DNA of 64,000 nt from contig NZ_CP128187.1 in assembly GCF_035207705.1 (NCBI RefSeq), positions 1,984,001 to 2,048,000 on the forward strand, in the 5' to 3' direction. Below the pieces are notes generated by a model. The model worked only from the letters and a program-made list of their open reading frames with translations. It did no database searches and was not told the origin of the DNA. Below, piece after piece: positions 1-64,000 of the stretch (position 1 is the first letter of the stretch; each line of letters starts with the position of its first letter). This stretch comes from Maribacter sp. BPC-D8. GTDB taxonomy: Bacteria; Bacteroidota; Bacteroidia; Flavobacteriales; Flavobacteriaceae. The position numbers and the translations under genes are program-made.

Positions 1-1729
1 CGTCTAAAGTTTCCCCTGTTTTTACAGAAAGTGTTTTAGCTAATGTTTTCGCCAACATATCACTTTGAGAAAAACTATCGCCAGGCACTTCTTGTTGAAA
101 ATCTGAAATCAGTTGCTCCATTATCATTTGAACTTCGCTTTCCACAACTAACACAGGTACACCAGAAATCTCTACTCCGTCTTCAGTTATTTCTCCGAAT
201 ACAAAACCGACAGTACATAAATTCTCTTTTATCTCTTTTAAGATATTTATTTCACTAGTAGAAAAAGATAAAGTCAATGGAAAAAGCAATTGTTGACTTA
301 CAGCTTCTTTTATAGTAATGTTCTTTAAAAAATTCTCGTACAACACGCGTTGGTGCGCCCTACTTTGATTAATTACCACCATACCAGATTTTATGGTCGT
401 AATAATATACTTTTTACGCATTTGAAAAGTAGTAGTCGTATGATCAAAAACCTCTCTTTCATCATCAAAAATACTACTATTTACAACCTCTGACTCAAAT
501 TCTAAATGACTAGCCCCACTATCGACAGTATTCTCTAAACCTACATATAAATTCTCCCAACCATCTACCTTTGGTTTTGAATAGCTACTACCTCTAGAAT
601 TTCCTTTCGACGGTTGTGCAGTTTCAAAAGGGTTGAAAGAAGAATCTACCACTACCTGTGGTATGCCCACCTGCTTATTTATATAGGAATACGGCGTATC
701 TAAATTTTGATTTTGCTCAAAGTCTAAGGCAGGTACCACATTAAATTGACCCAAACTATGCTTTACCGTAGATTTAAGCATTGCATACAATGTATGCTCG
801 TCGTCAAACTTTACCTCTGTTTTCGTTGGGTGTATGTTTATATCAATAGTACATGGATCAACCTCTAAATTCAAAAAATACCCAGGATGTGTACCCGGAC
901 GAATTAATCCTTCAAAAGCACCCAATATAGCGTGATGTAAATACGGACTCTTTATAAACCTGTTATTGGCAAAGAAAAATTGCTCTCCCCTGCTTTTTTT
1001 AGCAAACTCAGGTTTTTGAATATACCCTGAGATTTTTACTACGTGAGTTTCCTCCTCAACAGGTACAAGCTTCTCATCGGTCTTTCTACCGAAAATATGC
1101 ACAATACGCTTTCTGAAATCAGTAGCCGGCAATTGAAAAACATCGCTACCATTATTATAAAAATTAAATGCTACCTGCGGATGCGCTAATGATATTCTAT
1201 GAAACTCATCTGCTATATGTCGATATTCGACTTGATCAGATTTTAAAAAATTACGTCTAGCAGGAATATTAAAAAATAAATTCTTTACTAACATTGAAGT
1301 ACCCTTAGGGGCAACCACAACTTCTTGAGTTACTATTTTACTTCCTTCAATTTTAATCTTCGTGCCAATCTCGTCATCTTCGGTCTTGGTCAGCATTTCT
1401 ACATGTGCAATTGCAGCAATAGAGGCTAATGCCTCTCCCCTAAAACCTTTAGTATTTAAATTAAAAAGGTCTTCTGCCTTTTGAATTTTAGATGTAGCGT
1501 GGCGCTCAAAGCTTAAACGAGCATCTGTACCACTCATACCCTTACCATTATCAACTACTTGAATTAGTGTTTTACCACCATCTTTTATAATAAGTTGAAT
1601 TTCGGTAGCACCGGCATCAATGGCATTCTCCATTAATTCTTTTACCACAGAAGATGGGCGTTGCACCACTTCACCAGCAGCAATTTGGTTTGCTACATGG
1701 TCAGGTAATAATCTAATAATATCTGCCAT
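1..1729 (-). CDS. mutL: DNA mismatch repair protein MutL (C-terminus cut off by window edge)
   Basis: I translated this frame by hand. It starts at the ATG complementary to 1727-1729 and runs open to base 1, giving about 576 residues. The N-terminus carries the GHKL ATPase motifs of MutL: ENAIDAGAT, DNGKGM and GFRGEAL, with the P-loop-like lid region following. A poorly conserved linker comes next, and the C-terminal dimerisation region begins with QSRAHQRVLYE. MutL couples MutS mismatch recognition to strand excision in the cytoplasm. The start codon shares one base with the stop of the upstream small gene (TAATG), so translation is probably coupled. The family is usually somewhat over 600 residues, so only the extreme C-terminus is missing. 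No frameshift was seen. Confidence 0.96.
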   Translation of the reverse strand, partial: MADIIRLLPDHVANQIAAGEVVQRPSSVVKELMENAIDAGATEIQLIIKDGGKTLIQVVDNGKGMSGTDARLSFERHATSKIQKAEDLFNLNTKGFRGEALASIAAIAHVEMLTKTEDDEIGTKIKIEGSKIVTQEVVVAPKGTSMLVKNLFFNIPARRNFLKSDQVEYRHIADEFHRISLAHPQVAFNFYNNGSDVFQLPATDFRKRIVHIFGRKTDEKLVPVEEETHVVKISGYIQKPEFAKKSRGEQFFFANNRFIKSPYLHHAILGAFEGLIRPGTHPGYFLNLEVDPCTIDINIHPTKTEVKFDDEHTLYAMLKSTVKHSLGQFNVVPALDFEQNQNLDTPYSYINKQVGIPQVVVDSSFNPFETAQPSKGNSRGSSYSKPKVDGWENLYVGLENTVDSGASHLEFESEVVNSSIFDDEREVFDHTTTTFQMRKKYIITTIKSGMVVINQSRAHQRVLYENFLKNITIKEAVSQQLLFPLTLSFSTSEINILKEIKENLCTVGFVFGEITEDGVEISGVPVLVVESEVQMIMEQLISDFQQEVPGDSFSQSDMLAKTLAKTLSVKTGETLD

Positions 1730-2028
1730 TATGAAGTAAAGAAAATTGTGAGGTCAAAATCAATTATGTAAAGAAAAACAAGAAGCAATACCGCAATAAT
1801 AATTACCATTCTAATTTTTAAGTTGCGATCTCCTTGTCTTTTGGTATCTTCTATAGCACTATTAATCTTTCTTTTTAATCCTCGAGATGTGTTTAATGTA
1901 CTACGAAATTGGTCGAATTTAGGTTCCATTTTAAACGGATTCCCTTTTCCTTTGCCATCATAATACCTAGGATTGTATTCAAATGACCTATTTTTTCGTA
2001 ACCGCGTTATTTTGCTCAACATCCCCAT
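1729..2028 (-). CDS. Small single-span membrane protein between ribH and mutL
   Basis: A 99-residue protein if started at the ATG at 2028; an upstream in-frame ATG at 2091 would add 21 residues, and another ATG lies at 2022. I chose 2028 because the conserved-looking part (KITRLRKNRSFEYNPRYYDGKGKGNPF) begins just after it and GAGG lies a few bases upstream. The middle is basic and hydrophilic. The C-terminus has one hydrophobic helix (MVIIIAVLLLVFLYIIDF). Family members sit between ribH and mutL in related genomes and are sometimes labelled as a riboflavin synthase subunit because of that position. Nothing in the sequence supports an enzymatic role. Function unknown. The stop overlaps the mutL start. 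Confidence 0.8.
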   Translation of the reverse strand: MGMLSKITRLRKNRSFEYNPRYYDGKGKGNPFKMEPKFDQFRSTLNTSRGLKRKINSAIEDTKRQGDRNLKIRMVIIIAVLLLVFLYIIDFDLTIFFTS

Positions 2029-2151
2029 AACCTCAAAGTTACTTAAAATAGAAAAATAGGGCATGTTACCAATGCCAAAATTTGTTAACATCTTACGACA
2101 CTAACCTAATACTCTTAAACTTATAAGAAAATAGAACTATTAAAAAGGCTA

Positions 2152-2634
2152 TTAACTACCTAAAACTGCCATTTTAATAGCTGCAATAGCGGCTTCTGTA
2201 CCTTTATTACCATGTTTACCACCACTACGATCTATGGCTTGTTGCATGTTATTATCTGTAAGTACACAAAATATAACGGGCACATTGGTAATAATATTTA
2301 AGTCTTTTATCCCCTGAGCGGTAGCATCGCAAACAAAATCGAAATGCTTCGTCTCGCCTTGTATTACACTACCAATGGCAATTACAGCATCAACTTTATG
2401 CGAATTGATCATTTTTTTTGAACCAAAAGTAAGTTCAAAACTACCAGGAACATTCCAACGAATAATGTCAGACTCTTGCGCTCCGCAGTCAATTAATGCT
2501 TCAATTGCACCAGAACACAAACCTTCTGTTATTTCTGAATTCCATTCTGAAACAACAATCCCAAACCGAAGTCCGTTCGCGTTTGGGATTGTTGCCTTAT
2601 CGTAAACTGATAAATTTTTATTTACTGTAGCCAT
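2152..2634 (-). CDS. ribH: 6,7-dimethyl-8-ribityllumazine synthase
   Basis: The 160-residue product has the usual length and motifs of lumazine synthase: PGSFELT (substrate-binding strand), GSVIQGETKHFDFV with the catalytic histidine, and DRSGGKHGNKG near the C-terminus for phosphate and nucleotide-ring contacts. It condenses 5-amino-6-ribitylamino-uracil with 3,4-dihydroxy-2-butanone 4-phosphate in the penultimate step of riboflavin synthesis. It usually forms a cytoplasmic 60-mer or pentamer. The start shares a base with the stop of the upstream TPR gene (TAATG at 2632-2636 on the complement), indicating coupled translation. No FMN riboswitch is visible, consistent with transcription from the promoter ahead of the TPR gene. 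Confidence 0.97.
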   Translation of the reverse strand: MATVNKNLSVYDKATIPNANGLRFGIVVSEWNSEITEGLCSGAIEALIDCGAQESDIIRWNVPGSFELTFGSKKMINSHKVDAVIAIGSVIQGETKHFDFVCDATAQGIKDLNIITNVPVIFCVLTDNNMQQAIDRSGGKHGNKGTEAAIAAIKMAVLGS

Positions 2635-3401
2635 TACTCACCACTTTTAGCCATACCTATAAATGCATCTATAGAATTGGCGTTTTCTGATTTTGGAAAC
2701 TCGTCTTTTATTTTCTGGAAAAAACCTAAAGCTTTATCCTTATCTCCCATTTCTAAAGCAGTAACTCCCGCTTTATATAAAAATTTAGGAGCAGTATATT
2801 CGTTACCACTATGTTTTACAGCAGCTTCATAATAACCTAAAGCATCTGAAGCCTGGTCTAATTGCATGAAAGCATCACCCAAACCACCTTTTGCCAAAGC
2901 ACCTAAAACAGCATCTTCAGAGCTAAAGTCCTCTAAATATGTAATCGCTTCTTGGTAGTTGTTCATATTCAAGTATGCCATACCTGCGCTATAATTTGCA
3001 AGGTTAGCAGCTTTTGTACCATTGTATTCCTCAATAATATCTAAAAAACCATATTTACCTTCAGCACCTTCTAATGCCAAAGTAAACAATGAATCTTTTG
3101 CAGTTGTAGCGACCAATGCTTGGTCGAAATATTGTTGTGGGTAGTACATCTCATTTGCTGCGCTAGCCTCTTTCGGTTTCTCTACGAATTGGTCGTAAGC
3201 TAAATAGCCTAAAACACTTATAGCAATAACACCAATGGCACCTAAAATGATATTCTGATTCTTAGAAACCCACTCTTCTGATCTAGAAGCGCCTTCATCT
3301 AAAGAACTAAAAACCTCAGCCGTTGTGCTTTCCTGTTCGTCAAATTCTTGCTGCTCAGCTTTCGTTTCAGGTTTATATCCTCTTTTCTTATATGTAGCCA
3401 T
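2634..3401 (-). CDS. Tetratricopeptide repeat protein with an N-terminal membrane anchor
   Basis: 255 residues. Residues 1-50 are hydrophilic and acidic, residues 51-70 form one transmembrane helix (IILGAIGVIAISVLGYLAYD), and the rest is alpha-helical with TPR-like repeats (for example NLANYSAGMAYLNMNNYQEAITYLEDF and ALAKGGLGDAFMQLDQASDALGYYEAAV). The layout, a cytoplasmic head, one helix and a periplasmic TPR domain, resembles the YfgM/ancillary SecYEG translocon subunit type, but that equivalence is inference. It is the first gene of the operon leading to ribH and mutL, with a good promoter immediately upstream. No catalytic motif is present, so it is probably a scaffold or chaperone-like protein. 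Confidence 0.9.
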   Translation of the reverse strand: MATYKKRGYKPETKAEQQEFDEQESTTAEVFSSLDEGASRSEEWVSKNQNIILGAIGVIAISVLGYLAYDQFVEKPKEASAANEMYYPQQYFDQALVATTAKDSLFTLALEGAEGKYGFLDIIEEYNGTKAANLANYSAGMAYLNMNNYQEAITYLEDFSSEDAVLGALAKGGLGDAFMQLDQASDALGYYEAAVKHSGNEYTAPKFLYKAGVTALEMGDKDKALGFFQKIKDEFPKSENANSIDAFIGMAKSGE

Positions 3402-3421
3402 GTGTAAATTTATTGGTCGCG

Positions 3422-3451
3422 CAAAAATAATGGTTTTATTGAAATCGCAAA
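3422..3451 (-). promoter_or_regulatory. Bacteroidota-type promoter for the TPR-ribH-mutL operon
   Basis: On the minus strand a TTTG (complement of 3448-3451) is followed after 18 bases by TATTTTTG (complement of 3422-3429). This matches the -33 TTG / -7 TAnnTTTG consensus known for Flavobacterium and Bacteroides primary sigma factor. The -7 element ends about 20 bases before the start at 3401. The divergent recF promoter lies in the same spacer. Confidence 0.7.
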
Positions 3452-3465
3452 GTGTATTTATTCGT

Positions 3466-3473
3466 TATTTTTG
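3466..3473 (+). promoter_or_regulatory. Probable -7 element of the recF operon promoter
   Basis: TATTTTTG fits TAnnTTTG. The nearest upstream TTG (3439-3441) is 24 bases away, slightly long for the usual spacer. It would give a leader of roughly 45 bases before recF. Confidence 0.5.
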
Positions 3474-3524
3474 GATATTTTAAGCGAGTATACATTCTTC
3501 CTAATTTAAAATCTAATTTTATTA

Positions 3525-4604
3525 ATGCTGCTGAGACAATTATCATTGATCAATTACAAAAATTTTGAGTCAAAAGAACTGACTTTCGATGCTAAAATAA
3601 ATTGTATTGTAGGTGATAACGGAATTGGAAAAACCAATATTCTCGACGCTATCTATCACCTATCATTTGGCAAGAGCTATTTTAACCCGGTCTCTTCTCA
3701 AAACATTCGTCACGGATCAGATTTTTTTGTGATCGACGGTACTTTTGAAAAAGAAGGTAGAGAAGAAAAAATTGTCTGTAGCCTTAAAAAGAGTAACAAG
3801 AAGATTATTAAACGTAACGGAAAAGCATACGACCGCTTTGCCGACCATATAGGTCTTCTACCCTTAGTCATAATTTCCCCTGCAGATAGAGACCTGATTA
3901 TAGAAGGTAGCGATACCCGCAGAAAATTTATTGATGGTGTTATCTCACAATCAGACAAAAGCTATTTACAAAACCTCATCAACTATAATAAGGTGGTTTC
4001 ACAGCGAAATGCGCTATTAAAGTATTTTGCAGCCAATAGAACATTTAATAAAGACACTTTAGCGGTCTATAACGAACAGATGAACACCTATGGCACAGAA
4101 ATCTTTAAAAAGAGGACATCGTTCTTAGAAGCTTTTATTCCTATTTTTCAAGAACAATATAAATCTATCACAGGCAATACAGAAGATGTTTCGCTTTCTT
4201 ACGATAGTAAGTTGAAAGATTATGACCTGATTACGCTTTTAAATAAAAATTTAGATAAAGACCGAGCGCTACAATATACCAGCGTTGGTGTTCATAAAGA
4301 TGACCTTAGCTTTGAAATTAGCAACTACCCTATTAAGAAGTTTGGTAGCCAGGGTCAGCAAAAATCTTTCTTAATAGCTTTGAAATTCGCACAGTTTCAT
4401 TTTATGAAATCGCAAAGTGGCACTACGCCAATATTAATTTTAGATGATATTTTTGATAAGTTGGATGAGCATCGTGTATCTCATATTATAACTTTGGTGA
4501 ATGATGAAAATTTCGGACAGATTTTTATTAGTGACACCCACGCGGATAGAACCGAAAGTGTTGTTAAAAAAATTCATCAATCGTATAAAATCTTTAAATT
4601 GTAA
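3525..4604 (+). CDS. recF: DNA replication and repair protein RecF
   Basis: 359 residues, the normal size for RecF. It is an SMC-like ABC ATPase: Walker [10 protein letters not shown] at residues 30-38, the signature GSQGQQKS in the C-terminal half, and Walker [16 protein letters not shown] from about residue 303. RecF loads RecA with RecO and RecR at single-strand gaps. It is the first gene of a three-gene plus-strand operon and ends in TAATG overlap with the following lipoprotein. Pairing with a DUF721 gene two positions downstream fits a replication and repair context. Confidence 0.97.
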
Positions 4605-5023
4605 TGATGAAAAAATTACTGATCATTTGCTTCATATTTTTTGCTTCTTGTAGTTCTAAAGTTGATAAAAACCAATTACATCTATTAAATGGCTATTGGG
4701 AAATAAAAGAAGTTACCTTTAAAGACGGAGCAAAAAAAGAGTATTCCATAAATAGTACGGTTGACTATATAAAGTTAGACTCTTTAACAGGATTTCGAAA
4801 AAAAGTAGTCCCAAAATTCAATGGTACATTTGAAACGTCTAATGATGCAGAGCCTTTTCACATTAGAATCTCTAACGATTCTATTTTTATGAGTTACACC
4901 AATAATTCGAATACTTGGGAAGAGGTTTTGACTAAACTTACAGAAGATAGTTTCTCGGTAAAAAACAGAGAAGGACTTACCTACGAATACAACAGATTTG
5001 AACCTATAAATATAACCCCATAA
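4604..5023 (+). CDS. Small lipoprotein, lipocalin-like
   Basis: 139 residues with a lipoprotein signal: a short basic N-terminus, a hydrophobic stretch and a lipobox ending at Cys16 (FASC). The mature part is rich in alternating polar and aromatic residues (LNGYWEIKEV at its start), like the small lipocalin-type lipoproteins of Bacteroidota whose first strand reads xGxWxL/I. No catalytic residues stand out. Both ends overlap neighbours as TAATG (recF stop, DUF721 start), so it is a true operon member despite having no obvious link to DNA repair. Two ATGs lie in tandem at 4604 and 4607; either could be used. Confidence 0.82.
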   Translation: MMKKLLIICFIFFASCSSKVDKNQLHLLNGYWEIKEVTFKDGAKKEYSINSTVDYIKLDSLTGFRKKVVPKFNGTFETSNDAEPFHIRISNDSIFMSYTNNSNTWEEVLTKLTEDSFSVKNREGLTYEYNRFEPINITP

Positions 5024-5319
5024 TGGCAAGCAGAGGCAATGACAATACTTCAATGAAAGATGCACTTTCTGCATTTATTCAAAAGAATAAATTAGAAAAA
5101 GGAATAGACAAAGTAGATGCAAGAACTGCATGGGCTAAACTTATGGGTAATGGTGTAAATAATTATACTACAGAAATTGAATTAAAGTTCGGCACCCTTT
5201 ACGTGGCTTTAAGTTCTTCTGTATTGCGAGAAGAGTTAAGCTTGGGCAAATCGAAAATAATTCGCATGCTCAACGAAGAAATAGGAAAAGAAGTGATTAA
5301 AAAGCTAGTTTTGCGATAG
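5023..5319 (+). CDS. DUF721 (DciA-like) protein
   Basis: 98 residues. The pattern of a helical N-terminus (MKDALSAFIQKNKLEKGID), a W in the first conserved block (ARTAWAKLMG), then a beta-hairpin (LKFGTLYVALSSSVLREELSL) and a C-terminal helix ending KKLVLR is that of DUF721, the family of the replicative helicase loader DciA. In bacteria without DnaC-type loaders, DciA delivers DnaB to DNA. Its place behind recF supports a replication role; the loader function itself is inferred from the family. It is short compared with actinobacterial DciA but normal for Bacteroidota. It is followed at once by a tandem repeat and a terminator. Confidence 0.85.
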   Translation: MASRGNDNTSMKDALSAFIQKNKLEKGIDKVDARTAWAKLMGNGVNNYTTEIELKFGTLYVALSSSVLREELSLGKSKIIRMLNEEIGKEVIKKLVLR

Positions 5320-5322
5320 CTT

Positions 5323-5385
5323 TTGGCTGTTGGCTGTTGGCTGTTGGCTGTTGGCTGTTGGCTGTTGGCTGTTGGCTGTTGGCTG
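5323..5385. repeat. 7-bp tandem repeat, nine copies of TTGGCTG
   Basis: Nine uninterrupted, identical copies of a 7-base unit fill 63 bases right after the DUF721 stop codon. There are no spacers, so this is a microsatellite and not a CRISPR. It lies outside coding sequence, just before the terminator hairpin. Perfect copies suggest recent expansion by slippage, and copy number probably varies between strains. Confidence 0.95.
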
Positions 5386-5400
5386 TAGGAAAATATTATA

Positions 5401-5436
5401 AAAAAAAAGCCAGTTCTTTCGAACTGGCTTTTTTTT
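5401..5436. terminator. Bidirectional intrinsic terminator between the recF operon and ndk
   Basis: A perfect 16-bp stem (5401-5416 with 5421-5436) closed by a TTTC loop, with A8 on one side and T8 on the other. It therefore works as a terminator in both directions for the convergent DUF721 and ndk genes. Confidence 0.92.
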
Positions 5437-5454
5437 ATCTCAAAACTATCTGAC

Positions 5455-5874
5455 TTAGTAAATTTCTCTACCAGCAAAATGGAATGAACCTTCTATAGCT
5501 GCATTCTCATCGCTATCAGAACCATGTACTGCATTCTCACCAATACTAGTAGCAAACATTTTACGAATAGTACCTTCAGCTGCATCTGCAGGGTTGGTAG
5601 CACCGATTAATGCTCTAAAATCTTCAACTGCATTTTCTTTTTCTAAGATAGCTGCTACAATTGTACCACTTGTCATGAATTCAACTAATTCACCAAAAAA
5701 TGGACGCTCGCTGTGTACACCATAAAATTCTTGTGCATCTCTTAAGCTCAATTGTGTATATTTCATTGCTGCGATTTTAAAACCAGCAGCAGTAATTTTT
5801 TCTAAAATAGCCCCAATATGTCCGTTTTTAACGGCATCTGGTTTAATCATCGTAAACGTTCTATTCGTACTCAT
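5455..5874 (-). CDS. ndk: Nucleoside diphosphate kinase
   Basis: 139 residues, standard length. The N-terminus [10 protein letters not shown] and the active-site motif NAVHGSDS, with phospho-acceptor His117, identify the family. It transfers the gamma-phosphate of ATP to NDPs through a phosphohistidine, balancing the (d)NTP pools in the cytoplasm. It is a single-gene unit, with its own consensus promoter upstream (TTG-N19-TATTTTTG) and a shared bidirectional terminator downstream. Confidence 0.98.
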
Positions 5875-5889
5875 ATCTTAATTTTTGCG

Positions 5890-5919
5890 CAAAAATACGT
5901 TTTTATACATATCTCACAA
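5890..5919 (-). promoter_or_regulatory. Promoter of ndk
   Basis: On the minus strand TTG (complement of 5917-5919) is followed after 19 bases by TATTTTTG (complement of 5890-5897), a full match to the Bacteroidota consensus. The -7 element ends 15 bases before the ndk ATG. Confidence 0.75.
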
Positions 5920-6948
5920 CTATTCATAGACTTGTTCTAGTTTCTCTAGCACTATTCCGTTATCTCCAACTATTTTAAAATCAACCTTTTTGGCATTAAA
6001 ATCGAACTCTAAAATTCCGAAACTTTCTGTAAAAACAACATCCCCTACTCTATATTTATTAGGCTCACCGGTAAAACCTCTATAGGCATGCGTTAGTCCG
6101 CTACTGGTAAAATCTATTAGCGGATACTGCATACCGTCAATAACTGTCTTGGAAAATTCAGAAATATGTCGATCACCAGATAATACAATTACTCCCGCTG
6201 CTTTAGAATCTGCTATTACCTTCGCCAATTTATCAACCTCATGCGGAAAATTACCCCAAGCTTCAAATCCATGTTCATCAGACAGGTATTGCACACTACT
6301 CACAATAATATTAAAATCTGATTTTGATGTATTCAATTCATTTTCTAACCACGCCCATTGCACATCACCCAACACAGTACCATCTCCATATTCGTTTGGT
6401 TTAATTCTTTTAGAAGTTTCAGTATCAGGTGTTAATTGGGTTCTAAAGTATCTTGTATCAAGTATGATAATATTAATAGAATGACCTTTGATTTCATATT
6501 TCTTGGCATTATAGACTCCTTCCCGCTTACGTAACGGACTATCTTCTGGCACATTCATAAAATTTAAAAACTCTTGTTGACTGGCATCTTTAGCCTCAAA
6601 CTCTACTCCACCATCATTTAATCCGTAATCATGATCATCCCAAGTACCTAATATATCAGTGCTCGCTACTAGTTTTTTATATTCCGTTTGCTCCTTCTGC
6701 TTATTATACATCGCTCTTAAGGCAACCATATCATCAGTATCAGCATAAATATTATCACCGCCCCACACCCAAACATCGGGCTTGGTGTTTAAAATATCAT
6801 CCCACAAAAGGTTTGGTAAATCAATTCTATTACAAGAACCAAAAGCTAAAACGAAATCGCTATTCGTAGCTTTATTTTCAACTTGTTTTTTGTTCGACGA
6901 ACATGACCCTAAAAAGAGTGCGCAAATAAAAAAGTATGTAATTTTCAT
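5920..6948 (-). CDS. PhoD-like metallophosphatase lipoprotein
   Basis: 342 residues, with a lipoprotein signal ending at Cys16 (FLGSC). The metal-binding motifs of the PhoD/alkaline phosphatase D superfamily are all present: an FGSCN block at the start of the domain, WGGDNIYAD, TWDDHDYG and SGDRHISE. These ligate the Fe/Ca or di-metal centre, so the enzyme is probably active. Substrates of the family are phosphomonoesters and phosphodiesters; the true substrate here is unknown. It is expected in the periplasm, membrane-anchored. It is divergent from nrnA with a spacer of about 75 bases. Confidence 0.9.
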   Translation of the reverse strand: MKITYFFICALFLGSCSSNKKQVENKATNSDFVLAFGSCNRIDLPNLLWDDILNTKPDVWVWGGDNIYADTDDMVALRAMYNKQKEQTEYKKLVASTDILGTWDDHDYGLNDGGVEFEAKDASQQEFLNFMNVPEDSPLRKREGVYNAKKYEIKGHSINIIILDTRYFRTQLTPDTETSKRIKPNEYGDGTVLGDVQWAWLENELNTSKSDFNIIVSSVQYLSDEHGFEAWGNFPHEVDKLAKVIADSKAAGVIVLSGDRHISEFSKTVIDGMQYPLIDFTSSGLTHAYRGFTGEPNKYRVGDVVFTESFGILEFDFNAKKVDFKIVGDNGIVLEKLEQVYE

Positions 6949-7011
6949 ATGAGATAGTTAAGTCTGGGTAAAATTAAGGCTTTCGCTTTAAAGCCTATAT
7001 TATTAAATTGT

Positions 7012-7019
7012 ATCTTTGC
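7012..7019 (+). promoter_or_regulatory. -7 element placed directly before the nrnA start codon
   Basis: TATCTTTG matches TAnnTTTG and is separated from the nrnA ATG by only four bases. With the usual distance from this element to the transcription start, the mRNA would begin at or next to the start codon, predicting a leaderless transcript. No clear -33 TTG is present at the standard spacing. Confidence 0.6.
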
Positions 7020-7023
7020 CGCC

Positions 7024-8040
7024 ATGAATTTAGAGCACCTAAACGAGCTTAAAAAGTTACTTTCTTCACCAAAGAAAGTAGCGATTATACCACACAAGAA
7101 TCCTGATGGAGATGCCATTGGATCAACATTAGCACTTTGGCATTATTTGGTTAATACCGGTCATACGGCTAGTATTGTTGCACCGAACGACTATCCGAAG
7201 TTTTTAAAATGGATGCCAGGATCAGATAAAATCTTGAATTTTGAAAAAGAAAATTCACAATCCAAATCATGCATTAACAATGCTGATATCATATTCACTT
7301 TAGACTTTAATCACCTTGGTCGTGTTGGTCAAATGAGCGATATACTAGAATCTGCAAAGGCAACTTTTGTAATGGTAGACCACCATCAAGAGCCCTCAGA
7401 TTACGCTAAGATCATGTACTCTGATGTAAAAATGAGTTCTACTTGTGAAATGGTATATGTACTTATTAACCAATTAGGTGATGAGAACAGTATTACCCCA
7501 GAAATGGCGAATTGCATATATACCGGTATTATGACAGACACCGGTTCTTTTAAATTTGCTGCAACTACAAGTAATACACATAGAGTTATTGCCGACCTTA
7601 TGGATAAAGGTGCTGAAGGAACAGAAATTCATCACCGCATATATGACACTAATTCTCCGAGCAGACTTCACTTACTAGGTTGCGCATTGAAGAATATGGT
7701 CATATTAGAAGAGTATGCTACGGCATATATTACAATGAGTCAAGATGAATTAGATACCTATAACTATCAAAAAGGAGACACCGAAGGTTTTGTAAACTAC
7801 GGCTTAACTTTAGATGGTATTAAGTTTGCCGTCATATTTATAGAAAATAGAGAAGAAGGTATTTATAAAATATCTTTTAGATCAGTCGGCGAGTTTTCGG
7901 TAAATGATTTCGCAAGAAAACATTTTAGTGGCGGCGGACATACAAATGCTGCAGGCGGAAAAAGTGATGATAATTTAGAGGAAACCATTGCAAAATTTAC
8001 TTCGTTGCTGCCTTTATATAAGAATCAACTACAGGCATGA
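7024..8040 (+). CDS. nrnA: DHH/DHHA1 phosphoesterase, NrnA type (nanoRNase / pAp phosphatase)
   Basis: 338 residues. N-terminal DHH domain: HKNPDGDAIGS with H24, D28 and D30, and DHH at 119-121, all Mn-binding. C-terminal DHHA1 domain with the GGGH motif at about 303-306 followed by NAAGG. NrnA-type enzymes degrade 2-5-mer RNAs and dephosphorylate 3'-phosphoadenosine 5'-phosphate, replacing Orn and CysQ in many bacteria. The ORF ends in an overlap with gldI (ATGA at 8037-8040), so the two are translationally coupled; this nrnA-gldI order is familiar from gliding Flavobacteriia. Confidence 0.93.
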   Translation: MNLEHLNELKKLLSSPKKVAIIPHKNPDGDAIGSTLALWHYLVNTGHTASIVAPNDYPKFLKWMPGSDKILNFEKENSQSKSCINNADIIFTLDFNHLGRVGQMSDILESAKATFVMVDHHQEPSDYAKIMYSDVKMSSTCEMVYVLINQLGDENSITPEMANCIYTGIMTDTGSFKFAATTSNTHRVIADLMDKGAEGTEIHHRIYDTNSPSRLHLLGCALKNMVILEEYATAYITMSQDELDTYNYQKGDTEGFVNYGLTLDGIKFAVIFIENREEGIYKISFRSVGEFSVNDFARKHFSGGGHTNAAGGKSDDNLEETIAKFTSLLPLYKNQLQA

Positions 8041-8588
8041 GATTAGTTTCATTTTTATTTTTAGCCATTTTGGTCATTAGTTGTGATGGACCTGAACCAA
8101 GAAAACCGATTCAAACAAAAAGCGGGAGTTTCTTTAAGGCATCTATTGAAAGAAGTCGTAAGCTACTTGAAGCTGAAGAAAGTAAAATTCAAGAAATTAT
8201 AAAACTAGATTCTTTAAAACACTACTCGCACAGTAATTCTGGTTCTTGGTATCATTACCTAACAGTTAACGAAGAAAGTGACTACACACCTAAAACAGGA
8301 GATTTGGTAGCATTCAGCTATGACATATTAACTTTAGACAATGACACTATCTATTCAAAAGAAGAAATTGGCGTTTTCACCTATAAAGTTGATAAGCAAG
8401 AGCTATTCTTAGGTCTTAGAGATGCCGTTAAGATGTTAAAAGAAAATGAGCGCGCTACATTTCTTTTTCCATCATCTATTGCCTTTGGTTACCATGGCGA
8501 TGAAAATAAAATAGGAAGCAATGTGCCTATAAAATCTACTATAACAATTTTACAAATAGAAAAACAACAAGACAACACAGTAAATTAA
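8037..8588 (+). CDS. gldI: Gliding motility-associated peptidyl-prolyl isomerase lipoprotein GldI
   Basis: 183 residues. A lipoprotein signal ends at Cys16 (LVISC). A helical segment follows, then one FKBP domain (TGDLVAFSYDILTLDNDTIY ... LRDAVKMLKENERATFLFPSSIAFGYHG ... STITILQIEK). FKBPs catalyse cis-trans isomerisation of prolyl bonds. In Flavobacterium johnsoniae GldI is needed for gliding, probably by helping fold type IX secretion or gliding proteins in the periplasm. Family assignment rests on length, the lipobox and the neighbourhood of nrnA and a second PPIase gene. It predicts that this organism has the gliding and T9SS apparatus elsewhere. Confidence 0.88.
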   Translation: MRLVSFLFLAILVISCDGPEPRKPIQTKSGSFFKASIERSRKLLEAEESKIQEIIKLDSLKHYSHSNSGSWYHYLTVNEESDYTPKTGDLVAFSYDILTLDNDTIYSKEEIGVFTYKVDKQELFLGLRDAVKMLKENERATFLFPSSIAFGYHGDENKIGSNVPIKSTITILQIEKQQDNTVN

Positions 8589-8598
8589 AATGACCATT

Positions 8599-9738
8599 AT
8601 GATTAAAAAAATGTACTTGCTTGCAGTTATAGCCTTAGTTTTAGCTAGCTGCAAAACCGGCAAAAGAGCCGATTTAGGAGACGGTTTGTTTGCCGATATT
8701 AAAACATCTAAAGGCGATATTATTGTTCGTTTAGAGCAAGATAAGACTCCCGTTACAGTTGCCAACTTTATTTCTTTAGCAGAAGGAACAAATACTTTTG
8801 TTAGTGAAGAGTATAAGGGTAAAAAATATTATGACGGACTAACATTTCACAGAATCATGAAAGATTTTATGATTCAAGGTGGAGATCCATTAGGACAAGG
8901 AACCGGAAACCCTGGCTATAAGTTCATGGATGAATTCAATGATTCATTAGTTCATGATAAAAAAGGTATTCTTTCAATGGCAAACTCTGGTCCTACAACT
9001 AACGGTAGTCAGTTTTTCATCACGCATAAAGAGACACCTTGGTTAAATAACAAGCATACTGTTTTCGGTGAAGTTATTGAAGGCATGGATGTTGTTGATT
9101 CTATTGCAAATGTTGCAGTAGGCGCTGGTAATAAGCCAGTAGAACCAGTTTTAATGAATACCGTAGAAATCATTAGAAACGGTAAAGAAGCACGTAAGTT
9201 CGATGCCGTTAAAATAATGACCGATTATTTTGATGGTGAAGAAGATAGACTTGCTGCTATTGAAAAAGAGAAAGCTGATAAGTTAGCTGAAGTACAAAAA
9301 ATAAAAGCTGAATTTGCTTCTTCTACCGAAGCTCAAAAAGCAAAAGCTCAGACTTTACCTTCTGGTCTTAAGGTTTTAACTTTAGAAAATGGTTCTGGTG
9401 ACAAACCAAAAGTTGGTCAGAAAGTAAACGTAATGTACGCTGGTTATTTAATGGATGGTACTTTGTTCGATAGTAACTACGAAGAAGTTGCTCAGAAATA
9501 TGGTATGTTCGATATTAAGAGACAACAAGGTGGTGGTTACATGCCAGTACCAATGGACTACTCTCCAGAATCTCGTTTAATCGCAGGATTTAGAGAAGGA
9601 CTTTTAACAATGAAAGTTGGTGATAAAGTTCGTTTGTTCATTCCGTCTCACTTAGGATATGGTCCACAAGGTGGCGGTCCAATTCCACCAGATGCAGATT
9701 TAATTTTTGATTTAGAAATTACAGGTATTTCTGAATAA
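8599..9738 (+). CDS. Cyclophilin-FKBP fusion peptidyl-prolyl isomerase lipoprotein
   Basis: About 379 residues from the ATG at 8599; an ATG at 8590 would add three residues. A lipoprotein signal ends at Cys18 (LVLASC). A cyclophilin domain covers roughly residues 25-190 (VANFISLAEG, FHRIMKDFMIQGGDP, SMANSGPTTNGSQFFIT, HTVFGEVIEGMDVVDSI). A short charged coiled linker comes next, rich in EKEKADKLAEVQ-like sequence. A C-terminal FKBP domain covers about 260-379 (VGQKVNVMYAGYLMDGTLFDSN ... GFREGLLTMKVGDKVRLFIPSHLGYG). The two folds are unrelated but catalyse the same reaction. With the adjacent gldI it forms a periplasmic folding module. Confidence 0.93.
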   Translation: MIKKMYLLAVIALVLASCKTGKRADLGDGLFADIKTSKGDIIVRLEQDKTPVTVANFISLAEGTNTFVSEEYKGKKYYDGLTFHRIMKDFMIQGGDPLGQGTGNPGYKFMDEFNDSLVHDKKGILSMANSGPTTNGSQFFITHKETPWLNNKHTVFGEVIEGMDVVDSIANVAVGAGNKPVEPVLMNTVEIIRNGKEARKFDAVKIMTDYFDGEEDRLAAIEKEKADKLAEVQKIKAEFASSTEAQKAKAQTLPSGLKVLTLENGSGDKPKVGQKVNVMYAGYLMDGTLFDSNYEEVAQKYGMFDIKRQQGGGYMPVPMDYSPESRLIAGFREGLLTMKVGDKVRLFIPSHLGYGPQGGGPIPPDADLIFDLEITGISE

Positions 9739-9750
9739 CAATCTCAAACA

Positions 9751-9786
9751 AAAAAAGCCCTTTAGTTTTCACTAAAGGGCTTTTTT
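9751..9786. terminator. Bidirectional terminator between the PPIase gene and pepD
   Basis: A perfect 16-bp stem (9751-9766 with 9771-9786) with a TTTC loop, an A-run on the left and T8 on the right. It serves the two convergent genes. Confidence 0.92.
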
Positions 9787-9800
9787 TTATAACTGTAATT

Positions 9801-11246
9801 CTAATTTGTATTCTTCAAAATCTCTAACAGCAAACTCCAGAATTTCTGAACAGACGAAATACTAACTCTTTCATCTGGTGAATGAGCTCCAAGAATAGTA
9901 GGTCCGAAACTTACCATATCTACATCCGGATAATTTTGACCTAAAATTCCACATTCCAAACCTGCATGACAAGCAACAACCCTAGGTTGCTCTTTAAACA
10001 AATTAATATAGGTGTTTTTAGCAACAGTCAATATTTCAGAATTCGGGTTCGGATTCCAACCAGGGTAAGAACCACTAAGTTCGACATCAAAACCACTGAT
10101 CTCAAAAGCAGAACGTAACGAATTCGCCAAATCTAACTTTGCCGTATCTACTGACGAACGCGTTAAACAACCAATCTTTATTTCTCCTTTTTTAACCTTA
10201 ACAATAGCAATGTTATTCGAAGTTTCTACCAAATCATCAATAGCACCGCTCATAGCATAGACTCCGTTATGTGCAGCATAAACAGCCTTAACCAATTTTT
10301 CTTGAGCACCAAGTCCCATTACTTTTTTAGCGGGCTTGACATCTTCTATTTCAATTTGTAAATTAGGCTCTTGAACACTCAACTCTGCCTTAATAGCTTC
10401 AGAAAGCTTATTAACTTTCTTCAAAAACTTATCAGCGTGTTTTCTACCAACATTCAATTTACAAACACTCTCTCTTGGTATCGCGTTTCTTAGACTACCA
10501 CCATTCAAAGAACTAATACGAACATTATAATCAAGTCCTAAATAAAGTAATCGGTTCATAATTTTATTGGCATTACCCAAGCCTTTATGAATATCCATAC
10601 CACTATGTCCGCCTTTTAAACCTTTTACGGTAATCGCTACACCGGCATCACCATGCGTACCATCTTTTTCGTTATAGGTTCTAGTTGCCGTAACATCAAT
10701 ACCACCTGCGCAACCAATATCAATCTCATCGTCTTCCTCCGTATCTAAATTCAATAGAATTTGACCCTGTAGAACACCCGCTTTCAACTCAAAAGCACCT
10801 GTCATACCCGTTTCTTCATCAATGGTAAATAAGGCTTCAAGAGCAGGATGAGAAATATCTGTACTTTCTAAAAGCGCCATAATTGCAGCTACACCCATAC
10901 CATTATCGGCACCTAATGTAGTACCATTTGCTTTTACCCAATCTTCATCAACATACATTTCTATACCTTGCGTATCAAAATCAAATACGGTATCTGCATT
11001 TTTTTGGTGCACCATATCTAAATGACTTTGCAGCGTTATCATTTTCTTAGCCTCCATACCATTGGTCGCAGGCTTTCTAATGATAACATTACCTATAGCA
11101 TCAGAAAAAGTTTCTAAGCCAAGGGCATTGCCAAATTCTAACATAAAGCTAATAACCCTTTCCTCTTTTTTAGATGGTCTAGGTACCGCGTTCAATTTTG
11201 AAAAATTCTTCCAAACAGCCGTTGGCTCTAATTTATTAATATCCAT
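9801..11246 (-). CDS. pepD: Aminoacyl-histidine dipeptidase (M20C, cytosol nonspecific dipeptidase)
   Basis: 481 residues, the length of PepD. The metal and catalytic motifs of clan MH are clear: SHLDMVHQ (His ligand and Asp), GADNGMGVAA (bridging Asp), TIDEETGMTGA (general base Glu and ligand Glu), NLDTEEDDEIDIG, GGHSGMDI in the dimerisation (lid) domain and GAHSPDERV near the C-terminus. It hydrolyses dipeptides such as Xaa-His in the cytoplasm. No signal peptide is present. It is transcribed alone from a spacer shared with the divergent DUF3810 gene and ends at the bidirectional terminator. Confidence 0.96.
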   Translation of the reverse strand: MDINKLEPTAVWKNFSKLNAVPRPSKKEERVISFMLEFGNALGLETFSDAIGNVIIRKPATNGMEAKKMITLQSHLDMVHQKNADTVFDFDTQGIEMYVDEDWVKANGTTLGADNGMGVAAIMALLESTDISHPALEALFTIDEETGMTGAFELKAGVLQGQILLNLDTEEDDEIDIGCAGGIDVTATRTYNEKDGTHGDAGVAITVKGLKGGHSGMDIHKGLGNANKIMNRLLYLGLDYNVRISSLNGGSLRNAIPRESVCKLNVGRKHADKFLKKVNKLSEAIKAELSVQEPNLQIEIEDVKPAKKVMGLGAQEKLVKAVYAAHNGVYAMSGAIDDLVETSNNIAIVKVKKGEIKIGCLTRSSVDTAKLDLANSLRSAFEISGFDVELSGSYPGWNPNPNSEILTVAKNTYINLFKEQPRVVACHAGLECGILGQNYPDVDMVSFGPTILGAHSPDERVSISSVQKFWSLLLEILKNTN

Positions 11247-11272
11247 ACATTTTTTTTCACGGTTAGTGCTTA

Positions 11273-11280
11273 CAAAAATA
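11273..11280 (-). promoter_or_regulatory. Probable -7 element of pepD
   Basis: On the minus strand the sequence reads TATTTTTG (TAnnTTTG), 26 bases ahead of the pepD ATG. No TTG at the usual upstream distance is evident. Confidence 0.45.
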
Positions 11281-11301
11281 CTGATAGAAAAAGGATTTCG
11301 C

Positions 11302-11309
11302 TATTTTTG
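11302..11309 (+). promoter_or_regulatory. -7 element directly before the DUF3810 start codon
   Basis: TATTTTTG is separated from the ATG at 11315 by five bases, predicting a leaderless or nearly leaderless mRNA. It is back to back with the pepD element, only 21 bases apart. Confidence 0.55.
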
Positions 11310-11314
11310 AGATA

Positions 11315-12382
11315 ATGAAGATATCTTTTAAGAATGCCATTGCAATTTCATTGATTCCCCAAATCATTATTGTAAAGTGGCTAGGTACACGTACCGATAT
11401 AGTTGAGGAATATTACAGTAACGGATTATACCCTGTTATTTCAAAATTCTTTAGACTCCTATTTGGATGGGTACCCTTCTCTGTTGGTGATATTATCTAT
11501 TTCATTCTTATACTGCTCGCCCTTATTTATGTAATTAAAAACCGAAAATATATTTGGCGCCATAAACTTCAGTTTTTACAGAATGTAGCAATGGTGCTCT
11601 CAGTAGCTTATTTTACATTTCATGTCATGTGGGGCATGAATTACTATAGAGAACCGCTGTCAAAAAAGTTAGCGTTAGTACCCAATAAAGACTACCAAGA
11701 TTTATTAGAATTCACAGAACGGTTAATTCTCAAAACCAACGTATCACAATTTACAATTACAAAAGACTCGACATTAGCTGTTAAGATTCCGTATTCTCAG
11801 AAAGAAATTTTGGATAAAACCATACTGGGTTATAATCATTTAGCAACAATTCATCCGTTTTTGGCTTACGATAGACCAAGTTTAAAAAAATCATTATTCA
11901 GCACCGGATTAACATATATGGGCTACGCCGGATATTTAAATCCGTTTACCAACGAAGCTCAAGTTAATGACCTACTGCCCAACTTTAGATTCCCATTTGT
12001 TGCCGGTCACGAAGTAGGTCATCAATTAGGATACTCCGCCGAAAACGAAACAAACTTTATCGGTTACCTAGTAACATCTAATAATGAAGATGCATATTTT
12101 AAATATGCTGCCTATGCCTATGCTTTAGGTTATTGCTTAAATGATATAAGACGCACCGACATCAAAGAATTTGATAGATTGATGTTATTACTTAACCCTG
12201 GTGTAAAAAGTAACTTTCAAGAAATGTCGATTTTTTGGAATTCTTACGAAAACCCGATGGAACCTGTCTTTAAAACTATTTTCGATACTTTTCTCAAAGC
12301 CAATAACCAAACCGAGGGTATTAAAAGTTATAGTGCAGTAGTGTTATTTTTAGTTGCTTACCATAAAGATCATCCTCTTTAA
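11315..12382 (+). CDS. DUF3810 membrane protein with an HExxH zinc-peptidase motif
   Basis: 355 residues. Two to three transmembrane helices lie in the first 110 residues (AISLIPQIIIVKWLG, VGDIIYFILILLALIYVI, FLQNVAMVLSVAYFTFHVMWG). A soluble domain follows, with GHEVGHQLGYSAENETNFIGYL. That block has the HExxH zinc motif with a downstream Glu (AENETNF) placed as a third ligand, as in gluzincins. DUF3810 is widespread in Bacteroidota and not characterised to my knowledge; peptidase activity is inferred from the motif. The GMNYYR segment right after the helices is typical of the family. Monocistronic. Confidence 0.88.
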   Translation: MKISFKNAIAISLIPQIIIVKWLGTRTDIVEEYYSNGLYPVISKFFRLLFGWVPFSVGDIIYFILILLALIYVIKNRKYIWRHKLQFLQNVAMVLSVAYFTFHVMWGMNYYREPLSKKLALVPNKDYQDLLEFTERLILKTNVSQFTITKDSTLAVKIPYSQKEILDKTILGYNHLATIHPFLAYDRPSLKKSLFSTGLTYMGYAGYLNPFTNEAQVNDLLPNFRFPFVAGHEVGHQLGYSAENETNFIGYLVTSNNEDAYFKYAAYAYALGYCLNDIRRTDIKEFDRLMLLLNPGVKSNFQEMSIFWNSYENPMEPVFKTIFDTFLKANNQTEGIKSYSAVVLFLVAYHKDHPL

Positions 12383-12457
12383 AATAGGTTTAGAACTTCG
12401 AAATCTAAAGGCATTTTAACCACCCTTCTTACAATATTTTAAGAAAATACTAACTAT

Positions 12458-12469
12458 TCGTAATTACGA
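12458..12469. promoter_or_regulatory. 12-bp perfect palindrome upstream of the amidohydrolase pair
   Basis: TCGTAATTACGA is a perfect inverted repeat about 90 bases before the start of the first amidohydrolase gene, within a 174-base spacer. It could be an operator for a dimeric regulator. A weak -7-like TATTTTTA lies downstream near 12523. Function is a guess. Confidence 0.25.
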
Positions 12470-12556
12470 TACACTCAACTGTTAAACAAAAGTGAAAGAG
12501 ACCGTATTTACTGCAGAATCCGAGTATTTTTAAAACACTAATTCAAACCAAACGTA

Positions 12557-15511
12557 ATGAAAAAACTATTCTTTGCGCTATGCCTACTCGGGTATGGCTC
12601 ATTATTAACTGCACAAGATTATTTCCCAGAAAACGCTGGGGTAAAGGTCAACAATAACAAATACACGGCTTTTACAAATGCAAAAATCTTCGTAACCCCT
12701 ACTCAAGTAATTGAAAAGGGAACATTATTAATTCAACACGGCAAGGTTGTCAGTGCGTCAAGCTCTGTTAGCATTCCGAAAAATGCTGTTGTAATAGATG
12801 TAGAAGGCAAATCTATTTATCCGTCTTTTATTGATGTGTATTCTAAATTCGGAGTAGAACAAGCAAAGAAAAAACCGGGCGGAGGTAGATCTACGCAATA
12901 TGAACCTTCTAGAGAAGGGTACTATTGGAACGATCATATAATGCCAGAAAACAAGGCAATTGAAAAATTTACTTATAATGACAAAGAAGCCAAAGTGCTA
13001 CGTGAAGCTGGTTTCGGTGTCGTTAACTCTCACATTCAAGATGGTATTGCCAGAGGTACTGGTGTTCTTATTGCTTTAAACGGAAACGGAACCAATGCAA
13101 ATAGAATTTTAGATGACCGCTCTGCTCAATATTTTTCTTTAACTAGAAGTATTGCAAAAGGGCAATCTTACCCAGGTTCATTAATGGGAACATTGGCGCT
13201 GTTAAGACAAATGTATAGCGATGCCGACTGGTATGCTAAAGGATACGCCTCTACTACAGACCTTTCTTTAGAGGCTCTCAACGAAAACAAAAGCTTAGTA
13301 CAGATTTTTGAAGCTGAAGATAAATCTCATGATTTACGTGCCGATAAAATTGGAGATGCAAATGGTATTCAATACACCATATTAGGCGGTGGTAATGAGT
13401 TTGAACGTATTGAAGAAATAAAGGCTACCAATGCCAAATACATTCTACCGCTAAACTTTCCAGATGCGTATGATGTTTCTAATCCGTATGCTGTTGGTTA
13501 TGTTTCTTTACAAGATATGCGTTATTGGAATCAGGCTCCTTCTAATCCGAAGGTATTGGCAGAGAACGGAATTCAGTTTTCACTAACTACCCATGATTTA
13601 AAATCAGCCGCAAATTTCAAAAAGAAGCTAATGAAAGCTATTGAATACGGACTTTCATCTACTAAAGCATTAGAAGCACTTACTACGGTACCTGCTCTGA
13701 TCTTAGGAAAATCAAATGAAATTGGTTCTTTAAAAACTGGGGCTCTTGCCAACTTCTTAATTACTTCTGGTGATGTCTTTGATAAGTCTACTACGCTTTA
13801 CGAAAACTGGGTTCAAGGCACAAAAAGTGTTGTAAATGCTATGGACTCGAAAGACATTCGTGGAGATTACAATTTAACCGTACAAGGCAAATCGTACGAT
13901 GTTTCTATAACAGGCGAAATCTCTAAGCCTAAAATTGAGATCAAACAAGATACTACCAAATTAACTTCAAAAATTGCTTACAATGATAATTGGGTAACAA
14001 TGTCATTTGCTACAGATAAAGGTGAAAAAACCTATAGAATGATTGGTGCGGTTACTAAAACATCAGATAATTTATCGGGTCGTTTGGTTTTACCAGATGG
14101 TACTGAATCTCAATTCACGGCAACCAAATCTAAATCTTTCACAGAAAAAGAAGCAGAGAAAAGCAAAACTGCAGAAGCGATTAAAGTAATGCCAGTGACT
14201 TTCCCTAATGTAGGATACGGATTCGCATCTAAGCCAAAAGCACAAAACACATTGTTCAAAAATGCTACAGTTTGGACAAGTGAAAATGCAGGTGTTTTAA
14301 AAAATACCGATGTTCTTGTTAAAAACGGAAAGATTGTAAAAATAGGAAAAGACTTAAACGCTGGTGGTGCAACAGTTATTGATGCTACAGGTAAACATTT
14401 AACTGCTGGTATTATTGATGAACATAGTCACATTGCAGCTTTAGCCGTAAACGAAGCTGGTCAAAATAGCTCTGCAGAGGTAAAAATGGAAGATGTCGTT
14501 GACCCAGAACACATGGGTATCTACCACTCACTTGCTGGTGGTGTTACATCTTTACAATTATTACACGGATCTGCAAACCCAATTGGTGGTCGATCGGCTA
14601 TATTGAAATTAAAATGGGGAGAAGAAGCAGACGAGCTAATATATGACAACTCACCAAAGTTTATCAAATTTGCCCTTGGTGAAAATGTAAAACAAAGTAA
14701 CTGGGGAAGCGTCTCTCGTTTTCCGCAAACGCGTATGGGTGTTGAACAGATGTACATGAACTACTTCCAAAGAGCTAAGGAATATGACACCAAAAAGAAA
14801 AATGGTGAATCATATAGATATGATGAAGAAATGGAAGTATTGGCAGAAATCATAAACGGTGAGCGTTTTATTTCGTGCCACTCTTATGTTCAAAGCGAGA
14901 TCAATATGATGATGAAAGTAGCCGAGCATTTCGGATTCAGAATTAATACATTCACTCACATTTTAGAAGGTTATAAAGTAGCCGATAAAATGGCAGAACA
15001 CGGGGCTGGCGCTGCTACATTCAGTGACTGGTGGGCATACAAGTTTGAAGTAAACGATGCCATACCTTATAATGCAGCTATCATGCAAAAGCAAGGTGTT
15101 GTAACGGCTATTAATAGTGATGACCGCGAAATGATTAGAAGATTAAATCAAGAAGCTGCTAAAACTATCAAGTATGGTGGCATGACTGAATTGGAAGCTT
15201 GGAAAATGGTTACAATAAACCCTGCTAAGCTTTTACATTTAGAAAATCGTGTTGGTAGTATTAAAGAAGGTAAAGATGCCGATTTAGTTTTATGGTCAGG
15301 TAGTCCGCTTTCAATATACTCCAAAGCAGAAAAAACAATGATTGAAGGTGTTACTTATTTCGATTTGGAAACCGACAAGAAGAACCGTGAAACCATTAAG
15401 AAGGAAAGAAACGAGTTGGTTACGATGATGCTTAAAGAAAAAAGTGGCGGTAAAAAGACACAAGGTCCGAAACAAAGTGTAAAAAGAGATTTCACTTGCG
15501 AAAGCCTTTAA
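12557..15511 (+). CDS. Secreted two-domain amidohydrolase, N-terminal half degenerate
   Basis: 984 residues with a cleavable signal peptide (MKKLFFALCLLGYGSLLTAQ). It is a tandem of two imidazolonepropionase-like amidohydrolase units. The first (about 30-430) has the beta-sandwich and the GKSIYPSFIDVYSKFGV loop, but lacks the HxH metal motif there. The second (from about 566) has an intact site: DEHSHIAA with His623 and His625, a histidine in ISCHSYVQ, another in FTHILEGYK, and the catalytic Asp in INSDDREM. So one active metal centre is predicted, in the C-terminal half. Such secreted amidohydrolases are thought to cleave cyclic amides or peptides; the substrate is unknown. It forms an operon with the next gene (36-base gap). 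Confidence 0.88.
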   Translation: MKKLFFALCLLGYGSLLTAQDYFPENAGVKVNNNKYTAFTNAKIFVTPTQVIEKGTLLIQHGKVVSASSSVSIPKNAVVIDVEGKSIYPSFIDVYSKFGVEQAKKKPGGGRSTQYEPSREGYYWNDHIMPENKAIEKFTYNDKEAKVLREAGFGVVNSHIQDGIARGTGVLIALNGNGTNANRILDDRSAQYFSLTRSIAKGQSYPGSLMGTLALLRQMYSDADWYAKGYASTTDLSLEALNENKSLVQIFEAEDKSHDLRADKIGDANGIQYTILGGGNEFERIEEIKATNAKYILPLNFPDAYDVSNPYAVGYVSLQDMRYWNQAPSNPKVLAENGIQFSLTTHDLKSAANFKKKLMKAIEYGLSSTKALEALTTVPALILGKSNEIGSLKTGALANFLITSGDVFDKSTTLYENWVQGTKSVVNAMDSKDIRGDYNLTVQGKSYDVSITGEISKPKIEIKQDTTKLTSKIAYNDNWVTMSFATDKGEKTYRMIGAVTKTSDNLSGRLVLPDGTESQFTATKSKSFTEKEAEKSKTAEAIKVMPVTFPNVGYGFASKPKAQNTLFKNATVWTSENAGVLKNTDVLVKNGKIVKIGKDLNAGGATVIDATGKHLTAGIIDEHSHIAALAVNEAGQNSSAEVKMEDVVDPEHMGIYHSLAGGVTSLQLLHGSANPIGGRSAILKLKWGEEADELIYDNSPKFIKFALGENVKQSNWGSVSRFPQTRMGVEQMYMNYFQRAKEYDTKKKNGESYRYDEEMEVLAEIINGERFISCHSYVQSEINMMMKVAEHFGFRINTFTHILEGYKVADKMAEHGAGAATFSDWWAYKFEVNDAIPYNAAIMQKQGVVTAINSDDREMIRRLNQEAAKTIKYGGMTELEAWKMVTINPAKLLHLENRVGSIKEGKDADLVLWSGSPLSIYSKAEKTMIEGVTYFDLETDKKNRETIKKERNELVTMMLKEKSGGKKTQGPKQSVKRDFTCESL

Positions 15512-15547
15512 TTCAATAAGCTAGTTCAAAAATATAAAACAATACAA

Positions 15548-16840
15548 ATGAAAAAATTTATAACCTTAATCATAGCCTTAGGTCTGGTCATACCAGCTAT
15601 GGCACAACAAACACCCGGTTCTAAACAAACCGAAGCCATTACCATTGAAGGTGCTACTGCACACTTGGGTAACGGCGAAGTAATTGAAAGTTCTTTGATT
15701 ATGTTCGAAGACGGAAAAATTACTTTCGTGGGCGATTCTAAGATGAAAATTGCCAGAAAGGGAAAAGTTATCGATGCTACAGGCAAACATGTCTACCCAG
15801 GTTTCATAGCCCCTGCTAAAACATTAGGTTTAGTTGAAATCGATGCAGTAAGAGCATCTAAAGATGAAGACGAGATAGGAGATTTTATTCCGCATGTTAG
15901 AAGTTTAATCGCTTACAATGCAGAATCTAAAGTAGTAGAAAGTATGCGCCCTAACGGAGTTTTGATTGGACAAATTGCACCTTCAGGCGGTCGTATTTCA
16001 GGTACATCAAGTATTGTACAATTTGATGCTTGGAACTGGGAAGATGCAGCTATTAAAGTAGATGACGGAATTCATTTAAACTGGCCAACTACTTTTAAGC
16101 AAGGTCGCTGGTGGGCAGGTGAAGACCCAGGCTATCACCCAAATAAAGAGTATGCTAAGCAAATGGAAGAAGTAGTTACCTTTTTCAAAAATGCTGAAGC
16201 TTATGGCAAATCTACTCCGAAAGAAGTAAATCCTGCTTACGCGGCAATGAAAGGGGTATTTGATGGTAGTCAAAAACTATATGTGCATGCAGATGATGAA
16301 AAACAGATTATTGATGCTATCAACACTTTAAAGTCTAATGGCGCCAAAGAAGTGGTATTAATTGGTGGTTATCATGCCTATAAAATTCCTGAGTTTTTAA
16401 AGAGCAATAACATTCCGGTTTTAGTACAGTACACTCATAACCTACCTGTATTTGATGATGATGATTATGACTTACCTTATAAACTACCGAAATTATTGGT
16501 AGACGCAGGTTTGTTGGTCGGAATTCAAAATTCAGATGCGGTAAACTTTCAAACTAGAAATTTACCATTCTACGCGGGTCAAGCTGCACAACAAGGGTTG
16601 GATAAAGAAGTAGCCGTTCAATTACTAACAGGCAATACTGCTAAAATCCTAGGCATTGATGATCTTTACGGAACATTGGAAAATGGAAAAAGCGCAACGT
16701 TATTTATTTCTGAGGGTGATGCGCTAGAAATGGCTGGCAATCAATTAACACATGTTTTCATTGATGGCAGAACAGTTTCTCTAGAAACACACCAAACCGA
16801 ACTTTGGAAACGCTACATGGGCAAGTACGAAGGAAAATAG
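15548..16840 (+). CDS. Secreted amidohydrolase-like protein without the HxH metal motif
   Basis: 430 residues with a signal peptide (MKKFITLIIALGLVIPAMAQ). The fold signature is that of amidohydrolases: VIDATGKHVYPGF at the end of the small beta-sandwich, and the C-terminal GTLENGKSATLFISEGDAL block that closes it. Where active members have HxH, this one reads GFIAPAKTLG. The barrel's later histidines are also unclear (LVQYTHNLP is the only candidate). It resembles the inactive N-terminal half of its neighbour rather than the active half. It is likely a non-catalytic partner or one using altered chemistry. A strong terminator follows. Confidence 0.85.
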   Translation: MKKFITLIIALGLVIPAMAQQTPGSKQTEAITIEGATAHLGNGEVIESSLIMFEDGKITFVGDSKMKIARKGKVIDATGKHVYPGFIAPAKTLGLVEIDAVRASKDEDEIGDFIPHVRSLIAYNAESKVVESMRPNGVLIGQIAPSGGRISGTSSIVQFDAWNWEDAAIKVDDGIHLNWPTTFKQGRWWAGEDPGYHPNKEYAKQMEEVVTFFKNAEAYGKSTPKEVNPAYAAMKGVFDGSQKLYVHADDEKQIIDAINTLKSNGAKEVVLIGGYHAYKIPEFLKSNNIPVLVQYTHNLPVFDDDDYDLPYKLPKLLVDAGLLVGIQNSDAVNFQTRNLPFYAGQAAQQGLDKEVAVQLLTGNTAKILGIDDLYGTLENGKSATLFISEGDALEMAGNQLTHVFIDGRTVSLETHQTELWKRYMGKYEGK

Positions 16841-16863
16841 TAAACGTTATAAGTTGATATAAT

Positions 16864-16899
16864 AAAAGAGGCTATCTACCATTGTAGACAGCCTCTTTT
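16864..16899. terminator. Terminator after the amidohydrolase operon, also usable in reverse
   Basis: 16-bp stem with one mismatch (16864-16879 with 16884-16899), loop CATT, T5 following on the plus strand and an A4 tract before it. It lies between convergent genes. Confidence 0.85.
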
Positions 16900-16919
16900 T
16901 ATTTATAATAAAGTAGCTA

Positions 16920-17327
16920 TTATTTTTTAGCAAGTGTATATCCTAAATATCCCATAGGCATATAAGCTACGATAATATCTAAGGCAGTAAACCACATTGG
17001 TCCGCCAAGCATTGCAATATTCGCGGTACCACCGATTAAGAAAAATAGACCTACTAGCAGTGCCATCGTCATTTTTCTGGTTGCTGCAATTTTTGTCGCT
17101 ATAACGGCACCCACCAAAGTACCTAAAGCATGAGCCAGAAAAGGAAAAATGAAATGCTTAGGTTCAAAAAAGTGTATAGAAGCCTTTAGCCCTTCCATGG
17201 TTGTTATATCTGCACCTTCTGGTGGCGGAATAATAGAACCACTGATCATTATAATTCCCATATTAACAATGCTACCAACAACAATTCCGGCTAGGACCGC
17301 CAAAATATTCTTTACAACAGGATTCAT
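16920..17327 (-). CDS. Four-helix membrane protein of unknown function
   Basis: 135 residues, almost all hydrophobic, with four predicted helices: ILAVLAGIVVGSIVNMGIIMI, FIFPFLAHALGTLVGAVIAT, MALLVGLFFLIGGTANIAML and WFTALDIIVAYMPMGYLGYTL. A loop between helices 1 and 2 carries PPPEGAD. No transport or catalytic signature is recognisable. It lies 21 bases downstream of moeA on the same strand, so it may be the last gene of the molybdenum cofactor operon. The family is broadly distributed in Bacteroidota as a lone hypothetical, so the link may be accidental. Confidence 0.75.
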   Translation of the reverse strand: MNPVVKNILAVLAGIVVGSIVNMGIIMISGSIIPPPEGADITTMEGLKASIHFFEPKHFIFPFLAHALGTLVGAVIATKIAATRKMTMALLVGLFFLIGGTANIAMLGGPMWFTALDIIVAYMPMGYLGYTLAKK

Positions 17328-17348
17328 ATATAAAAATTTAATTGGTTA

Positions 17349-18539
17349 CTATCTGGTCTTTATAAAAGGTACAACCTCCCCTACTTCATATTCTTCAGTT
17401 CTTGGTTCAAGGCAAATAAATCCGTCTGCCTTTGCCAAACTAGTAAGATCTCCTGAACCATTTTCAACAACAGGCGTTGCCCAAAACATACCCTCTTTTA
17501 CTTCTGTACTAACCTGAATAAATCGGGTTAGCGGCTGTATTATTTTAATTGCTGCACTTAGTTTAATATACGAATTATCTAATGGAAGTTGCCTAGAGTT
17601 CTGTAACCAAGGCAAAAAATACAGGTGATAATTGGCAAATGTAGAAACGGGATTTCCAGGAAAAGAAAAAATAACTGTCTTCAATTCTGGGTGAATTCCG
17701 AACCAAAATGGTTTGCCTGGTCTTTGTAAAACTCTATGAAATACTTTTTCAACTCCCAGTGTCTCCATTACCTCAGGTATAAAATCAAACTTCCCTTTCG
17801 ATACTCCTCCACTTAAAAGAAGTACATCGTTTTCAATTAATGCTTTTTCTAGTTCTCGCTCAATTTCTATTTTATCATCCAACAAATGAAGAGAACTAGC
17901 ATTAATTTTAGAGTTCAGTAAGGCGGACTCAATAGTCAGCATGTTAGATTTTCGTATTTGGTGTGGCTTGGGAGTTTCATTTACTGCAACCAATTCATTA
18001 CCCGTAGCAATAGTGCAAATTTTAGGAATACCCATAACCTTTACTGTTGCTTTACCAACAGTAGCCATTACTCCGATTTCTGCAGGAGTAATTTTTTTTC
18101 CTTTGGACAACAGAAGCGCACCAGCTTTTTCATCGCTGCCTTGATAATGAATATTTTGCCCTTTTGTCACTTTCTCATTGATAGTAACCTTACCACCATC
18201 AATAGTGATATGTTCATACATAACAACGGTATCGCATTTTTCTGGCACTACAGCACCCGTCATCACCTCAAAACAATTTTTTTTATCTGTTAAAACTTGT
18301 TGAACCACACCCGCAGCAGCTTCACCTTCAATTGTGAAAAGGTGACCATTATTAACAAGAGTTGAATACTGAATGGCAACACCATCTTTGGTAGCACGAT
18401 CAAACGGAGGAAAATCTCTATCGGCATAAATATCTTCTGCCAATATTCTATTTAAGCTATCCATAAGTGAAACGACCTCTGAACCTAAGTCTAGAGGATG
18501 GTCTAATACTTTTTGAAATGCTTCCTTAAATGTAATCAT
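17349..18539 (-). CDS. moeA: Molybdopterin molybdenumtransferase MoeA
   Basis: 396 residues, the usual MoeA length. Domain-order motifs are present: DRDFPPFDRATKDGVAI near the N-terminus, VMTGAVVPEKCDTVVMYEH, the MogA-like domain with ATGNELV and LLSGGVSKGKFDFIP, then RPGKPFWFG and SFPGNPVSTFANY, and the C-terminal beta-barrel. MoeA inserts molybdate into adenylated molybdopterin in the last common step of Moco synthesis. It is separated from the TauE-type gene by 65 bases, still the same strand and pathway. No separate MogA-type adenylyltransferase is visible in the window, so that activity must be encoded elsewhere. Confidence 0.96.
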   Translation of the reverse strand: MITFKEAFQKVLDHPLDLGSEVVSLMDSLNRILAEDIYADRDFPPFDRATKDGVAIQYSTLVNNGHLFTIEGEAAAGVVQQVLTDKKNCFEVMTGAVVPEKCDTVVMYEHITIDGGKVTINEKVTKGQNIHYQGSDEKAGALLLSKGKKITPAEIGVMATVGKATVKVMGIPKICTIATGNELVAVNETPKPHQIRKSNMLTIESALLNSKINASSLHLLDDKIEIERELEKALIENDVLLLSGGVSKGKFDFIPEVMETLGVEKVFHRVLQRPGKPFWFGIHPELKTVIFSFPGNPVSTFANYHLYFLPWLQNSRQLPLDNSYIKLSAAIKIIQPLTRFIQVSTEVKEGMFWATPVVENGSGDLTSLAKADGFICLEPRTEEYEVGEVVPFIKTR

Positions 18540-18604
18540 AGAATTAAAGGTAAAACTAATACAAACTATACCATTGAAGAATTGTAGCTAATTATTTTAA
18601 ACTT

Positions 18605-19381
18605 CTAAAATAACCCGAGTCCGTTTACCAACAAGACTCTAATACCCACAACAAATACTAATAAAGCAGTAACCCTTTTAATACCATTTGCCGATAGTTT
18701 TTTAAGACTGATCCGAATACCTAACTGTCCGCCAAGAAGAACCGCTATAACCAAGCAAATAGTTTCTCGCCATGGTAGTGATAGCGAATCACTGGTAATC
18801 AATCCGAATAAACCGGATATCGAATTAACCAAAATAAAGAAACTTGCAAGCGCTGCTATTTTTATGGCTTTGTTCCATCGCAAATGATTAAGAACGGGAG
18901 CTAGAAATATACCTCCACCGATACCTACCAATCCTGATAAGAATCCGATTCCCGCACCTAAAACATAACTTAAATAGTTAGGATAATCTTCAACTTCTTT
19001 TTTTGATTTGTTGATTTCAAATGTCTGGACAGCCAAGAATAATGCAGAAAGAATAAGTGAACAACCTAAAATGATAAAAAACACGCTTTCTTTTAATCGA
19101 AATGTTGCACCTATGTATGCCAACGGAATACTCGCCAAAACAAAAGGTAAAAAATCTTTTAATTTCGCGTGACCATTTTTAAAATATAGATATGTACTAC
19201 CTGAAACTACCACTAAATTACAAACCAAAGCAATAGAGCGAATGGCAAAAAAACTAGTTAAAACAAGTGTCAATAAAGCCAAATAGCTAGAACCACCGCC
19301 AAAACCTACAGAAGAATATAATGTGGCAATGATAAAAAACCCGATGCATAAAAACACCAATTGCTCAATAGGTATCAACAT
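18605..19381 (-). CDS. TauE/SafE (UPF0721) family membrane permease
   Basis: 258 residues, with seven to eight hydrophobic helices and the two-repeat layout of the TauE/SafE family. The first repeat contains LYSSVGFGGGSSYLALLTLVL and the second GAGIGFLSGLVGIGGGIFLAPVL, each with the glycine-rich motif. Known members move sulfite, sulfoacetate or related C1/S oxyanions across the inner membrane. Its start overlaps the end of moeB by 17 bases, so it is embedded in the Moco operon. A role in handling sulfite for a Mo-enzyme, or in oxyanion (possibly molybdate) transport, is inference from position only. Confidence 0.88.
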   Translation of the reverse strand: MLIPIEQLVFLCIGFFIIATLYSSVGFGGGSSYLALLTLVLTSFFAIRSIALVCNLVVVSGSTYLYFKNGHAKLKDFLPFVLASIPLAYIGATFRLKESVFFIILGCSLILSALFLAVQTFEINKSKKEVEDYPNYLSYVLGAGIGFLSGLVGIGGGIFLAPVLNHLRWNKAIKIAALASFFILVNSISGLFGLITSDSLSLPWRETICLVIAVLLGGQLGIRISLKKLSANGIKRVTALLVFVVGIRVLLVNGLGLF

Positions 19382-20438
19382 AATTTTTCATCTGGTTCAT
19401 ACCACCGGTAACATTGACAAAATCTTTACCCGGAAATAATTCTTGCATTTTTGCTATTGCCTTTTTACTACGAACCCCAGACTGACAAATAACATAAACG
19501 GTAGTTTCTAAATCAACCTCGGCCACTCTATCAATTAACTCACCTAAAGGAATATGTTTGGCTTCTTTTAAATGTTGCCTTTGAAATTCTTTATCGGTAC
19601 GTACATCTATGAGTTCAATAAGTTTACCTGAAAGCAATTGCTGAAGCTCACCAGCATCTACTGATTTTAATGCAAGTTTACAGTCAAACTCGTAGCTAGC
19701 AGCAAGTGATTTAATCTCATTATTACCAGCCTGTAATTTAAATTTCATTCGTTGTGTACGTTGGCTCAGTGTATCAAAAAGTAACAAAACACCTGATAAC
19801 ACCTCTCCTATTTCCGCAATAACCTTTACTACTTCTAAAGCTTGTAGATTACCAATAATACCAGGCAAAATACCCAGTACGCCATTCTCATTACAATTAG
19901 GAACTGCATCTGCCGCCGGCATGGTCGGGAACAAACAACGATATGTTGGTCCGCCTTTATAATTAAACACACTTACCTGACCCTCAAAAGCGTGTAATGC
20001 ACCATAAACAAAAGGCTTATTTGCTATTACACAGGCATCATTAATTAAATATCTAGTGGGAAAATTATCGGTAGCATCAACAACGATATCATAATCTTTA
20101 ATAATATCAAGTGCGTTAGCAATCGTTAAATAAGTTTGATAAATATGTATTTGTGTAGTTGAGTTTTGAGCGGACAATTGTTTTTTTATCGCTTCTACTT
20201 TGGGCATACCCACCATAGTTTCGGTAAATAAAACCTGACGATGAAGATTAGATAATGATACTACATCTGCATCAACAATACCTAAAGTACCAACACCCAT
20301 CGCGTTTAGATATGTCAATACGGGAATTCCTAGTCCACCAGCACCAACAACAAGCACTTTGGCATTGTTTAATTTTTGCTGACCTTCGGTTCCAAATCCG
20401 TCTAAAGTGATTTGTCTTAGGTAACGTTCCTCGTTCAT
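19365..20438 (-). CDS. moeB: MoeB/ThiF-type adenylyltransferase with C-terminal rhodanese domain
   Basis: 357 residues. N-terminal ThiF/MoeB domain: the ATP-binding GAGGLGIPVLTYLNAMGVG, DADVVSLSNLHRQVLF, and VVDATDNFPTRYLIND. The C-terminal rhodanese domain (about 265-357) has LIDVRTDKEF and an active-site loop CQSGVRS. It adenylates the C-terminal glycine of MoaD and, through the rhodanese cysteine, may hand on sulfur. The CxxC zinc pair of E. coli MoeB seems incomplete: one position in the GPTYRCLFP segment is Thr. It overlaps mobA (ATGA) and the TauE-type gene. Confidence 0.93.
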   Translation of the reverse strand: MNEERYLRQITLDGFGTEGQQKLNNAKVLVVGAGGLGIPVLTYLNAMGVGTLGIVDADVVSLSNLHRQVLFTETMVGMPKVEAIKKQLSAQNSTTQIHIYQTYLTIANALDIIKDYDIVVDATDNFPTRYLINDACVIANKPFVYGALHAFEGQVSVFNYKGGPTYRCLFPTMPAADAVPNCNENGVLGILPGIIGNLQALEVVKVIAEIGEVLSGVLLLFDTLSQRTQRMKFKLQAGNNEIKSLAASYEFDCKLALKSVDAGELQQLLSGKLIELIDVRTDKEFQRQHLKEAKHIPLGELIDRVAEVDLETTVYVICQSGVRSKKAIAKMQELFPGKDFVNVTGGMNQMKNYVDTY

Positions 20439-21028
20439 GGTGCTATTTTAAGTAGCGCTTCTTCATATTCTGCTCTTGAATTTGCATTGAGCAATACTTC
20501 TTTTTGTTTCGGAAACACCAAGTTAACATCTGAATTTATGAGAAATTTTCTAGGACAAGAACCATTACCTGCTTCTAAATATGTAACAGATTGTTTCAAT
20601 GCTTCTGGTTCCCAAATAGCACAAAGTGGCTCTGGCAAAGGATCTTCAGCATCTGCAAAAGCGCTTGCAATCTTATCTGAATCCCTAGCAGCTATTAATT
20701 CTTGCAACGCCTGTTTATCCATTAAAGGTAAATCGCACGCCAAGACTAACCAAGCAGCTTCAGGGTGTGCTTTATGAGCCGATAGCAATCCGTTGTACGG
20801 ACCACGAAATTCATCTTGATCTATTATTGTTTCAAACGAATTTGAAATTTCGCTCTCTTGATCGTTACGAATGCTTAGAAATGTTTGATTACAAACTTCA
20901 TTTAACAAATGATATAAATGCTCACGTTGTGGCAGGTTATGATAGGTAATCAAACCTTTATCTTCACCCATTCTTGTGCTTTTACCACCTGAAAGCACCA
21001 ACCCGTATAACTTAGCGTTGGAAATCAT
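20435..21028 (-). CDS. mobA: Molybdenum cofactor guanylyltransferase
   Basis: 197 residues. The nucleotidyltransferase signature LVLSGGKSTRMGEDKG lies at the N-terminus, and LVLACDLPLMD carries the metal-binding Asp. The C-terminal segment SVTYLEAGNGSCPRKFL matches the usual MobA helix. MobA adds GMP to Mo-molybdopterin to form MGD, so the organism probably makes at least one DMSO-reductase-family enzyme; none is in this window. Its start lies inside the end of moaC (17-base overlap) and its stop overlaps the moeB start. Confidence 0.93.
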   Translation of the reverse strand: MISNAKLYGLVLSGGKSTRMGEDKGLITYHNLPQREHLYHLLNEVCNQTFLSIRNDQESEISNSFETIIDQDEFRGPYNGLLSAHKAHPEAAWLVLACDLPLMDKQALQELIAARDSDKIASAFADAEDPLPEPLCAIWEPEALKQSVTYLEAGNGSCPRKFLINSDVNLVFPKQKEVLLNANSRAEYEEALLKIAP

Positions 21029-21485
21029 TCTTCCCTCCTGTTTTTTGTTCTAATTGAATTGCACCGATTACGATATCTTGCGAAAGTGCTTTACACATAT
21101 CATAAATCGTTAATGCTGCAATTGAAACTCCTGTTAAAGCTTCCATTTCAACACCTGTCTTTTCATTACATTTTACCGTACATGTAATTTGAAAAGCATC
21201 TGTACTTGACTCAATTTCAACATTGATTTTAGATAGGTTTATTTGATGACATAACGGAATCAATTCCGCCGTTTTCTTTACTCCCTGAATACCTGCAATA
21301 ACAGCCGTTTGCACGATGCTACCTTTTTTACCGACAAAATCTTGCTCAGACAAAGATTTAAAAACCTCTGATGGAAATTTTATAGTTCCACTAGCAATTG
21401 CAGTACGTACCGAAGCTGTTTTTTGAGAAACATCTACCATGGTAGCATTCCCAGATTCATCTATATGTGATAATTTCTTCTGCAT
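21012..21485 (-). CDS. moaC: Cyclic pyranopterin monophosphate synthase MoaC
   Basis: 157 residues, the stand-alone MoaC length, so not a MoaC-MoaB fusion. Diagnostic motifs are GNATMVDVSQK at the N-terminus, PLCHQINLSKI, and CNEKTGVEMEALTGVSIAAL with the catalytic Lys and Glu/Met region. It converts the MoaA product 3',8-cyclo-GTP to cPMP. It is joined to moaA by TAATG overlap and to mobA by a 17-base overlap. Confidence 0.96.
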   Translation of the reverse strand: MQKKLSHIDESGNATMVDVSQKTASVRTAIASGTIKFPSEVFKSLSEQDFVGKKGSIVQTAVIAGIQGVKKTAELIPLCHQINLSKINVEIESSTDAFQITCTVKCNEKTGVEMEALTGVSIAALTIYDMCKALSQDIVIGAIQLEQKTGGKNDFQR

Positions 21486-22468
21486 TATCCTCCTATTGAA
21501 GTCATTGAATTACTAAAAACGTCTTTATATTTTTCTTGTGCTTCAAAACCTGTTTTAGCACGATTGCCTACAGCCTTTAAAATTTCTTTTTTAATATTCT
21601 CTTCCACATCATCAGCTCTCATGATATCTCTAAGATTTGCACTTGCTTTGGCGTACAAACATGTAATAACATCACCAGTAGCAGAGATTCGTAAACGATT
21701 ACAACTTCCACAGAAAGTTCTACTGAAGGAAGGAATCACTCCGAAAGTCCCTTTAAAACCGGGAATCTTGTAATTTATAGAAGTTGATGTTTTTGGAGAG
21801 TCTAATTTATAATAATCTGGATGCTCCCCTCGAATATGTTCGAGTATGGTTTTAAAATCCCATTTTATAGTTTGAAATTCTTTTGACCCACCATTAAAAG
21901 GCATTTCTTCCAAATAACGTACTGACACATTGTAGTGCTTTGTCAATTCTAACATTGGCAAGATATCATCTGTATTCTGACCCTCTAAAGCAATAAAATT
22001 AATACGAACATTGAAGCCTTCGGTGATTAAGCGAATCATGTTATTATATACCACGTCGTAATGATCACGGCGCGTAATACGCTCAAAAGTCTCACGGTTA
22101 ATGGCATCCATACTGACATTAATATTCTTAATGCCCAGTTCTTTCAACTCATCTATATGCGGACCAATTAAAGTTGCATTGGTAGTAACAGAAATATCAT
22201 TTAGCCCGTCTAATTTTGACAAGCTGCGTAGTAATACCATTAAGTCTTTACGGACAAAAGGCTCACCACCCGTAATTCGTATTTTGTCTATGCCTTGAGA
22301 AACTACAATCTCGCTTAATTTCACCAACTCATCTATGGTAAACAACTTGTCATTTTTGGCAAAATTGATTCCCTCCTCTGGCATGCAATAATTACAACGA
22401 AGATTGCAACGGTCTGTAACCGCTAACCTCAAGTAATTTATTGGTCTATTATGGTTGTCTACTAACAT
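21485..22468 (-). CDS. moaA: GTP 3',8-cyclase MoaA (radical SAM)
   Basis: 327 residues. The N-terminal radical-SAM cluster motif is CNLRCNYCMPEEG. The C-terminal second [4Fe-4S] cluster motif is CGSCNRLR with a third Cys about 13 residues on (VITCLYAKAS). The protein ends in Gly-Gly (SIGG), as active MoaA requires. GGEPFVR and DAINRETF further support it. It performs the first committed step of Moco synthesis. A 200-base low-complexity spacer separates it from moaE upstream, so it may have its own promoter. Confidence 0.97.
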   Translation of the reverse strand: MLVDNHNRPINYLRLAVTDRCNLRCNYCMPEEGINFAKNDKLFTIDELVKLSEIVVSQGIDKIRITGGEPFVRKDLMVLLRSLSKLDGLNDISVTTNATLIGPHIDELKELGIKNINVSMDAINRETFERITRRDHYDVVYNNMIRLITEGFNVRINFIALEGQNTDDILPMLELTKHYNVSVRYLEEMPFNGGSKEFQTIKWDFKTILEHIRGEHPDYYKLDSPKTSTSINYKIPGFKGTFGVIPSFSRTFCGSCNRLRISATGDVITCLYAKASANLRDIMRADDVEENIKKEILKAVGNRAKTGFEAQEKYKDVFSNSMTSIGG

Positions 22469-22473
22469 ACTTT

Positions 22474-22668
22474 TAAATAAAAATTCAAAAAAACAAGTTC
22501 AAAAAATAAGTTCAAGTTCAAGTGGCAAGTTCAAATTCAAATTCAAAAAAACAAACTCAAAAACAAGTTCGAGTTTAAATTCTCTCTTCTCTATACTCAA
22601 TTTTCTTTATTCTATTTTCTAACTTCTCTTCTCTATTCTCTCTCTTCTAACTTCTCTTTTCCAAAAAA
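22474..22668. repeat. Low-complexity spacer of TTCAA-type and TTCTC-type repeats
   Basis: The 200 bases between moaE and moaA contain two degenerate simple-sequence blocks. About 22484-22575 is built from AAGTTCAA/AATTCAAA variants. About 22576-22665 is a pyrimidine tract of CTTCTCT/TCTATTC variants. It has no open frame, hairpin or promoter that I can defend. On the coding (minus) strand the second block is purine-rich GAGAAGAG. It interrupts an otherwise overlapping operon. Confidence 0.8.
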
Positions 22669-23085
22669 TCAAGGATGCGCCGAAACCCACACCGTCTTAT
22701 TCTTAAATTTCTCTTTCTTCCAAATAGGAACCGTTTCTTTTAAGGTATCAATAAGAAATCTACAAGCTTCAAAACAAGCATCTCTATGAGCAGATGATGC
22801 ACCTACAACCACTACTGGTTCTTCAACACCTTTTTCACCAACGGCATGTCTCATGACCACTTTATTCAACGACCATTTTTGCATTGCGGTGTCGGCAATC
22901 TTCTCCATCTCTTTTAACGCCATAGCTTTATAGGTTTCAAACTCTAAAGCAACTACTTCTTCATTGTTCGTAAACTCACGTACGGCACCCACAAAAACAC
23001 AGATTCCGCCACTATTGGCATCGCTTAATTCAGCATACACCTTAGCAGTATCAATTACATCAACTATCTCGATTACTTTCTTCAT
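22669..23085 (-). CDS. moaE: Molybdopterin synthase catalytic subunit MoaE
   Basis: 138 residues. Family motifs: GGICVFVGAVREFTNNEEV, LEFETYKAMALKEM, RHAVGEKGVEEPVVVVGASSAHRDACFEACRFLID, and the active-site region VPIWKKEKF with the catalytic lysines. It transfers two sulfurs from MoaD thiocarboxylate to cPMP to make molybdopterin. The start overlaps the moaD stop as TAATG, giving matched expression of the two subunits. Confidence 0.96.
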   Translation of the reverse strand: MKKVIEIVDVIDTAKVYAELSDANSGGICVFVGAVREFTNNEEVVALEFETYKAMALKEMEKIADTAMQKWSLNKVVMRHAVGEKGVEEPVVVVGASSAHRDACFEACRFLIDTLKETVPIWKKEKFKNKTVWVSAHP

Positions 23086-23324
23086 TAGCCTCCGCTTACC
23101 GGTGGTATAATGGCAATTTCTTCATTGCCGTTCAATAGCACATTATCATCAGCATATTCACTATTTACAGCTACTGCCAATGAATTCAATTTAGAAAATT
23201 CAGGATACGATTCAATAAGTTGTTTTTTTAGTTCGGCAACATTTACAGGCTTGAATTCATCAGAAAAACTGATTTCAGAGCTACCTACAATATCTTTTGT
23301 TATGCCAAAAAAAAGTACATTCAT
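23085..23324 (-). CDS. moaD: Molybdopterin synthase sulfur carrier subunit MoaD
   Basis: 79 residues with a ubiquitin-like beta-grasp pattern and the essential C-terminal Gly-Gly (IIPPVSGG). The terminal glycine is adenylated by MoeB and converted to a thiocarboxylate. VNSEYADDNVLLNGNEEIAI is the typical last third. It is the first gene of the Moco operon, starting downstream of a terminator hairpin that isolates it from the lipoprotein gene. Confidence 0.95.
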   Translation of the reverse strand: MNVLFFGITKDIVGSSEISFSDEFKPVNVAELKKQLIESYPEFSKLNSLAVAVNSEYADDNVLLNGNEEIAIIPPVSGG

Positions 23325-23368
23325 ATCCCTTTAAAATTAGATAAATTCCAAGTTAGGTATAAAAAATA

Positions 23369-23397
23369 AGGTGCCATAAAAATGGCACCTATTTTAA
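23369..23397 (-). terminator. Hairpin terminator for the DUF6503-like gene
   Basis: 9-bp perfect stem (23369-23377 with 23382-23390), loop of four. Read on the minus strand it is followed by a T-rich tract, so it ends the minus-strand lipoprotein transcript before the moaD promoter. The plus-strand side also has four Ts but no gene needs it. Confidence 0.65.
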
Positions 23398-23424
23398 AAA
23401 AATTATATGATTTTGAGAAAAGTC

Positions 23425-24219
23425 TTACTCCACAATTACAGCATTCTCAGGTGCAGCATAAAAGTCAAGTGGTTTAGCTTCTGTAGATAAACTAGCATTT
23501 TCAAAGTTCACCGTTTTAGCTGCTCCTTTAATTTCGCCTTCCTCTACTTTATGCCATGTAATTGATTTCGGCAACAAAACAGCATCAACCTTTACCCAAT
23601 CATTATAGTTGATCCAGTTAATTTTTGTTGATGGCTCACCACTAAAATAAGTCATGGTATACCCCAACCATCTCATTTCATATGTCTTTGCATCATAATG
23701 AATATAGTATTCATCTGTAGATGACGATCCCACTCCACTATTATATGTAATTTTGAACCCAGGGTACGAAACTCCGTCATAAACCAAAGCATCAACTTCT
23801 TCATATTTTATTCCGTCATCTGACAATACAAATGGCATCGCATAGAAATAGAACATTAAATTATGATAGAATTTTGGCTTGCCTTCATAATTACCGGTGT
23901 TATCTAAAAGCCAAACTTCTCCGTTATAACCAAGTGTGTAATCTGGTGTAAAAATTTTATCGAATCTTTTATGCAGGTCAATTGTTTGTATTTCATTGAA
24001 TTTCTCATTTGGCATTTCAAAATTCAATGTTTTGTATCCCTTCCAAGCATTTAATCCGCCGTGGGCTTCAAATACTTTATTTAATTCAGTAGGGTATTTA
24101 TCTAAATTTACATGAACAGCCACTTCTTCAACAGCATCGGTAATCATTTCTTTTTTAGGCGCTTCTTTACATGAAAATATAACCAAGGCTAAAACTAAAA
24201 GGTAAAATTTACTCATCAT
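23425..24219 (-). CDS. Lipoprotein, probably DUF6503 family
   Basis: 264 residues with a lipoprotein signal ending at Cys17 (VIFSC). The mature protein begins with an acidic linker, then LDKYPTELNKVFEAHGGLNAWKGYKTLNFEM. That opening (a helix with HGG followed by xxW and antiparallel strands) is typical of Bacteroidota lipoproteins with a LolA/LppX-like half-barrel, now grouped as DUF6503. A lipid- or hydrophobe-binding role in the envelope is inference. No catalytic motif was found. A downstream hairpin makes it monocistronic. The family name is from memory and moderately certain. Confidence 0.75.
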   Translation of the reverse strand: MMSKFYLLVLALVIFSCKEAPKKEMITDAVEEVAVHVNLDKYPTELNKVFEAHGGLNAWKGYKTLNFEMPNEKFNEIQTIDLHKRFDKIFTPDYTLGYNGEVWLLDNTGNYEGKPKFYHNLMFYFYAMPFVLSDDGIKYEEVDALVYDGVSYPGFKITYNSGVGSSSTDEYYIHYDAKTYEMRWLGYTMTYFSGEPSTKINWINYNDWVKVDAVLLPKSITWHKVEEGEIKGAAKTVNFENASLSTEAKPLDFYAAPENAVIVE

Positions 24220-24289
24220 TTCAATTAATTATTTATTATTTTTTGAAATCGCTTAGTCGAGAAACTACAGGGGACTTACTAAATTGAAC

Positions 24290-24297
24290 TATTTTTG
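24290..24297 (+). promoter_or_regulatory. -7 element next to the rRNA methyltransferase start
   Basis: TATTTTTG lies six bases before the ATG at 24304, predicting a leader of only a few bases. This favours the start at 24304 over the upstream ATG at 24295, which would lie inside the promoter element. Confidence 0.55.
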
Positions 24298-24303
24298 TAT
24301 TTC

Positions 24304-25116
24304 ATGCAAGCAACAAAACACATTAGCAGCGCTCAAAACCCACTGATAAAGAAGATTTTACTTTTAAAAGAAAAATCAAGGGAGCGCAAAAAAACAGGAC
24401 TTTTCATCTTAGAAGGGCTGCTTGAATTACAACTATCAATTGGCGCGCATTATGAGATAGAAACAGTATTATATTGTGAAGACATTTTAGAGAGTTCTGA
24501 AAGTAGCGGTATTTTAAAATCATTTCACTCAGATCAACTTATTTCGGTAAGCACAGAAATCTACAAGAAATTAGCTTACAGAGATACGACCGAAGGAGTA
24601 ATTGCTATAGCAAAAAGCAAAGACCATCAACTTTCGACATTGAAATTCGAAACTAAGAACCCGTTAATTCTTATCGCCGAAGCTCCTGAAAAACCTGGTA
24701 ATATAGGCGCATTACTAAGAACTGCAGATGCAGCAAATTTAGACGCTGTTTTAATCGCTAACCCAAAAACAGACCTATACAACCCCAATATTATAAGATC
24801 CAGCGTAGGATGCATTTTTTCTAGAAATGTAAAAATGGGCAGCACAACAGAAATTATATCCTATTTAAAGAAAGAAGGATTTAAGATATTCTGTGCAGCA
24901 CTGTCAGCATCTAAAGATTATACGACAGTAGATTTTAAAGAACCTACCGCAATAGTAGTGGGTACCGAACATTCGGGACTAAGTGCTGAATGGCTAGAAA
25001 ACAGCACTCAGAATATTATTATACCTATGGAAGGCCAAATAGATTCTATGAACGTTTCGGTATCTGCGGCAATACTTATCTTTGAAGCGAAACGTCAGCG
25101 AAAAATTAACAAGTAA
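24304..25116 (+). CDS. SpoU/TrmH-family RNA 2'-O-methyltransferase
   Basis: 270 residues from the ATG chosen because of the promoter position. The N-terminal substrate-binding domain reads NPLIKKILLLKEKSRERKKTGLFILEG. The C-terminal SPOUT knot domain has motif 1 EKPGNIGALLRTADA, motif 2 IVVGTEHSGLS and motif 3 IPMEGQIDSMNVSVSAAI. These bind S-adenosylmethionine in the trefoil knot. Members methylate ribose 2'-OH in 23S rRNA or tRNA; the exact target nucleotide cannot be told from sequence. Cytoplasmic, single gene. Confidence 0.92.
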   Translation: MQATKHISSAQNPLIKKILLLKEKSRERKKTGLFILEGLLELQLSIGAHYEIETVLYCEDILESSESSGILKSFHSDQLISVSTEIYKKLAYRDTTEGVIAIAKSKDHQLSTLKFETKNPLILIAEAPEKPGNIGALLRTADAANLDAVLIANPKTDLYNPNIIRSSVGCIFSRNVKMGSTTEIISYLKKEGFKIFCAALSASKDYTTVDFKEPTAIVVGTEHSGLSAEWLENSTQNIIIPMEGQIDSMNVSVSAAILIFEAKRQRKINK

Positions 25117-25161
25117 TATTTATACTTTTTATAGTACAGTTTTCGTTTGCAACTACACTAT

Positions 25162-26394
25162 ATGGATAAAACATTCGTCTTTTATTGTATTCTTTTCATT
25201 TTGATTGCAGAATTCATACTTGCTACAGTAATGAATTATTTGAATGCAAAACGATTTAAAGACCCTATTCCTGAAGATTTAAATGATGTTTATAATGCTG
25301 AAGAATATGAAAAATCGCAAGCGTATAAATTAACCAATTACAAATTTGGTGTTTTTACCTCTATTTTTTCTTTAGTATTAATTTTAGCCTTTTTATTTTT
25401 CGGCGGATTTGCTTGGGTAGATAATGTAGCCCAAAGTAACAGCGAGAATATTATTATACAGGCATTGATTTTCTTTGGTATTATTATGATCGGAAGCGAT
25501 ATTCTCAACATTCCATTTTCATATTACCAAACCTTTATAATCGAAGAAAAATTCGGATTCAATAAAACTACAAAAGGAACCTTTTTTCTTGACAAATTAA
25601 AACAATGGGCAATGACCATTACTTTTGGCGGTGCAATTCTATCGCTAGTCATTTGGTTTTTTGAATGGGCAGGCACTGATTTTTGGCTGTATACCTGGGC
25701 ATTTGTAGCGGTATTTACCTTATTCATGAATTTGTTCTACAGTAAATTAATTGTGCCTTTGTTCAATAAACAAGAGCCTTTAGAAGCTGGTAGCTTAAAA
25801 GAGAAAATAGAAAATTACGCAGCTCAAGTAGGTTTCGATCTTCAAAACATTTTTGTCATCAATGGATCTAAACGCTCTACAAAAGCAAATGCTTATTTCT
25901 CGGGCTTCGGAAAAGAGAAGCGTGTAACACTATATGACACTTTGATCAACGATTTAGAAGAAGAAGAAATTGTTGCTGTTTTAGCCCATGAAATAGGACA
26001 TTATAAACGAAAACACATCATATTCAACCTAGCCACATCAATAATACTTACAGGATTAATGCTATTTATACTGTCATTATTTATAAATAATCCTGAAGTT
26101 AGTTTAGCAATCGGTGTAGACAGACCAAGTTTTCATGCGGCATTAATAGGCTTTGGAATTTTATACAGTCCAATTTCAGAAATCACCGGATTGCTTATGA
26201 ATCATTTTTCAAGAAAATTTGAATATCAAGCAGATGACTATGCAAAGAACACCTACGCAGCTTTGCCTTTGGTAACATCTTTGAAAAAGTTATCAAAAAA
26301 CAGTCTAAGCAACTTAACTCCGCATCCGGCATATGTTTTCATGCATTATTCCCATCCGCCGTTAATCGATCGCATACGTAATTTAAAGGCATAA
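25162..26394 (+). CDS. M48 family metallopeptidase, Ste24/CAAX protease type
   Basis: 410 residues from the ATG at 25162; a TTG at 25147 gives a longer frame but is less likely. Six or so transmembrane helices surround the zinc motif HEIGH at 276-280, with the third ligand Glu near residue 354 in FEYQADDYA. The N-terminal M48_N segment contains the FKDPIPEDLNDVYNAEEYEKSQ block typical of Ste24. Bacterial Ste24 homologues are inner-membrane proteases involved in membrane-protein quality control. Bacteria have no prenylated CAAX substrates, so the old name is by homology only. It ends in a segment HPAYVFMHYSHPPLIDR. Confidence 0.94.
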   Translation: MDKTFVFYCILFILIAEFILATVMNYLNAKRFKDPIPEDLNDVYNAEEYEKSQAYKLTNYKFGVFTSIFSLVLILAFLFFGGFAWVDNVAQSNSENIIIQALIFFGIIMIGSDILNIPFSYYQTFIIEEKFGFNKTTKGTFFLDKLKQWAMTITFGGAILSLVIWFFEWAGTDFWLYTWAFVAVFTLFMNLFYSKLIVPLFNKQEPLEAGSLKEKIENYAAQVGFDLQNIFVINGSKRSTKANAYFSGFGKEKRVTLYDTLINDLEEEEIVAVLAHEIGHYKRKHIIFNLATSIILTGLMLFILSLFINNPEVSLAIGVDRPSFHAALIGFGILYSPISEITGLLMNHFSRKFEYQADDYAKNTYAALPLVTSLKKLSKNSLSNLTPHPAYVFMHYSHPPLIDRIRNLKA

Positions 26395-26400
26395 TTTTTG

Positions 26401-26431
26401 TTGCCCATCATATAAGATTATCTTATTTTTA
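26401..26431 (+). promoter_or_regulatory. Probable promoter of the (p)ppGpp synthetase/hydrolase gene
   Basis: TTG (26401-26403), a 20-base spacer, then TATTTTTA (26424-26431), one base from TAnnTTTG. The ATG follows seven bases after the box, so the leader would be very short. Confidence 0.5.
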
Positions 26432-26438
26432 ATCTAGT

Positions 26439-28643
26439 ATGACACAGGCAGAAATAGAAGAAGAAAATAAGCTTATAGCTCACGAGTACAAAGAATTACT
26501 CCGTATTAGCTACCAAACCTTAACAGATGAGGATAAAAAACTAATACGAAGTGCTTTTGAGATAGCTGTTGATGCGCACAAAACTCAACGAAGAAAATCG
26601 GGCGAAGCCTACATTTTTCACCCAATTGCGGTAGCAAAAATCGTAGCATCTGAAATTGGTCTAGATGCCGTATCTATTGCATCTGCCCTACTACACGATG
26701 TTGTAGAAGACACCGAATACACCTTAGATGATATTGACCGCATGTTCGGCGAAACTGTAGCGCGTATTGTAGACGGACTCACAAAAATATCTCATTTAAA
26801 GAAAGACATGAATATCTCTCAACAGGCAGAGAATTTCAGAAAAATGCTTTTGACTTTAAATGATGATGTTAGGGTAATCATTATTAAAATTGCCGACAGA
26901 TACCACAATATGCTCACTATGGATTCTATGCCAGAGCATAAGCAAGTTAAAATTGCATCTGAGACCTTATACATTTATGCACCTTTAGCACATAGAATCG
27001 GACTTTACAATATTAAGTCAGAATTAGAAGATTTAAGTTTAAAATATACAGAACCCGAAGTTTACAATTCAATTAAGGACAAAATTGAAGAAAGCAAAGA
27101 AGAGCAGCAAGCCTATATTGATGCTTTCTCTGATACCATTGATAATTCACTTAAGAAAGAAGGACTTCATTATACTATTAAAGGGAGGATGAAATCTATC
27201 TTCTCGATGCGTAAAAAAATGATTGCCCAGAATGTCACTTTTGAGGAAATCTATGACAAATTTGCAATTCGTATTATCTATAAATCTGATGTACAGAACG
27301 AGAAGTTTCTTGCTTGGAAAATATATTCCATAGTAACTGATCACTTCACCCCTAACCCAGTAAGATTAAGAGATTGGATCTCATCACCTAAATCTACGGG
27401 ATACGAAGCATTACACATTACCGTAATGGGACCTCAAGGGAAATGGGTAGAAGTACAGATCAGAAGTGAACGCATGCACGAAATAGCTGAAAAAGGATAT
27501 GCTGCGCACTTTAAATACAAGCATGGTAATCAAAAAGAACAAGGCATAGATGTTTGGCTAAATAAACTTCAAGAAGCATTAGAAAATGCAAATACCAATG
27601 CTGTCGATTTTGTTGAGGAATTCAAGCTCAACCTCTACTCAAAAGAAATATTTGTATTTACCCCTAAAGGAGAATTAAAATCTTTACCTAAAGGTGCTAC
27701 TCCATTAGATTTTGCATTTAGCATACATACCGAAGTAGGTATGCACACAAGAGGAGCTAAAGTCAATGGTAAATTGGTGCCTTTAAATACCACATTATCT
27801 AGTGGTGACCAACTTGAAATTATAACATCTAATCAAGCAAAACCAAATTCAAACTGGTTAGATTATGCTACGACGGCACGTGCTCGCGCAAAGATTAAAT
27901 CTGTATTAAGGGAAGAGAAAAAATCTGTTGCAGAAGATGGAAAAGAGATTTTACGCCGTAAGCTAAAATCACAAAAAATGACATTGAATGAAGACTCCAT
28001 TAATAAAATGGTTTCTTTCTTTAAACTTAAAACAAGTCTAGATTTATTTTATAGAGTGGGTATTGGATCCATTGACAATACCATGATCAAAGATTTTGCT
28101 TCTTCTTACAACAATGCATTCATAAGTTTCTTTAAAAACAGAATGCGCAAAACACCAGTACCAGAAGATATCAACAAAGATGAGATTACGTCTAAGTATG
28201 ACATGTTGGTTTTTGGTAAAGAAGAAGAAAAATTAGAATATAAACTTTCGCAATGTTGTAATCCAATACCTGGTGACGAGGTATTTGGTTTTGTAAGTGT
28301 ATCTGAAGGTATTAAGGTTCATAAAAAGAATTGTCCCAATGCCATCTCATTACAATCTAATTATGCATACCGTATCATTAGTGCGAAATGGATAGATTCA
28401 TCTCAACAAGAATACCAAGCTGATATTGTTATGACCGGTATTGATAACCTCGGTCTTGTAAGTGATATTACAGAAGTTATATCTGATATTATGCACGTGA
28501 ATATGCGTAATTTAAATTTCAGCACCGATGGTGGAACATTTAAAGGTAAGATTACTGTAGTGGTCAAAAATAAAGCTGTATTAAAAAAGCTGACCGACAA
28601 TCTTATGAACATCAACGGTATTGATAAAGTTACACGTATTTAA
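26439..28643 (+). CDS. spoT: Bifunctional (p)ppGpp synthetase/hydrolase (RelA/SpoT)
   Basis: 734 residues with the full long-RSH layout. The HD hydrolase domain has LLHDVVEDT with His86-Asp87. The synthetase domain (about 230-360) has EIYDKFAIRIIY, RLRDWISSPKSTGYEALH and EVQIRSERMHEIAEKGYAAH. TGS lies at about 400-460 (FVFTPKGELKSLPKGATPLDFAF). A Cys-containing helical/CC region (QCCNPIPGDEVFGF) and a C-terminal ACT domain follow. Both catalytic sites look intact, so it should make and degrade the alarmone. As Bacteroidota usually carry one such enzyme, it is probably the sole long RSH. Followed after 50 bases by the Fur-family gene. Confidence 0.96.
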   Translation: MTQAEIEEENKLIAHEYKELLRISYQTLTDEDKKLIRSAFEIAVDAHKTQRRKSGEAYIFHPIAVAKIVASEIGLDAVSIASALLHDVVEDTEYTLDDIDRMFGETVARIVDGLTKISHLKKDMNISQQAENFRKMLLTLNDDVRVIIIKIADRYHNMLTMDSMPEHKQVKIASETLYIYAPLAHRIGLYNIKSELEDLSLKYTEPEVYNSIKDKIEESKEEQQAYIDAFSDTIDNSLKKEGLHYTIKGRMKSIFSMRKKMIAQNVTFEEIYDKFAIRIIYKSDVQNEKFLAWKIYSIVTDHFTPNPVRLRDWISSPKSTGYEALHITVMGPQGKWVEVQIRSERMHEIAEKGYAAHFKYKHGNQKEQGIDVWLNKLQEALENANTNAVDFVEEFKLNLYSKEIFVFTPKGELKSLPKGATPLDFAFSIHTEVGMHTRGAKVNGKLVPLNTTLSSGDQLEIITSNQAKPNSNWLDYATTARARAKIKSVLREEKKSVAEDGKEILRRKLKSQKMTLNEDSINKMVSFFKLKTSLDLFYRVGIGSIDNTMIKDFASSYNNAFISFFKNRMRKTPVPEDINKDEITSKYDMLVFGKEEEKLEYKLSQCCNPIPGDEVFGFVSVSEGIKVHKKNCPNAISLQSNYAYRIISAKWIDSSQQEYQADIVMTGIDNLGLVSDITEVISDIMHVNMRNLNFSTDGGTFKGKITVVVKNKAVLKKLTDNLMNINGIDKVTRI

Positions 28644-28667
28644 AAAAAGTAAATTAAAATTTAACTG

Positions 28668-28675
28668 TACCTTTG
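28668..28675 (+). promoter_or_regulatory. -7 element ahead of the Fur-family gene
   Basis: TACCTTTG fits TAnnTTTG and lies 18 bases before the ATG at 28694. A TTG-initiated longer reading frame beginning at 28673 would start inside this box and is unlikely. Confidence 0.5.
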
Positions 28676-28693
28676 TGCATTAATGTAGCATAT

Positions 28694-29164
28694 ATGTCTT
28701 CTGATAAAAATCAAGAAATTGTAAAAAACGTCTTCACAACCTTTTTGGGGGACAAAGGACATAGAAAAACCCCTGAACGCTACGCCATTCTTCAAGAAAT
28801 TTACGAAAGTGAAGAGCATTTTGATATAGAATCACTCTATATTAAAATGAAAAATAAAAACTATCGCGTTAGTAGGGCTACCTTATACAATACAATAGAA
28901 CTTCTTTTAGATTGTAAATTGGTACGTAAGCACCAGTTTGGCAAAAATCAGGCACAATACGAAAAGTCATATTTTGACCGTCAGCATGACCACGTTATTC
29001 TTACCGATACCGGTGAAGTAATGGAGTTCTGTGACCCACGAATTCAATCTATAAAAAAAACGATAGAAGAAGTTTTTGACATTACCATAAACACACATTC
29101 CCTATATTTTTACGGGACTAAAAATACTCCTGCAAAAGAAGCAGGCAAAAAAGAAATTAAATAG
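28694..29164 (+). CDS. Fur-family transcriptional regulator lacking the CxxC zinc pairs
   Basis: 156 residues from the ATG. The winged-helix domain reads [31 protein letters not shown] and [21 protein letters not shown]. The dimerisation domain has the QHDHVI metal-site region, but where most Fur proteins have CxxC after it this one has TDTG, and no second CxxC follows. So the structural zinc site is missing while the regulatory HxH region is kept. It could sense Fe, Zn or peroxide (PerR-like); sequence alone does not decide. It sits between the (p)ppGpp gene and purA, 25 bases from purA, and may be cotranscribed with it. Confidence 0.9.
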
Positions 29165-29189
29165 AACTAACCAAGTATATAATATTTAG

Positions 29190-30461
29190 ATGGCAGTAGA
29201 TTTATTGTTAGGCCTACAATGGGGTGACGAAGGAAAAGGAAAAATTGTTGATGTATTAACTAGAGATTACGACATTATTGCGCGTTTTCAAGGTGGTCCA
29301 AATGCTGGTCACACCTTAGAATTTGACGGTATTAAACACGTACTTAGAACTATTCCTTCAGGAATTTTTCATAAAAAAGCAATGAACGTTATTGGTAACG
29401 GTGTTGTTATCGATCCGGTTGTTTTTGTAAAAGAACTAGAAGGTTTAGACCAGTTCAACATAGATTACAAAGCAAAACTTATTATTTCTAGAAAAGCACA
29501 TTTAATATTACCAACTCACCGTTTGTTAGATGCAGCTTCTGAAGCATCTAAAGGAAAAGCAAAAATTGGTTCTACTTTGAAAGGTATTGGTCCGACTTAT
29601 ATGGACAAGACTGGTAGAAACGGTATGCGTATTGGAGATTTAGAATTAGAATCTTGGAAAGAAAAATACCGTCATTTAGCAGATAAGCATGAAACTATGA
29701 TTAGTTTCTACAATGTAGATGTACAGTATGATTTGGATGAAATGGAAGTAGAATTCTTTGAAGCTGTAGAGCGTTTAAAAGAATTAACTTTTATAGATAG
29801 CGAAGAGTATTTAAACCAAGCTATTAAAGCAGGTAAAACTATTTTAGCAGAAGGTGCTCAAGGGTCTTTATTAGACATCGATTTTGGTACATACCCATTT
29901 GTTACATCATCTAATACAACAGCAGCAGGTGCTTGTACAGGTTTAGGTATTGCACCTAATAAAGTAAAAGAAGTATATGGTATTTTCAAAGCATATACTA
30001 CTCGTGTAGGTTCTGGTCCTTTCCCAACAGAATTGTTCGATGAAGTTGGTGCAGAAATGGCTAAAGTAGGTCACGAATTTGGTGCAGTAACCGGTAGACC
30101 TCGTCGTTGTGGTTGGTTAGACCTTGTAGCATTAAAATATGCTTGTCAAGTAAATGGTGTTACACAATTAAATATGATGAAGGGCGATGTACTTTCTGGT
30201 TTTGATAGCCTGCAAGTATGTACTGCTTACGAGTACAAAGGCGAAACCATAACTCATTTTCCATATAACATAGAACCAGAGAACGTAACTCCTATTTACA
30301 CTGAGTTCGCTTGTTGGAAAGAAGACTTAACTAAAATGACTTCAGCAGACCAATTGCCGAAAGAACTTAACGAGTATATTGACTTTCTTGAAAAAGAATT
30401 AGAAGTGCCAATTAAGATTGTTTCTGTTGGTCCAGATAGAACACAAACAATTTCAAGATAA
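29190..30461 (+). CDS. purA: Adenylosuccinate synthetase
   Basis: 423 residues, standard length. GLQWGDEGKGKIVD at the N-terminus contains the P-loop-like catalytic Asp13; GPNAGHTLE, IGSTLKGIGPTYMDKTGRNGMRIGDL, AEGAQGSLLDIDFGTYPFVTSSNT and GAVTGRPRRCGWLD follow in the usual order. It makes adenylosuccinate from IMP, Asp and GTP, the first step of the AMP branch. Its linkage to the (p)ppGpp enzyme is notable because PurA is a known ppGpp-inhibited enzyme in other bacteria, although no regulatory tie is shown here. A strong terminator follows. Confidence 0.98.
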   Translation: MAVDLLLGLQWGDEGKGKIVDVLTRDYDIIARFQGGPNAGHTLEFDGIKHVLRTIPSGIFHKKAMNVIGNGVVIDPVVFVKELEGLDQFNIDYKAKLIISRKAHLILPTHRLLDAASEASKGKAKIGSTLKGIGPTYMDKTGRNGMRIGDLELESWKEKYRHLADKHETMISFYNVDVQYDLDEMEVEFFEAVERLKELTFIDSEEYLNQAIKAGKTILAEGAQGSLLDIDFGTYPFVTSSNTTAAGACTGLGIAPNKVKEVYGIFKAYTTRVGSGPFPTELFDEVGAEMAKVGHEFGAVTGRPRRCGWLDLVALKYACQVNGVTQLNMMKGDVLSGFDSLQVCTAYEYKGETITHFPYNIEPENVTPIYTEFACWKEDLTKMTSADQLPKELNEYIDFLEKELEVPIKIVSVGPDRTQTISR

Positions 30462-30497
30462 ACATCTAACGACCAAGAGCGGTTGTTCGACTTACAG

Positions 30498-30542
30498 GAA
30501 TGGCGATATAGGGAAATACCTTTATCGCCATTCTTTTTTTTT
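30498..30542 (+). terminator. Intrinsic terminator after purA
   Basis: 11-bp perfect stem (30498-30508 with 30523-30533) with further pairing possible in the loop, followed by a run of nine Ts. It separates purA from the sugar-oxidation island. Confidence 0.9.
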
Positions 30543-30563
30543 GTAATTTCAATATCGTGTAAA

Positions 30564-30578
30564 ATGTAAATTTTACAT
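30564..30578. promoter_or_regulatory. Palindrome upstream of the 3-keto-sugar island, candidate operator
   Basis: ATGTAAA-T-TTTACAT is a 15-base inverted repeat with perfect 7-base arms, ending 21 bases before the first gene of the island. Position and symmetry suit binding by a dimeric repressor or activator. No regulator gene lies in the island, so the factor would act in trans. Confidence 0.4.
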
Positions 30579-30599
30579 CTTTCAACTACAACTCGATAT

Positions 30600-31397
30600 A
30601 TGAAAAAAACCACCTTCGCAACACTAATCGCACTTATTGCTTTAACTATTTCTTGTAAAACAGAAAAAAAACAAACAACAGAAGAGCAAACAAAAACCGA
30701 AGAACCAGCTAAAGGCGAATGGATTACCTTATTCGACGGAACCACTACTAAAGGTTGGCGTGCATACAACGGTAAAGAACTACCACCAGGATGGATTGCT
30801 AAAGATGGTGAATTACAATTCGATACTGAATTAGGAAAAGAACAAGACTACACAGGTGGCACTGATATTATTTATGGTGCAGAAGAGTTTGATAATTTTG
30901 AACTCTATGTAGAATGGAAATTACCAAAAGGCGGTAATAGTGGTATTTTCTATCACTTAAAAGAAGGCTATGATAGTCCGCCAGAAGTTTCACCTGAATA
31001 CCAATTAATCGATGATGAAAATTACGCCAGCATTCACGACTTAACTGACTACAACCTAAGCTTAGGGTATACAGACAAACCCGAAGAACTAAAACCACTT
31101 CAGCAAACTGCTTCTGATTACGCCATGCATGCGGCTGAACCTGAAGGAAAAATATTGAACCCTGTTGGAGAATGGAATACTACTAAAATCATTTTCACAC
31201 CTGAACAAGTTGAGCATTGGCTTAACGGTAAAAAGGTAGTATCATTTGTACCTTGGAATGAAGCTTGGTACGCAAAGAAGAATTCAGACAAATGGAAGAA
31301 TAGTAAAGATTATGGCAAGTTTAAAACTGGCTATATAGGCTTCCAAGATCACTCTAGCCCCATCTGGTTTAGAAATATAAAAATCAAAAAACTTTAA
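30600..31397 (+). CDS. DUF1080 lipoprotein (3-keto-disaccharide hydrolase family)
   Basis: 265 residues with a lipoprotein signal ending at Cys19 (TISC) and a Glu/Lys/Thr-rich linker to about residue 38. The single domain from WITLFDGTTTKGWRAYNG to IWFRNIKIKKL is a concanavalin-like jelly roll. It shows family hallmarks: FDG near the start, DIIYGAEEFDNFELYVEWKLPKGGNSGIFYHL in the middle, and EWNTTKIIF...VEHWLNGKKV near the end. Members hydrolyse or eliminate glycosidic bonds of 3-keto-glycosides. It is the first gene of a set with a Gfo/Idh/MocA oxidoreductase and a ThuA-like protein, which fits that chemistry in the periplasm or on the cell surface. Confidence 0.92.
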   Translation: MKKTTFATLIALIALTISCKTEKKQTTEEQTKTEEPAKGEWITLFDGTTTKGWRAYNGKELPPGWIAKDGELQFDTELGKEQDYTGGTDIIYGAEEFDNFELYVEWKLPKGGNSGIFYHLKEGYDSPPEVSPEYQLIDDENYASIHDLTDYNLSLGYTDKPEELKPLQQTASDYAMHAAEPEGKILNPVGEWNTTKIIFTPEQVEHWLNGKKVVSFVPWNEAWYAKKNSDKWKNSKDYGKFKTGYIGFQDHSSPIWFRNIKIKKL

Positions 31398-31408
31398 AGA
31401 CCACACCA

Positions 31409-32845
31409 ATGAATAAAAGAGACTTTTTAAAAAACGCGGCAGCATTGTCCACATTTGTATTATTACCATCTGGACTTTGGTCTTGTAAAAAAGAAGAAAC
31501 GAAATTAACTAGGCTTCGTACTGCGCATATTGGTGTTGGTAATATGGGCGCAGCAGATTTGGAAGCCATTTCATCACACAGCAAGGTAGATGTAACTGTA
31601 TTATGCGACGTTGATGCTAATAATTTGGCAGAAGCAAAAAAACTGCATCCAAATGCAAAAACATATACCGACTATAGAGTGATGTTAAAAGAAATGGGCG
31701 ATGAAATTGATGCTGTGGTTGTATCAACTCCTGATCATACCCATGCACCTGCTTCTATGATGGCTATGGAGATGGATAAGCCAGTGTATTGTCAAAAACC
31801 GTTGACGCATTATGTATCTGAGGCTAGAGCTATGAACAAACTAGCAGCAGAAAAAGGCTTGATTACCCAAATGGGAATTCAAGTACATTCATTTTACGAT
31901 TATAAACTAGCTACCTTATTAATACAATCTGGTATTATTGGCAAAGTACATACGGTACGAGCATGGTCACCAAAAGATTGGGGCTATGACGGAACTGAAC
32001 CAACAGGTTCTGACCCAATACCAGAATCTTTAGATTGGAATTTATGGTTGGGAACTTCTGCAGAAAGACCATATAAAGAAGGATTCTATCACCCAGGTAA
32101 TTGGAGAAAATTAGTCGATTACGGTTGTGGTACTTTAGGTGATATGGGCGTTCATATTTTTGACACTCCGTACAATGCTCTAGACCTGCAAGTTCCTATG
32201 ACCATTAAAAATGAATGTAGAGAACCAAACGGATTCGGTTTTCCACAAAACAATGTTGTGACTTACGAATTTCCGCAGACTCCTTACACCACAGAAACAT
32301 TAAAATGGGTTTGGTACGATGGTCCGGGTGCACCGCAAGACCATGAAGATTTAATACTTCCTGGAGCTAAGAAAGTGAAAGGTTCAGAAGAAACTGCGGA
32401 AGATTCTATGGAAGACAAAATGTCTCTAGAAACCAAAACTGCAGATAAAGGTACATTGCCTGACCAAGGTGCTATGTTCATTGGTGAAAAAGGAAGATTA
32501 TTGTTACCTCACTTCATGCAACTACCAACTAAAATAGTAGATGGGGAATATGTGGATATATCTGCAGAAATAGAAGCGGTTGAAAAAGCGAATAATATGG
32601 GTAAACCAATTCGTAATTATGACACGGAAGGAGCTAAACATTATCATCAGTTTGTAGATGCCTGTTTAGGCACAGATGAAACCACCGCGCCATTCTCCTA
32701 TGCTTCTAGACTTACCGAAACTATTTTACTAGGTGTAATTGCTGGTAGATTCCCTAATCAAGTTTTACATTGGGATAGTGAAAACGCCAAGTTCTCTGAA
32801 GATGAAGCCAACGCTTTCTTAGAAGGCGATTACAGAAATTTCTAA
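31409..32845 (+). CDS. Exported Gfo/Idh/MocA-family oxidoreductase (lipoprotein/Tat-like signal)
   Basis: 478 residues. The signal has a twin-arginine-like KRDFLK followed by a hydrophobic run and a lipobox-like LWSC (Cys26), so it is probably exported folded with its nucleotide and lipidated. The Rossmann domain has AHIGVGNMGAADLEA, and the family substrate-site lysine lies in VYCQKPLTHYVSEA. The C-terminal domain includes WRKLVDYGCGTLGDMGVHIFD, whose GDMGVHxxD histidine is the usual catalytic block. Such enzymes oxidise sugar C3-OH to 3-keto, or interconvert sugars with tightly bound NAD(P). It lies 11 bases after the DUF1080 gene and is clearly its operon partner. Confidence 0.92.
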   Translation: MNKRDFLKNAAALSTFVLLPSGLWSCKKEETKLTRLRTAHIGVGNMGAADLEAISSHSKVDVTVLCDVDANNLAEAKKLHPNAKTYTDYRVMLKEMGDEIDAVVVSTPDHTHAPASMMAMEMDKPVYCQKPLTHYVSEARAMNKLAAEKGLITQMGIQVHSFYDYKLATLLIQSGIIGKVHTVRAWSPKDWGYDGTEPTGSDPIPESLDWNLWLGTSAERPYKEGFYHPGNWRKLVDYGCGTLGDMGVHIFDTPYNALDLQVPMTIKNECREPNGFGFPQNNVVTYEFPQTPYTTETLKWVWYDGPGAPQDHEDLILPGAKKVKGSEETAEDSMEDKMSLETKTADKGTLPDQGAMFIGEKGRLLLPHFMQLPTKIVDGEYVDISAEIEAVEKANNMGKPIRNYDTEGAKHYHQFVDACLGTDETTAPFSYASRLTETILLGVIAGRFPNQVLHWDSENAKFSEDEANAFLEGDYRNF

Positions 32846-32862
32846 ATCATATTTAAAATAAT

Positions 32863-32888
32863 AAAAACCACTTTCGAGTGGTTTTTTT
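32863..32888 (+). terminator. Terminator-like hairpin inside the sugar island
   Basis: 10-bp perfect stem (32863-32872 with 32877-32886), TTCG tetraloop and T7 in total. It lies between the second and third genes, so the last two genes need read-through or their own promoter. Confidence 0.85.
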
Positions 32889-32931
32889 ATATCTATATTT
32901 AAAGGAACGAACTGCCACCAACTTACTCAAA

Positions 32932-35900
32932 ATGACAACAATCACTACAAAATTATTTAGATTCGCTCTACTACTCATAAGCGTTCTAATTGTTCAAAGC
33001 TGTACTGAAAGCAAAGAGCCGTTAATAGATATAAAACCACATTCAACTATTGTTTTTATTGGAAACAATCTAGGATCTAGAATGTTAAATTATGGTAGTT
33101 TAGAAACGGAATTGCAATTGCGCTACCCTAAAGATTCGTTAATCATTAGAAATATGTGCGATGGTGGCGACACCCCAGGCTTTAGACCACATTCGGGGCG
33201 GGTATCGCCCTGGGCTTTTCCTGGTGCCGAAAAGTTTCAAACAGAACTAGCAAAGAATTCTGGCAGTGAAGGAATTTTCGAAACTCCTGATGAATGGTTA
33301 ACACGCTTAAACACCGATGTTATTTTAGCTTTTTTCGGTTATAATGAATCTTTTGAAGGTACTAATGGACTAGAAAATTACAAGGCGGAATTAGATGCAT
33401 TTATAAAACATACTTTAAAACAGAAATACAATGGAACTTCCACTCCACAATTAGTATTGGTTTCCCCTATTGCTTTTGAAGATATTTCAGACCATTTTGA
33501 TGTACCAAATGGAGTATCAGAAAATGAAAATTTGAAGTTGTATACCCATGCAATGAAAGATATTAGCGCTGCTAATAATATTCCTTTTATAGATGTTTTA
33601 AGCCCCACTAAACAATGGTTTCAAAATACCGAAAATGACATAACTATAGATGGCTCTCAAATGAACAAAAGCGGATATGATAAATTCGCTAAACATCTGG
33701 CTAATGAACTTACTGGTAATAAAGCTGTTAAATCTGAAACCAAAAGAATAGCTACAAACGAAGCTATCGCCGAAAAGAATTTTTACTGGCATAATGATTA
33801 TAAAATTCCGAATGGAGTTCATGTTTTTGGAAGACGCCATGCCCCTTATGGTCCTGACAACTACCCCTACGAAATAAAAAAAACTAGAGAACTTACTTCA
33901 ATTAGAGATTCGTCTATTTGGGCTAGCGCTCAAGGTAATTCTTATGACATAAATTCGGCAGATGCCTTAACATCTCAACTGCCTCCCGTAGAAACCAATT
34001 ACAATTTAGGAAATAGCGAAGATATCGTACACTACAAGTATGGCGAAGATGCTATTAAAACATTGACCGTGCCTAATGGATATAAAGTTGAATTATTTGC
34101 GTCGGAAAAGGAATTTCCAAATTTGGCCAACCCCGCGCAAATATCTTTTGACAACAAAGGTCGTTTGTGGATTGCTACCCTACCCTCTTATCCACATTAT
34201 AAGCCGGGCGACCCAAAGCCAAATGATAAGATAATTATCTTAGAAGACACCGACAACGATGGCAAGGCAGATAAGGAAACGGTATTCGCAGATAAATTAC
34301 ATTTACCTATTGGCTTCGAATTTTCACCAGAAGGCGTTTATGTGAGCCAAGGCACCAACTTAAAACTGTACACAGATACCGATGGAGATGACAAGGCCGA
34401 TAATGTTGAAATAGTACTGAGTGGATTTGATGATCATGATACGCACCACGCCATTTCGGCATTTTGTGCAGACCCTTCTGGAGCTTTTTATATGTCGGAA
34501 GGTATTTTTCTCCATACGAATGTTGAAACCTCATACGGAACGGTGCGAGCCACTAATGGCGGATTTTACAGATACAATCCGCAGCGCAAACATTTAGAGC
34601 GAACATTGCAAGTTGCTATTCCGAATCCGTGGGGAATTGCTTTTGACGATTGGGGTCAAGATTTCTTTTTACACACTTCAGGTCCGAAAGTAAATTGGAT
34701 GATGCCAAGTTCTTTAAAACCTATTTACGGAATTTCGTCTCCACTAACAGAAGAACTTATTGAAGAAGCGCATCGGGTTAGACCAACATCGGGTATGGAG
34801 TTTATATCAAGCAGTCATTTTCCTGAAGAAGTACAAGGCGATATGTTGCTAGCTAATTCCATTGGATTTTTAGGATTGAAACAACACCAAATGATGGAAG
34901 ACGGCACTGGGTATTCTTCTAAACATAGACAAGATTTAATTACGAGTACTGACCCTAACTTTAGACCTGTAGAAATGGAATTTGCGCCAGATGGTTCTTT
35001 ATATATTGTTGATTGGCACAATGTACTAATCGGGCACATGCAGCATAATGCGCGCGACCCATTGCGCGATCATGTACATGGCAGAATTTATAGAATCACC
35101 TACCCTTCTAGACCTCTTATAAAACCAGCTAAAATTGATGGAGCTTCTATTGCACAGTTATTCGAAAATTTAAAACTATCGGAATATAGAACACGATACA
35201 GAACTCGCAGAGAATTAAGAAGTAGAAAAAGCGAAGAAGTATTAAAATATTTAAATACTTGGGTAGGTAATTTAGATAAAAACGACACCAATTATGACCA
35301 CAATCGACTAGAAGCATTATGGGTTTCATGGGGAATGAATAAAGTTGATGAACCTCTTTTAGAATCGTTATTAAAAACTGACGACCATAGAGTACGAGCT
35401 GCATGTGTACGCGTAATAAGGTACATGAGTCATCAATTAATTAACGCCCAAGATTTATTAAAATTAGCAGCTACCGACAAACACGGCAGAGTTCGGTTAG
35501 AAGCTATTACTGCAGCATCTTGGCTACCAAAACTTGAAGGCATGGAAATACTAGAAATCGCCAGAAAACATCCTTTAGACGAATGGATGCAAGATTCTTT
35601 CAATTTTGCAGAAACAAGATTAACAGGTGATTTTATGGAAGAAGCTAACGAGGAAATTCTAGCATCTCACCTAAAAGGAACAGATTTAGAAGTCTTTACA
35701 AAAGGAAAAAAGATTTACGAAACAGAAGGCTATTGCATTACCTGCCATCAAGAAAGTGGCTCAGGGCTACAAAAAGCTGGATACCCAACATTAGTGGGTC
35801 AAGAATGGGTTTTAGGGGATGAAGAACGATTAATAAAATTAGCTCTTCACGGACTTTACGGACCAATGAATGTAATGGGCAATCAATACGAAGGTCAAGT

Positions 35901-36093
35901 ACCTATGATGGCATTTAAAGGTCTTTTAAAAGATGATGAAATTGCAGCTGTACTTACTTATGTCAGAAATTCATTTGGCAATAAAGCATCGGTAATCGAT
36001 CCAAAGAAAGTAAGAGAAGTACGAGAAGCAACCAAAGACAGAAAAAGTTTCTATACTGCCGATGAGTTGCTAAAAGAACATCCTATGAAATAA
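32932..36093 (+). CDS. Multidomain lipoprotein: SGNH-like + dehydrogenase beta-propeller + HEAT + cytochrome c
   Basis: 1053 residues from the ATG at 32932. A longer frame opens at 32878, inside the hairpin, and has no signal. The N-terminus is a lipoprotein signal with Cys at VQSC. Residues about 36-265 are SGNH/GDSL-like, but the GDSL position reads GNNLGS and the usual DxxH block reads DGSQMN, so hydrolase activity is doubtful. About 384-720 is a glucose-dehydrogenase-type beta-propeller with calcium-like loops (DTDNDGKAD, DTDGDDKAD), as in the putative membrane-bound dehydrogenase family of Planctomycetes and Bacteroidota. About 745-915 is HEAT-like helical repeats. The C-terminus is a monohaem cytochrome c with CITCH at 935-939 and a VPMM segment as likely Met ligand. 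It probably oxidises a sugar and passes electrons to the haem. Confidence 0.9.
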   Translation: MTTITTKLFRFALLLISVLIVQSCTESKEPLIDIKPHSTIVFIGNNLGSRMLNYGSLETELQLRYPKDSLIIRNMCDGGDTPGFRPHSGRVSPWAFPGAEKFQTELAKNSGSEGIFETPDEWLTRLNTDVILAFFGYNESFEGTNGLENYKAELDAFIKHTLKQKYNGTSTPQLVLVSPIAFEDISDHFDVPNGVSENENLKLYTHAMKDISAANNIPFIDVLSPTKQWFQNTENDITIDGSQMNKSGYDKFAKHLANELTGNKAVKSETKRIATNEAIAEKNFYWHNDYKIPNGVHVFGRRHAPYGPDNYPYEIKKTRELTSIRDSSIWASAQGNSYDINSADALTSQLPPVETNYNLGNSEDIVHYKYGEDAIKTLTVPNGYKVELFASEKEFPNLANPAQISFDNKGRLWIATLPSYPHYKPGDPKPNDKIIILEDTDNDGKADKETVFADKLHLPIGFEFSPEGVYVSQGTNLKLYTDTDGDDKADNVEIVLSGFDDHDTHHAISAFCADPSGAFYMSEGIFLHTNVETSYGTVRATNGGFYRYNPQRKHLERTLQVAIPNPWGIAFDDWGQDFFLHTSGPKVNWMMPSSLKPIYGISSPLTEELIEEAHRVRPTSGMEFISSSHFPEEVQGDMLLANSIGFLGLKQHQMMEDGTGYSSKHRQDLITSTDPNFRPVEMEFAPDGSLYIVDWHNVLIGHMQHNARDPLRDHVHGRIYRITYPSRPLIKPAKIDGASIAQLFENLKLSEYRTRYRTRRELRSRKSEEVLKYLNTWVGNLDKNDTNYDHNRLEALWVSWGMNKVDEPLLESLLKTDDHRVRAACVRVIRYMSHQLINAQDLLKLAATDKHGRVRLEAITAASWLPKLEGMEILEIARKHPLDEWMQDSFNFAETRLTGDFMEEANEEILASHLKGTDLEVFTKGKKIYETEGYCITCHQESGSGLQKAGYPTLVGQEWVLGDEERLIKLALHGLYGPMNVMGNQYEGQVPMMAFKGLLKDDEIAAVLTYVRNSFGNKASVIDPKKVREVREATKDRKSFYTADELLKEHPMK

Positions 36094-36113
36094 TCAACCA
36101 TAAAATAAACCTT

Positions 36114-37097
36114 ATGAAAAGTAATTATTTAGCGATACTATTTCTATGCCTATTAACGGCCTGTGGAGAAAAATCGAAAGAAAAAATAGCGCCGCCTATA
36201 GATGAAACCAAACCACCTCATATTGTTTTTGTTACAGGTGAAGAAGAATACCGATCAGAAGAATCTTTCCCCATGTTAGCAAAATTGGCAAAAAGAGAAT
36301 TAGGAGCGAAAGTTACCGTAGTCTATTCTGTAGATAGTTTAGGTATTATAGACCCCAACAGAACTGATCACATTGCGGGCTTAGAAGCATTAGAAACAGC
36401 AGATTTAATGGTGGTTTTTATGCGTTTTAGAGATATCCCAAAAAGCGAACGAGATTATATTACCAATTATGTAGAATCTGGTAAGCCCATAGTTGGTTTC
36501 AGAACTACTACACATGCCTTTAAATATGATAATGATTCAACCTTAATCGAATTCAACGAAGCTTGGCCTGCAAAAGTATTTGGTCAACAATGGATCACTC
36601 ACCATGGTCATTTTGATGATGGTAAATTTCCGGTCACCAATATTTCTATAAAAGAAGGTCATGCTGAAAACCCTATATTAAACGGATTTTCAGAATTCGA
36701 AGCATACAGCTGGTTGTACCATGTAGATGGTGGCGATTGGAAACTTCAAGGCGATAGCGAACCCTTTTTAATGGGGCACTCCACAAAATCGCAACATGAA
36801 ATCGACGGTAAATTAGAAGACTTTTCATTAGATAATCCTGTTGCATGGACAAAGAGTTACACCGGATCTTCAGGCAAAAAAGCAAGAGTATTCTTTACCA
36901 CACTTGGGCATCCTTATGACTTTAAACTTCCTGTGGTTCGTAAGATTGCCATGAACGGAATTTATTGGGCATTAGGTAAAGAAAATAGTATTCCTTCAGA
37001 TGGAGTGAATGTCAACCTAGACGAACCTTTCTTACCTAATAATTCAGGATTTGGACAAAAATTCAAAAAGAATCAAAAACCGGAGCCTATACAGTAG
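36114..37097 (+). CDS. ThuA-domain lipoprotein
   Basis: 327 residues with a lipobox ending at Cys17 (LTAC). One ThuA domain, a class I glutamine amidotransferase-like fold, runs from PHIVFVTGEEEYRSEESFPMLAKLA through LEALETADLMVVFMRFRDIP and GKPIVGFRTTTHAF to RVFFTTLGHPYDF. The normal GATase catalytic Cys is not apparent; ThuA proteins have Arg/Thr (GFRTTTHAF) at that elbow. In Rhizobium, ThuA acts with the Gfo/Idh enzyme ThuB in trehalose use through 3-keto intermediates. It lies 20 bases after the cytochrome-fusion gene and completes the island. Confidence 0.92.
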   Translation: MKSNYLAILFLCLLTACGEKSKEKIAPPIDETKPPHIVFVTGEEEYRSEESFPMLAKLAKRELGAKVTVVYSVDSLGIIDPNRTDHIAGLEALETADLMVVFMRFRDIPKSERDYITNYVESGKPIVGFRTTTHAFKYDNDSTLIEFNEAWPAKVFGQQWITHHGHFDDGKFPVTNISIKEGHAENPILNGFSEFEAYSWLYHVDGGDWKLQGDSEPFLMGHSTKSQHEIDGKLEDFSLDNPVAWTKSYTGSSGKKARVFFTTLGHPYDFKLPVVRKIAMNGIYWALGKENSIPSDGVNVNLDEPFLPNNSGFGQKFKKNQKPEPIQ

Positions 37098-37147
37098 TAC
37101 TTTACTAAATGTATGCTAATAGTTTTATGCGCTCTTTTAAAATGTTC

Positions 37148-37155
37148 TATTTTTG
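37148..37155 (+). promoter_or_regulatory. -7 element ahead of the OstA-like gene
   Basis: TATTTTTG fits TAnnTTTG and is 13 bases before the TTG start codon, giving a leader of about ten bases or less. There is no obvious terminator between the ThuA gene and this point, so the element marks the start of a new unit. Confidence 0.5.
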
Positions 37156-37168
37156 AAAAAAAAGTAGA

Positions 37169-38872
37169 TTGAAAACCTTTTGCGCGTCCTTCTTATTATT
37201 TTTAGCTTTTTCAATGTTGGGTTTAGCCCAAGATGCTACAGCTGAAGAAGAATCAAAACAAATTAATATTGTCTATGGAGCCAACTTCACTAAAAATGAA
37301 GCGGAATACCCAGGTGCTTCTATATTTAGTAAAGATGACCGACAAGTACAGTTTGAACATCAAGGTGCCGACTTATGGTGCGACGTTGCCATTTATTACC
37401 AATTAGAAAATCGATTAGAAGCTATAGGTAATGTTATATTAAAGCAAGGTGATTCGGTCGAAATGACCAGTAAAAAAATCAATTATTTAGGTGATGTAAA
37501 ATTAGCGAAGGCTTGGGGAAATGTTGTTTTGACAAATTCTGACATGACCTTAAGAACAGATACCTTGCGTTTAGACCGTGAAAAACAAGAAGCTTTTTAT
37601 CAAGATAATGGCACCGTAATAGATTCCGCCAATACATTGACCAGTAAAATAGGCAAGTATTTCATGGAACTAAAAAAGTATCAATTTTTAGATAGTGTAC
37701 ATGTTCAAAACCCTAAATATACGGTAGACTCTGAACAATTAGATTACTACACCACTTCCAAAAACGCTTACATGTACGGTCCGTCAACCATTAATGGTGA
37801 GGCATACAAAATATATTGCGAGAGAGGTTTTTACGATACTAAGATTGAAAGTGGCTACGGCATTAAAAACACGCGTATAGATTATAATAACAGAATTATT
37901 GAAGGTGACAGCGTGTACTTCAACAAAGCAAAAGAATTTGCATCTGCAACCAACAACATTACCGTAACCGATACTATCAATAACGGTATCATTAGAGCAC
38001 ATTACGCCGAAGTTTACAAGGCAAAAGATTCTGTTTTTGCTACCCGCAGGGCAGTTTCTATCTCTGTGCAAGAAAGAGATTCACTTTATGTACATGGCGA
38101 TACCTTAATGGTAACCGGTAAACCAGAAGATAGAATATTACGAGCCTTTAGAAATGCCAAATTTTATAAAACCGATTTAAGCGGAAAATGTGATAGTATA
38201 CACTCCGCACAAAAGACAGGTATTACTCAATTAATTAAAAATCCAGTTATTTGGAACGGCGCCAACCAAATGACAGGTGATAGTATTCACCTAAAATCGA
38301 ATTTAGAAACTGAAAAATTAGACTCTTTAAAAGTATTAAATAATGCCTTTATTATCTCTTTAGACAGTGTTAGCATGACGGGGTACAACCAAGCCAAAGG
38401 GATTAATTTGTACGGAAAGTTTATTGAGAACGAATTAAAACTTATTGATCTAGTACAGAATACTGAAGTCGTTTACTATATGTATAATGATGATGACGAA
38501 CTAATAGGAATAGATAAAACCGTTTGTAGTAAAATTAGAATTACTATGGCCGAAAATGATATAGAAGACCTTACATTTTACACAGATCCTGATGGAGATA
38601 TTTTTCCCGAAAAAGATTTACCTAAAAATAGCAGAATATTAAAAGGCTTCGTTTGGCGTGGCGATGAACGTATTCTCACCAAAGATGATATTTTTGATGA
38701 AGACGATAACAACTTAGAACTTGTGGTAATTAACGGTATTGATAACCCCATTGATATTGATGCTGAAGAGCAACAAAGAAGCAAAAACGAAACTGACCCT
38801 ATTAACAATATTTCGGGTCAAGATAAAGCGACAGATCCTAAAAAATCTGTGAAGCCAAAAAAGATAAAATAG
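37169..38872 (+). CDS. OstA/LptA-like protein, lipopolysaccharide transport
   Basis: 567 residues starting at TTG; an in-frame TGA lies 15 bases upstream and no ATG precedes the signal peptide (KTFCASFLLFLAFSMLGLAQ), so the TTG start is forced. The mature protein is a repeating beta-jellyroll: DLWCDVAIYYQLENRLEAIGNVIL, VEMTSKKINYLGD, TLRTDTLRLDREKQEAFYQDNGTVI and similar blocks recur, the pattern of OstA/LptA domains that bridge the periplasm for LPS export. A C-terminal acidic and lysine-rich tail follows. Much larger than E. coli LptA (about 185 residues), as usual in Bacteroidota. It is followed nine bases later by the aminotransferase gene. Confidence 0.88.
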   Translation: MKTFCASFLLFLAFSMLGLAQDATAEEESKQINIVYGANFTKNEAEYPGASIFSKDDRQVQFEHQGADLWCDVAIYYQLENRLEAIGNVILKQGDSVEMTSKKINYLGDVKLAKAWGNVVLTNSDMTLRTDTLRLDREKQEAFYQDNGTVIDSANTLTSKIGKYFMELKKYQFLDSVHVQNPKYTVDSEQLDYYTTSKNAYMYGPSTINGEAYKIYCERGFYDTKIESGYGIKNTRIDYNNRIIEGDSVYFNKAKEFASATNNITVTDTINNGIIRAHYAEVYKAKDSVFATRRAVSISVQERDSLYVHGDTLMVTGKPEDRILRAFRNAKFYKTDLSGKCDSIHSAQKTGITQLIKNPVIWNGANQMTGDSIHLKSNLETEKLDSLKVLNNAFIISLDSVSMTGYNQAKGINLYGKFIENELKLIDLVQNTEVVYYMYNDDDELIGIDKTVCSKIRITMAENDIEDLTFYTDPDGDIFPEKDLPKNSRILKGFVWRGDERILTKDDIFDEDDNNLELVVINGIDNPIDIDAEEQQRSKNETDPINNISGQDKATDPKKSVKPKKIK

Positions 38873-38881
38873 GTCTTTGAA

Positions 38882-40057
38882 ATGAATAAAGACTTTCTAC
38901 AATATCAAGCACAAACTTCCCCCTATCCTCTAGGTATGGAAGTATCTCATGCCAGAGGCAGTTATATTTATGACACCAATGACAATGCACATTTAGACTT
39001 TGTTGCAGGTGTTTCGGCTTGCACACTTGGTCATTGTCACCCAGAGGTTGTTCAAGCAATAAAAAATCAAGTAGATAAATATATGCATGTAATGGTGTAC
39101 GGCGAATATTCGCAATCACCAGCGACTACGTATACCAAATTATTGGCAGACAATTTACCTGCACCTTTAGAGGTTACCTATTTGGTAAATTCAGGAACCG
39201 AAGCTATAGAAGGCGCATTAAAACTTGCTAGAAGATATACAGGTCGTTCAGAAATTATAGCAGCTAAATCTGCCTATCATGGCAATACCATGGGTAGTTT
39301 AAGTTTAATGGATTTCGAAGAGCGCAAAAGTGTATTTAGACCCTTGCTGCCAGATATTTATCATATTGAATTCAACAACGATAAAGATTTAGAGAAAATC
39401 ACCACCAAAACCGCATGTGTTATATTAGAAACCATACAAGGTGGTGCTGGTTTTATACTCCCAAAAAATGGCTATCTAAAGAAAGTAAAAGAGCGTTGTA
39501 CAGAAATGGGTGCATTACTTATACTAGATGAAATACAACCAGGTTTCGGCAGAACAGGAAAGCTATTCGCTTTTGAACATTTCGATTGTGTTCCCGATAT
39601 TTTAGTTATCGGTAAAGGCATGGCATCAGGTTTACCCGTTGGTGCATTTACAGCAAGTAAAGAGATTATGCATACGTTGAGCGAGAATCCGAAAATGGGT
39701 CACATTACTACATTTGGTGGTAATCCTGTAATCGCGGCATCTAGTTTAGCAACTCTGAATGTCTTATTAAACTCAAATTTGATAGCTGAAACTTTAAGAA
39801 AAGAAGCACTATTTAAATCGCTATTAAAACATCCGAAGATAAAAGAAATTAGAGGCAAAGGTTTAATGCTTGCTTTAATAATGGATACTCCAGAAACTGC
39901 GAATGAATTAGTGCTACAAGCAAAAGAAAAGAACCTCATTCTATTCTGGTTATTATTCGAAAATAGGGCAGTAAGAATTTCTCCGCCATTAACTATTTCA
40001 GAAAAAGAAATTAAAGAAGGTTGCGCAATAATTTTAGCACTTCTTAACTCTATGTAA
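38882..40057 (+). CDS. Class III aminotransferase (acetylornithine/4-aminobutyrate type)
   Basis: 391 residues. PLP fold type I, subgroup III motifs: ACTLGHCHPEVV, YLVNSGTEAIEGALKLARRYT, SAYHGNTMGSLSLM, LILDEIQPGFGRTGKLFAFEH with the Asp that holds the pyridine nitrogen, and LVIGKGMASGLPVGAF with the Schiff-base Lys. HITTFGGNPVIAASS is the phosphate-cup segment. Subgroup members use ornithine, acetylornithine, 4-aminobutyrate or similar omega-amino donors; the substrate is not decidable here. It differs from the clear rocD elsewhere in this window. It is probably transcribed with the OstA-like gene. Confidence 0.92.
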   Translation: MNKDFLQYQAQTSPYPLGMEVSHARGSYIYDTNDNAHLDFVAGVSACTLGHCHPEVVQAIKNQVDKYMHVMVYGEYSQSPATTYTKLLADNLPAPLEVTYLVNSGTEAIEGALKLARRYTGRSEIIAAKSAYHGNTMGSLSLMDFEERKSVFRPLLPDIYHIEFNNDKDLEKITTKTACVILETIQGGAGFILPKNGYLKKVKERCTEMGALLILDEIQPGFGRTGKLFAFEHFDCVPDILVIGKGMASGLPVGAFTASKEIMHTLSENPKMGHITTFGGNPVIAASSLATLNVLLNSNLIAETLRKEALFKSLLKHPKIKEIRGKGLMLALIMDTPETANELVLQAKEKNLILFWLLFENRAVRISPPLTISEKEIKEGCAIILALLNSM

Positions 40058-40161
40058 ATCAACGTTGTTAACTAATTTGTTAATAATATCGATTCGTACG
40101 GTGGCTGAAACCCCGCACAATCACTTACTTTTAAAATATCTTGTAAAACCAAAAAGTTCCT

Positions 40162-41565
40162 ATGGCGTTAGAATCTAACGAGAGACCGGACAAGCCAATT
40201 ACAAAATTCGAATCAATGTTGAAGACAGACGACGTCTATTTCTTTGATGCTGAGGATTTTGAAGATATTGTGCACCACTACCTAAATCATGGGAAGGTTT
40301 CTTTGGCTAAAAAAGGAATTAAAATTGGTCTACAGCAACATCCGGCTTCTATAGAATTAAAATTACTTCAGGTAGAAGTCATGGTTTTTGAAAACCAGAT
40401 GGAAAAAGCTGAGGCACTTTTAGATGAACTACAAAGATTAGATAATTACAACGATGAAATTTATATTCAACGTGCCAATATATTTTCTAAGCGCGATGAT
40501 CACGAAGGTGCTATAGAATTACTACAAAAGGCATTAAGCTTTACTAATAATAGTTTTGACATTTATAGTCTTTTGGGCATGGAATATTTGTTCATGGACA
40601 ATTTCGATAACGCCAAAGAGAGCTTTATGAAATGTGTCGAGTTTGACGAACAAGATTATTCTTCACTTTATAATGTGGTGTATTGCTTTGAGTTTCTTGA
40701 AGATTACGATGGCGCTATTGTTTACCTTAATAGTTATTTAGAAAAAAATCCATATTGCGAAGTAGCATGGCATCAATTGGGTAAGCAATACTATTACAAA
40801 GAAATGTTTACTGAGGCATTGGGCGCTTTTGATTTTGCTGTTATTTCAGATGACACTTTTATAGGGGCATATTTCGAAAAAGCCAAAGTACTTGAGAAAC
40901 TAGGCCGACATAAAGAAGCCATCGAAAATTACAAAACTACCATTGCTATTGAAGACCCTACATCTCATGCATTTTTAAGAATAGGAAAATGTTATGAAAA
41001 ACTGAAGGATACCGAAATGGCTAAATACTATTTCTACCAAACGGTTCACGAAGATCCATTGTTAGACAAAGGGTGGTTAGCTATTACAAATCTATATTTT
41101 AATACTAGAGATTTTGAAAAAGCCATTTTTTACATCAATAAGGCATTGAATATAGATGGTGAAAATCCGCAGTACTGGAAAAAATGTGCAAATATTCACA
41201 TGGCATTAAAGAATTATGACCAAGCAGATTTTGCATTTAAACAAGCTGTAGAACTAGGTAACTATGAATTGGACACGTGGTTGAATTGGGCTGAAGTCGT
41301 TCATTTAAACGGTGATGAATCATCAGCGGTAGAAATTCTTTCTCAAGGAAGAGAGTTTTATCCTGAAAGTTTAAAACTTTTATATAGATCTGTAGGCTAT
41401 TTGCTGCTTGCCGAAGACCCTATTAATGCACGTATTATGTTTATGGATGCTTTGAAAATTGATAAAAAACAGGAAAAACTACATTTGTTCATTGAAAATT
41501 TTCCGGAATACGGCAAGTCTGAATGGACACAAGAAATTGTAAGAAAATACAATAAAACCTCATAG
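40162..41565 (+). CDS. Tetratricopeptide repeat protein, soluble
   Basis: 467 residues with no signal peptide or membrane helix, so cytoplasmic. After an acidic N-terminus (about 50 residues, VYFFDAEDFEDIVHHYLNHGKV) nearly the whole length is TPR: about ten repeats spaced 34 residues apart, for example IYIQRANIFSKRDDHEGAIELLQKAL, DIYSLLGMEYLFMDNFDNAKESF and WHQLGKQYYYKEMFTEALGAFD. It is a scaffold of unknown partners. The N-terminal YFFDAEDFEDIVHHYL block is conserved in the Bacteroidota homologues I recall. It lies just ahead of the PopT pair but the 17-base gap does not prove a functional tie. Confidence 0.9.
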   Translation: MALESNERPDKPITKFESMLKTDDVYFFDAEDFEDIVHHYLNHGKVSLAKKGIKIGLQQHPASIELKLLQVEVMVFENQMEKAEALLDELQRLDNYNDEIYIQRANIFSKRDDHEGAIELLQKALSFTNNSFDIYSLLGMEYLFMDNFDNAKESFMKCVEFDEQDYSSLYNVVYCFEFLEDYDGAIVYLNSYLEKNPYCEVAWHQLGKQYYYKEMFTEALGAFDFAVISDDTFIGAYFEKAKVLEKLGRHKEAIENYKTTIAIEDPTSHAFLRIGKCYEKLKDTEMAKYYFYQTVHEDPLLDKGWLAITNLYFNTRDFEKAIFYINKALNIDGENPQYWKKCANIHMALKNYDQADFAFKQAVELGNYELDTWLNWAEVVHLNGDESSAVEILSQGREFYPESLKLLYRSVGYLLLAEDPINARIMFMDALKIDKKQEKLHLFIENFPEYGKSEWTQEIVRKYNKTS

Positions 41566-41582
41566 AATAGGTTCTACATTTC

Positions 41583-42497
41583 ATGGACAATAGAAAACTT
41601 AAAGATTATACTTTCATATCTCTAAAAGGTATGGCAATGGGTATTGCAGAATTGGTGCCAGGCGTATCTGGTGGCACAATAGCTTTTGTAACAGGTATCT
41701 ACGAAGAATTCATTACTTCAATCAATAACGTTAACCTTACTACTTTAAAAGTTTTAAAAGAAGAAGGTTTTAAAAAGTTCTGGGATGAATTAAATGGCAA
41801 CTTTCTGTTGGCATTGGTCATTGGTATGATGATCAGTATTTTCTCATTATCAAAAGTTATTGCCTGGTTATTAGAAGAGCACACTATAGTAACATGGTCA
41901 TTCTTTTTTGGTTTGGTATTGGCAAGTGTCATTTTTGTAGCCAAATCAATTAAAAGATGGAATATTTTAGCCATCGTTTTATTTATAATTGGAACAGTTG
42001 GCGCTTTTTATATTACGACTCTACCCCCTTCTACCAGTTCAGGCAGCTTACCATTTATATTTTTATCTGGCGCCATAGCCATTTGTGCCATGGTATTACC
42101 AGGTATTTCTGGCTCTTTTATATTGGTTTTGCTAGGTTCTTACAAAACAGTTTTAGAAGCCGTAAATGAAAAGGATTTTGGCATTATTGTCACTTTTGCT
42201 TTTGGTGCAGCCTTTGGTATTTTAAGTTTTGCTCGGATGCTAAAGTGGATGTTCACCAATTATAAAGATGCTACGTTAGCAGTTTTAACAGGATTCATCT
42301 TAGGTTCATTGAACAAAATATGGCCTTGGAAGAATATTATTGAGGTAATTAAAATTGGTAAAAAAGAAATTGTCGTAGACGAAAACATCTCACCTTTCGC
42401 TTTTCAAGGCGATAATCAATTAACCTTTGCTATTGTAGCTGCTGTAATAGGTTTTTCTCTTATTTTTATATTAGAAAAATCAGCTTCTAAGAAGTAA
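41583..42497 (+). CDS. DUF368 membrane protein, PopT-type undecaprenyl phosphate translocase (copy 1)
   Basis: 304 residues with about eight helices in two inverted halves. Conserved motifs are the N-terminal MGIAELVPGVSGGTIAFVTGIYEEFI and the mid-protein AICAMVLPGISGSFILVLLGSYKTVLE. DUF368 proteins (PopT) and DedA proteins (UptA) have been shown to recycle undecaprenyl phosphate across the inner membrane for cell-wall synthesis. By that knowledge this is a lipid-carrier flippase. The paralogue begins 14 bases downstream. No signal peptide is needed; the N-terminus is cytoplasmic. Confidence 0.9.
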   Translation: MDNRKLKDYTFISLKGMAMGIAELVPGVSGGTIAFVTGIYEEFITSINNVNLTTLKVLKEEGFKKFWDELNGNFLLALVIGMMISIFSLSKVIAWLLEEHTIVTWSFFFGLVLASVIFVAKSIKRWNILAIVLFIIGTVGAFYITTLPPSTSSGSLPFIFLSGAIAICAMVLPGISGSFILVLLGSYKTVLEAVNEKDFGIIVTFAFGAAFGILSFARMLKWMFTNYKDATLAVLTGFILGSLNKIWPWKNIIEVIKIGKKEIVVDENISPFAFQGDNQLTFAIVAAVIGFSLIFILEKSASKK

Positions 42498-42510
42498 CGC
42501 AAAAACCTAC

Positions 42511-43530
42511 ATGAACGAACCCCGATCCTTTACAGATAAATTTTTCTTGGTCGTAAAGGGACTTTGTATGGGTGCTGCCAATAAAGTACCTGGCGTATCT
42601 GGTGGTATTGTTGCCTTCGTTGGCGGTTTTTACGAAGAATTCATTTATTCGCTTCAAAAAATAAATGCAAAAGCCTTTAAGCTTCTTATTAATGGTAGGC
42701 TTAAAAGTTTCTACAGATATATAAATGGCTCTTTTCTAACGCTACTCATTTTTGGTATGCTAGTGAGCTATTTTAGTATTTCTAAAATACTAGACTATTT
42801 TTTGGTAACACATGAACTATATGTATGGTCTGCTTTTTTCGGTATGATCTTAGGCTCTATTTACTACATAGGTAAAGATTTCGATTACTGGAAAAAGAAA
42901 ACATTTACCGCTGCTATTATTGGCTTAAGTGTCGGTGTAGCCATCAGTTTTCTTAGTCCGGCAAAAGAAAACGACAACTTACTATTCATCTTTTTATGTG
43001 GTATGATCAGTGTGTCGGGCATGACATTACCCGGACTTTCGGGTTCATTCATATTAATTCTATTAGGTAATTATGTGCTGTTACTAGTAGACTCCGTAAA
43101 CGCATTATACGATACTTTCTCAGAATTATTAGTAGGTGATTTTAGTTTTACTTCAAACACCGAAAGATTACATACCCTTAAAATTTTAGCTGTGTTCACC
43201 TTGGGATCGGCAACAGGTCTAGTTACTCTTTCTCATTTATTGACTTTCGTATTAAAACATTATAAACATGTTACTACGGCAACTATATTGGGTTTCATAA
43301 CAGGATCACTAGGAGTTGTTTGGCCATGGAAAAAAACTATTTTTAAAACGGAAATTGATGGTGAAAGCATTTTAGATTCTAACGGAAAACAAATAATAAT
43401 GAACTACGAACGGTTTCTACCAGATATGACCACCGTAGAAAATTGGATGGCAATCATCTGTATTATATTTGGTATTAGTATTTTGCTACTTTTAGATTGG
43501 TATGGAAAAAACAGAAAAACAGAACGTTAA
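42511..43530 (+). CDS. DUF368 membrane protein, PopT-type (copy 2, divergent)
   Basis: 339 residues, 35 longer than copy 1. Its motifs diverge at the key block: GAANKVPGVSGGIVAFVGGFYEEFI (copy 1 has AELVPGVSGGTIAF), and the second motif is SGMTLPGLSGSFILILLGNYVLLLVDSV. It also carries an extra loop before the last helices (KTEIDGESILDSNGKQ). So the pair is an old tandem duplication and copy 2 may have a changed substrate or direction. It overlaps aroE by 29 bases. Confidence 0.9.
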   Translation: MNEPRSFTDKFFLVVKGLCMGAANKVPGVSGGIVAFVGGFYEEFIYSLQKINAKAFKLLINGRLKSFYRYINGSFLTLLIFGMLVSYFSISKILDYFLVTHELYVWSAFFGMILGSIYYIGKDFDYWKKKTFTAAIIGLSVGVAISFLSPAKENDNLLFIFLCGMISVSGMTLPGLSGSFILILLGNYVLLLVDSVNALYDTFSELLVGDFSFTSNTERLHTLKILAVFTLGSATGLVTLSHLLTFVLKHYKHVTTATILGFITGSLGVVWPWKKTIFKTEIDGESILDSNGKQIIMNYERFLPDMTTVENWMAIICIIFGISILLLLDWYGKNRKTER

Positions 43531-44254
43531 TTACGGCTTAATAGGCAAAGATATTTCTTATTCATTTTCAAGAGGATATTTTAAAAAGAAGTTCGAAGAT
43601 ATGGGGCTAGACCATTGCTCGTATCAAAATTTCGATTTACAAGCTATTTCAGAATTTCCGACCATCTTTAAAAACACTGAAAATGTACAAGGGCTGAATA
43701 TCACCATTCCGTATAAAGAAGAAGTTATGGCTTTTTTAGACGATATCGATATTGCAGCAAACAAGATAGGTGCGGTAAATACCATAAAATTTACTAAAAC
43801 TGGTTTAGTTGGTTTCAATACTGATGCCTACGGATTTCAAAAATCACTGGAACCCCATTTAAAAAAACATCACAAAAAGGCACTAATATTAGGTACTGGT
43901 GGAGCATCAAAAGCTGTAGCATTTGTACTTGAAGAACTTGGCATAACGTTTTCTTTCGTATCAAGAAGTGGTAAAAATAATGGTTATACTTATAATAACT
44001 TGACCGATAATATCATAGCTGAACATACCTTAATAATTAATTGCTCTCCTGTAGGCACTTTTCCTAACATTGAAGAAAAACCTGCAATTCCGTATTCCAA
44101 AATTGGAAAACAACATCTTCTTTTCGACCTAATATATAATCCTGAAGAAACTGCATTTTTATCCACCGGTAAAGCCAATGGGGCTACGATTTGTAACGGA
44201 CATAGAATGCTAGAGTTCCAAGCAGAAAAATCTTGGGAGATTTGGAACCGTTAA
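43502..44254 (+). CDS. aroE: Shikimate dehydrogenase
   Basis: 250 residues. N-terminal substrate motif YSFSRGYFKKKF, catalytic-Lys region LNITIPYKEEVM, AVNTIKF, and NTDAYGFQKSL. The NADP-binding loop is LGTGGASKAVAFVLEELG. It reduces 3-dehydroshikimate in aromatic amino acid synthesis. The length and the 29-base overlap with copy 2 of the DUF368 genes show it is cotranscribed with them. It is shorter than E. coli AroE (272), as typical of the clade. Confidence 0.94.
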   Translation: MEKTEKQNVNYGLIGKDISYSFSRGYFKKKFEDMGLDHCSYQNFDLQAISEFPTIFKNTENVQGLNITIPYKEEVMAFLDDIDIAANKIGAVNTIKFTKTGLVGFNTDAYGFQKSLEPHLKKHHKKALILGTGGASKAVAFVLEELGITFSFVSRSGKNNGYTYNNLTDNIIAEHTLIINCSPVGTFPNIEEKPAIPYSKIGKQHLLFDLIYNPEETAFLSTGKANGATICNGHRMLEFQAEKSWEIWNR

Positions 44255-44352
44255 ACTCAATACCTTCATTTTATTTATAAGCTAGACATTGTAAATTATA
44301 GGTTTCCGTTAGATTACTCTTTTACCTTTTAACTAAAAAGACTAATCAATTC

Positions 44353-44383
44353 TTTGCTAGTCGTAGGGTTGTCACTATCTTGT
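44353..44383 (+). promoter_or_regulatory. Promoter of the DUF349 gene
   Basis: TTTG (44353-44356), a 19-base spacer and TATCTTGT (44376-44383). The -7 box has one mismatch from TAnnTTTG. The leader would be about 15 bases. Confidence 0.55.
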
Positions 44384-44402
44384 AAGCATATAATTTAGGA
44401 AT

Positions 44403-46421
44403 ATGTCTGAGGATAAAGAACAACAATTACCAGAGAATTCAGTAGAGGAAAATACTGTAATAGAATCTGCTGAAAATACAGTAGAAGAAACAGTAAATAC
44501 TACTGAAGAATCAACAGAATTACCAACAGAGCCTTCAACTGAAGCTAACGAAGCTGCAGAAGAAACTGATGTAATGAACGAGATTGACGATTCTAATGCT
44601 GAAGACGCTGAAGATACCGATACTGTAAAAAGACATGAAATACCTATGCCAGATTACCATGAAATGAGCATGGAAAATTTGGTGGGCGAATTACAACGAT
44701 TAGTTAAGAACGAAAAGGTTCAAGCGATAAGAAAACATGTTGACTCCATTAAAGACGAATTCAATCAGAAATTTGATGAGTTTTTAGAAGAAAAGAAAGA
44801 AGAATTCATTGCTAACGGCGGTAATGAAATTGATTTTAGATATAATTCTGTAGACAAACAACAGTTCAACGAAGTATACTCAGAATACAGAGACAAGCGT
44901 AACCAACATTATAAAAGCTTAGAGAAAAGTCATAAAGAAAATCTTGCCTATAGATTAGATCTTATTGAACAGCTGAAAGCATTGGTTAATGTTGAAGAAG
45001 ATATAAATACTACATATAACAATTTCAAAGATATACAGGCTAAATGGCGCCATGCTGGAGCTATACCGCGTGCTGATTATAACAATGTTTGGAAAACATA
45101 CCACCACCACATTGAAATTTTCTATGATTTTTTAAATATTAATAGAGACTTAAGAGATTTAGATTTTAAGCACAACCTTGAAGAAAAAGGTAAAATAGTT
45201 GCTAGAGCCGAAGAACTATCGAAAGAACCAGATTTAAATAGAGCCTTTAGAGAACTACAAGTATTACACAAAATCTGGAAAGAAGATTTGGGACCTGTAG
45301 GTAAAGACCACAGAGAAGAAATTTGGGACCGTTTTAGTGCAGCAACCAAAATTATCCACGAAAGAAGACAAGATTACTTTAAGAATCTTGATAAAATAAA
45401 AGAGGAAAATTTAGAGCGTAAACATGCAATTATTGCTGAGATAAGTACACTTAGTGAAAATGTTTCAAGCAATCATGGTACTCTTCAACAACAGATAAAA
45501 AAATTAGAAGAACTTAGAGAAGCTTTTTTCAAGGCAGGTCAAGTACCACAAAAAGTAAATTCTAAAACTTGGAACAGTTTTAAAGGAGCAGTTCGTGTAT
45601 TCAATCAAAATAAAAATGCTTTTTACAAGAACCTTAAAAAAGACCAACAAGAGAATTTAGATAAAAAAAGAGCTTTATTAGAAATTGCAGTTTCAATAAA
45701 GGATAGTGACGATTTTGACGCGACGACTTCAGAAATGAAACGCATTCAAGGACAGTGGAAAAAAATTGGTCATGTTCCAAGAAAGTACTCCGACAAATTA
45801 TGGAAGGATTTTAAAGCTGCCTGCAATCACTACTTCGACAGATTAAATGCACTTAAAAATGATGCCTTTAAAGAAGAGGAAGCTAATTTTAAACTAAAAG
45901 ATGAATTCCTTGACCGTCTTAAGGCATTTGAGTTAAGTGGTGACAAAGCTAAAGATTTAGAGGCTATCGAGAAATTTTCTGAAGAATGGAAAACTTATGG
46001 CAGAGTTCCTTTCAAAAAGAAAAACATCAATCAGAAGTTCGATAAAATTATAGATGCGCTATATGAAAAATGTGGTGTGAGCAAGCAAGAATCTGAACTG
46101 TTGAAATATGGCAACAAAATTCAGCAACTTAGCAATAACGACAATCAAGAACGTGCTATACAGAATGAGCGTGCTTTTATCAGAAAAAAGATAGATGAGA
46201 GCAAAGACGAAATTAGACAGTTAGAAAATAACTTACAGTTTTTCTCTAACGCATCAGAAACTAATCCGTTAGTACAAGATGTTATCAAAAGAGTTAACCA
46301 ACACAAAGAATCATTGGCTGCTTGGAAAGCTAAATTGAAAAAATTAAACATCTTAAAAAATACACTTCTCAAAGAAGACGAGGAAGCAGAGGTTACAGAA
46401 GAGCCTACAACCGAAGAATAA
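44403..46421 (+). CDS. DUF349 repeat protein
   Basis: 672 residues. The first ~75 are very acidic and rich in Glu and Thr (low complexity). From about 150 to 620 at least five DUF349-type helical repeats occur, each with the W-KxxG-VPR-like core: IQAKWRHAGAIPRADYNNVWK, LHKIWKEDLGPVGKDHREEIW, LREAFFKAGQVPQKVNSKTW, IQGQWKKIGHVPRKYSDKLW and FSEEWKTYGRVPFKKKNINQ. A coiled-coil C-terminus follows. Predicted cytoplasmic; the function of DUF349 is not established, though a role in nucleic-acid or stress binding has been suggested for related proteins. Confidence 0.9.
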   Translation: MSEDKEQQLPENSVEENTVIESAENTVEETVNTTEESTELPTEPSTEANEAAEETDVMNEIDDSNAEDAEDTDTVKRHEIPMPDYHEMSMENLVGELQRLVKNEKVQAIRKHVDSIKDEFNQKFDEFLEEKKEEFIANGGNEIDFRYNSVDKQQFNEVYSEYRDKRNQHYKSLEKSHKENLAYRLDLIEQLKALVNVEEDINTTYNNFKDIQAKWRHAGAIPRADYNNVWKTYHHHIEIFYDFLNINRDLRDLDFKHNLEEKGKIVARAEELSKEPDLNRAFRELQVLHKIWKEDLGPVGKDHREEIWDRFSAATKIIHERRQDYFKNLDKIKEENLERKHAIIAEISTLSENVSSNHGTLQQQIKKLEELREAFFKAGQVPQKVNSKTWNSFKGAVRVFNQNKNAFYKNLKKDQQENLDKKRALLEIAVSIKDSDDFDATTSEMKRIQGQWKKIGHVPRKYSDKLWKDFKAACNHYFDRLNALKNDAFKEEEANFKLKDEFLDRLKAFELSGDKAKDLEAIEKFSEEWKTYGRVPFKKKNINQKFDKIIDALYEKCGVSKQESELLKYGNKIQQLSNNDNQERAIQNERAFIRKKIDESKDEIRQLENNLQFFSNASETNPLVQDVIKRVNQHKESLAAWKAKLKKLNILKNTLLKEDEEAEVTEEPTTEE

Positions 46422-46524
46422 GTATTTTTTAATATTGCTGCGCATATAACATTTATATCTTTCGGGCGTTAATTATGTAAGAAATTACCTACTATAAAAT
46501 TTAGCGATTAGTTATATCTAATAT

Positions 46525-47736
46525 ATGGTTAAGCCAGAAATACCAAAAAACGAACAACAGCGGTTAGAAGCATTAAAAAGCTTTAATGTTCTTGATACCC
46601 TAGAAGAAAAAGAATACGATGCCATAACGCGAATTGCTGCAGATATTTGCAACACGCCTATGGCATTAGTTTCATTAGTTGATGAAGGTAGGCAATGGTT
46701 TAAATCTCATCATGGCATAGATGCTACCGAAACCCCAAGAGATTTAGCTTTTTGTGCACATGCCATTAACACCCCCGATTCTTTATTATTAGTAAACGAT
46801 GCAAGTAAAGATGAACGCTTTTCTGACAACCCCTTAGTAACCGGCGGACCTTCAGTACAGTTTTATGCTGGTGCCCCATTGAATACTAAAGAAGGTGAAT
46901 CTATAGGCACATTATGCGTAATTGACACAAAACCACGTGCTGAATTTACCGAAAGACAACAAGCCTCTCTAAGAGACCTTGCCGATCAAGTAATGGCGCA
47001 GCTAGAACTTCGAAGGCAAAATATTAAGGAAAAGATTGTTAATGAAGAATTACGTATTAAGAATAATCAATTAAAGCAGTTATCATATCGAATGGCGCAT
47101 GATATGAAAACCCCTTTATTAGGTATTAGTTCTGTTATTGGGTTTATTAAAGAAGATTATACTGAGTTCTTTAAGGATACCGAGATACCGAATTACTTAA
47201 GTATTATAGATAATAGAGTTGAATATATGGAATCATTAATTAATGGGATCATTAATTACAACGCTATAACCAATGCAGATATAAAAGTAGAGAACTTTAA
47301 TGTTTCAAAAGAATTACAGGGTGTACTCAATAAACAATCTGATAACCATAAAGTACAATTACACTTAGAAAATTGCAATCACAACATAAATCATTCTTTA
47401 AATAGCTTTGACCAAATATTTAGAGATTTAATATCTAACAGTATTAAATTTACTGATAAATCAGACATTAAAATAAACGTATCATTCAGTGAAAATCAAA
47501 ACTTCTATTCTTTCACTTTTGAAGATAACGGTCCGGGAATACCTGAGAGATACTGGGAAAAAGTTTTCGTCTTATTCGAAAAGCTAGGTACAGAAGACAC
47601 TAAAGATACCGGTATTGGTTTGACAACTATAAAAGAGCTCATAGAAAAACTTGGAGGCAGCATTACTATAGGCAAACGTAAAGACAATAAAGAAGGCGTA
47701 CATTTCAGCTTTACACTTTCTAAAAATCTCGTTTAA
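46525..47736 (+). CDS. GAF-domain sensor histidine kinase
   Basis: 403 residues with no membrane segment. The GAF domain (about 25-165) has ITRIAADICNTPMALVSLVDEGRQWFKSHHGID and FYAGAPLNTKEGESIGTLCVID. A short linker helix leads to a HisKA-like segment with the phospho-acceptor His192 in SYRMAHDMKTPLLGISSVIG. A HATPase domain follows with NSIKFTD (N box), EDNGPGIPERYWEKVFVLFEKLG and TGIGLTTIKELIEKLGGSI (G boxes). No response regulator or receiver lies nearby, so it is an orphan kinase. Its 13-base gap to the following small cytochrome gene suggests cotranscription. Confidence 0.92.
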   Translation: MVKPEIPKNEQQRLEALKSFNVLDTLEEKEYDAITRIAADICNTPMALVSLVDEGRQWFKSHHGIDATETPRDLAFCAHAINTPDSLLLVNDASKDERFSDNPLVTGGPSVQFYAGAPLNTKEGESIGTLCVIDTKPRAEFTERQQASLRDLADQVMAQLELRRQNIKEKIVNEELRIKNNQLKQLSYRMAHDMKTPLLGISSVIGFIKEDYTEFFKDTEIPNYLSIIDNRVEYMESLINGIINYNAITNADIKVENFNVSKELQGVLNKQSDNHKVQLHLENCNHNINHSLNSFDQIFRDLISNSIKFTDKSDIKINVSFSENQNFYSFTFEDNGPGIPERYWEKVFVLFEKLGTEDTKDTGIGLTTIKELIEKLGGSITIGKRKDNKEGVHFSFTLSKNLV

Positions 47737-47749
47737 TGCTAGTTAGTAT

Positions 47750-48070
47750 ATGAAATTAGTAATCTGGATTGTTTTAGTTATTACCACTTTCATTTCTCAA
47801 GCACCTAGTAACGACCAACAAATAATAGCATCTCAAACTAATACTACCAAACAAGATGCATATTCAGTATTAAATACAAAATGTAATTTTTGCCATTCCG
47901 TAAAAAAGAATAGAACCATCTTTTCACTAGAAAATATGTATGACCTAGCAAAAGCAATAGAATATCAAGTTTTTATAAAGAAGAAAATGCCGAAAGGCAG
48001 AAAGAACAACTTATCAAGTTTAGAAGAAGAAAAATTATTGAAATGGATTAGTTCCCTCGATAAGACATAA
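47750..48070 (+). CDS. Small monohaem cytochrome c
   Basis: 106 residues. Signal peptide MKLVIWIVLVITTFISQA. The haem motif CNFCH lies at Cys45-His49. A Met-containing KKKMPKGRKNN segment about 40 residues later is placed to supply the distal ligand. The overall pattern (an N-terminal CxxCH, MPxG, then a helix LEEEKLLKWISSL) is that of short c-type domains from Bacteroidota. It is probably periplasmic. Cotranscription with the GAF kinase is likely. Confidence 0.85.
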   Translation: MKLVIWIVLVITTFISQAPSNDQQIIASQTNTTKQDAYSVLNTKCNFCHSVKKNRTIFSLENMYDLAKAIEYQVFIKKKMPKGRKNNLSSLEEEKLLKWISSLDKT

Positions 48071-48072
48071 AA

Positions 48073-48096
48073 AAAGCCTCTATAAATAGAGGCTTT
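48073..48096. terminator. Terminator between the cytochrome gene and rny
   Basis: 10-bp stem (48073-48082 with 48087-48096), loop TAAA. On the minus strand it is followed by a run of Ts, so it best serves rny. The plus-strand tract is poorer, TTTAATTTAA. Confidence 0.75.
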
Positions 48097-48118
48097 AATT
48101 TAATACTATAAACTTAAA

Positions 48119-49687
48119 TTACTTTGCTACATTGACAGCTCTTGTCTCACGTATTACAGTAACTTTTACCTGACCAGGATAGGTCATATCTGTTTGTATT
48201 TTTTGTGAAATCTCAAAAGACAATTGAGCAGCTCTATCATCATTTACTTTTTCGCTCTCAACGATAACACGAAGCTCTCTACCCGCTTGTATAGCGTAAG
48301 CCTTCTGTACACCACTAAAGCCAAAAGCAACCTCTTCAAGGTCTTTTAAACGCTGAATATAAGAATCTAATACTTGTCTTCTTGCTCCTGGTCGTGCACC
48401 ACTAATGGCATCACAAACCTGTACTATAGGTGCAATTAAAGTTTTCATTTCAATTTCATCGTGGTGAGCACCGATGGCATTACATACCTCTGGCTTCTCT
48501 CCGAACTTCTCAGCCCACTGCATACCTAAGATAGCGTGTGGCGTTTCAATTTCATTTTCAGTATTCGGCACTTTACCTATATCATGTAAAAGTCCGGCAC
48601 GTTTAGCGATTTTAGGATTCAATCCTAACTCAGCAGCCATAACACCACAAAGTTTAGCAACTTCTCTAGAGTGTTGTAACAAATTCTGGCCGTAAGAAGA
48701 TCTATACTTCATTCTACCAACTGCACGTATTAACTCTGGGTGTAAACCATGAATACCTAAGTCGATAACAGTACGTTTACCTATTTCAACGATCTCTGCC
48801 TCTATTTGTTTTTCGGTCTTTTTAACTATCTCTTCAATTCTTGCAGGGTGAATTCTACCATCTGTCACTAACTTATGAAGTGAAAGTCTTGCAACCTCTC
48901 TTCTAACAGAATCGAAACAAGAAAGTATAATAGCTTCTGGTGTATCATCAACAATAATCTCAACACCGGTAGCAGCTTCTAGTGCTCTAATATTTCTACC
49001 TTCTCTACCAATAATTCTACCTTTAACATCATCAGATTCGATATTAAATACAGACACACAGTTTTCAACTGCTTCTTCTGTACCAATTCTCTGAATGGTA
49101 TTAATTATAATTTTACGAGCTTCTTGTTGTGCTGTAAGTTTAGATTCTTCAACAGTAGATTGAATGTAAGCCATAGCATCAGTCTTGGCAGTTTCTTTCA
49201 AACTCTGCACCAATTGATTTTTAGCTTCATCTGCAGAAAGTCCAGAAATAACTTCTAATTGTTGAATTTGGCTTTTATGCATTTTATCCAACTCCTCATG
49301 ACGTTTGTCAAAAAGTTCTTTTTTCTGTTCTACGTCTTTCAGTTTATTATCTAGCTGAGAGTTCATGTTCTTGTTTTTGGCAAGTTCACTACTCACTTGA
49401 GACTCTTTATCTCTTGTGCGCTTCTCTGCTTCGTTTATCTTTCTGTCTTTATTGTTAATTACCTTTTCGTGCTCAGCTTTTAATTCTAAAAACTTCTCTT
49501 TCGCCTGTAAAATCTTTTCTTTCTTGACACTCTCTCCCTCTGTATTTGCATCTTTTAATATGCGTTCAGCGTCTTTCTTTGCGTTTATTATGGTTTTAGA
49601 GGCTTTCCCTTTTTCCAAAAATTTTGCTATTGCAAAACCGATTGCCAGCCCAACTATTGCGGCAATAATTATCATTGTACTATCCAT
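48119..49687 (-). CDS. rny: Ribonuclease Y
   Basis: 522 residues from the ATG at 49687, the length typical for RNase Y. An extra 10 codons upstream (ATG at 49717) would read into the 6S RNA terminator. Order: N-terminal membrane helix ([19 protein letters not shown]), a long coiled coil, KH domain with [22 protein letters not shown], and HD domain with [10 protein letters not shown] and [11 protein letters not shown]. It starts mRNA decay at the membrane. It lies downstream of the 6S RNA gene and may receive read-through from it. Confidence 0.96.
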
Positions 49688-49703
49688 AGTGTAATTTATT
49701 AAT

Positions 49704-49873
49704 AAAAAAAAGCCCACATTGGAGAAGTTTTGATCAAACTCCGGTAAACAGGTTTAGGGCTAACAGACTGATCAAGGATCCCTATACAAGTAGGGCTTGC
49801 TTTTACAATCTAAACTCACCCTTTTTAAAAAAAATAAATGTTGAGTTTGTCAAAAGGTATTACCAATGTGGGC
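49704..49873 (-). ncRNA. ssrS: 6S RNA (flavobacterial type)
   Basis: Between zapA and rny lies a 170-base non-coding region whose ends pair over their whole length: GCCCACATTGG at the 5' end (complement of 49863-49873) with CCAATGTGGGC at the 3' end (complement of 49712-49722), followed by a T8 tract. That is a long-range closing helix plus a terminator, as in 6S RNA. Inside are a terminal hairpin (CCCTA...TAGGG, near 49780-49795) and a GGAG...CTCC hairpin on the 3' side near 49722-49743, like the hairpin of the central bubble. 6S RNA imitates an open promoter and sequesters sigma-70 RNA polymerase in stationary phase. Linkage to zapA is the same as in E. coli. Alternative: a leader for rny. 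Confidence 0.8.
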
Positions 49874-49879
49874 AGTAAC

Positions 49880-49912
49880 TTAATATATTTAAAAGAACGT
49901 TTTTATTTCAAA
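49880..49912 (-). promoter_or_regulatory. Promoter of the 6S RNA, inside the end of zapA
   Basis: On the minus strand TTTG (complement of 49909-49912, in the last codons of zapA) and TATATTAA (complement of 49880-49887) are spaced by 21 bases. Transcription would begin at the first base of the closing stem, about 49873-49875. Confidence 0.5.
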
Positions 49913-50199
49913 GCTAATTTAGATGACACCAAATCTTCTAGCGCTTGTAAACGCTCTTCAGCTTCTTTGGTACCTTCTGTTTGCTCTATGCCATTCTGTT
50001 CAATTTTAGACGCAAATTGCAAGGCACACATGGCCAAAACATCTTGTTTGTCTCTAACTGCATAATTCTTCTCAAATTTTTTAGCCAACTCTTCTATATT
50101 TTTAGCTGCTTTACGCAAGCCTTCTTCCTGAGCAGGGTCGATAGTCAATGGGTAGACCCTATCAGCAATAGAAAGTTTTATTTTGAGCTTTTCTGACAT
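49903..50199 (-). CDS. zapA: Cell division protein ZapA
   Basis: 98 residues. N-terminal globular part (LKIKLSIADRVYPLTIDPAQEEGLRKAAKNI) and a coiled-coil C-terminus with the motif QDVLAMCALQFASKI typical of ZapA. ZapA stabilises the FtsZ ring. It follows the 96-residue coiled-coil gene by 13 bases and precedes the 6S RNA gene. Confidence 0.93.
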   Translation of the reverse strand: MSEKLKIKLSIADRVYPLTIDPAQEEGLRKAAKNIEELAKKFEKNYAVRDKQDVLAMCALQFASKIEQNGIEQTEGTKEAEERLQALEDLVSSKLALK

Positions 50200-50212
50200 A
50201 TTATTATAAACA

Positions 50213-50503
50213 TTACTCCGACAATTGAGCTATACAATGGTCCAACTCTCGTATTAATGTATTTATTTTAAGCTTAGCTTCTGTTTTATTGGTATTACTG
50301 CCAAGCATTGAATTTGCAAGTTTGAGTGAATTATATTTTTCTTCCCATTCAGACACCGTTTTACTGGTATTTTCTTGTGAAGATTTTATATTCGTTAATT
50401 CTTTTTCTAATTCAATATTAGCATTGTTTAAAACCTCAAGTTTATGCAACAATTTGCTAATTTTATTTTCTAAAGAATCAACAATTTTAATTAACTCGCC
50501 CAT
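50213..50503 (-). CDS. Small coiled-coil protein upstream of zapA (possibly division-related)
   Basis: 96 residues, nearly all heptad-like with Leu/Ile positions (IKIVDSLENKISKLLHKLEVLNNANIELEKELTNIK) and no membrane helix. Its position and coiled-coil nature resemble ZapB, but similarity is too general to claim it. It has its own good promoter (50528-50558) and is coupled to zapA, so a role at the divisome is a reasonable guess. Confidence 0.8.
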   Translation of the reverse strand: MGELIKIVDSLENKISKLLHKLEVLNNANIELEKELTNIKSSQENTSKTVSEWEEKYNSLKLANSMLGSNTNKTEAKLKINTLIRELDHCIAQLSE

Positions 50504-50527
50504 ACATTACAATCAATGCGATTTACA

Positions 50528-50558
50528 CAAAGTTAACATACATTATATGACTTAGCAA
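50528..50558 (-). promoter_or_regulatory. Promoter of the coiled-coil/zapA operon
   Basis: On the minus strand TTG (complement of 50556-50558), a 20-base spacer and TAACTTTG (complement of 50528-50535), an exact match to TTG-N17-23-TAnnTTTG. The leader is about 20 bases. Confidence 0.75.
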
Positions 50559-50696
50559 TAGTTTTTTGAAATATTCGTAAATCTGTTGTTCTTAATTTCA
50601 GAATACATTACTATAAACTCTTTATTATAATTTTAGCGTGCTCAACTTCACGTAATTGTTATTGATTAATTATTTTCGCACTATTGCTGTCTACCT

Positions 50697-52388
50697 ATGA
50701 AAAAAATATCCCTTGGTCTATTATTATTATTTTGTTTTAATCTTTTCGCACAAGAAAAATATCCGAAAGATGCTTTTGGACCACCAATGGATATCCCCAT
50801 TATTTTAGCGGGTACATTTGGCGAGCTACGTTCTAACCATTTTCATTCTGGTGTTGATATTAAAACACAGCAACGCGAAGGTATTCCTATAAACGCAATT
50901 GGCGATGGTACCATTACCCGTATTAAGGTTTCTCTTTGGGGCTATGGAAAAGTTCTTTATATCGCCCACCCAAACGGATATACTTCGGTTTATGGGCATC
51001 TTCAAAAGTTCTCACCCGCTATTGAAGCGTATATCAAAAAATTACAATACAATAAAAAGTCATTTGAAGTAGAGGTTTTTCCTGATTATGGAGAATTGAA
51101 GGTATCAAAAGGTGAATTGATTGCCTATAGTGGTAACACCGGTGGTTCTGCTGGTCCGCATTTACATTTTGAAATTAGAAGTAGTATTTCTGAAAAACCG
51201 ACTAACCCTTTAATGTATGGTTTAGATGTTGCAGATGCTACAAATCCTATCTTAGAAAAATTATTTGTTTATCCGCTAACAGATAAATCTCATGTTAATA
51301 ATAATTACGAAAGAACACAGGTAAATTTCAGTAAACAGGCAGATGGTTCTTTTTTAGCAGATAAAGTTACTGCCCTTGGTGATATTGGAGTCGGTTTTAT
51401 TGGTTTTGATAGGTTAGATATGGCCGCCAACAAAAACGGAGTATATAGTGTTGAACTTAGTGTAAACGGAAAAATTTATTCCCTTTACGATTTTGAGTCA
51501 TTTTCTTTTGGTGAGACTAGATATATAAATACGCTTGTAGATTATGACTACTATGGTAGAAATAGACAGAAAATTCAGAAGAGTTTTAAATCGGCCGGCA
51601 ACAACCTAAGTATTTATAAAGACTTATATAACGACGGTAAAATAAAAATAAACGAAGGTTTAAGTTATACCGCAAAATTATTGATCAAAGATTACGCAGG
51701 TAATAAGGTAGAACTTAATATTCCTGTTGAAGGTGTAAAGAATTTATTAGGCAACAAAAAAGTAATTACAAAAACAGATAATTACGTTATTGCAAAAAAA
51801 CCTAATAATTTTGATTTAGGTGGTGCCAAAGTTTATTTTCCGACAAACACTTTTTATGAAGATTTTTATATCGATTTAAAGAAGGGAAAAGACACCGTAA
51901 CCATTCATCGTAACACAATACCGGCACACAAAAATTTCACGATAACTTTTGATGTTTCTAAATATTCAAAAGAAGAACAAAAACAATTATTTATAGCTCG
52001 GTTAGATTCTAAGCTTAGACCAAACCATGCGAACACATATAAACGTGGTAATGAATTTACAACACGAACACGTAATTTAGGCACCTACACTTTAGCTAAA
52101 GATTCTGTTGCGCCCACTATTAGAACCAAGAATTTCAAAGACAAGCAATGGTTAAACAATTATAAATACTTGAGTGTACAAATAGCTGACGACTTAAGTG
52201 GTGTAGATAAATATTCTGCTACATTAAATGGCGAATGGATATTAATGGAATACGAACCTAAGCGTAATACATTGACCTATAATTTTGATGACAAGATTGC
52301 AGATCAAACGCAATGTGTACTTGAAGTTACCGTTACAGATAATGTAGGGAATACGAACACCCTAACCACCTCTTTTTATAGAAAATAA
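50697..52388 (+). CDS. M23-family peptidase, secreted
   Basis: 563 residues with a signal peptide (KKISLGLLLLFCFNLFAQ). The LytM/M23 domain (about 45-190) has ELRSNHFHSGVDIKTQ (His and Asp ligands) and GNTGGSAGPHLHFEIR (the HxH motif), so all zinc ligands are present. An uncharacterised C-terminal region of about 370 residues with beta-rich sequence follows. M23 enzymes cleave peptidoglycan cross-bridges or peptides. It is followed five bases later by the TonB-dependent receptor, indicating one transcript. Confidence 0.93.
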   Translation: MKKISLGLLLLFCFNLFAQEKYPKDAFGPPMDIPIILAGTFGELRSNHFHSGVDIKTQQREGIPINAIGDGTITRIKVSLWGYGKVLYIAHPNGYTSVYGHLQKFSPAIEAYIKKLQYNKKSFEVEVFPDYGELKVSKGELIAYSGNTGGSAGPHLHFEIRSSISEKPTNPLMYGLDVADATNPILEKLFVYPLTDKSHVNNNYERTQVNFSKQADGSFLADKVTALGDIGVGFIGFDRLDMAANKNGVYSVELSVNGKIYSLYDFESFSFGETRYINTLVDYDYYGRNRQKIQKSFKSAGNNLSIYKDLYNDGKIKINEGLSYTAKLLIKDYAGNKVELNIPVEGVKNLLGNKKVITKTDNYVIAKKPNNFDLGGAKVYFPTNTFYEDFYIDLKKGKDTVTIHRNTIPAHKNFTITFDVSKYSKEEQKQLFIARLDSKLRPNHANTYKRGNEFTTRTRNLGTYTLAKDSVAPTIRTKNFKDKQWLNNYKYLSVQIADDLSGVDKYSATLNGEWILMEYEPKRNTLTYNFDDKIADQTQCVLEVTVTDNVGNTNTLTTSFYRK

Positions 52389-52393
52389 TATAT

Positions 52394-54859
52394 TTGAAAC
52401 TACCTAACGTTCTAAGCCTGATACTATTACTATGCAGCGCCATTGGTTTTGCACAGAATGCTACTATTTCAGGTATCGTATTAGGCAATGATAATGAACC
52501 CTTACCAAATGTAAATATTACGAGTAAAGGTTTAGGGACCACAACAAATGCTGACGGTTTTTACATTTTAGAAATCACCTCAGATGAAGAGAACACTATA
52601 GTTTTCTCTCATATTGCTTATCTAGATGTTGTTTTAGAAAATATCATATTAAACACGAACGAGACGTTTGAGTTCAATCCTGTTTTAAAAAGTGATGTTA
52701 CCCAGATAGACGGAGTTACCGTTTCTGCCACTGGCGAAAAAGAAGTCAGCAATATTTTAAACATATCCCCTGAAAAAATCAGAAAGATACCAGGTGCAAA
52801 TTCCGGAGTAGAAACAATATTGAAGCTATTACCTGGTGTATCGTCTAACAACGAATTAAGTACACAATATGCTGTACGTGGTGGCAACTACGATGAAAAT
52901 TTGGTATATGTAAACGAAATAGAAGTGTATAGACCCTTTCTAATTCGTTCTGCACAACAAGAAGGGTTGAGCTTTGTAAATAGCGACTTAGTACAAAATG
53001 TAAAATTTTCAGCTGGTGGTTTTCAAGCGAAGTATGGCGATAAACTAGCTTCTGTTTTAGATATAAAATATAAAACCCCTACCCTATTTTCTCTTCGGGC
53101 AGATGTAAGTTTTCTTGGCGCAAGCGCTAGTTTAGAAACCGTTTCTAAAAATCAAAAGTTGAGTTCTGTATCGGGTGTGCGATATAGAAATAACTCTTTA
53201 TTGGTTAATAGTCAACAGACAGAAAGCAATTTCAATCCGGCGTTTACAGATGTTCAAAGTTATTTGACGTACCGCTTTTCGCCTAAGTTTCAACTTAATT
53301 TTCTAGGTAACCTAGCTGTCAACGATTATAAAAATGAACCGTTAAATAGACAGACTAATTTTGGTACCATAGACAATCCGCAGGCATTGGTTGTGTATTA
53401 TGAAGGACAAGAAAATAATAAATACACTATCGCCTTAGGTGCTTTAAAAGGAAGTTACTTTTTAAATGATAAGACCACTTTAAAATTAATTACCTCTATT
53501 TATCATACCATTGAAGAAGAATACTCAGATGTTGTTGCAGCTTATGAACTTGGTGATGTGGATAGCAATTTAGGAAGCGATACGGCTGGCGAGGTATTAA
53601 CATCTCGTGGAATCGGTTCTCAGTTCAACCGAACACGAAATGATTTAGATGCCCTAATATTCAATTTAGAACACAAAGGTTCTCACACCATGAATAATTC
53701 TATATTGGAATGGGGAGCAAAATATACTCATGAAGATATAAGAGATCAGTTGAGAGAATCTGAGTTTATTGACTCTGCCGGATTTTCTATTAGACCACCT
53801 CGCCCTGAATTCATTAACAATCAACCTTCTGAACCCTTTGATGCTCCATTAGAAGCCTATACTGGGTTAAATGCTTTAAACTTTGTAAAAACGAATCGAT
53901 TTTCTGGATATGTTCAATTAGGAACCCAAAAAACATGGAACAATGCAGATGTATACTATAATATAGGTGTACGTTCACATCATTGGACTGTTAGCGGTAC
54001 GGGTGTAGAGAAAGTATCACAAACCGTATTTAGTCCGCGTGCACAGTTCGCTATAAAGCCCGAATGGAAAAAAGATATGCTCTTTCGACTTTCTGCCGGA
54101 TTTTATCATCAACCACCTTTTTACAGAGAATTACGTGATAATTCTGGCACTATAAACCCCAATGTAAAGGCACAAAAAGCCTTTCATCTCGTTGCTGGAA
54201 ATGAATATAGTTTTCTGCTTTGGGACAGGCCTTTTACACTGATTAGCGAAGCATATTACAAGAAATTAGAAAATGTTAATCCGTATACCTTAGAAGATGT
54301 TCGCATTCGTTACGCTGCTAATAATGATACAGAAGCTTATGTCTATGGCGCCGAAGTTAGATTAAACGGTGCTTTTGTACCTGGCACAGAATCTTGGGTA
54401 AGTCTAGGTTATTTAAAAACTGAAGAGAATAGAAATAATAGAGGCTACATACCTCGCCCTACTGATCAACGCGTAAAATTTGCTATTCTTTTTCAAGATT
54501 ACATACCTACAATACCAGATGTAAAGATGTATTTAAACTTAGTTTATCAAACTGGTGTTCCTGGTGGTTCGCCCAGTTATGCCGATCCATATATTTTTCA
54601 GAATAGATTAAGAGATTATAAACGTGCAGATTTAGGAATTTCCTATATTTTTGCAAATAAGGACAAACAATTTTCAAGAACACATTGGCTTCATAATTTT
54701 AAAGAATTGAGTTTAGGTTTTGAAATTTTCAATTTATTCAACAATCAGAATTCAATTACCAATACGTGGGTTAGAGATGCAGATAGCAAAATTGAGTATG
54801 CTGTACCAAATTATCTTACCTCTAGAGTATTAAATTTAAAATTAGGATTACGCCTTTAA
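52394..54859 (+). CDS. TonB-dependent receptor with N-terminal carboxypeptidase-like domain
   Basis: 821 residues from a TTG start; the signal peptide KLPNVLSLILLLCSAIGFAQ begins at once and no ATG fits. About 20-110 is a CarboxypepD_reg domain (ATISGIVLGNDNEPLPNVNITSKGLG and TNADGFYIL). The plug (about 115-230) has GVETILKLLPGVSSNNELSTQYAVRGGNYDENLVYVNEIEVYRP. The rest is a 22-strand barrel, ending with the aromatic strand VLNLKLGLRL. It is a lone TonB receptor without a SusD partner; its ligand is unknown. Its TTG start overlaps a TATATTTG match (see findings). Confidence 0.93.
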   Translation: MKLPNVLSLILLLCSAIGFAQNATISGIVLGNDNEPLPNVNITSKGLGTTTNADGFYILEITSDEENTIVFSHIAYLDVVLENIILNTNETFEFNPVLKSDVTQIDGVTVSATGEKEVSNILNISPEKIRKIPGANSGVETILKLLPGVSSNNELSTQYAVRGGNYDENLVYVNEIEVYRPFLIRSAQQEGLSFVNSDLVQNVKFSAGGFQAKYGDKLASVLDIKYKTPTLFSLRADVSFLGASASLETVSKNQKLSSVSGVRYRNNSLLVNSQQTESNFNPAFTDVQSYLTYRFSPKFQLNFLGNLAVNDYKNEPLNRQTNFGTIDNPQALVVYYEGQENNKYTIALGALKGSYFLNDKTTLKLITSIYHTIEEEYSDVVAAYELGDVDSNLGSDTAGEVLTSRGIGSQFNRTRNDLDALIFNLEHKGSHTMNNSILEWGAKYTHEDIRDQLRESEFIDSAGFSIRPPRPEFINNQPSEPFDAPLEAYTGLNALNFVKTNRFSGYVQLGTQKTWNNADVYYNIGVRSHHWTVSGTGVEKVSQTVFSPRAQFAIKPEWKKDMLFRLSAGFYHQPPFYRELRDNSGTINPNVKAQKAFHLVAGNEYSFLLWDRPFTLISEAYYKKLENVNPYTLEDVRIRYAANNDTEAYVYGAEVRLNGAFVPGTESWVSLGYLKTEENRNNRGYIPRPTDQRVKFAILFQDYIPTIPDVKMYLNLVYQTGVPGGSPSYADPYIFQNRLRDYKRADLGISYIFANKDKQFSRTHWLHNFKELSLGFEIFNLFNNQNSITNTWVRDADSKIEYAVPNYLTSRVLNLKLGLRL

Positions 54860-54868
54860 ACATTACAG

Positions 54869-55519
54869 ATGAAAAGAATACTTTTCTTACTAGCACTTAT
54901 TTCTTCTTTCGCCGTTATGGCTCAGAAAAACATTTATGAAAGCCCGAGTTTTGATGCCTTGAGCGCTGATCATAATATTTTAGCCATTATACCTTTCTTG
55001 ACCAATTTAGATTTGAATGAAAAAGTCTCTAAGTCTGAACAAAAAAGGTTGGAAGAGAACGAAGGTTATGCTGTCCAAAATGCTTTTGAGACCTATTTCT
55101 CTAAACGTAGTAAAAAGAAAAAGTTACCGGTAACGTTTCAAAACATTGAAAATACAACGGCTATTCTAGCAAAGAATAATATTAGCTATGACAACATCGA
55201 TGTCTATACCACCAAAGAGTTAAGTGAAATTTTAGGGGTAGATGGCATTATCAGTGGCACTTTAGATTTGAACATACTACTATCTAACGGTGTACCAACA
55301 GAATTCAGCTTTACCGATTACTTCTCTGGTGGTGCTAATTATGGTCGTATTGGCATTAAGATAAGCGATGGCGATTCTGGTAAATTACTATGGAAATACG
55401 AAAAGGAAATTAATAAGAAAACTGGTAAAAACACCACCGACCTTATTGATCGTATGATGAAGTTGGCCATTAGAAAATTCCCCTACGAGAGAGAGCGTAA
55501 ACGCGATCGTAAAAACTAA
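54869..55519 (+). CDS. Secreted protein, LpoB/CsgG-like
   Basis: 216 residues with a signal peptide (KRILFLLALISSFAVMAQ). The mature part has an alpha/beta pattern: HNILAIIPFLTN (first strand), a helix with many charged residues (KSEQKRLEENEGYAVQNAFETYF), then ILGVDGIISGTLDLN. That resembles the anticodon-binding-like fold of CsgG, LpoB and TolB-N, in which xxxAVxPF is the first strand and VDGxIxG follows the helix. The C-terminus is very basic (YERERKRDRKN). Fold class is inference; the exact function is unknown. Same transcript as the M23/TonB genes. Confidence 0.72.
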   Translation: MKRILFLLALISSFAVMAQKNIYESPSFDALSADHNILAIIPFLTNLDLNEKVSKSEQKRLEENEGYAVQNAFETYFSKRSKKKKLPVTFQNIENTTAILAKNNISYDNIDVYTTKELSEILGVDGIISGTLDLNILLSNGVPTEFSFTDYFSGGANYGRIGIKISDGDSGKLLWKYEKEINKKTGKNTTDLIDRMMKLAIRKFPYERERKRDRKN

Positions 55520-56665
55520 CTACGCTTCTATAATATCTTTTAAAACTCCGATAGTATAATCGATTTCTTCTTTGGTATTATAAGTAGAAAATGAAAAGCG
55601 TACAGAAGGCTTTTTCATATCTTCTGCAGACAATACTTGTGTAAGTACATGAGAACCTGCATCACTACCAGACTGGCAAGCACTACCTTTAGAACAGGCA
55701 ATACCTTTCATATCTAAATTGAATAAAAGTAGCATTGACTTAGCTTCAGAAATAGGTAAACAAACATTCACTAGAGTATATGTACTTTTATCTAAATCAC
55801 CCGAATGTCCATTAAATTTGGCACCTGGTATTTTTTTATTAACCTGCTCGATAAAGTAAGATTTTAATCCCTCAACATATTTCTTGTCTTCATCTAGGTT
55901 ATCGTAAGCATGTATAAAAGCTTCTTCTAACCCTACGATATTATGAAAAGACTCGGTACCAGCTCTAAGTCCGCGTTCTTGAGATCCGCCAGATATCATA
56001 CAACTTAAACCAGAATTCTTACGAATAAAAGCAAAACCAATTCCTTTTGGTCCGTGAAATTTATGTGCTGCGGCGGCTAAAAAATCTATAGGGAATGCTT
56101 TTACATCCCAATTAAAATGTCCGAGAGATTGTACTGTATCAGAATGAACTAAAGCTCCGTATTTCTTCGATAAAAGAGTAATCTCTTCTAAGTCTATTTT
56201 ATTTCCAATTTCATTGTTTACATGCATTAAGCTAACCAACTTCTTAGAATCATCTTTCTGTAAAAGGGTTTCTAAATGGGCAATATCAGGATTACCAAAT
56301 GCATCTAAATCCACATATAATAATTGAATTAAGCCCTTTTGCTCTAATTCTTCTACGGTATGTAAAACTGCATGGTGCTCAATTCTAGTAGTAATAATAG
56401 TTTTTACATCTAAATCACGCACAGCACATCTAATAATCATATTATCTGCCTCGGTACCACCAGAAGTAAATATAATTTCTGAAGGTTGTGCATTAATATA
56501 CTTAGCTATAGTTTTACGAGCGCTTTCAATGGCTGTCTTTGCCGTTCTACCAAAACTATGGGTAGAAGAAGGGTTACCATAAGTACCTAAGGCATCTTGC
56601 ATTTTTGCAATAACATTAGGGTGAATTTGCGTAGTGGCTGCATTATCTAAATATACATGTTTCAT
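55520..56665 (-). CDS. Cysteine desulfurase (NifS/IscS class)
   Basis: 381 residues, the size of IscS/NifS. LDNAATTQIHPNV, GNPSSTHSFGRTA, IFTSGGTEADN, AAAHKFHGPKGIGF with the PLP Lys, and GSACQSGSDAGSHVL with the catalytic Cys in the flexible loop. It supplies persulfide sulfur for Fe-S clusters, thio-tRNA or thiamine. No iscU or other Fe-S gene is nearby, so its specific role (IscS, NifS or tRNA thiolation) stays open. It ends on the base after the plus-strand gene's stop. Confidence 0.94.
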   Translation of the reverse strand: MKHVYLDNAATTQIHPNVIAKMQDALGTYGNPSSTHSFGRTAKTAIESARKTIAKYINAQPSEIIFTSGGTEADNMIIRCAVRDLDVKTIITTRIEHHAVLHTVEELEQKGLIQLLYVDLDAFGNPDIAHLETLLQKDDSKKLVSLMHVNNEIGNKIDLEEITLLSKKYGALVHSDTVQSLGHFNWDVKAFPIDFLAAAAHKFHGPKGIGFAFIRKNSGLSCMISGGSQERGLRAGTESFHNIVGLEEAFIHAYDNLDEDKKYVEGLKSYFIEQVNKKIPGAKFNGHSGDLDKSTYTLVNVCLPISEAKSMLLLFNLDMKGIACSKGSACQSGSDAGSHVLTQVLSAEDMKKPSVRFSFSTYNTKEEIDYTIGVLKDIIEA

Positions 56666-56694
56666 ATAAGCCTACTCTTAAAATAAATAATGAA

Positions 56695-56702
56695 CAAAAA
56701 TA
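56695..56702 (-). promoter_or_regulatory. -7 element of the cysteine desulfurase gene
   Basis: Reads TATTTTTG on the minus strand, 29 bases before the ATG. Confidence 0.5.
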
Positions 56703-56757
56703 GTTAATTAACCCATAATTGACCCTGATGCTACAGACAGATTTCCAATTTTTAAAT

Positions 56758-56765
56758 TAAATTTG
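56758..56765 (+). promoter_or_regulatory. -7 element next to the start of the 168-residue lipoprotein
   Basis: TAAATTTG, a TAnnTTTG match, is four bases before the ATG at 56770. This is the same very short spacing as in nrnA and rlmD and predicts a leaderless mRNA. Confidence 0.5.
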
Positions 56766-56769
56766 AATT

Positions 56770-57276
56770 ATGAAAAAATACCTCTTAATTGGTTGTTCGA
56801 TTTTGTTCTTTGGATGTAATGATGGTGACCTTCAAATAGAAACCGTAGATTTTGATAGTATCGATACAATTCAAAGCTGTAATGATGTTTCTGCCTTGAC
56901 CGAAAATGTATTGTTCAAAATAAATGGTGATGAGGCATTAATTTTGACCATCCCTAGCGGACTATTAAAAAATGAAGTAACCGCAGCTAGTTTAGAAAGT
57001 GCAGTACCTGGTAATTCGCAAATTAGTTACAGAATTTTCTCAGAGACTGTTACCAATGCATATTTCTGCGATTCGCCACCACCACTTACACCAACTGTTT
57101 TAGAAGAAATTGAAGCTGAAGGTGGTGATATAATTGTAACGACAACTACTGAAGACAGTATTACATTTACACATACCATTCAACTTAGCGGTATTACCTT
57201 TTTAAATGAAAACGGTAGTAGAATTACAGATTTACAAATAAGTGAATTTGGTACTGTAACTACAACTGCAGAGTAA
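56770..57276 (+). CDS. Lipoprotein of unknown function
   Basis: 168 residues with a lipoprotein signal ending at Cys16 (LFFGC). The mature sequence has no recognised domain. It carries two further cysteines (IQSCNDVS and AYFCDSPPPL) that could form a disulfide, and an acidic, Thr-rich, beta-like composition. It is convergent with the Smr gene (one base between the stops). Confidence 0.75.
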   Translation: MKKYLLIGCSILFFGCNDGDLQIETVDFDSIDTIQSCNDVSALTENVLFKINGDEALILTIPSGLLKNEVTAASLESAVPGNSQISYRIFSETVTNAYFCDSPPPLTPTVLEEIEAEGGDIIVTTTTEDSITFTHTIQLSGITFLNENGSRITDLQISEFGTVTTTAE

Positions 57277-57277
57277 T

Positions 57278-57820
57278 CTAAAAATTCTGAAAAATATAGA
57301 CTTCGGTAGCGCCTAGCCCATATTTTTGATAATCGGCATCGTAATATTTTACGTTGTCATATTTTCTGAACAAGTAGCCTAATTCTTCTTTTAATACGCC
57401 CTCGCCTACGCCATGTATAAATACAATCTTTTGTATTCGTTTACTGATGGCAAAATCTAACTGACGTTTGGCAGTATCTAACTGTAGGTTGAGCATATCG
57501 TACTTACTTACCGATTTAGGGTTTTTCATTAATTGATTGATATGCAAATCAACTTCCATTTTTGGTGCTGTACGTTCTTTAGACCTTAATACTGTTGCCT
57601 TTCTACGTTTAGGTATTTCTTTTTCCTTTTTAATTTGAGCAATTTCGTAATTAGAAACTCTAATATCATCGGCAATTAAAACTAGTTCATGAGCAGCGAA
57701 TGTTAAAGGGAAACCATCGTCACTTAACATGGTAATATTAGTGCCATTAATAGATTCAACAACGCCTTTAATGACATCATCAATTGTTTCTACGGTATCG
57801 CCAATATTAAAATGAGACAT
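57278..57820 (-). CDS. Smr-domain protein (MutS2-like C-terminal domain)
   Basis: 180 residues from MSHFNIGD; the upstream ATG at 57841 would place the start within the promoter and the divergent gene. N-terminal beta-rich region (FNIGDTVETIDDVIKGVVESINGTNI), then a basic linker (KKEKEIPKRRKATVLRSKE), then the Smr domain with VDLHINQLM at its start and IHGVGEGVLKEEL in the core (the HGxGxGxLR loop). Smr domains are nicking or RNA endonucleases in MutS2 and stand-alone proteins; stand-alone Bacteroidota members with an N-terminal DUF2027-type domain are common but uncharacterised. The DxH and HGxG residues are kept. Confidence 0.88.
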   Translation of the reverse strand: MSHFNIGDTVETIDDVIKGVVESINGTNITMLSDDGFPLTFAAHELVLIADDIRVSNYEIAQIKKEKEIPKRRKATVLRSKERTAPKMEVDLHINQLMKNPKSVSKYDMLNLQLDTAKRQLDFAISKRIQKIVFIHGVGEGVLKEELGYLFRKYDNVKYYDADYQKYGLGATEVYIFQNF

Positions 57821-57838
57821 GTTTTTGTTTTGAATACA

Positions 57839-57846
57839 CAAAAATA
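57839..57846 (-). promoter_or_regulatory. -7 element of the Smr gene
   Basis: Reads TATTTTTG on the minus strand, 18 bases ahead of the ATG at 57820. It supports that start over the one at 57841. Confidence 0.5.
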
Positions 57847-57879
57847 ATGGTAATTTTCGGACTATTAATTTATTTACAG

Positions 57880-58185
57880 ATGCGCCTTAAGGCATTACTT
57901 ATTTTTCTGGGATTAGAAAGTTTCATGCTACCCTGTTTTACCAAACAGATATTGGGCGTTGATTGCCCTGGCTGTGGATTACAGCGTTCACTATTATTTT
58001 TAATAAAGGGCGAGTTTATTTCAGCTTTTTTAATGTACCCTGCTATTTACCCTATGTTATTACTCTTTGGCTTTTTAGGGCTTAATAAGTTATACCCAAT
58101 TAAACATTCAAATGCAATTACAATTACGCTTATGGTTAGCACCGTAGGTTTTATATTAACCAATTATATATTAAAATTCATCTAA
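57880..58185 (+). CDS. DUF2752 small membrane protein
   Basis: 101 residues from the ATG at 57880; the ATG at 57847 would extend it by 11 residues. The family core is LPCFTKQILGVDCPGCGLQRSLLFLIKGEF, with the conserved CPGCGxQR block, plus two helices (MYPAIYPMLLLFGFLGL and AITITLMVSTVGFILTNYIL). DUF2752 is usually next to CCC-motif membrane genes, as here. Function unknown; the CxxC could bind a metal or be redox active. Confidence 0.82.
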   Translation: MRLKALLIFLGLESFMLPCFTKQILGVDCPGCGLQRSLLFLIKGEFISAFLMYPAIYPMLLLFGFLGLNKLYPIKHSNAITITLMVSTVGFILTNYILKFI

Positions 58186-58203
58186 TAACTAAACCTTTAA
58201 ATT

Positions 58204-58542
58204 ATGGAACAACAAAAATTACCCAATGTTACTATTGCTCTTGTACTAAGTATACTTTCATTTATGTGTTGCTGTTTAAGCGCTGGTATTGGAGGAATAC
58301 TTATGTCAGGTATTGCATTATTCTTAGTAAACAAAGACACAAAAACATATCAAGAAAATCCGCAAGAATATTCTAACTTCAGCACCCTTAAAACAACTAA
58401 GACTGTAGCTATTATAGGGCTTGTTATTGGAGCTATATCGCTTTTATGGACAGTTTACTCAATAGTTTCTATGGGCGGATGGGATGCATATATGGAGCAA
58501 ACCTCTGAAATTTATGAACAACTTGGAATACCAATGGAATAA
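58204..58542 (+). CDS. CCC-motif membrane protein (copy 1)
   Basis: 112 residues. Helix 1 contains the family's defining three consecutive cysteines (LSFMCCCLSAGIGGILM); helix 2 is VAIIGLVIGAISLLWTVYSI. A KTYQENPQEY segment between them is repeated in the next gene as KRHYEANPGNY. A short tail of about 20 residues ends it. Function unknown. It forms an operon with the DUF2752 gene and its paralogue (18 and 0 base gaps). Confidence 0.82.
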   Translation: MEQQKLPNVTIALVLSILSFMCCCLSAGIGGILMSGIALFLVNKDTKTYQENPQEYSNFSTLKTTKTVAIIGLVIGAISLLWTVYSIVSMGGWDAYMEQTSEIYEQLGIPME

Positions 58543-58854
58543 ATGAACAATTCAGAGTACCAACAAATACCAGGTTCTAGCAACGCATTAACTTTTGGCA
58601 TTTTATCTATTGTACTAACCCTGTTCTGCTGTGGTCCTTTCGGTGCCATATTTAGTTTTATCGGTTTAAGCAATGCTAAAACAGCAAAGAGACATTATGA
58701 GGCTAATCCTGGTAATTATAGAGGGTATGAAAATATTAGTACGGGAAGAATTCTCTCTTATGTAGGTCTAGCTTTAGCCCTTATATATCTAGTGTTTTGT
58801 ATTCTTTACTTCGGATTGATAATGGCTTTCTTTATGACCGCCGATTTTCAATAA
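58543..58854 (+). CDS. CCC-motif membrane protein family (copy 2, with CC)
   Basis: 103 residues. Two to three helices; the first carries LTLFCCGPFGAIFSFIGL, with two cysteines rather than three. The loop has KRHYEANPGNYRGYENI, clearly related to copy 1, followed by VGLALALIYLVFCILYFGLI. It begins on the base after the stop of copy 1. A terminator follows. Confidence 0.8.
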   Translation: MNNSEYQQIPGSSNALTFGILSIVLTLFCCGPFGAIFSFIGLSNAKTAKRHYEANPGNYRGYENISTGRILSYVGLALALIYLVFCILYFGLIMAFFMTADFQ

Positions 58855-58869
58855 GGAAATAATAATCAA

Positions 58870-58901
58870 AAAAAATCCCCGATTTACATCGGGGATTTTT
58901 T
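58870..58901. terminator. Bidirectional terminator between the CCC-motif genes and rocD
   Basis: 14-bp perfect stem (58870-58883 with 58888-58901), TTAC loop, A6 on the left and T6 on the right. It serves two convergent units. Confidence 0.9.
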
Positions 58902-58905
58902 ATTA

Positions 58906-60186
58906 CTAGTTTTTAAACTCTTTCAGTGTTTTTATAATAATAGAAACACAATCTAAAAGTTGTTCTTTTGTCATCACCAATGGCGGCGCGAATCTTATAA
59001 TATTACCGTGCGTTGGTTTTGCTAGTAATCCGTTTTCTTTTAACGCCATACAAATATCCCATGCAGTAGAACTATCTTCACTGTCATTAATAAGTATTGC
59101 ATTTAAAAGACCTTTACCACGAACACTATTTACCAAATCGGTAGTTGATATAAATTTATTTAGCTCTGATCTAAAAAGCTCACCTAATTCAAAGGCATTT
59201 TGTGCAAGCTTCTCGTCTTTTACAACTTCTAAAGCAGCCATACCAACAGCAGCAGCAATTGGGTTACCCCCAAAAGTACTACCATGGTTTCCTGGTCGTA
59301 TCACGTTCATAATGGCATCATTTGCCAAAACAGCAGAAACTGGGTAAGCACCACCAGACAATGCTTTACCTAATATTAAAATATCTGGTTTAATCTCAGG
59401 TGTACCGCTACAATGCTTGTCTGCACAAGAACAATTACCACAAGTTGCCAGTAAACGACCTGTTCTAGCAATACCAGTCTGTACTTCATCTGCAATAAAC
59501 AATACGTTATACTTTTCACATAATGCTTTAGCTCCACTTAAATAACCTTCAGAAGGCACATAAACACCTGCTTCACCTTGTATTGGTTCTACTAAAAAGC
59601 CTGCTACGTTTGAGTTTGATTTTAAAACTTCTTCAAGAGCAGATAAATTATCGTACTCTATTTTAATGAATCCGTCGGTATATGGTCCAAAGTTCTTACG
59701 AGCTACAGGATCGTTAGAGAAAGAAATAATAGTAGTTGTTCGACCGTGAAAATTGTTCTCACAAACTATAATTTCAGCTGCATTTTCTGCAATACCTTTT
59801 TCTTCATATGCCCATTTTCTACAAATTTTCAAAGCCGTCTCTACAGCTTCTGCACCAGTATTCATTGGTAATAACTTATCGAAATGAAAAGTCTCTGTTG
59901 CATATTTCTCATACTTACCCAACATATCATTGTAAAATGCTCTAGAGGTCAAAGACAATGTCTTGGCTTGCTCTGTCATTGCATTTACAATTTTTGGGTG
60001 ACAATGACCTTGGTTAACTGCAGAGTATGCAGAAAGAAAATCATAATACTTTTTTCCTTCCACATCCCAAACATGAACACCTTCTCCTTTGCTTAATACA
60101 ACAGGTAATGGGTGGTAATTGTGGGCTCCGTGTTTTTCTTCTAATGCAATAGCATCCTTAGAAGTGATGTTTTCTAAAATTGACAT
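58906..60186 (-). CDS. rocD: Ornithine aminotransferase
   Basis: 426 residues. Class III PLP signature: YSAVNQGHCHPKIV, MNTGAEAVETALKIC, LFIADEVQTGIARTGR, LILGKALSGGAYPVSAV with the Schiff-base Lys, and HGSTFGGNPIAAAVG. The YSAVNQGH motif is specific to ornithine-oxo-acid transaminases, which make glutamate semialdehyde from ornithine. An unusual Cys-rich insertion, CGNCSCADKHC, follows RTGRLLAT. Monocistronic with a downstream bidirectional terminator. Confidence 0.92.
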   Translation of the reverse strand: MSILENITSKDAIALEEKHGAHNYHPLPVVLSKGEGVHVWDVEGKKYYDFLSAYSAVNQGHCHPKIVNAMTEQAKTLSLTSRAFYNDMLGKYEKYATETFHFDKLLPMNTGAEAVETALKICRKWAYEEKGIAENAAEIIVCENNFHGRTTTIISFSNDPVARKNFGPYTDGFIKIEYDNLSALEEVLKSNSNVAGFLVEPIQGEAGVYVPSEGYLSGAKALCEKYNVLFIADEVQTGIARTGRLLATCGNCSCADKHCSGTPEIKPDILILGKALSGGAYPVSAVLANDAIMNVIRPGNHGSTFGGNPIAAAVGMAALEVVKDEKLAQNAFELGELFRSELNKFISTTDLVNSVRGKGLLNAILINDSEDSSTAWDICMALKENGLLAKPTHGNIIRFAPPLVMTKEQLLDCVSIIIKTLKEFKN

Positions 60187-60246
60187 GATAAAAATTACTT
60201 TAAATAAAACTTTAGCAATTCCTTCTATACCTTTTTCCTTTCAAAT

Positions 60247-60263
60247 CCCGAAAAGTTATCGGG
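60247..60263. other. Short hairpin of an intergenic repeat type
   Basis: CCCGA-AAAGTTA-TCGGG forms a 5-bp GC-rich hairpin within the 247-base spacer upstream of rocD. There is no T-run, so it is not a terminator. It resembles a scattered intergenic element. The rest of the spacer is AT-rich with nothing I can support. Confidence 0.3.
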
Positions 60264-60433
60264 GCGAAAATTCAGCGTGGGAGAGAAATCATCCTGTAGA
60301 ATTACAAACATAATAAATATTTTTTTTGAACTACTATAAAATCTAAAAGAACCTATGAACTACGATAAAATGTGACCTTTAACAAAAATTTGTGTCCTAA
60401 TACATAGAACCAATTTATTATAAAAAGAACACT

Positions 60434-61606
60434 ATGAATTATTTAGAGAACATGATGTCTAGCCTTTCTAACTCAGTCGGCGATTTTTTACCAACCACAA
60501 TCGGCGCAATACTAATCCTTCTTATAGGATGGTTTATTGCCGGATTCTTGAAAAGACTTATTACCAAATTAATTAAACGAACTAATATCGATAGTAAATT
60601 AGGGTCGGGTAAAGTTGTACTTTCTTCCTTTATCGGAAAACTGGTATACTTCTTTATCATGATTTTTGTTTTCATGCTAGCCTTAGAAAAACTGGGTATG
60701 ACAAGTGTTTTAGACCCGGTCAAAAATTTACTAAATGGCTTTACAGGTTACATACCTAATATAGTAGGTGCAGGTTTAGTAGGTTATATCGGTTATATGC
60801 TAGCTACTATAGTTTCTGAACTAGTAGGTCTTTCTGGTGAAACTATACAAAGCTTTGTGCCTAAATTAAAACTACCAGAGAATTTAAATTTAGTCAACAT
60901 ACTCAAAAAAGTAGTTTTCATTTTCATCTTTATACCCTTATTAATTACGGCATTGAATATTTTAAATATGGATGCTATTTCTGTTCCTGCAACTCATATG
61001 CTAGAACAGTTCTTTACTGCAATACCTAAAATAATTGTTGCTGTACTTATACTTCTAATATTCATTATCGGAGGTAAATTTGTTGCTGGCTTGGTTACAG
61101 ACTTATTAGAGAGTTTAAACTTAGATGGTATTGTTAACAGAATGAATTTAAGCAGCTTATCATCAAATACAAACCTTGCAAAACTTCTAGGTAATGTTGT
61201 TTACTTTTTCATTGTTCTTTTCGGAATTACCACTGCATTAGAAAAATTAGAATTTGAAAAACTTACTAATGTACTAGACACTTTAGTAGGTGTTTCTGGA
61301 AATATTCTTTTCGGATTAGTAATCTTAATCATAGGAAACTGGATAGCCTCTACAGCTCACAAAGCAATGGCTAAAGATGAGAACAGTCTTTTTGTTGCAT
61401 CAATTGTTAGAATGTGCATTTTAGCTATTTTCTTGGCAATGGGTCTTAAAACAATGGGTATTGGCGATGAAATTATAAATATGGCTTTTGGTATTACTTT
61501 AGGTACCATTGCTGTAACCATTGCTTTATCATTTGGACTTGGAGGTAGAGAGGCTGCTGGTAAACAAATGGAAAGAATTTTAAATAAATTCAATAAAACT
61601 AAATAG
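60434..61606 (+). CDS. Mechanosensitive ion channel-like protein with TM_helix repeats
   Basis: 390 residues, very hydrophobic. About nine to ten transmembrane segments in a repeated arrangement: the block GAILILLIGWFIAGFLKRLITKLI near the start recurs in related form near 100 (LVGYIGYMLATIVSEL), 195-235 (IIVAVLILLIFIIGGKFVAGLV) and about 285-310 (LFGLVILIIGNWIASTA). The repeat GxxILxxGxxxAxxxxxLI is the TM_helix domain found in small MscS-related channels of cyanobacteria and Bacteroidota. The last part (GITLGTIAVTIALSFGLGGREAAGKQMERIL) matches the pore-like GLGG region of MscS. Predicted osmotic channel; activity not shown. Confidence 0.88.
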   Translation: MNYLENMMSSLSNSVGDFLPTTIGAILILLIGWFIAGFLKRLITKLIKRTNIDSKLGSGKVVLSSFIGKLVYFFIMIFVFMLALEKLGMTSVLDPVKNLLNGFTGYIPNIVGAGLVGYIGYMLATIVSELVGLSGETIQSFVPKLKLPENLNLVNILKKVVFIFIFIPLLITALNILNMDAISVPATHMLEQFFTAIPKIIVAVLILLIFIIGGKFVAGLVTDLLESLNLDGIVNRMNLSSLSSNTNLAKLLGNVVYFFIVLFGITTALEKLEFEKLTNVLDTLVGVSGNILFGLVILIIGNWIASTAHKAMAKDENSLFVASIVRMCILAIFLAMGLKTMGIGDEIINMAFGITLGTIAVTIALSFGLGGREAAGKQMERILNKFNKTK

Positions 61607-61633
61607 TAGCAAAAAAACTATTTAACTTTTTAG

Positions 61634-61671
61634 AGTCCGGAAATCTTACATCAAAGGTTTCCGGACTTTTT
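61634..61671 (+). terminator. Terminator after the mechanosensitive-channel gene
   Basis: 10-bp perfect stem (61634-61643 with 61658-61667) with a 14-base loop, followed by a T-run. The next gene begins 123 bases later. Confidence 0.8.
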
Positions 61672-61781
61672 CATTTGTATAAAAACAAATCATTTCTTAT
61701 CTACTTTAATAAACTATCTTTTTTAACTAAATATAACAGCGCTACTATGTTTATTAGTTATTATAAATGCCAACGGATGCT

Positions 61782-61789
61782 TACTTTTG
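61782..61789 (+). promoter_or_regulatory. -7 element four bases before the rlmD start
   Basis: TACTTTTG (TAnnTTTG) followed by CCAC and the ATG at 61794. It supports the MRKKTKR start and a leaderless mRNA; an upstream ATG at 61767 would precede the promoter element. Confidence 0.6.
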
Positions 61790-61793
61790 CCAC

Positions 61794-63206
61794 ATGCGAA
61801 AAAAGACAAAGCGAGTAGTTTTTGAAAATGTAATGGTAACCGATGCAGCTGCAAAGGGTAAAACTATTGGTAAAGCCCCAGATGGTAGGGTTATTTTCTT
61901 AAACAACACCGTACCGGGCGACGTGGTAGATGTACAAACTACCAAAAAGAGAAAAGCTTATTTTGAAGGAACTGCTATTAACTTTCACAGTCTTTCTGAT
62001 AAAAGAGTAGATCCGGTTTGTCAGCATTTTAATGTTTGTGGAGGTTGCAAGTGGCAAGATATGGGCTACGAACACCAACTATTTTATAAGCAGAAAGAAG
62101 TAGAGAACAATTTAAAAAGAATAGGTCATTTAGATTTGCCTGAACTTACACCGATTCTTGGCTCAGAGCAACAATATTTCTACAGAAACAAAATGGAATT
62201 TTCTTTTTCTGATAGCCGTTGGTTAACGCTTGATGAAGTAAAGTCTGATAATCAAATTGAAGATAGAAATGCCTTAGGTTTTCATATACCTGGCATGTGG
62301 GACAAGATTTTGGACATAAAAAAATGTCATCTACAAAAAGACCCATCGAACGCTATACGTTTAGAAACTAAAAAATTTGCCGTTGAAAACGGATTAACCT
62401 TTTTTAATCCAAGAAATCAGTATGGTATGCTGCGTACTTTAATGATACGTACGTCATCCATTGGCGAAATAATGCTATTGGTGCAGTTTTTTGAAAACGA
62501 TAAAGAGAAAAGAGAATTACTCTTAAATCACCTTGCCGTAACTTTTCCTGAGATAACATCGTTATTATACGTTATCAACCCAAAACAGAACGATACCATT
62601 TACGATCAAGAAATTATCTGTTTTTCTGGTAGAGACCACATTTTTGAAGAAATGGAAGGGTTGAAGTTCAAGATTAATGCCAAGTCTTTTTATCAAACAA
62701 ATTCAGAGCAAGCATACGAGTTATATAAAATTACCAGAAATTTCGCCGATTTAAAAGGTGATGAGTTGGTATATGATTTGTACACAGGTACTGGAACTAT
62801 CGCCCAATTTGTTTCTAAAAAAGCAAAAAAAGTAGTGGGTATAGAATCTGTACCTGAAGCAATTTTAGACGCCAAAGCAAATGCAGAACGAAACGAAATT
62901 GACAACGTCGATTTCTTTGTTGGCGATATGAAAAATGTGTTCAACGAACAGTTTATTACTCAAAACGGTGTGCCAGATGTTATTATTACCGATCCTCCGC
63001 GTGATGGTATGCATAAAGACGTGGTTCAGCAAATACTAAACATAGCGCCTAAAAAAGTAGTCTACGTGAGCTGTAATAGCGCAACACAGGCTAGAGATTT
63101 AGAGCTAATGAAAGAGATGTATGATATTACGAAGGTGCAACCTGTAGATATGTTTCCGCAAACTCATCACGTAGAAAATGTTGTACTTTTAGAAAAGAAA
63201 GTTTAA
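61794..63206 (+). CDS. rlmD: 23S rRNA (uracil(1939)-C(5))-methyltransferase RlmD
   Basis: 470 residues. A TRAM-like beta domain is followed by the Fe-S cysteine pattern CQHFNVCGGC (about 76-85), with a fourth Cys in KKCHLQ. The class I methyltransferase domain has YDLYTGTGTIAQF, DPPRDGMHKDVV and YVSCNSATQARDL, which carries the nucleophilic Cys. RlmD/RumA makes m5U1939 in 23S rRNA; RlmC-type specificity (m5U747) cannot be excluded. The adjacent DUF6452 and DUF6048 genes are the usual downstream neighbours in Flavobacteriaceae. Confidence 0.93.
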   Translation: MRKKTKRVVFENVMVTDAAAKGKTIGKAPDGRVIFLNNTVPGDVVDVQTTKKRKAYFEGTAINFHSLSDKRVDPVCQHFNVCGGCKWQDMGYEHQLFYKQKEVENNLKRIGHLDLPELTPILGSEQQYFYRNKMEFSFSDSRWLTLDEVKSDNQIEDRNALGFHIPGMWDKILDIKKCHLQKDPSNAIRLETKKFAVENGLTFFNPRNQYGMLRTLMIRTSSIGEIMLLVQFFENDKEKRELLLNHLAVTFPEITSLLYVINPKQNDTIYDQEIICFSGRDHIFEEMEGLKFKINAKSFYQTNSEQAYELYKITRNFADLKGDELVYDLYTGTGTIAQFVSKKAKKVVGIESVPEAILDAKANAERNEIDNVDFFVGDMKNVFNEQFITQNGVPDVIITDPPRDGMHKDVVQQILNIAPKKVVYVSCNSATQARDLELMKEMYDITKVQPVDMFPQTHHVENVVLLEKKV

Positions 63207-63207
63207 A

Positions 63208-63714
63208 ATGAGAAGATTTCAAATCGGATTATTGATTTTTCTAGGGATTATTATCTCTTTATCATGTGAAAAAGATGATATCTGTGTAGAAGGTGACACT
63301 CCCCTACTGGTCATAGAATTTTATGATATTTCAGATACAGCTACCTTAAAGGAAGTACCAACATTAAGAGTCGTTGGTGTAGGCCAAACGGTTACCGTAA
63401 ATACCGTTACAGACCGCAGCAATTTAAGTACGATATCTATTCCGTTAAAAACTGATGAAGACACAACTAGCTTTATATTAATAAAGAACTCTGCTGCCAA
63501 TGATGACGGAGCAGAAACAGGTAACGTTGACACCATTAATTTTTCATATTCAAGAATTGAAGACTTTCTATCTCGTGGTTGTGGTTTTGTGGTTAACTAT
63601 GATGAATTGGATGCCAATGTAACCGCTGATTCTGATAACTGGATTCAAGATATCGAAATAACACAATCGTTAGTCACTAACTCAGATTCTACACATGTCA
63701 AGATATTTCATTAA
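63208..63714 (+). CDS. DUF6452 lipoprotein with a possible surface-export signal
   Basis: 168 residues with a lipoprotein signal ending at Cys20 (ISLSC) and then EKDD, which matches the lipoprotein export signal (K/Q followed by two acidic residues) described for flavobacterial surface lipoproteins. The mature protein is a beta-rich domain (TPLLVIEFYDISDTATLKEV, RGCGFVVNYDELD). It starts one base after rlmD and overlaps the next gene by 20 bases. Function unknown. Confidence 0.82.
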   Translation: MRRFQIGLLIFLGIIISLSCEKDDICVEGDTPLLVIEFYDISDTATLKEVPTLRVVGVGQTVTVNTVTDRSNLSTISIPLKTDEDTTSFILIKNSAANDDGAETGNVDTINFSYSRIEDFLSRGCGFVVNYDELDANVTADSDNWIQDIEITQSLVTNSDSTHVKIFH

Positions 63715-64000
63715 TCTTTTATTCATTTTAATTACTTGTTCGGTATTTAGCCAAAGCAAGCCTATTGATCTAAACCCAAAAGATACTGTTGAGTACAAAC
63801 AGTCATATGGCTTAGGTTTGGGTATTGATTTAAGTAGAATTATAACTGGAGCTTTAGATGATAATTATAAAGGTTTCGAAATTGTAGCTGATTATAGATT
63901 GACCCAAAATCTATATTTAGCTGCAGAATTAGGTACAGAAGAAAAAACGCGACAAGAAGACCTATATAACTTCACCACCTCGGGTAATTACATAAAAATA
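63695..64000 (+). CDS. DUF6048 outer-membrane beta-barrel protein (cut by window end)
   Basis: I translated the frame by hand from ATG at 63695, giving 102 residues up to the window end. A signal peptide (SRYFINLLFILITCSVFSQ) is followed by beta-strand-like sequence: SYGLGLGIDLSRIITGALDDNYKGFEIVADYRL and YLAAELGTEEK. The order rlmD, DUF6452, DUF6048 is familiar from Flavobacteriaceae, and DUF6048 members are predicted outer-membrane barrels. It overlaps the DUF6452 gene by 20 bases. The missing C-terminus means nothing can be said on length. Confidence 0.78.
   Translation, partial: MSRYFINLLFILITCSVFSQSKPIDLNPKDTVEYKQSYGLGLGIDLSRIITGALDDNYKGFEIVADYRLTQNLYLAAELGTEEKTRQEDLYNFTTSGNYIKI

Follow-up and report, generated by a model that had tools for sequence, protein, structure and literature searches.

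Gene organization of the locus

The window, a stretch of 64,000 nucleotides from Maribacter sp. BPC-D8 (contig NZ_CP128187.1, positions 1,984,001 to 2,048,000), contains the features listed in Table 1. Four adjacent plus-strand genes had been claimed for this locus in a preliminary description, and both the open reading frames and the Pfam and NCBIfam matches agreed with that claim. The set sits in the gap between purA and ostA in Maribacter, with 11 bp between the DUF1080 and Gfo/Idh genes and 20 bp between the propeller-cytochrome and ThuA genes. A FUR-family gene was located farther upstream, at 28673. The mechanical ORF of the propeller-cytochrome gene begins at GTG 32878; ATG 32932 was taken as the start because a signal sequence is then present and the hairpin is avoided. 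As had also been described, neither a GH, SusC/D or transporter gene nor a regulator was found in the set among ORFs of at least 100 aa of this stretch.

Table 1. Coordinates of genes and hairpins at the purA-ostA site in the window
Feature	Position	Strand	Score or energy
Terminator-like hairpin and T run, 3' of purA-like gene	30497..30542	+	-23.0 kcal/mol
DUF1080 (PF06439, 3-keto-disaccharide hydrolase family) lipoprotein, 265 aa	30600..31397	+	Pfam 159.2 bits, cut-off 26.8
Gfo/Idh/MocA oxidoreductase, Tat-type signal, 478 aa	31409..32845	+	PF01408 67 bits
Terminator-like hairpin between the two gene pairs	32863..32886		RNA fold -11 kcal/mol, z -4.56 against shuffles
SGNH-like/sGDH-like beta-propeller (DUF7133/TIGR02604)/HEAT/cytochrome c lipoprotein, 1053 aa	32932..36093	+	PF23500 245.9 bits, cytochrome c 37.4
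ThuA-like lipoprotein, 327 aa	36114..37097	+	PF06283 45.3 bits, cut-off 33.4

DUF1080 and Gfo/Idh proteins

Relatives of the DUF1080 protein in the PDB included 3u1x (1e-40), 8rr2 and 8tda, and the PDB chains nearest to Gfo were 8tdf and 8tdh (5.5e-43), the alignment sharing QKPLTH and GTLGDMGVHI. A Rossmann domain (PF01408) and the KPLTH and LGDM..HI stretches are common to Gfo and 8tdf. We take 8tda, 8tdf and 8tdh to be structures of the Bacteroides BT2156-BT2160 pathway, 8tda and 8tdf presumably being of the BT2157/BT2158 type; this pathway is reportedly the subject of a Nature 2024 paper. It resembles the present locus in having a DUF1080 gene adjoining that of an exported Gfo/Idh, with homologous core domains. 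In contrast to that pathway, the Maribacter Gfo has no second Gfo/Idh gene beside it, its alignment with 8tdf is largely confined to residues 35-314, and its score for BT_2158 glycoside 3-dehydrogenase (BT_2158_fam, NF058561), the top-ranked NCBIfam, was 292 bits, below the equivalog cut-off of 750. In sequence, Gfo is remotely related to the BT_2158 glycoside 3-dehydrogenases, and, since the score lies so far under the cut-off, its reaction may differ from that of BT_2158.

A signal-like N-terminus with a Cys was recognized by eye in each of the four proteins, in line with the earlier statement that all carry a signal and a lipobox Cys. The lipobox part of that statement did not hold for Gfo, in which the lipobox pattern was satisfied in 3/32 sequences including that of the window (in a further one, L040, a Cys is present but does not match), and a conserved lipoprotein nature of Gfo was thereby ruled out. 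The Tat-type motif of Gfo was conserved in 32/32 sequences, window included; together with the BT_2158_fam and 8tdf/8tdh matches, this supports the proposed relation of the DUF1080 protein and the exported Gfo/Idh to a glycoside 3-dehydrogenase/3-keto-glycoside system.

The DUF1080 family had been described as acting on 3-keto-glycosides. According to PMC9007349, this is true of BT2157, a 3-ketotrehalose hydrolase, but not of THTE_1561, an endo-xanthanase/lichenase counted there as one of the two characterized DUF1080 members known to its authors; because the two reactions differ, membership in DUF1080 does not fix the reaction. Deletion of BT2157 or BT2158 caused no growth defect on raffinose-family sugars, according to PMC11501099. 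The LacABC-type system with a DUF1080 protein in Caulobacter (CCNA_01705) is similar in that C3 oxidation in the periplasm is proposed to precede cleavage by DUF1080 (PMC9007349); the dehydrogenase there is LacABC, with a GMC-type LacA, whereas no GMC match was obtained among the six window proteins scanned here. A locus with GMC and DUF1080 genes occurs elsewhere in the genome of Maribacter sp. BPC-D8 (L071). The 153-aa gene beside its GMC gene was considered as LacB and ruled out, the Pfam match being an ASCH domain.

The DUF1080 and Gfo/Idh genes (30600-32845) form a pair found across Flavobacteriaceae. Upstream of the Gfo orthologue, DUF1080 is found at no more than 150 bp in 25/31 loci of this family and at no more than 4 kb in 28/31, a number that includes two weak DUF1080 matches of 27-28% identity (the nearest copy in L042, and L054). 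Of 11 further Gfo loci, 10 of which belong to other families, only 5 had DUF1080 at 4 kb or less, and in two of these the match was weak. Some Gfo loci hold GH97, GH20, GH2 or GH109-type genes.

Propeller-cytochrome and ThuA-like proteins

The propeller protein scored 224 bits for TIGR02604 (PVC-type haem-binding CxxCH; cut-off 122), and shares with the proteins of that family a fused cytochrome c. Its model (pLDDT 78.7; residues 501-566 mostly below 60) matched the fold of soluble PQQ glucose dehydrogenase (sGDH; 5min, 1c9u) in Foldseek with an E-value of 6.8e-5 and a TM-score by target length of 0.46, the sGDH TM-scores all lying under 0.5. Alignment A1 was made from the window protein and 41 of the 80 propeller loci (the best 80 of 591). 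Within it, the haem-binding residues, CxxCH and Met992, were present in 42/42 proteins, and the patches FDDHDTHH and most of DWHNVLIGHMQHNARDP were invariant, with 42/42 at most positions. The fold match and the CxxCH of the fused cytochrome c favor the earlier reading of a beta-propeller dehydrogenase joined to a cytochrome c, here a haem protein whose propeller probably resembles glucose dehydrogenase. The Maribacter protein differs from sGDH and TIGR02604 proteins in its additional SGNH-like and HEAT domains, and its PQQ binding is putative.

The SGNH-like N-terminal domain had been missed in the preliminary description. It gave 23.5 bits in Pfam, under its cut-off of 32.9, and matched SGNH esterases in Foldseek. 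Asn46 and Gln243 stand at the sites of the SGNH catalytic Ser (block I) and His (block V) in 42/42 proteins (the window and those among the best 80 of 591 loci), these residue roles being assigned by reference to the SGNH motifs. The catalytic Ser and His expected of an SGNH/GDSL hydrolase are thus replaced.

ThuA has a role in trehalose utilization in rhizobia; unlike that protein, the Maribacter ThuA is a lipoprotein partner of a cytochrome. The 3-keto-trehalose chemistry that had been called established for ThuA/ThuB is treated here as putative. Profile and fold were in agreement on its identity: PF06283 was over its cut-off, and the model (pLDDT 84.6) had as its best Foldseek match the ThuA-like 4e5v (3.7e-8, TM-score 0.48-0.54). 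A search of PDB sequences with the ThuA profile gave no match up to E 0.01, 4e5v having emerged by fold search.

The propeller-cytochrome and ThuA genes (32932-37097) constitute a separate Bacteroidota pair. Of 120 family genomes, 12 carried the propeller protein, and precisely these 12 carried ThuA. Neighbors were counted at the best 80 of 591 propeller loci, for which flanks were shorter on short contigs and which overlap the family genome sample in part (L131 = G026, L143 = G018, L189 = G104): ThuA lay nearby in 58/80, Gfo in 8/80 and DUF1080 in 7/80, all of the Gfo and DUF1080 cases being Maribacter. In 16 of these 80 loci, ketosugar-type enzymes form a core flanked by the propeller and ThuA genes; in L102, the representative used to name them, they are psicose-3-epimerase-like, levoglucosan-dehydrogenase-like Gfo, and IolM-like and IolG-like dehydrogenases. 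The wider clusters of this pair also contain a transporter, an AraC regulator and catabolic-type enzymes. No propeller-ThuA pair was described in the titles and abstract openings listed by the literature search, most subscription journals being outside its reach.

It is possible, rather than probable, that the propeller-cytochrome is a C3- or C1-oxidizing sugar dehydrogenase whose product passes to ThuA and could feed DUF1080, with Gfo working in parallel on other glycosides. The sGDH-type fold and the invariant patches are consistent with such an enzyme, as are the frequent partnership with ThuA and the epimerase and ketosugar-type genes of the wider cluster. PqqC was found in 0/10 genomes, and equally in none of the control genomes.

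Separation of the two gene pairs

A hairpin was found at the Gfo/propeller junction in 10/10 Maribacter loci, with differing stem sequences, and another after the purA-like gene in 8/8 loci holding both genes. The shuffle comparison behind the z value in Table 1 covers the junction hairpin of the window alone; the other hairpins at both sites are plain counts. Terminator-like sites were not enriched in the whole scan (8 found vs 6.2 +- 2.6 expected). The hairpins between the pairs suggest two transcription units, and the hairpin with T run that follows the purA-like gene makes it probable that a separate unit begins at the DUF1080 gene.

The four-gene order was seen in Maribacter only, among the Gfo loci and the best 80 of 591 propeller loci. 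At the purA-ostA site, each pair was also found alone: propeller-ThuA without DUF1080-Gfo in L125 and L127-L130, and DUF1080-Gfo without propeller-ThuA in L042, L054 and L055. A conserved four-gene operon was ruled out by this comparison of loci and by the junction hairpins in 10/10. The same observations give no support to the earlier proposal that the four genes make up one island for oxidation, cleavage and electron transfer.

Such a single pathway, in which the 3-keto-glycoside made by Gfo is cleaved or processed by DUF1080 and ThuA and the propeller protein re-oxidizes enzyme-bound NADH or the product and passes electrons to the respiratory chain, is in our estimate unlikely. The fixed four-gene order in Maribacter speaks for it, but the hairpins divide the pairs, and the propeller-Gfo linkage (8/80 of the best 80 of 591 loci) is confined to that genus. 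Shared genomes would favor it as well, Gfo being present in 12/12 propeller genomes among the 120 family genomes and in 11/17 among 395 class genomes. A paralogous cytochrome used as control, however, shared genomes with Gfo in 5/8, rates that are only roughly comparable given the thresholds (control E <= 1e-150, propeller 1e-200, Gfo 1e-90). Since the control came near the same rate, genome type may suffice to explain the co-occurrence, which was accordingly discarded as proof of one pathway; of the co-occurrence anticipated for the four genes, the sharing of genomes was confirmed but its specificity was not. Moreover, the propeller protein was absent at the threshold used from 19/31 family genomes with an orthologue-level Gfo. 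The Fisher tests took 32 family Gfo genomes and ignored kinship; one of these, G118 (216 bits), is paralogue-level, leaving 31 at orthologue level.

The proximity of other DUF7133 proteins bears on the same alternative. In L040 a tight gene row, DUF1080-Gfo-GH20-DUF7133, includes a different DUF7133-cytochrome; another DUF7133-cytochrome follows Gfo by about 2.8 kb in L199; and all 3 DUF7133 matches of Maribacter sp. BPC-D8 (E <= 1e-10) have a DUF1080 match in their vicinity, at 0.8, 2.7 and 3.6 kb. These cases favor one pathway, whereas DUF7133 genes stood at only 3/42 Gfo loci vs 0.95 expected (p 0.07; one same-genus), so that an excess there was rejected. DUF7133 lay within 5 kb of DUF1080 in 11/54 cases vs 1.7 expected, an expectation that ignores the general clustering of sugar genes. 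This count was taken in ten genomes picked for carrying the propeller gene, two of them of one genus. It enters four split DUF7133 matches by their first fragment and two-domain DUF1080 proteins by their first domain, and omits a DUF1080 row of 44 bits. As the pairs share genomes and DUF7133 occurs near DUF1080 above expectation, the two pairs may still cooperate.

Proposed functions

We favor, with some reserve, the reading that the four genes make up two independent modules of two genes each, both oxidizing sugars in the envelope, one by C3 oxidation and cleavage and one by a haem-linked reaction, and that these modules are neighbors in Maribacter. In the first, Gfo would be exported folded with its nicotinamide cofactor and oxidize a glycoside at C3, after which the DUF1080 lipoprotein would break the weakened glycosidic bond by elimination/hydration or hydrolysis. 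In the second, the sGDH-type propeller would oxidize a sugar or sugar derivative and transfer the electrons to the haem of the same protein; the oxidized product would be the substrate of ThuA. The products of both would be taken up and metabolized by means of genes elsewhere. A gene neighborhood limited to one genus can look like a single pathway and yet come apart into two modules on wider comparison, as this locus illustrates.

Recently, 3-keto-glycoside chemistry has come to be recognized as an alternative to glycoside hydrolases, and to our knowledge little is known about how exported 3-keto-glycoside dehydrogenases dispose of their electrons. If the propeller-cytochrome/ThuA pair oxidizes sugars, this would give a function to DUF7133, which is found with ThuA across Bacteroidota. 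A more speculative extension, which we hold with low confidence, is that DUF7133 propeller-HEAT-cytochrome c proteins with ThuA partners add a haem-linked keto-sugar route (3-keto or other) to the two envelope routes of Bacteroidota that depend on NAD (Gfo/Idh) and on flavin (GMC). This third route would be repeatedly combined with DUF1080 and couple glycoside cleavage to respiration.

A non-catabolic role, in which the proteins modify the cell's own envelope glycans and this function fixes the site, seems very improbable. The adjoining OstA-like gene, of an LPS-transport family, is kept in Maribacter and would fit that role, but ostA was a neighbor in only 4/31 Gfo loci and 14/80 propeller loci (best 80 of 591), and the transporter, AraC and catabolic-type genes of the wider clusters, like the GH-type genes at some Gfo loci, also speak against it.

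Locus layout and transcription units

The window spans 1.98-2.05 Mb of a genome assembled as one contig of 4.78 Mb. In a scan with the large protein, which may have excluded records of the window's own genome, the closest named matches were from Maribacter (best segments of the first four, 85-89% identical), and the genus was accordingly taken as Maribacter. The four genes and their flanks are listed in the table; the purA-like gene was named from its sequence. Intergenic gaps are 11 bp (DUF1080-Gfo), 86 bp (Gfo to the ATG of the large gene) and 20 bp (large gene-thuA).

Features of the four-gene stretch and its flanks (positions within the window)
Feature	Position	Strand	Details
Presumed purA-like gene	29190-30461		Flanks the four genes
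DUF1080 gene	30600-31397	plus	PF06439, 159 bits
Gfo/Idh/MocA (Gfo) gene	31409-32845	plus	Between DUF1080 gene and large gene
Hairpin, then T run	32863-32886		Gfo/large gene junction; fold z-score -4.56
Large gene (DUF7133/TIGR02604-HEAT-cytochrome c)	32932-36093	plus	ATG at 32932; 1053 aa
ThuA-family gene (thuA)	36114-37097	plus	Last of the four before OstA-like gene
OstA-like gene	37169		PF13100; other flank

A similar hairpin was present at the Gfo/large gene junction in 10/10 loci, comprising eight named Maribacter loci, a second genome of the genus and the window itself; its stem sequence differs from locus to locus. Another hairpin was found at the purA/DUF1080 junction in 8/8 loci. Because a consensus scan of the whole region gave no excess of terminator-like sites (8 found versus 6.2 ± 2.6 expected) and the comparison with shuffled sequences covered the window's hairpin only, the weight of this evidence lies in the conserved position. 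The preliminary description had taken the four genes as one unit, which was not borne out: in all ten loci the hairpin divides the DUF1080 and Gfo genes (pair A) from the large gene and thuA (pair B). The reading adopted is one of two modules, and for both pairs a function in envelope sugar oxidation is plausible.

Pair A

Gfo was present (E ≤ 1e-60) in 32 of 120 family genomes, 31 at orthologue level (at least 447 bits) and one, G118, below it at 216 bits. Of 31 Gfo loci from 30 genomes, the window's own excluded, 25 had a DUF1080 gene no more than 150 bp upstream; extending the limit to 4 kb raised this to 28 and left three without one (L044, L057 and L060); matches were weak (27-28%) at L054 and for the nearest copy at L042. 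Among 11 further Gfo loci, ten from other families, 5 had DUF1080 at a distance of up to 4 kb, two of these as weak matches, and in the remaining 6 it was not detected.

The nearest solved relatives of Gfo were 8tdf/8tdh (E 5.5e-43, covering residues 35-314), and its top NCBIfam model was BT_2158 glycoside 3-dehydrogenase (292 bits against a cut-off of 750). For DUF1080 the nearest was 3u1x, with 8rr2 and 8tda among others. A Tat-type motif ([KR]R-x-F-[LIV]-[KR]) was carried by 32/32 Gfo N-termini. The lipobox proposed for every protein held for most DUF1080 sequences (20/28, and most of the other eight still have a Cys that the pattern missed) but not for Gfo, of which 3/32 fitted. The DUF1080 members cited in PMC9007349 include a 3-ketotrehalose hydrolase and an endo-xanthanase/lichenase; since these cited activities differ, the family does not fix the reaction. 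Neighbours at some Gfo loci agree with glycan breakdown: GH97 and a GH109-type protein (L042), GH20 (L040), and GH20, GH2 and a sulfatase-modifying-factor gene (L049). Pair A belongs to the 3-keto-glycoside type or is closely related to it, and plausibly acts in envelope sugar oxidation.

In another genus, L040:8825-15078 holds a tight row of DUF1080-Gfo-GH20-DUF7133/cytochrome c, with pair A genes beside a different cytochrome.

Pair B

Searches for the large protein (E ≤ 1e-80) and for ThuA (E ≤ 1e-20) picked out an identical set of 12/120 family genomes. Near the large gene in the best 80 of 591 named loci (flanks up to 10 kb), ThuA was found in 58, DUF1080 in 7 and Gfo in 8, the last two all labelled Maribacter. 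In 16 of these 80, all within L119-L198, the two genes flank a complete five-enzyme core. Named from the single representative L102, its members are a TIM barrel, Gfo proteins of levoglucosan-dehydrogenase-like and IolG-like type, an IolM-like dehydrogenase and an SDR. Often nearby are genes for an MFS transporter, an AraC regulator and a TIM barrel resembling epimerases. The core is complete in five family genomes (G018, G032, G050, G080 and G104) and truncated in G037, where the contig stops; G001 and G011 have the large gene close to ThuA and the marker TIM barrel elsewhere. Pair B stands without the core in G026, G102, the window and the other genome of its genus. The marker occurred in 8/120 family genomes, all within the 12, and was not found in the window's genome (E ≤ 1e-30).

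An AlphaFold2 model of the large protein, built from 42 sequences (mean pLDDT 78.7), best matched soluble PQQ glucose dehydrogenase (E 6.8e-5; TM-score 0.46, target length), its N-terminal domain matched SGNH esterases, and a further match was to haem-Cu nitrite reductase, in its cytochrome domain. At the presumed SGNH nucleophile and catalytic His positions, assigned from SGNH motifs, 42/42 sequences have Asn and Gln, respectively. The 42 sequences show no variation in CxxCH, Met992, FDDHDTHH or most of DWHNVLIGHMQHNARDP. The ThuA model (pLDDT 84.6) best matched 4e5v. Pair B is a widespread, uncharacterised haem-protein/ThuA pair with a plausible role in envelope sugar oxidation.

L102:2918-16819 is a ~13-kb ketosugar or cyclitol-like cluster adjoining the large (propeller-cytochrome) gene and thuA; besides MFS, AraC and RhaM it has genes resembling IolM, IolG, levoglucosan dehydrogenase and psicose epimerase.

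Relation between the pairs

A single four-gene island is possible, and the expected sharing of genomes was found: Gfo is present in 12/12 propeller genomes of the family, and among 395 class genomes the propeller occurs in 17, Gfo in 14 and both in 11. However, a control, a paralogous DUF7133-cytochrome (8/395), also shares 5 of its 8 genomes with Gfo, so genome type may account for the co-occurrence. Linkage gives the single island no support. DUF7133 was found at 3 of 42 Gfo loci, the window excluded (0.95 expected; the excess is not convincing): L039 (same genus), L040 and L199. DUF7133 lay within 5 kb of DUF1080 at 11 of 54 places (family-level matches in ten chosen genomes; 1.7 expected), to which general sugar-gene clustering may contribute; in the window's genome 3/3 DUF7133 places lie within 4 kb of a DUF1080 match.

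Between purA and ostA, pair A occurs without pair B in L042, L054 (DUF1080 weakly similar) and L055, and the order purA-propeller-thuA-ostA without pair A in L125 and L127-L130; the gap (30462-37168) therefore seems to be a variable site holding pair A, pair B or both. In Maribacter litoralis (L122), the stretch between thuA and ostA is longer by ~1 kb and includes a possible Tat-type ORF.

Two other loci were noted in the window's genome. At ~2.51 Mb (L070:10430-16673), a row of two-domain DUF1080, Tat-type Gfo and UxuA is convergent with a DUF7133-cytochrome c gene. At ~3.42 Mb (L071:10302-19999), neighbouring DUF1080 genes occur with TIM-barrel proteins, a Gfo, a GMC oxidoreductase and a transporter of the nucleoside-symporter family; this may be a 3-keto locus of LacA-like type.
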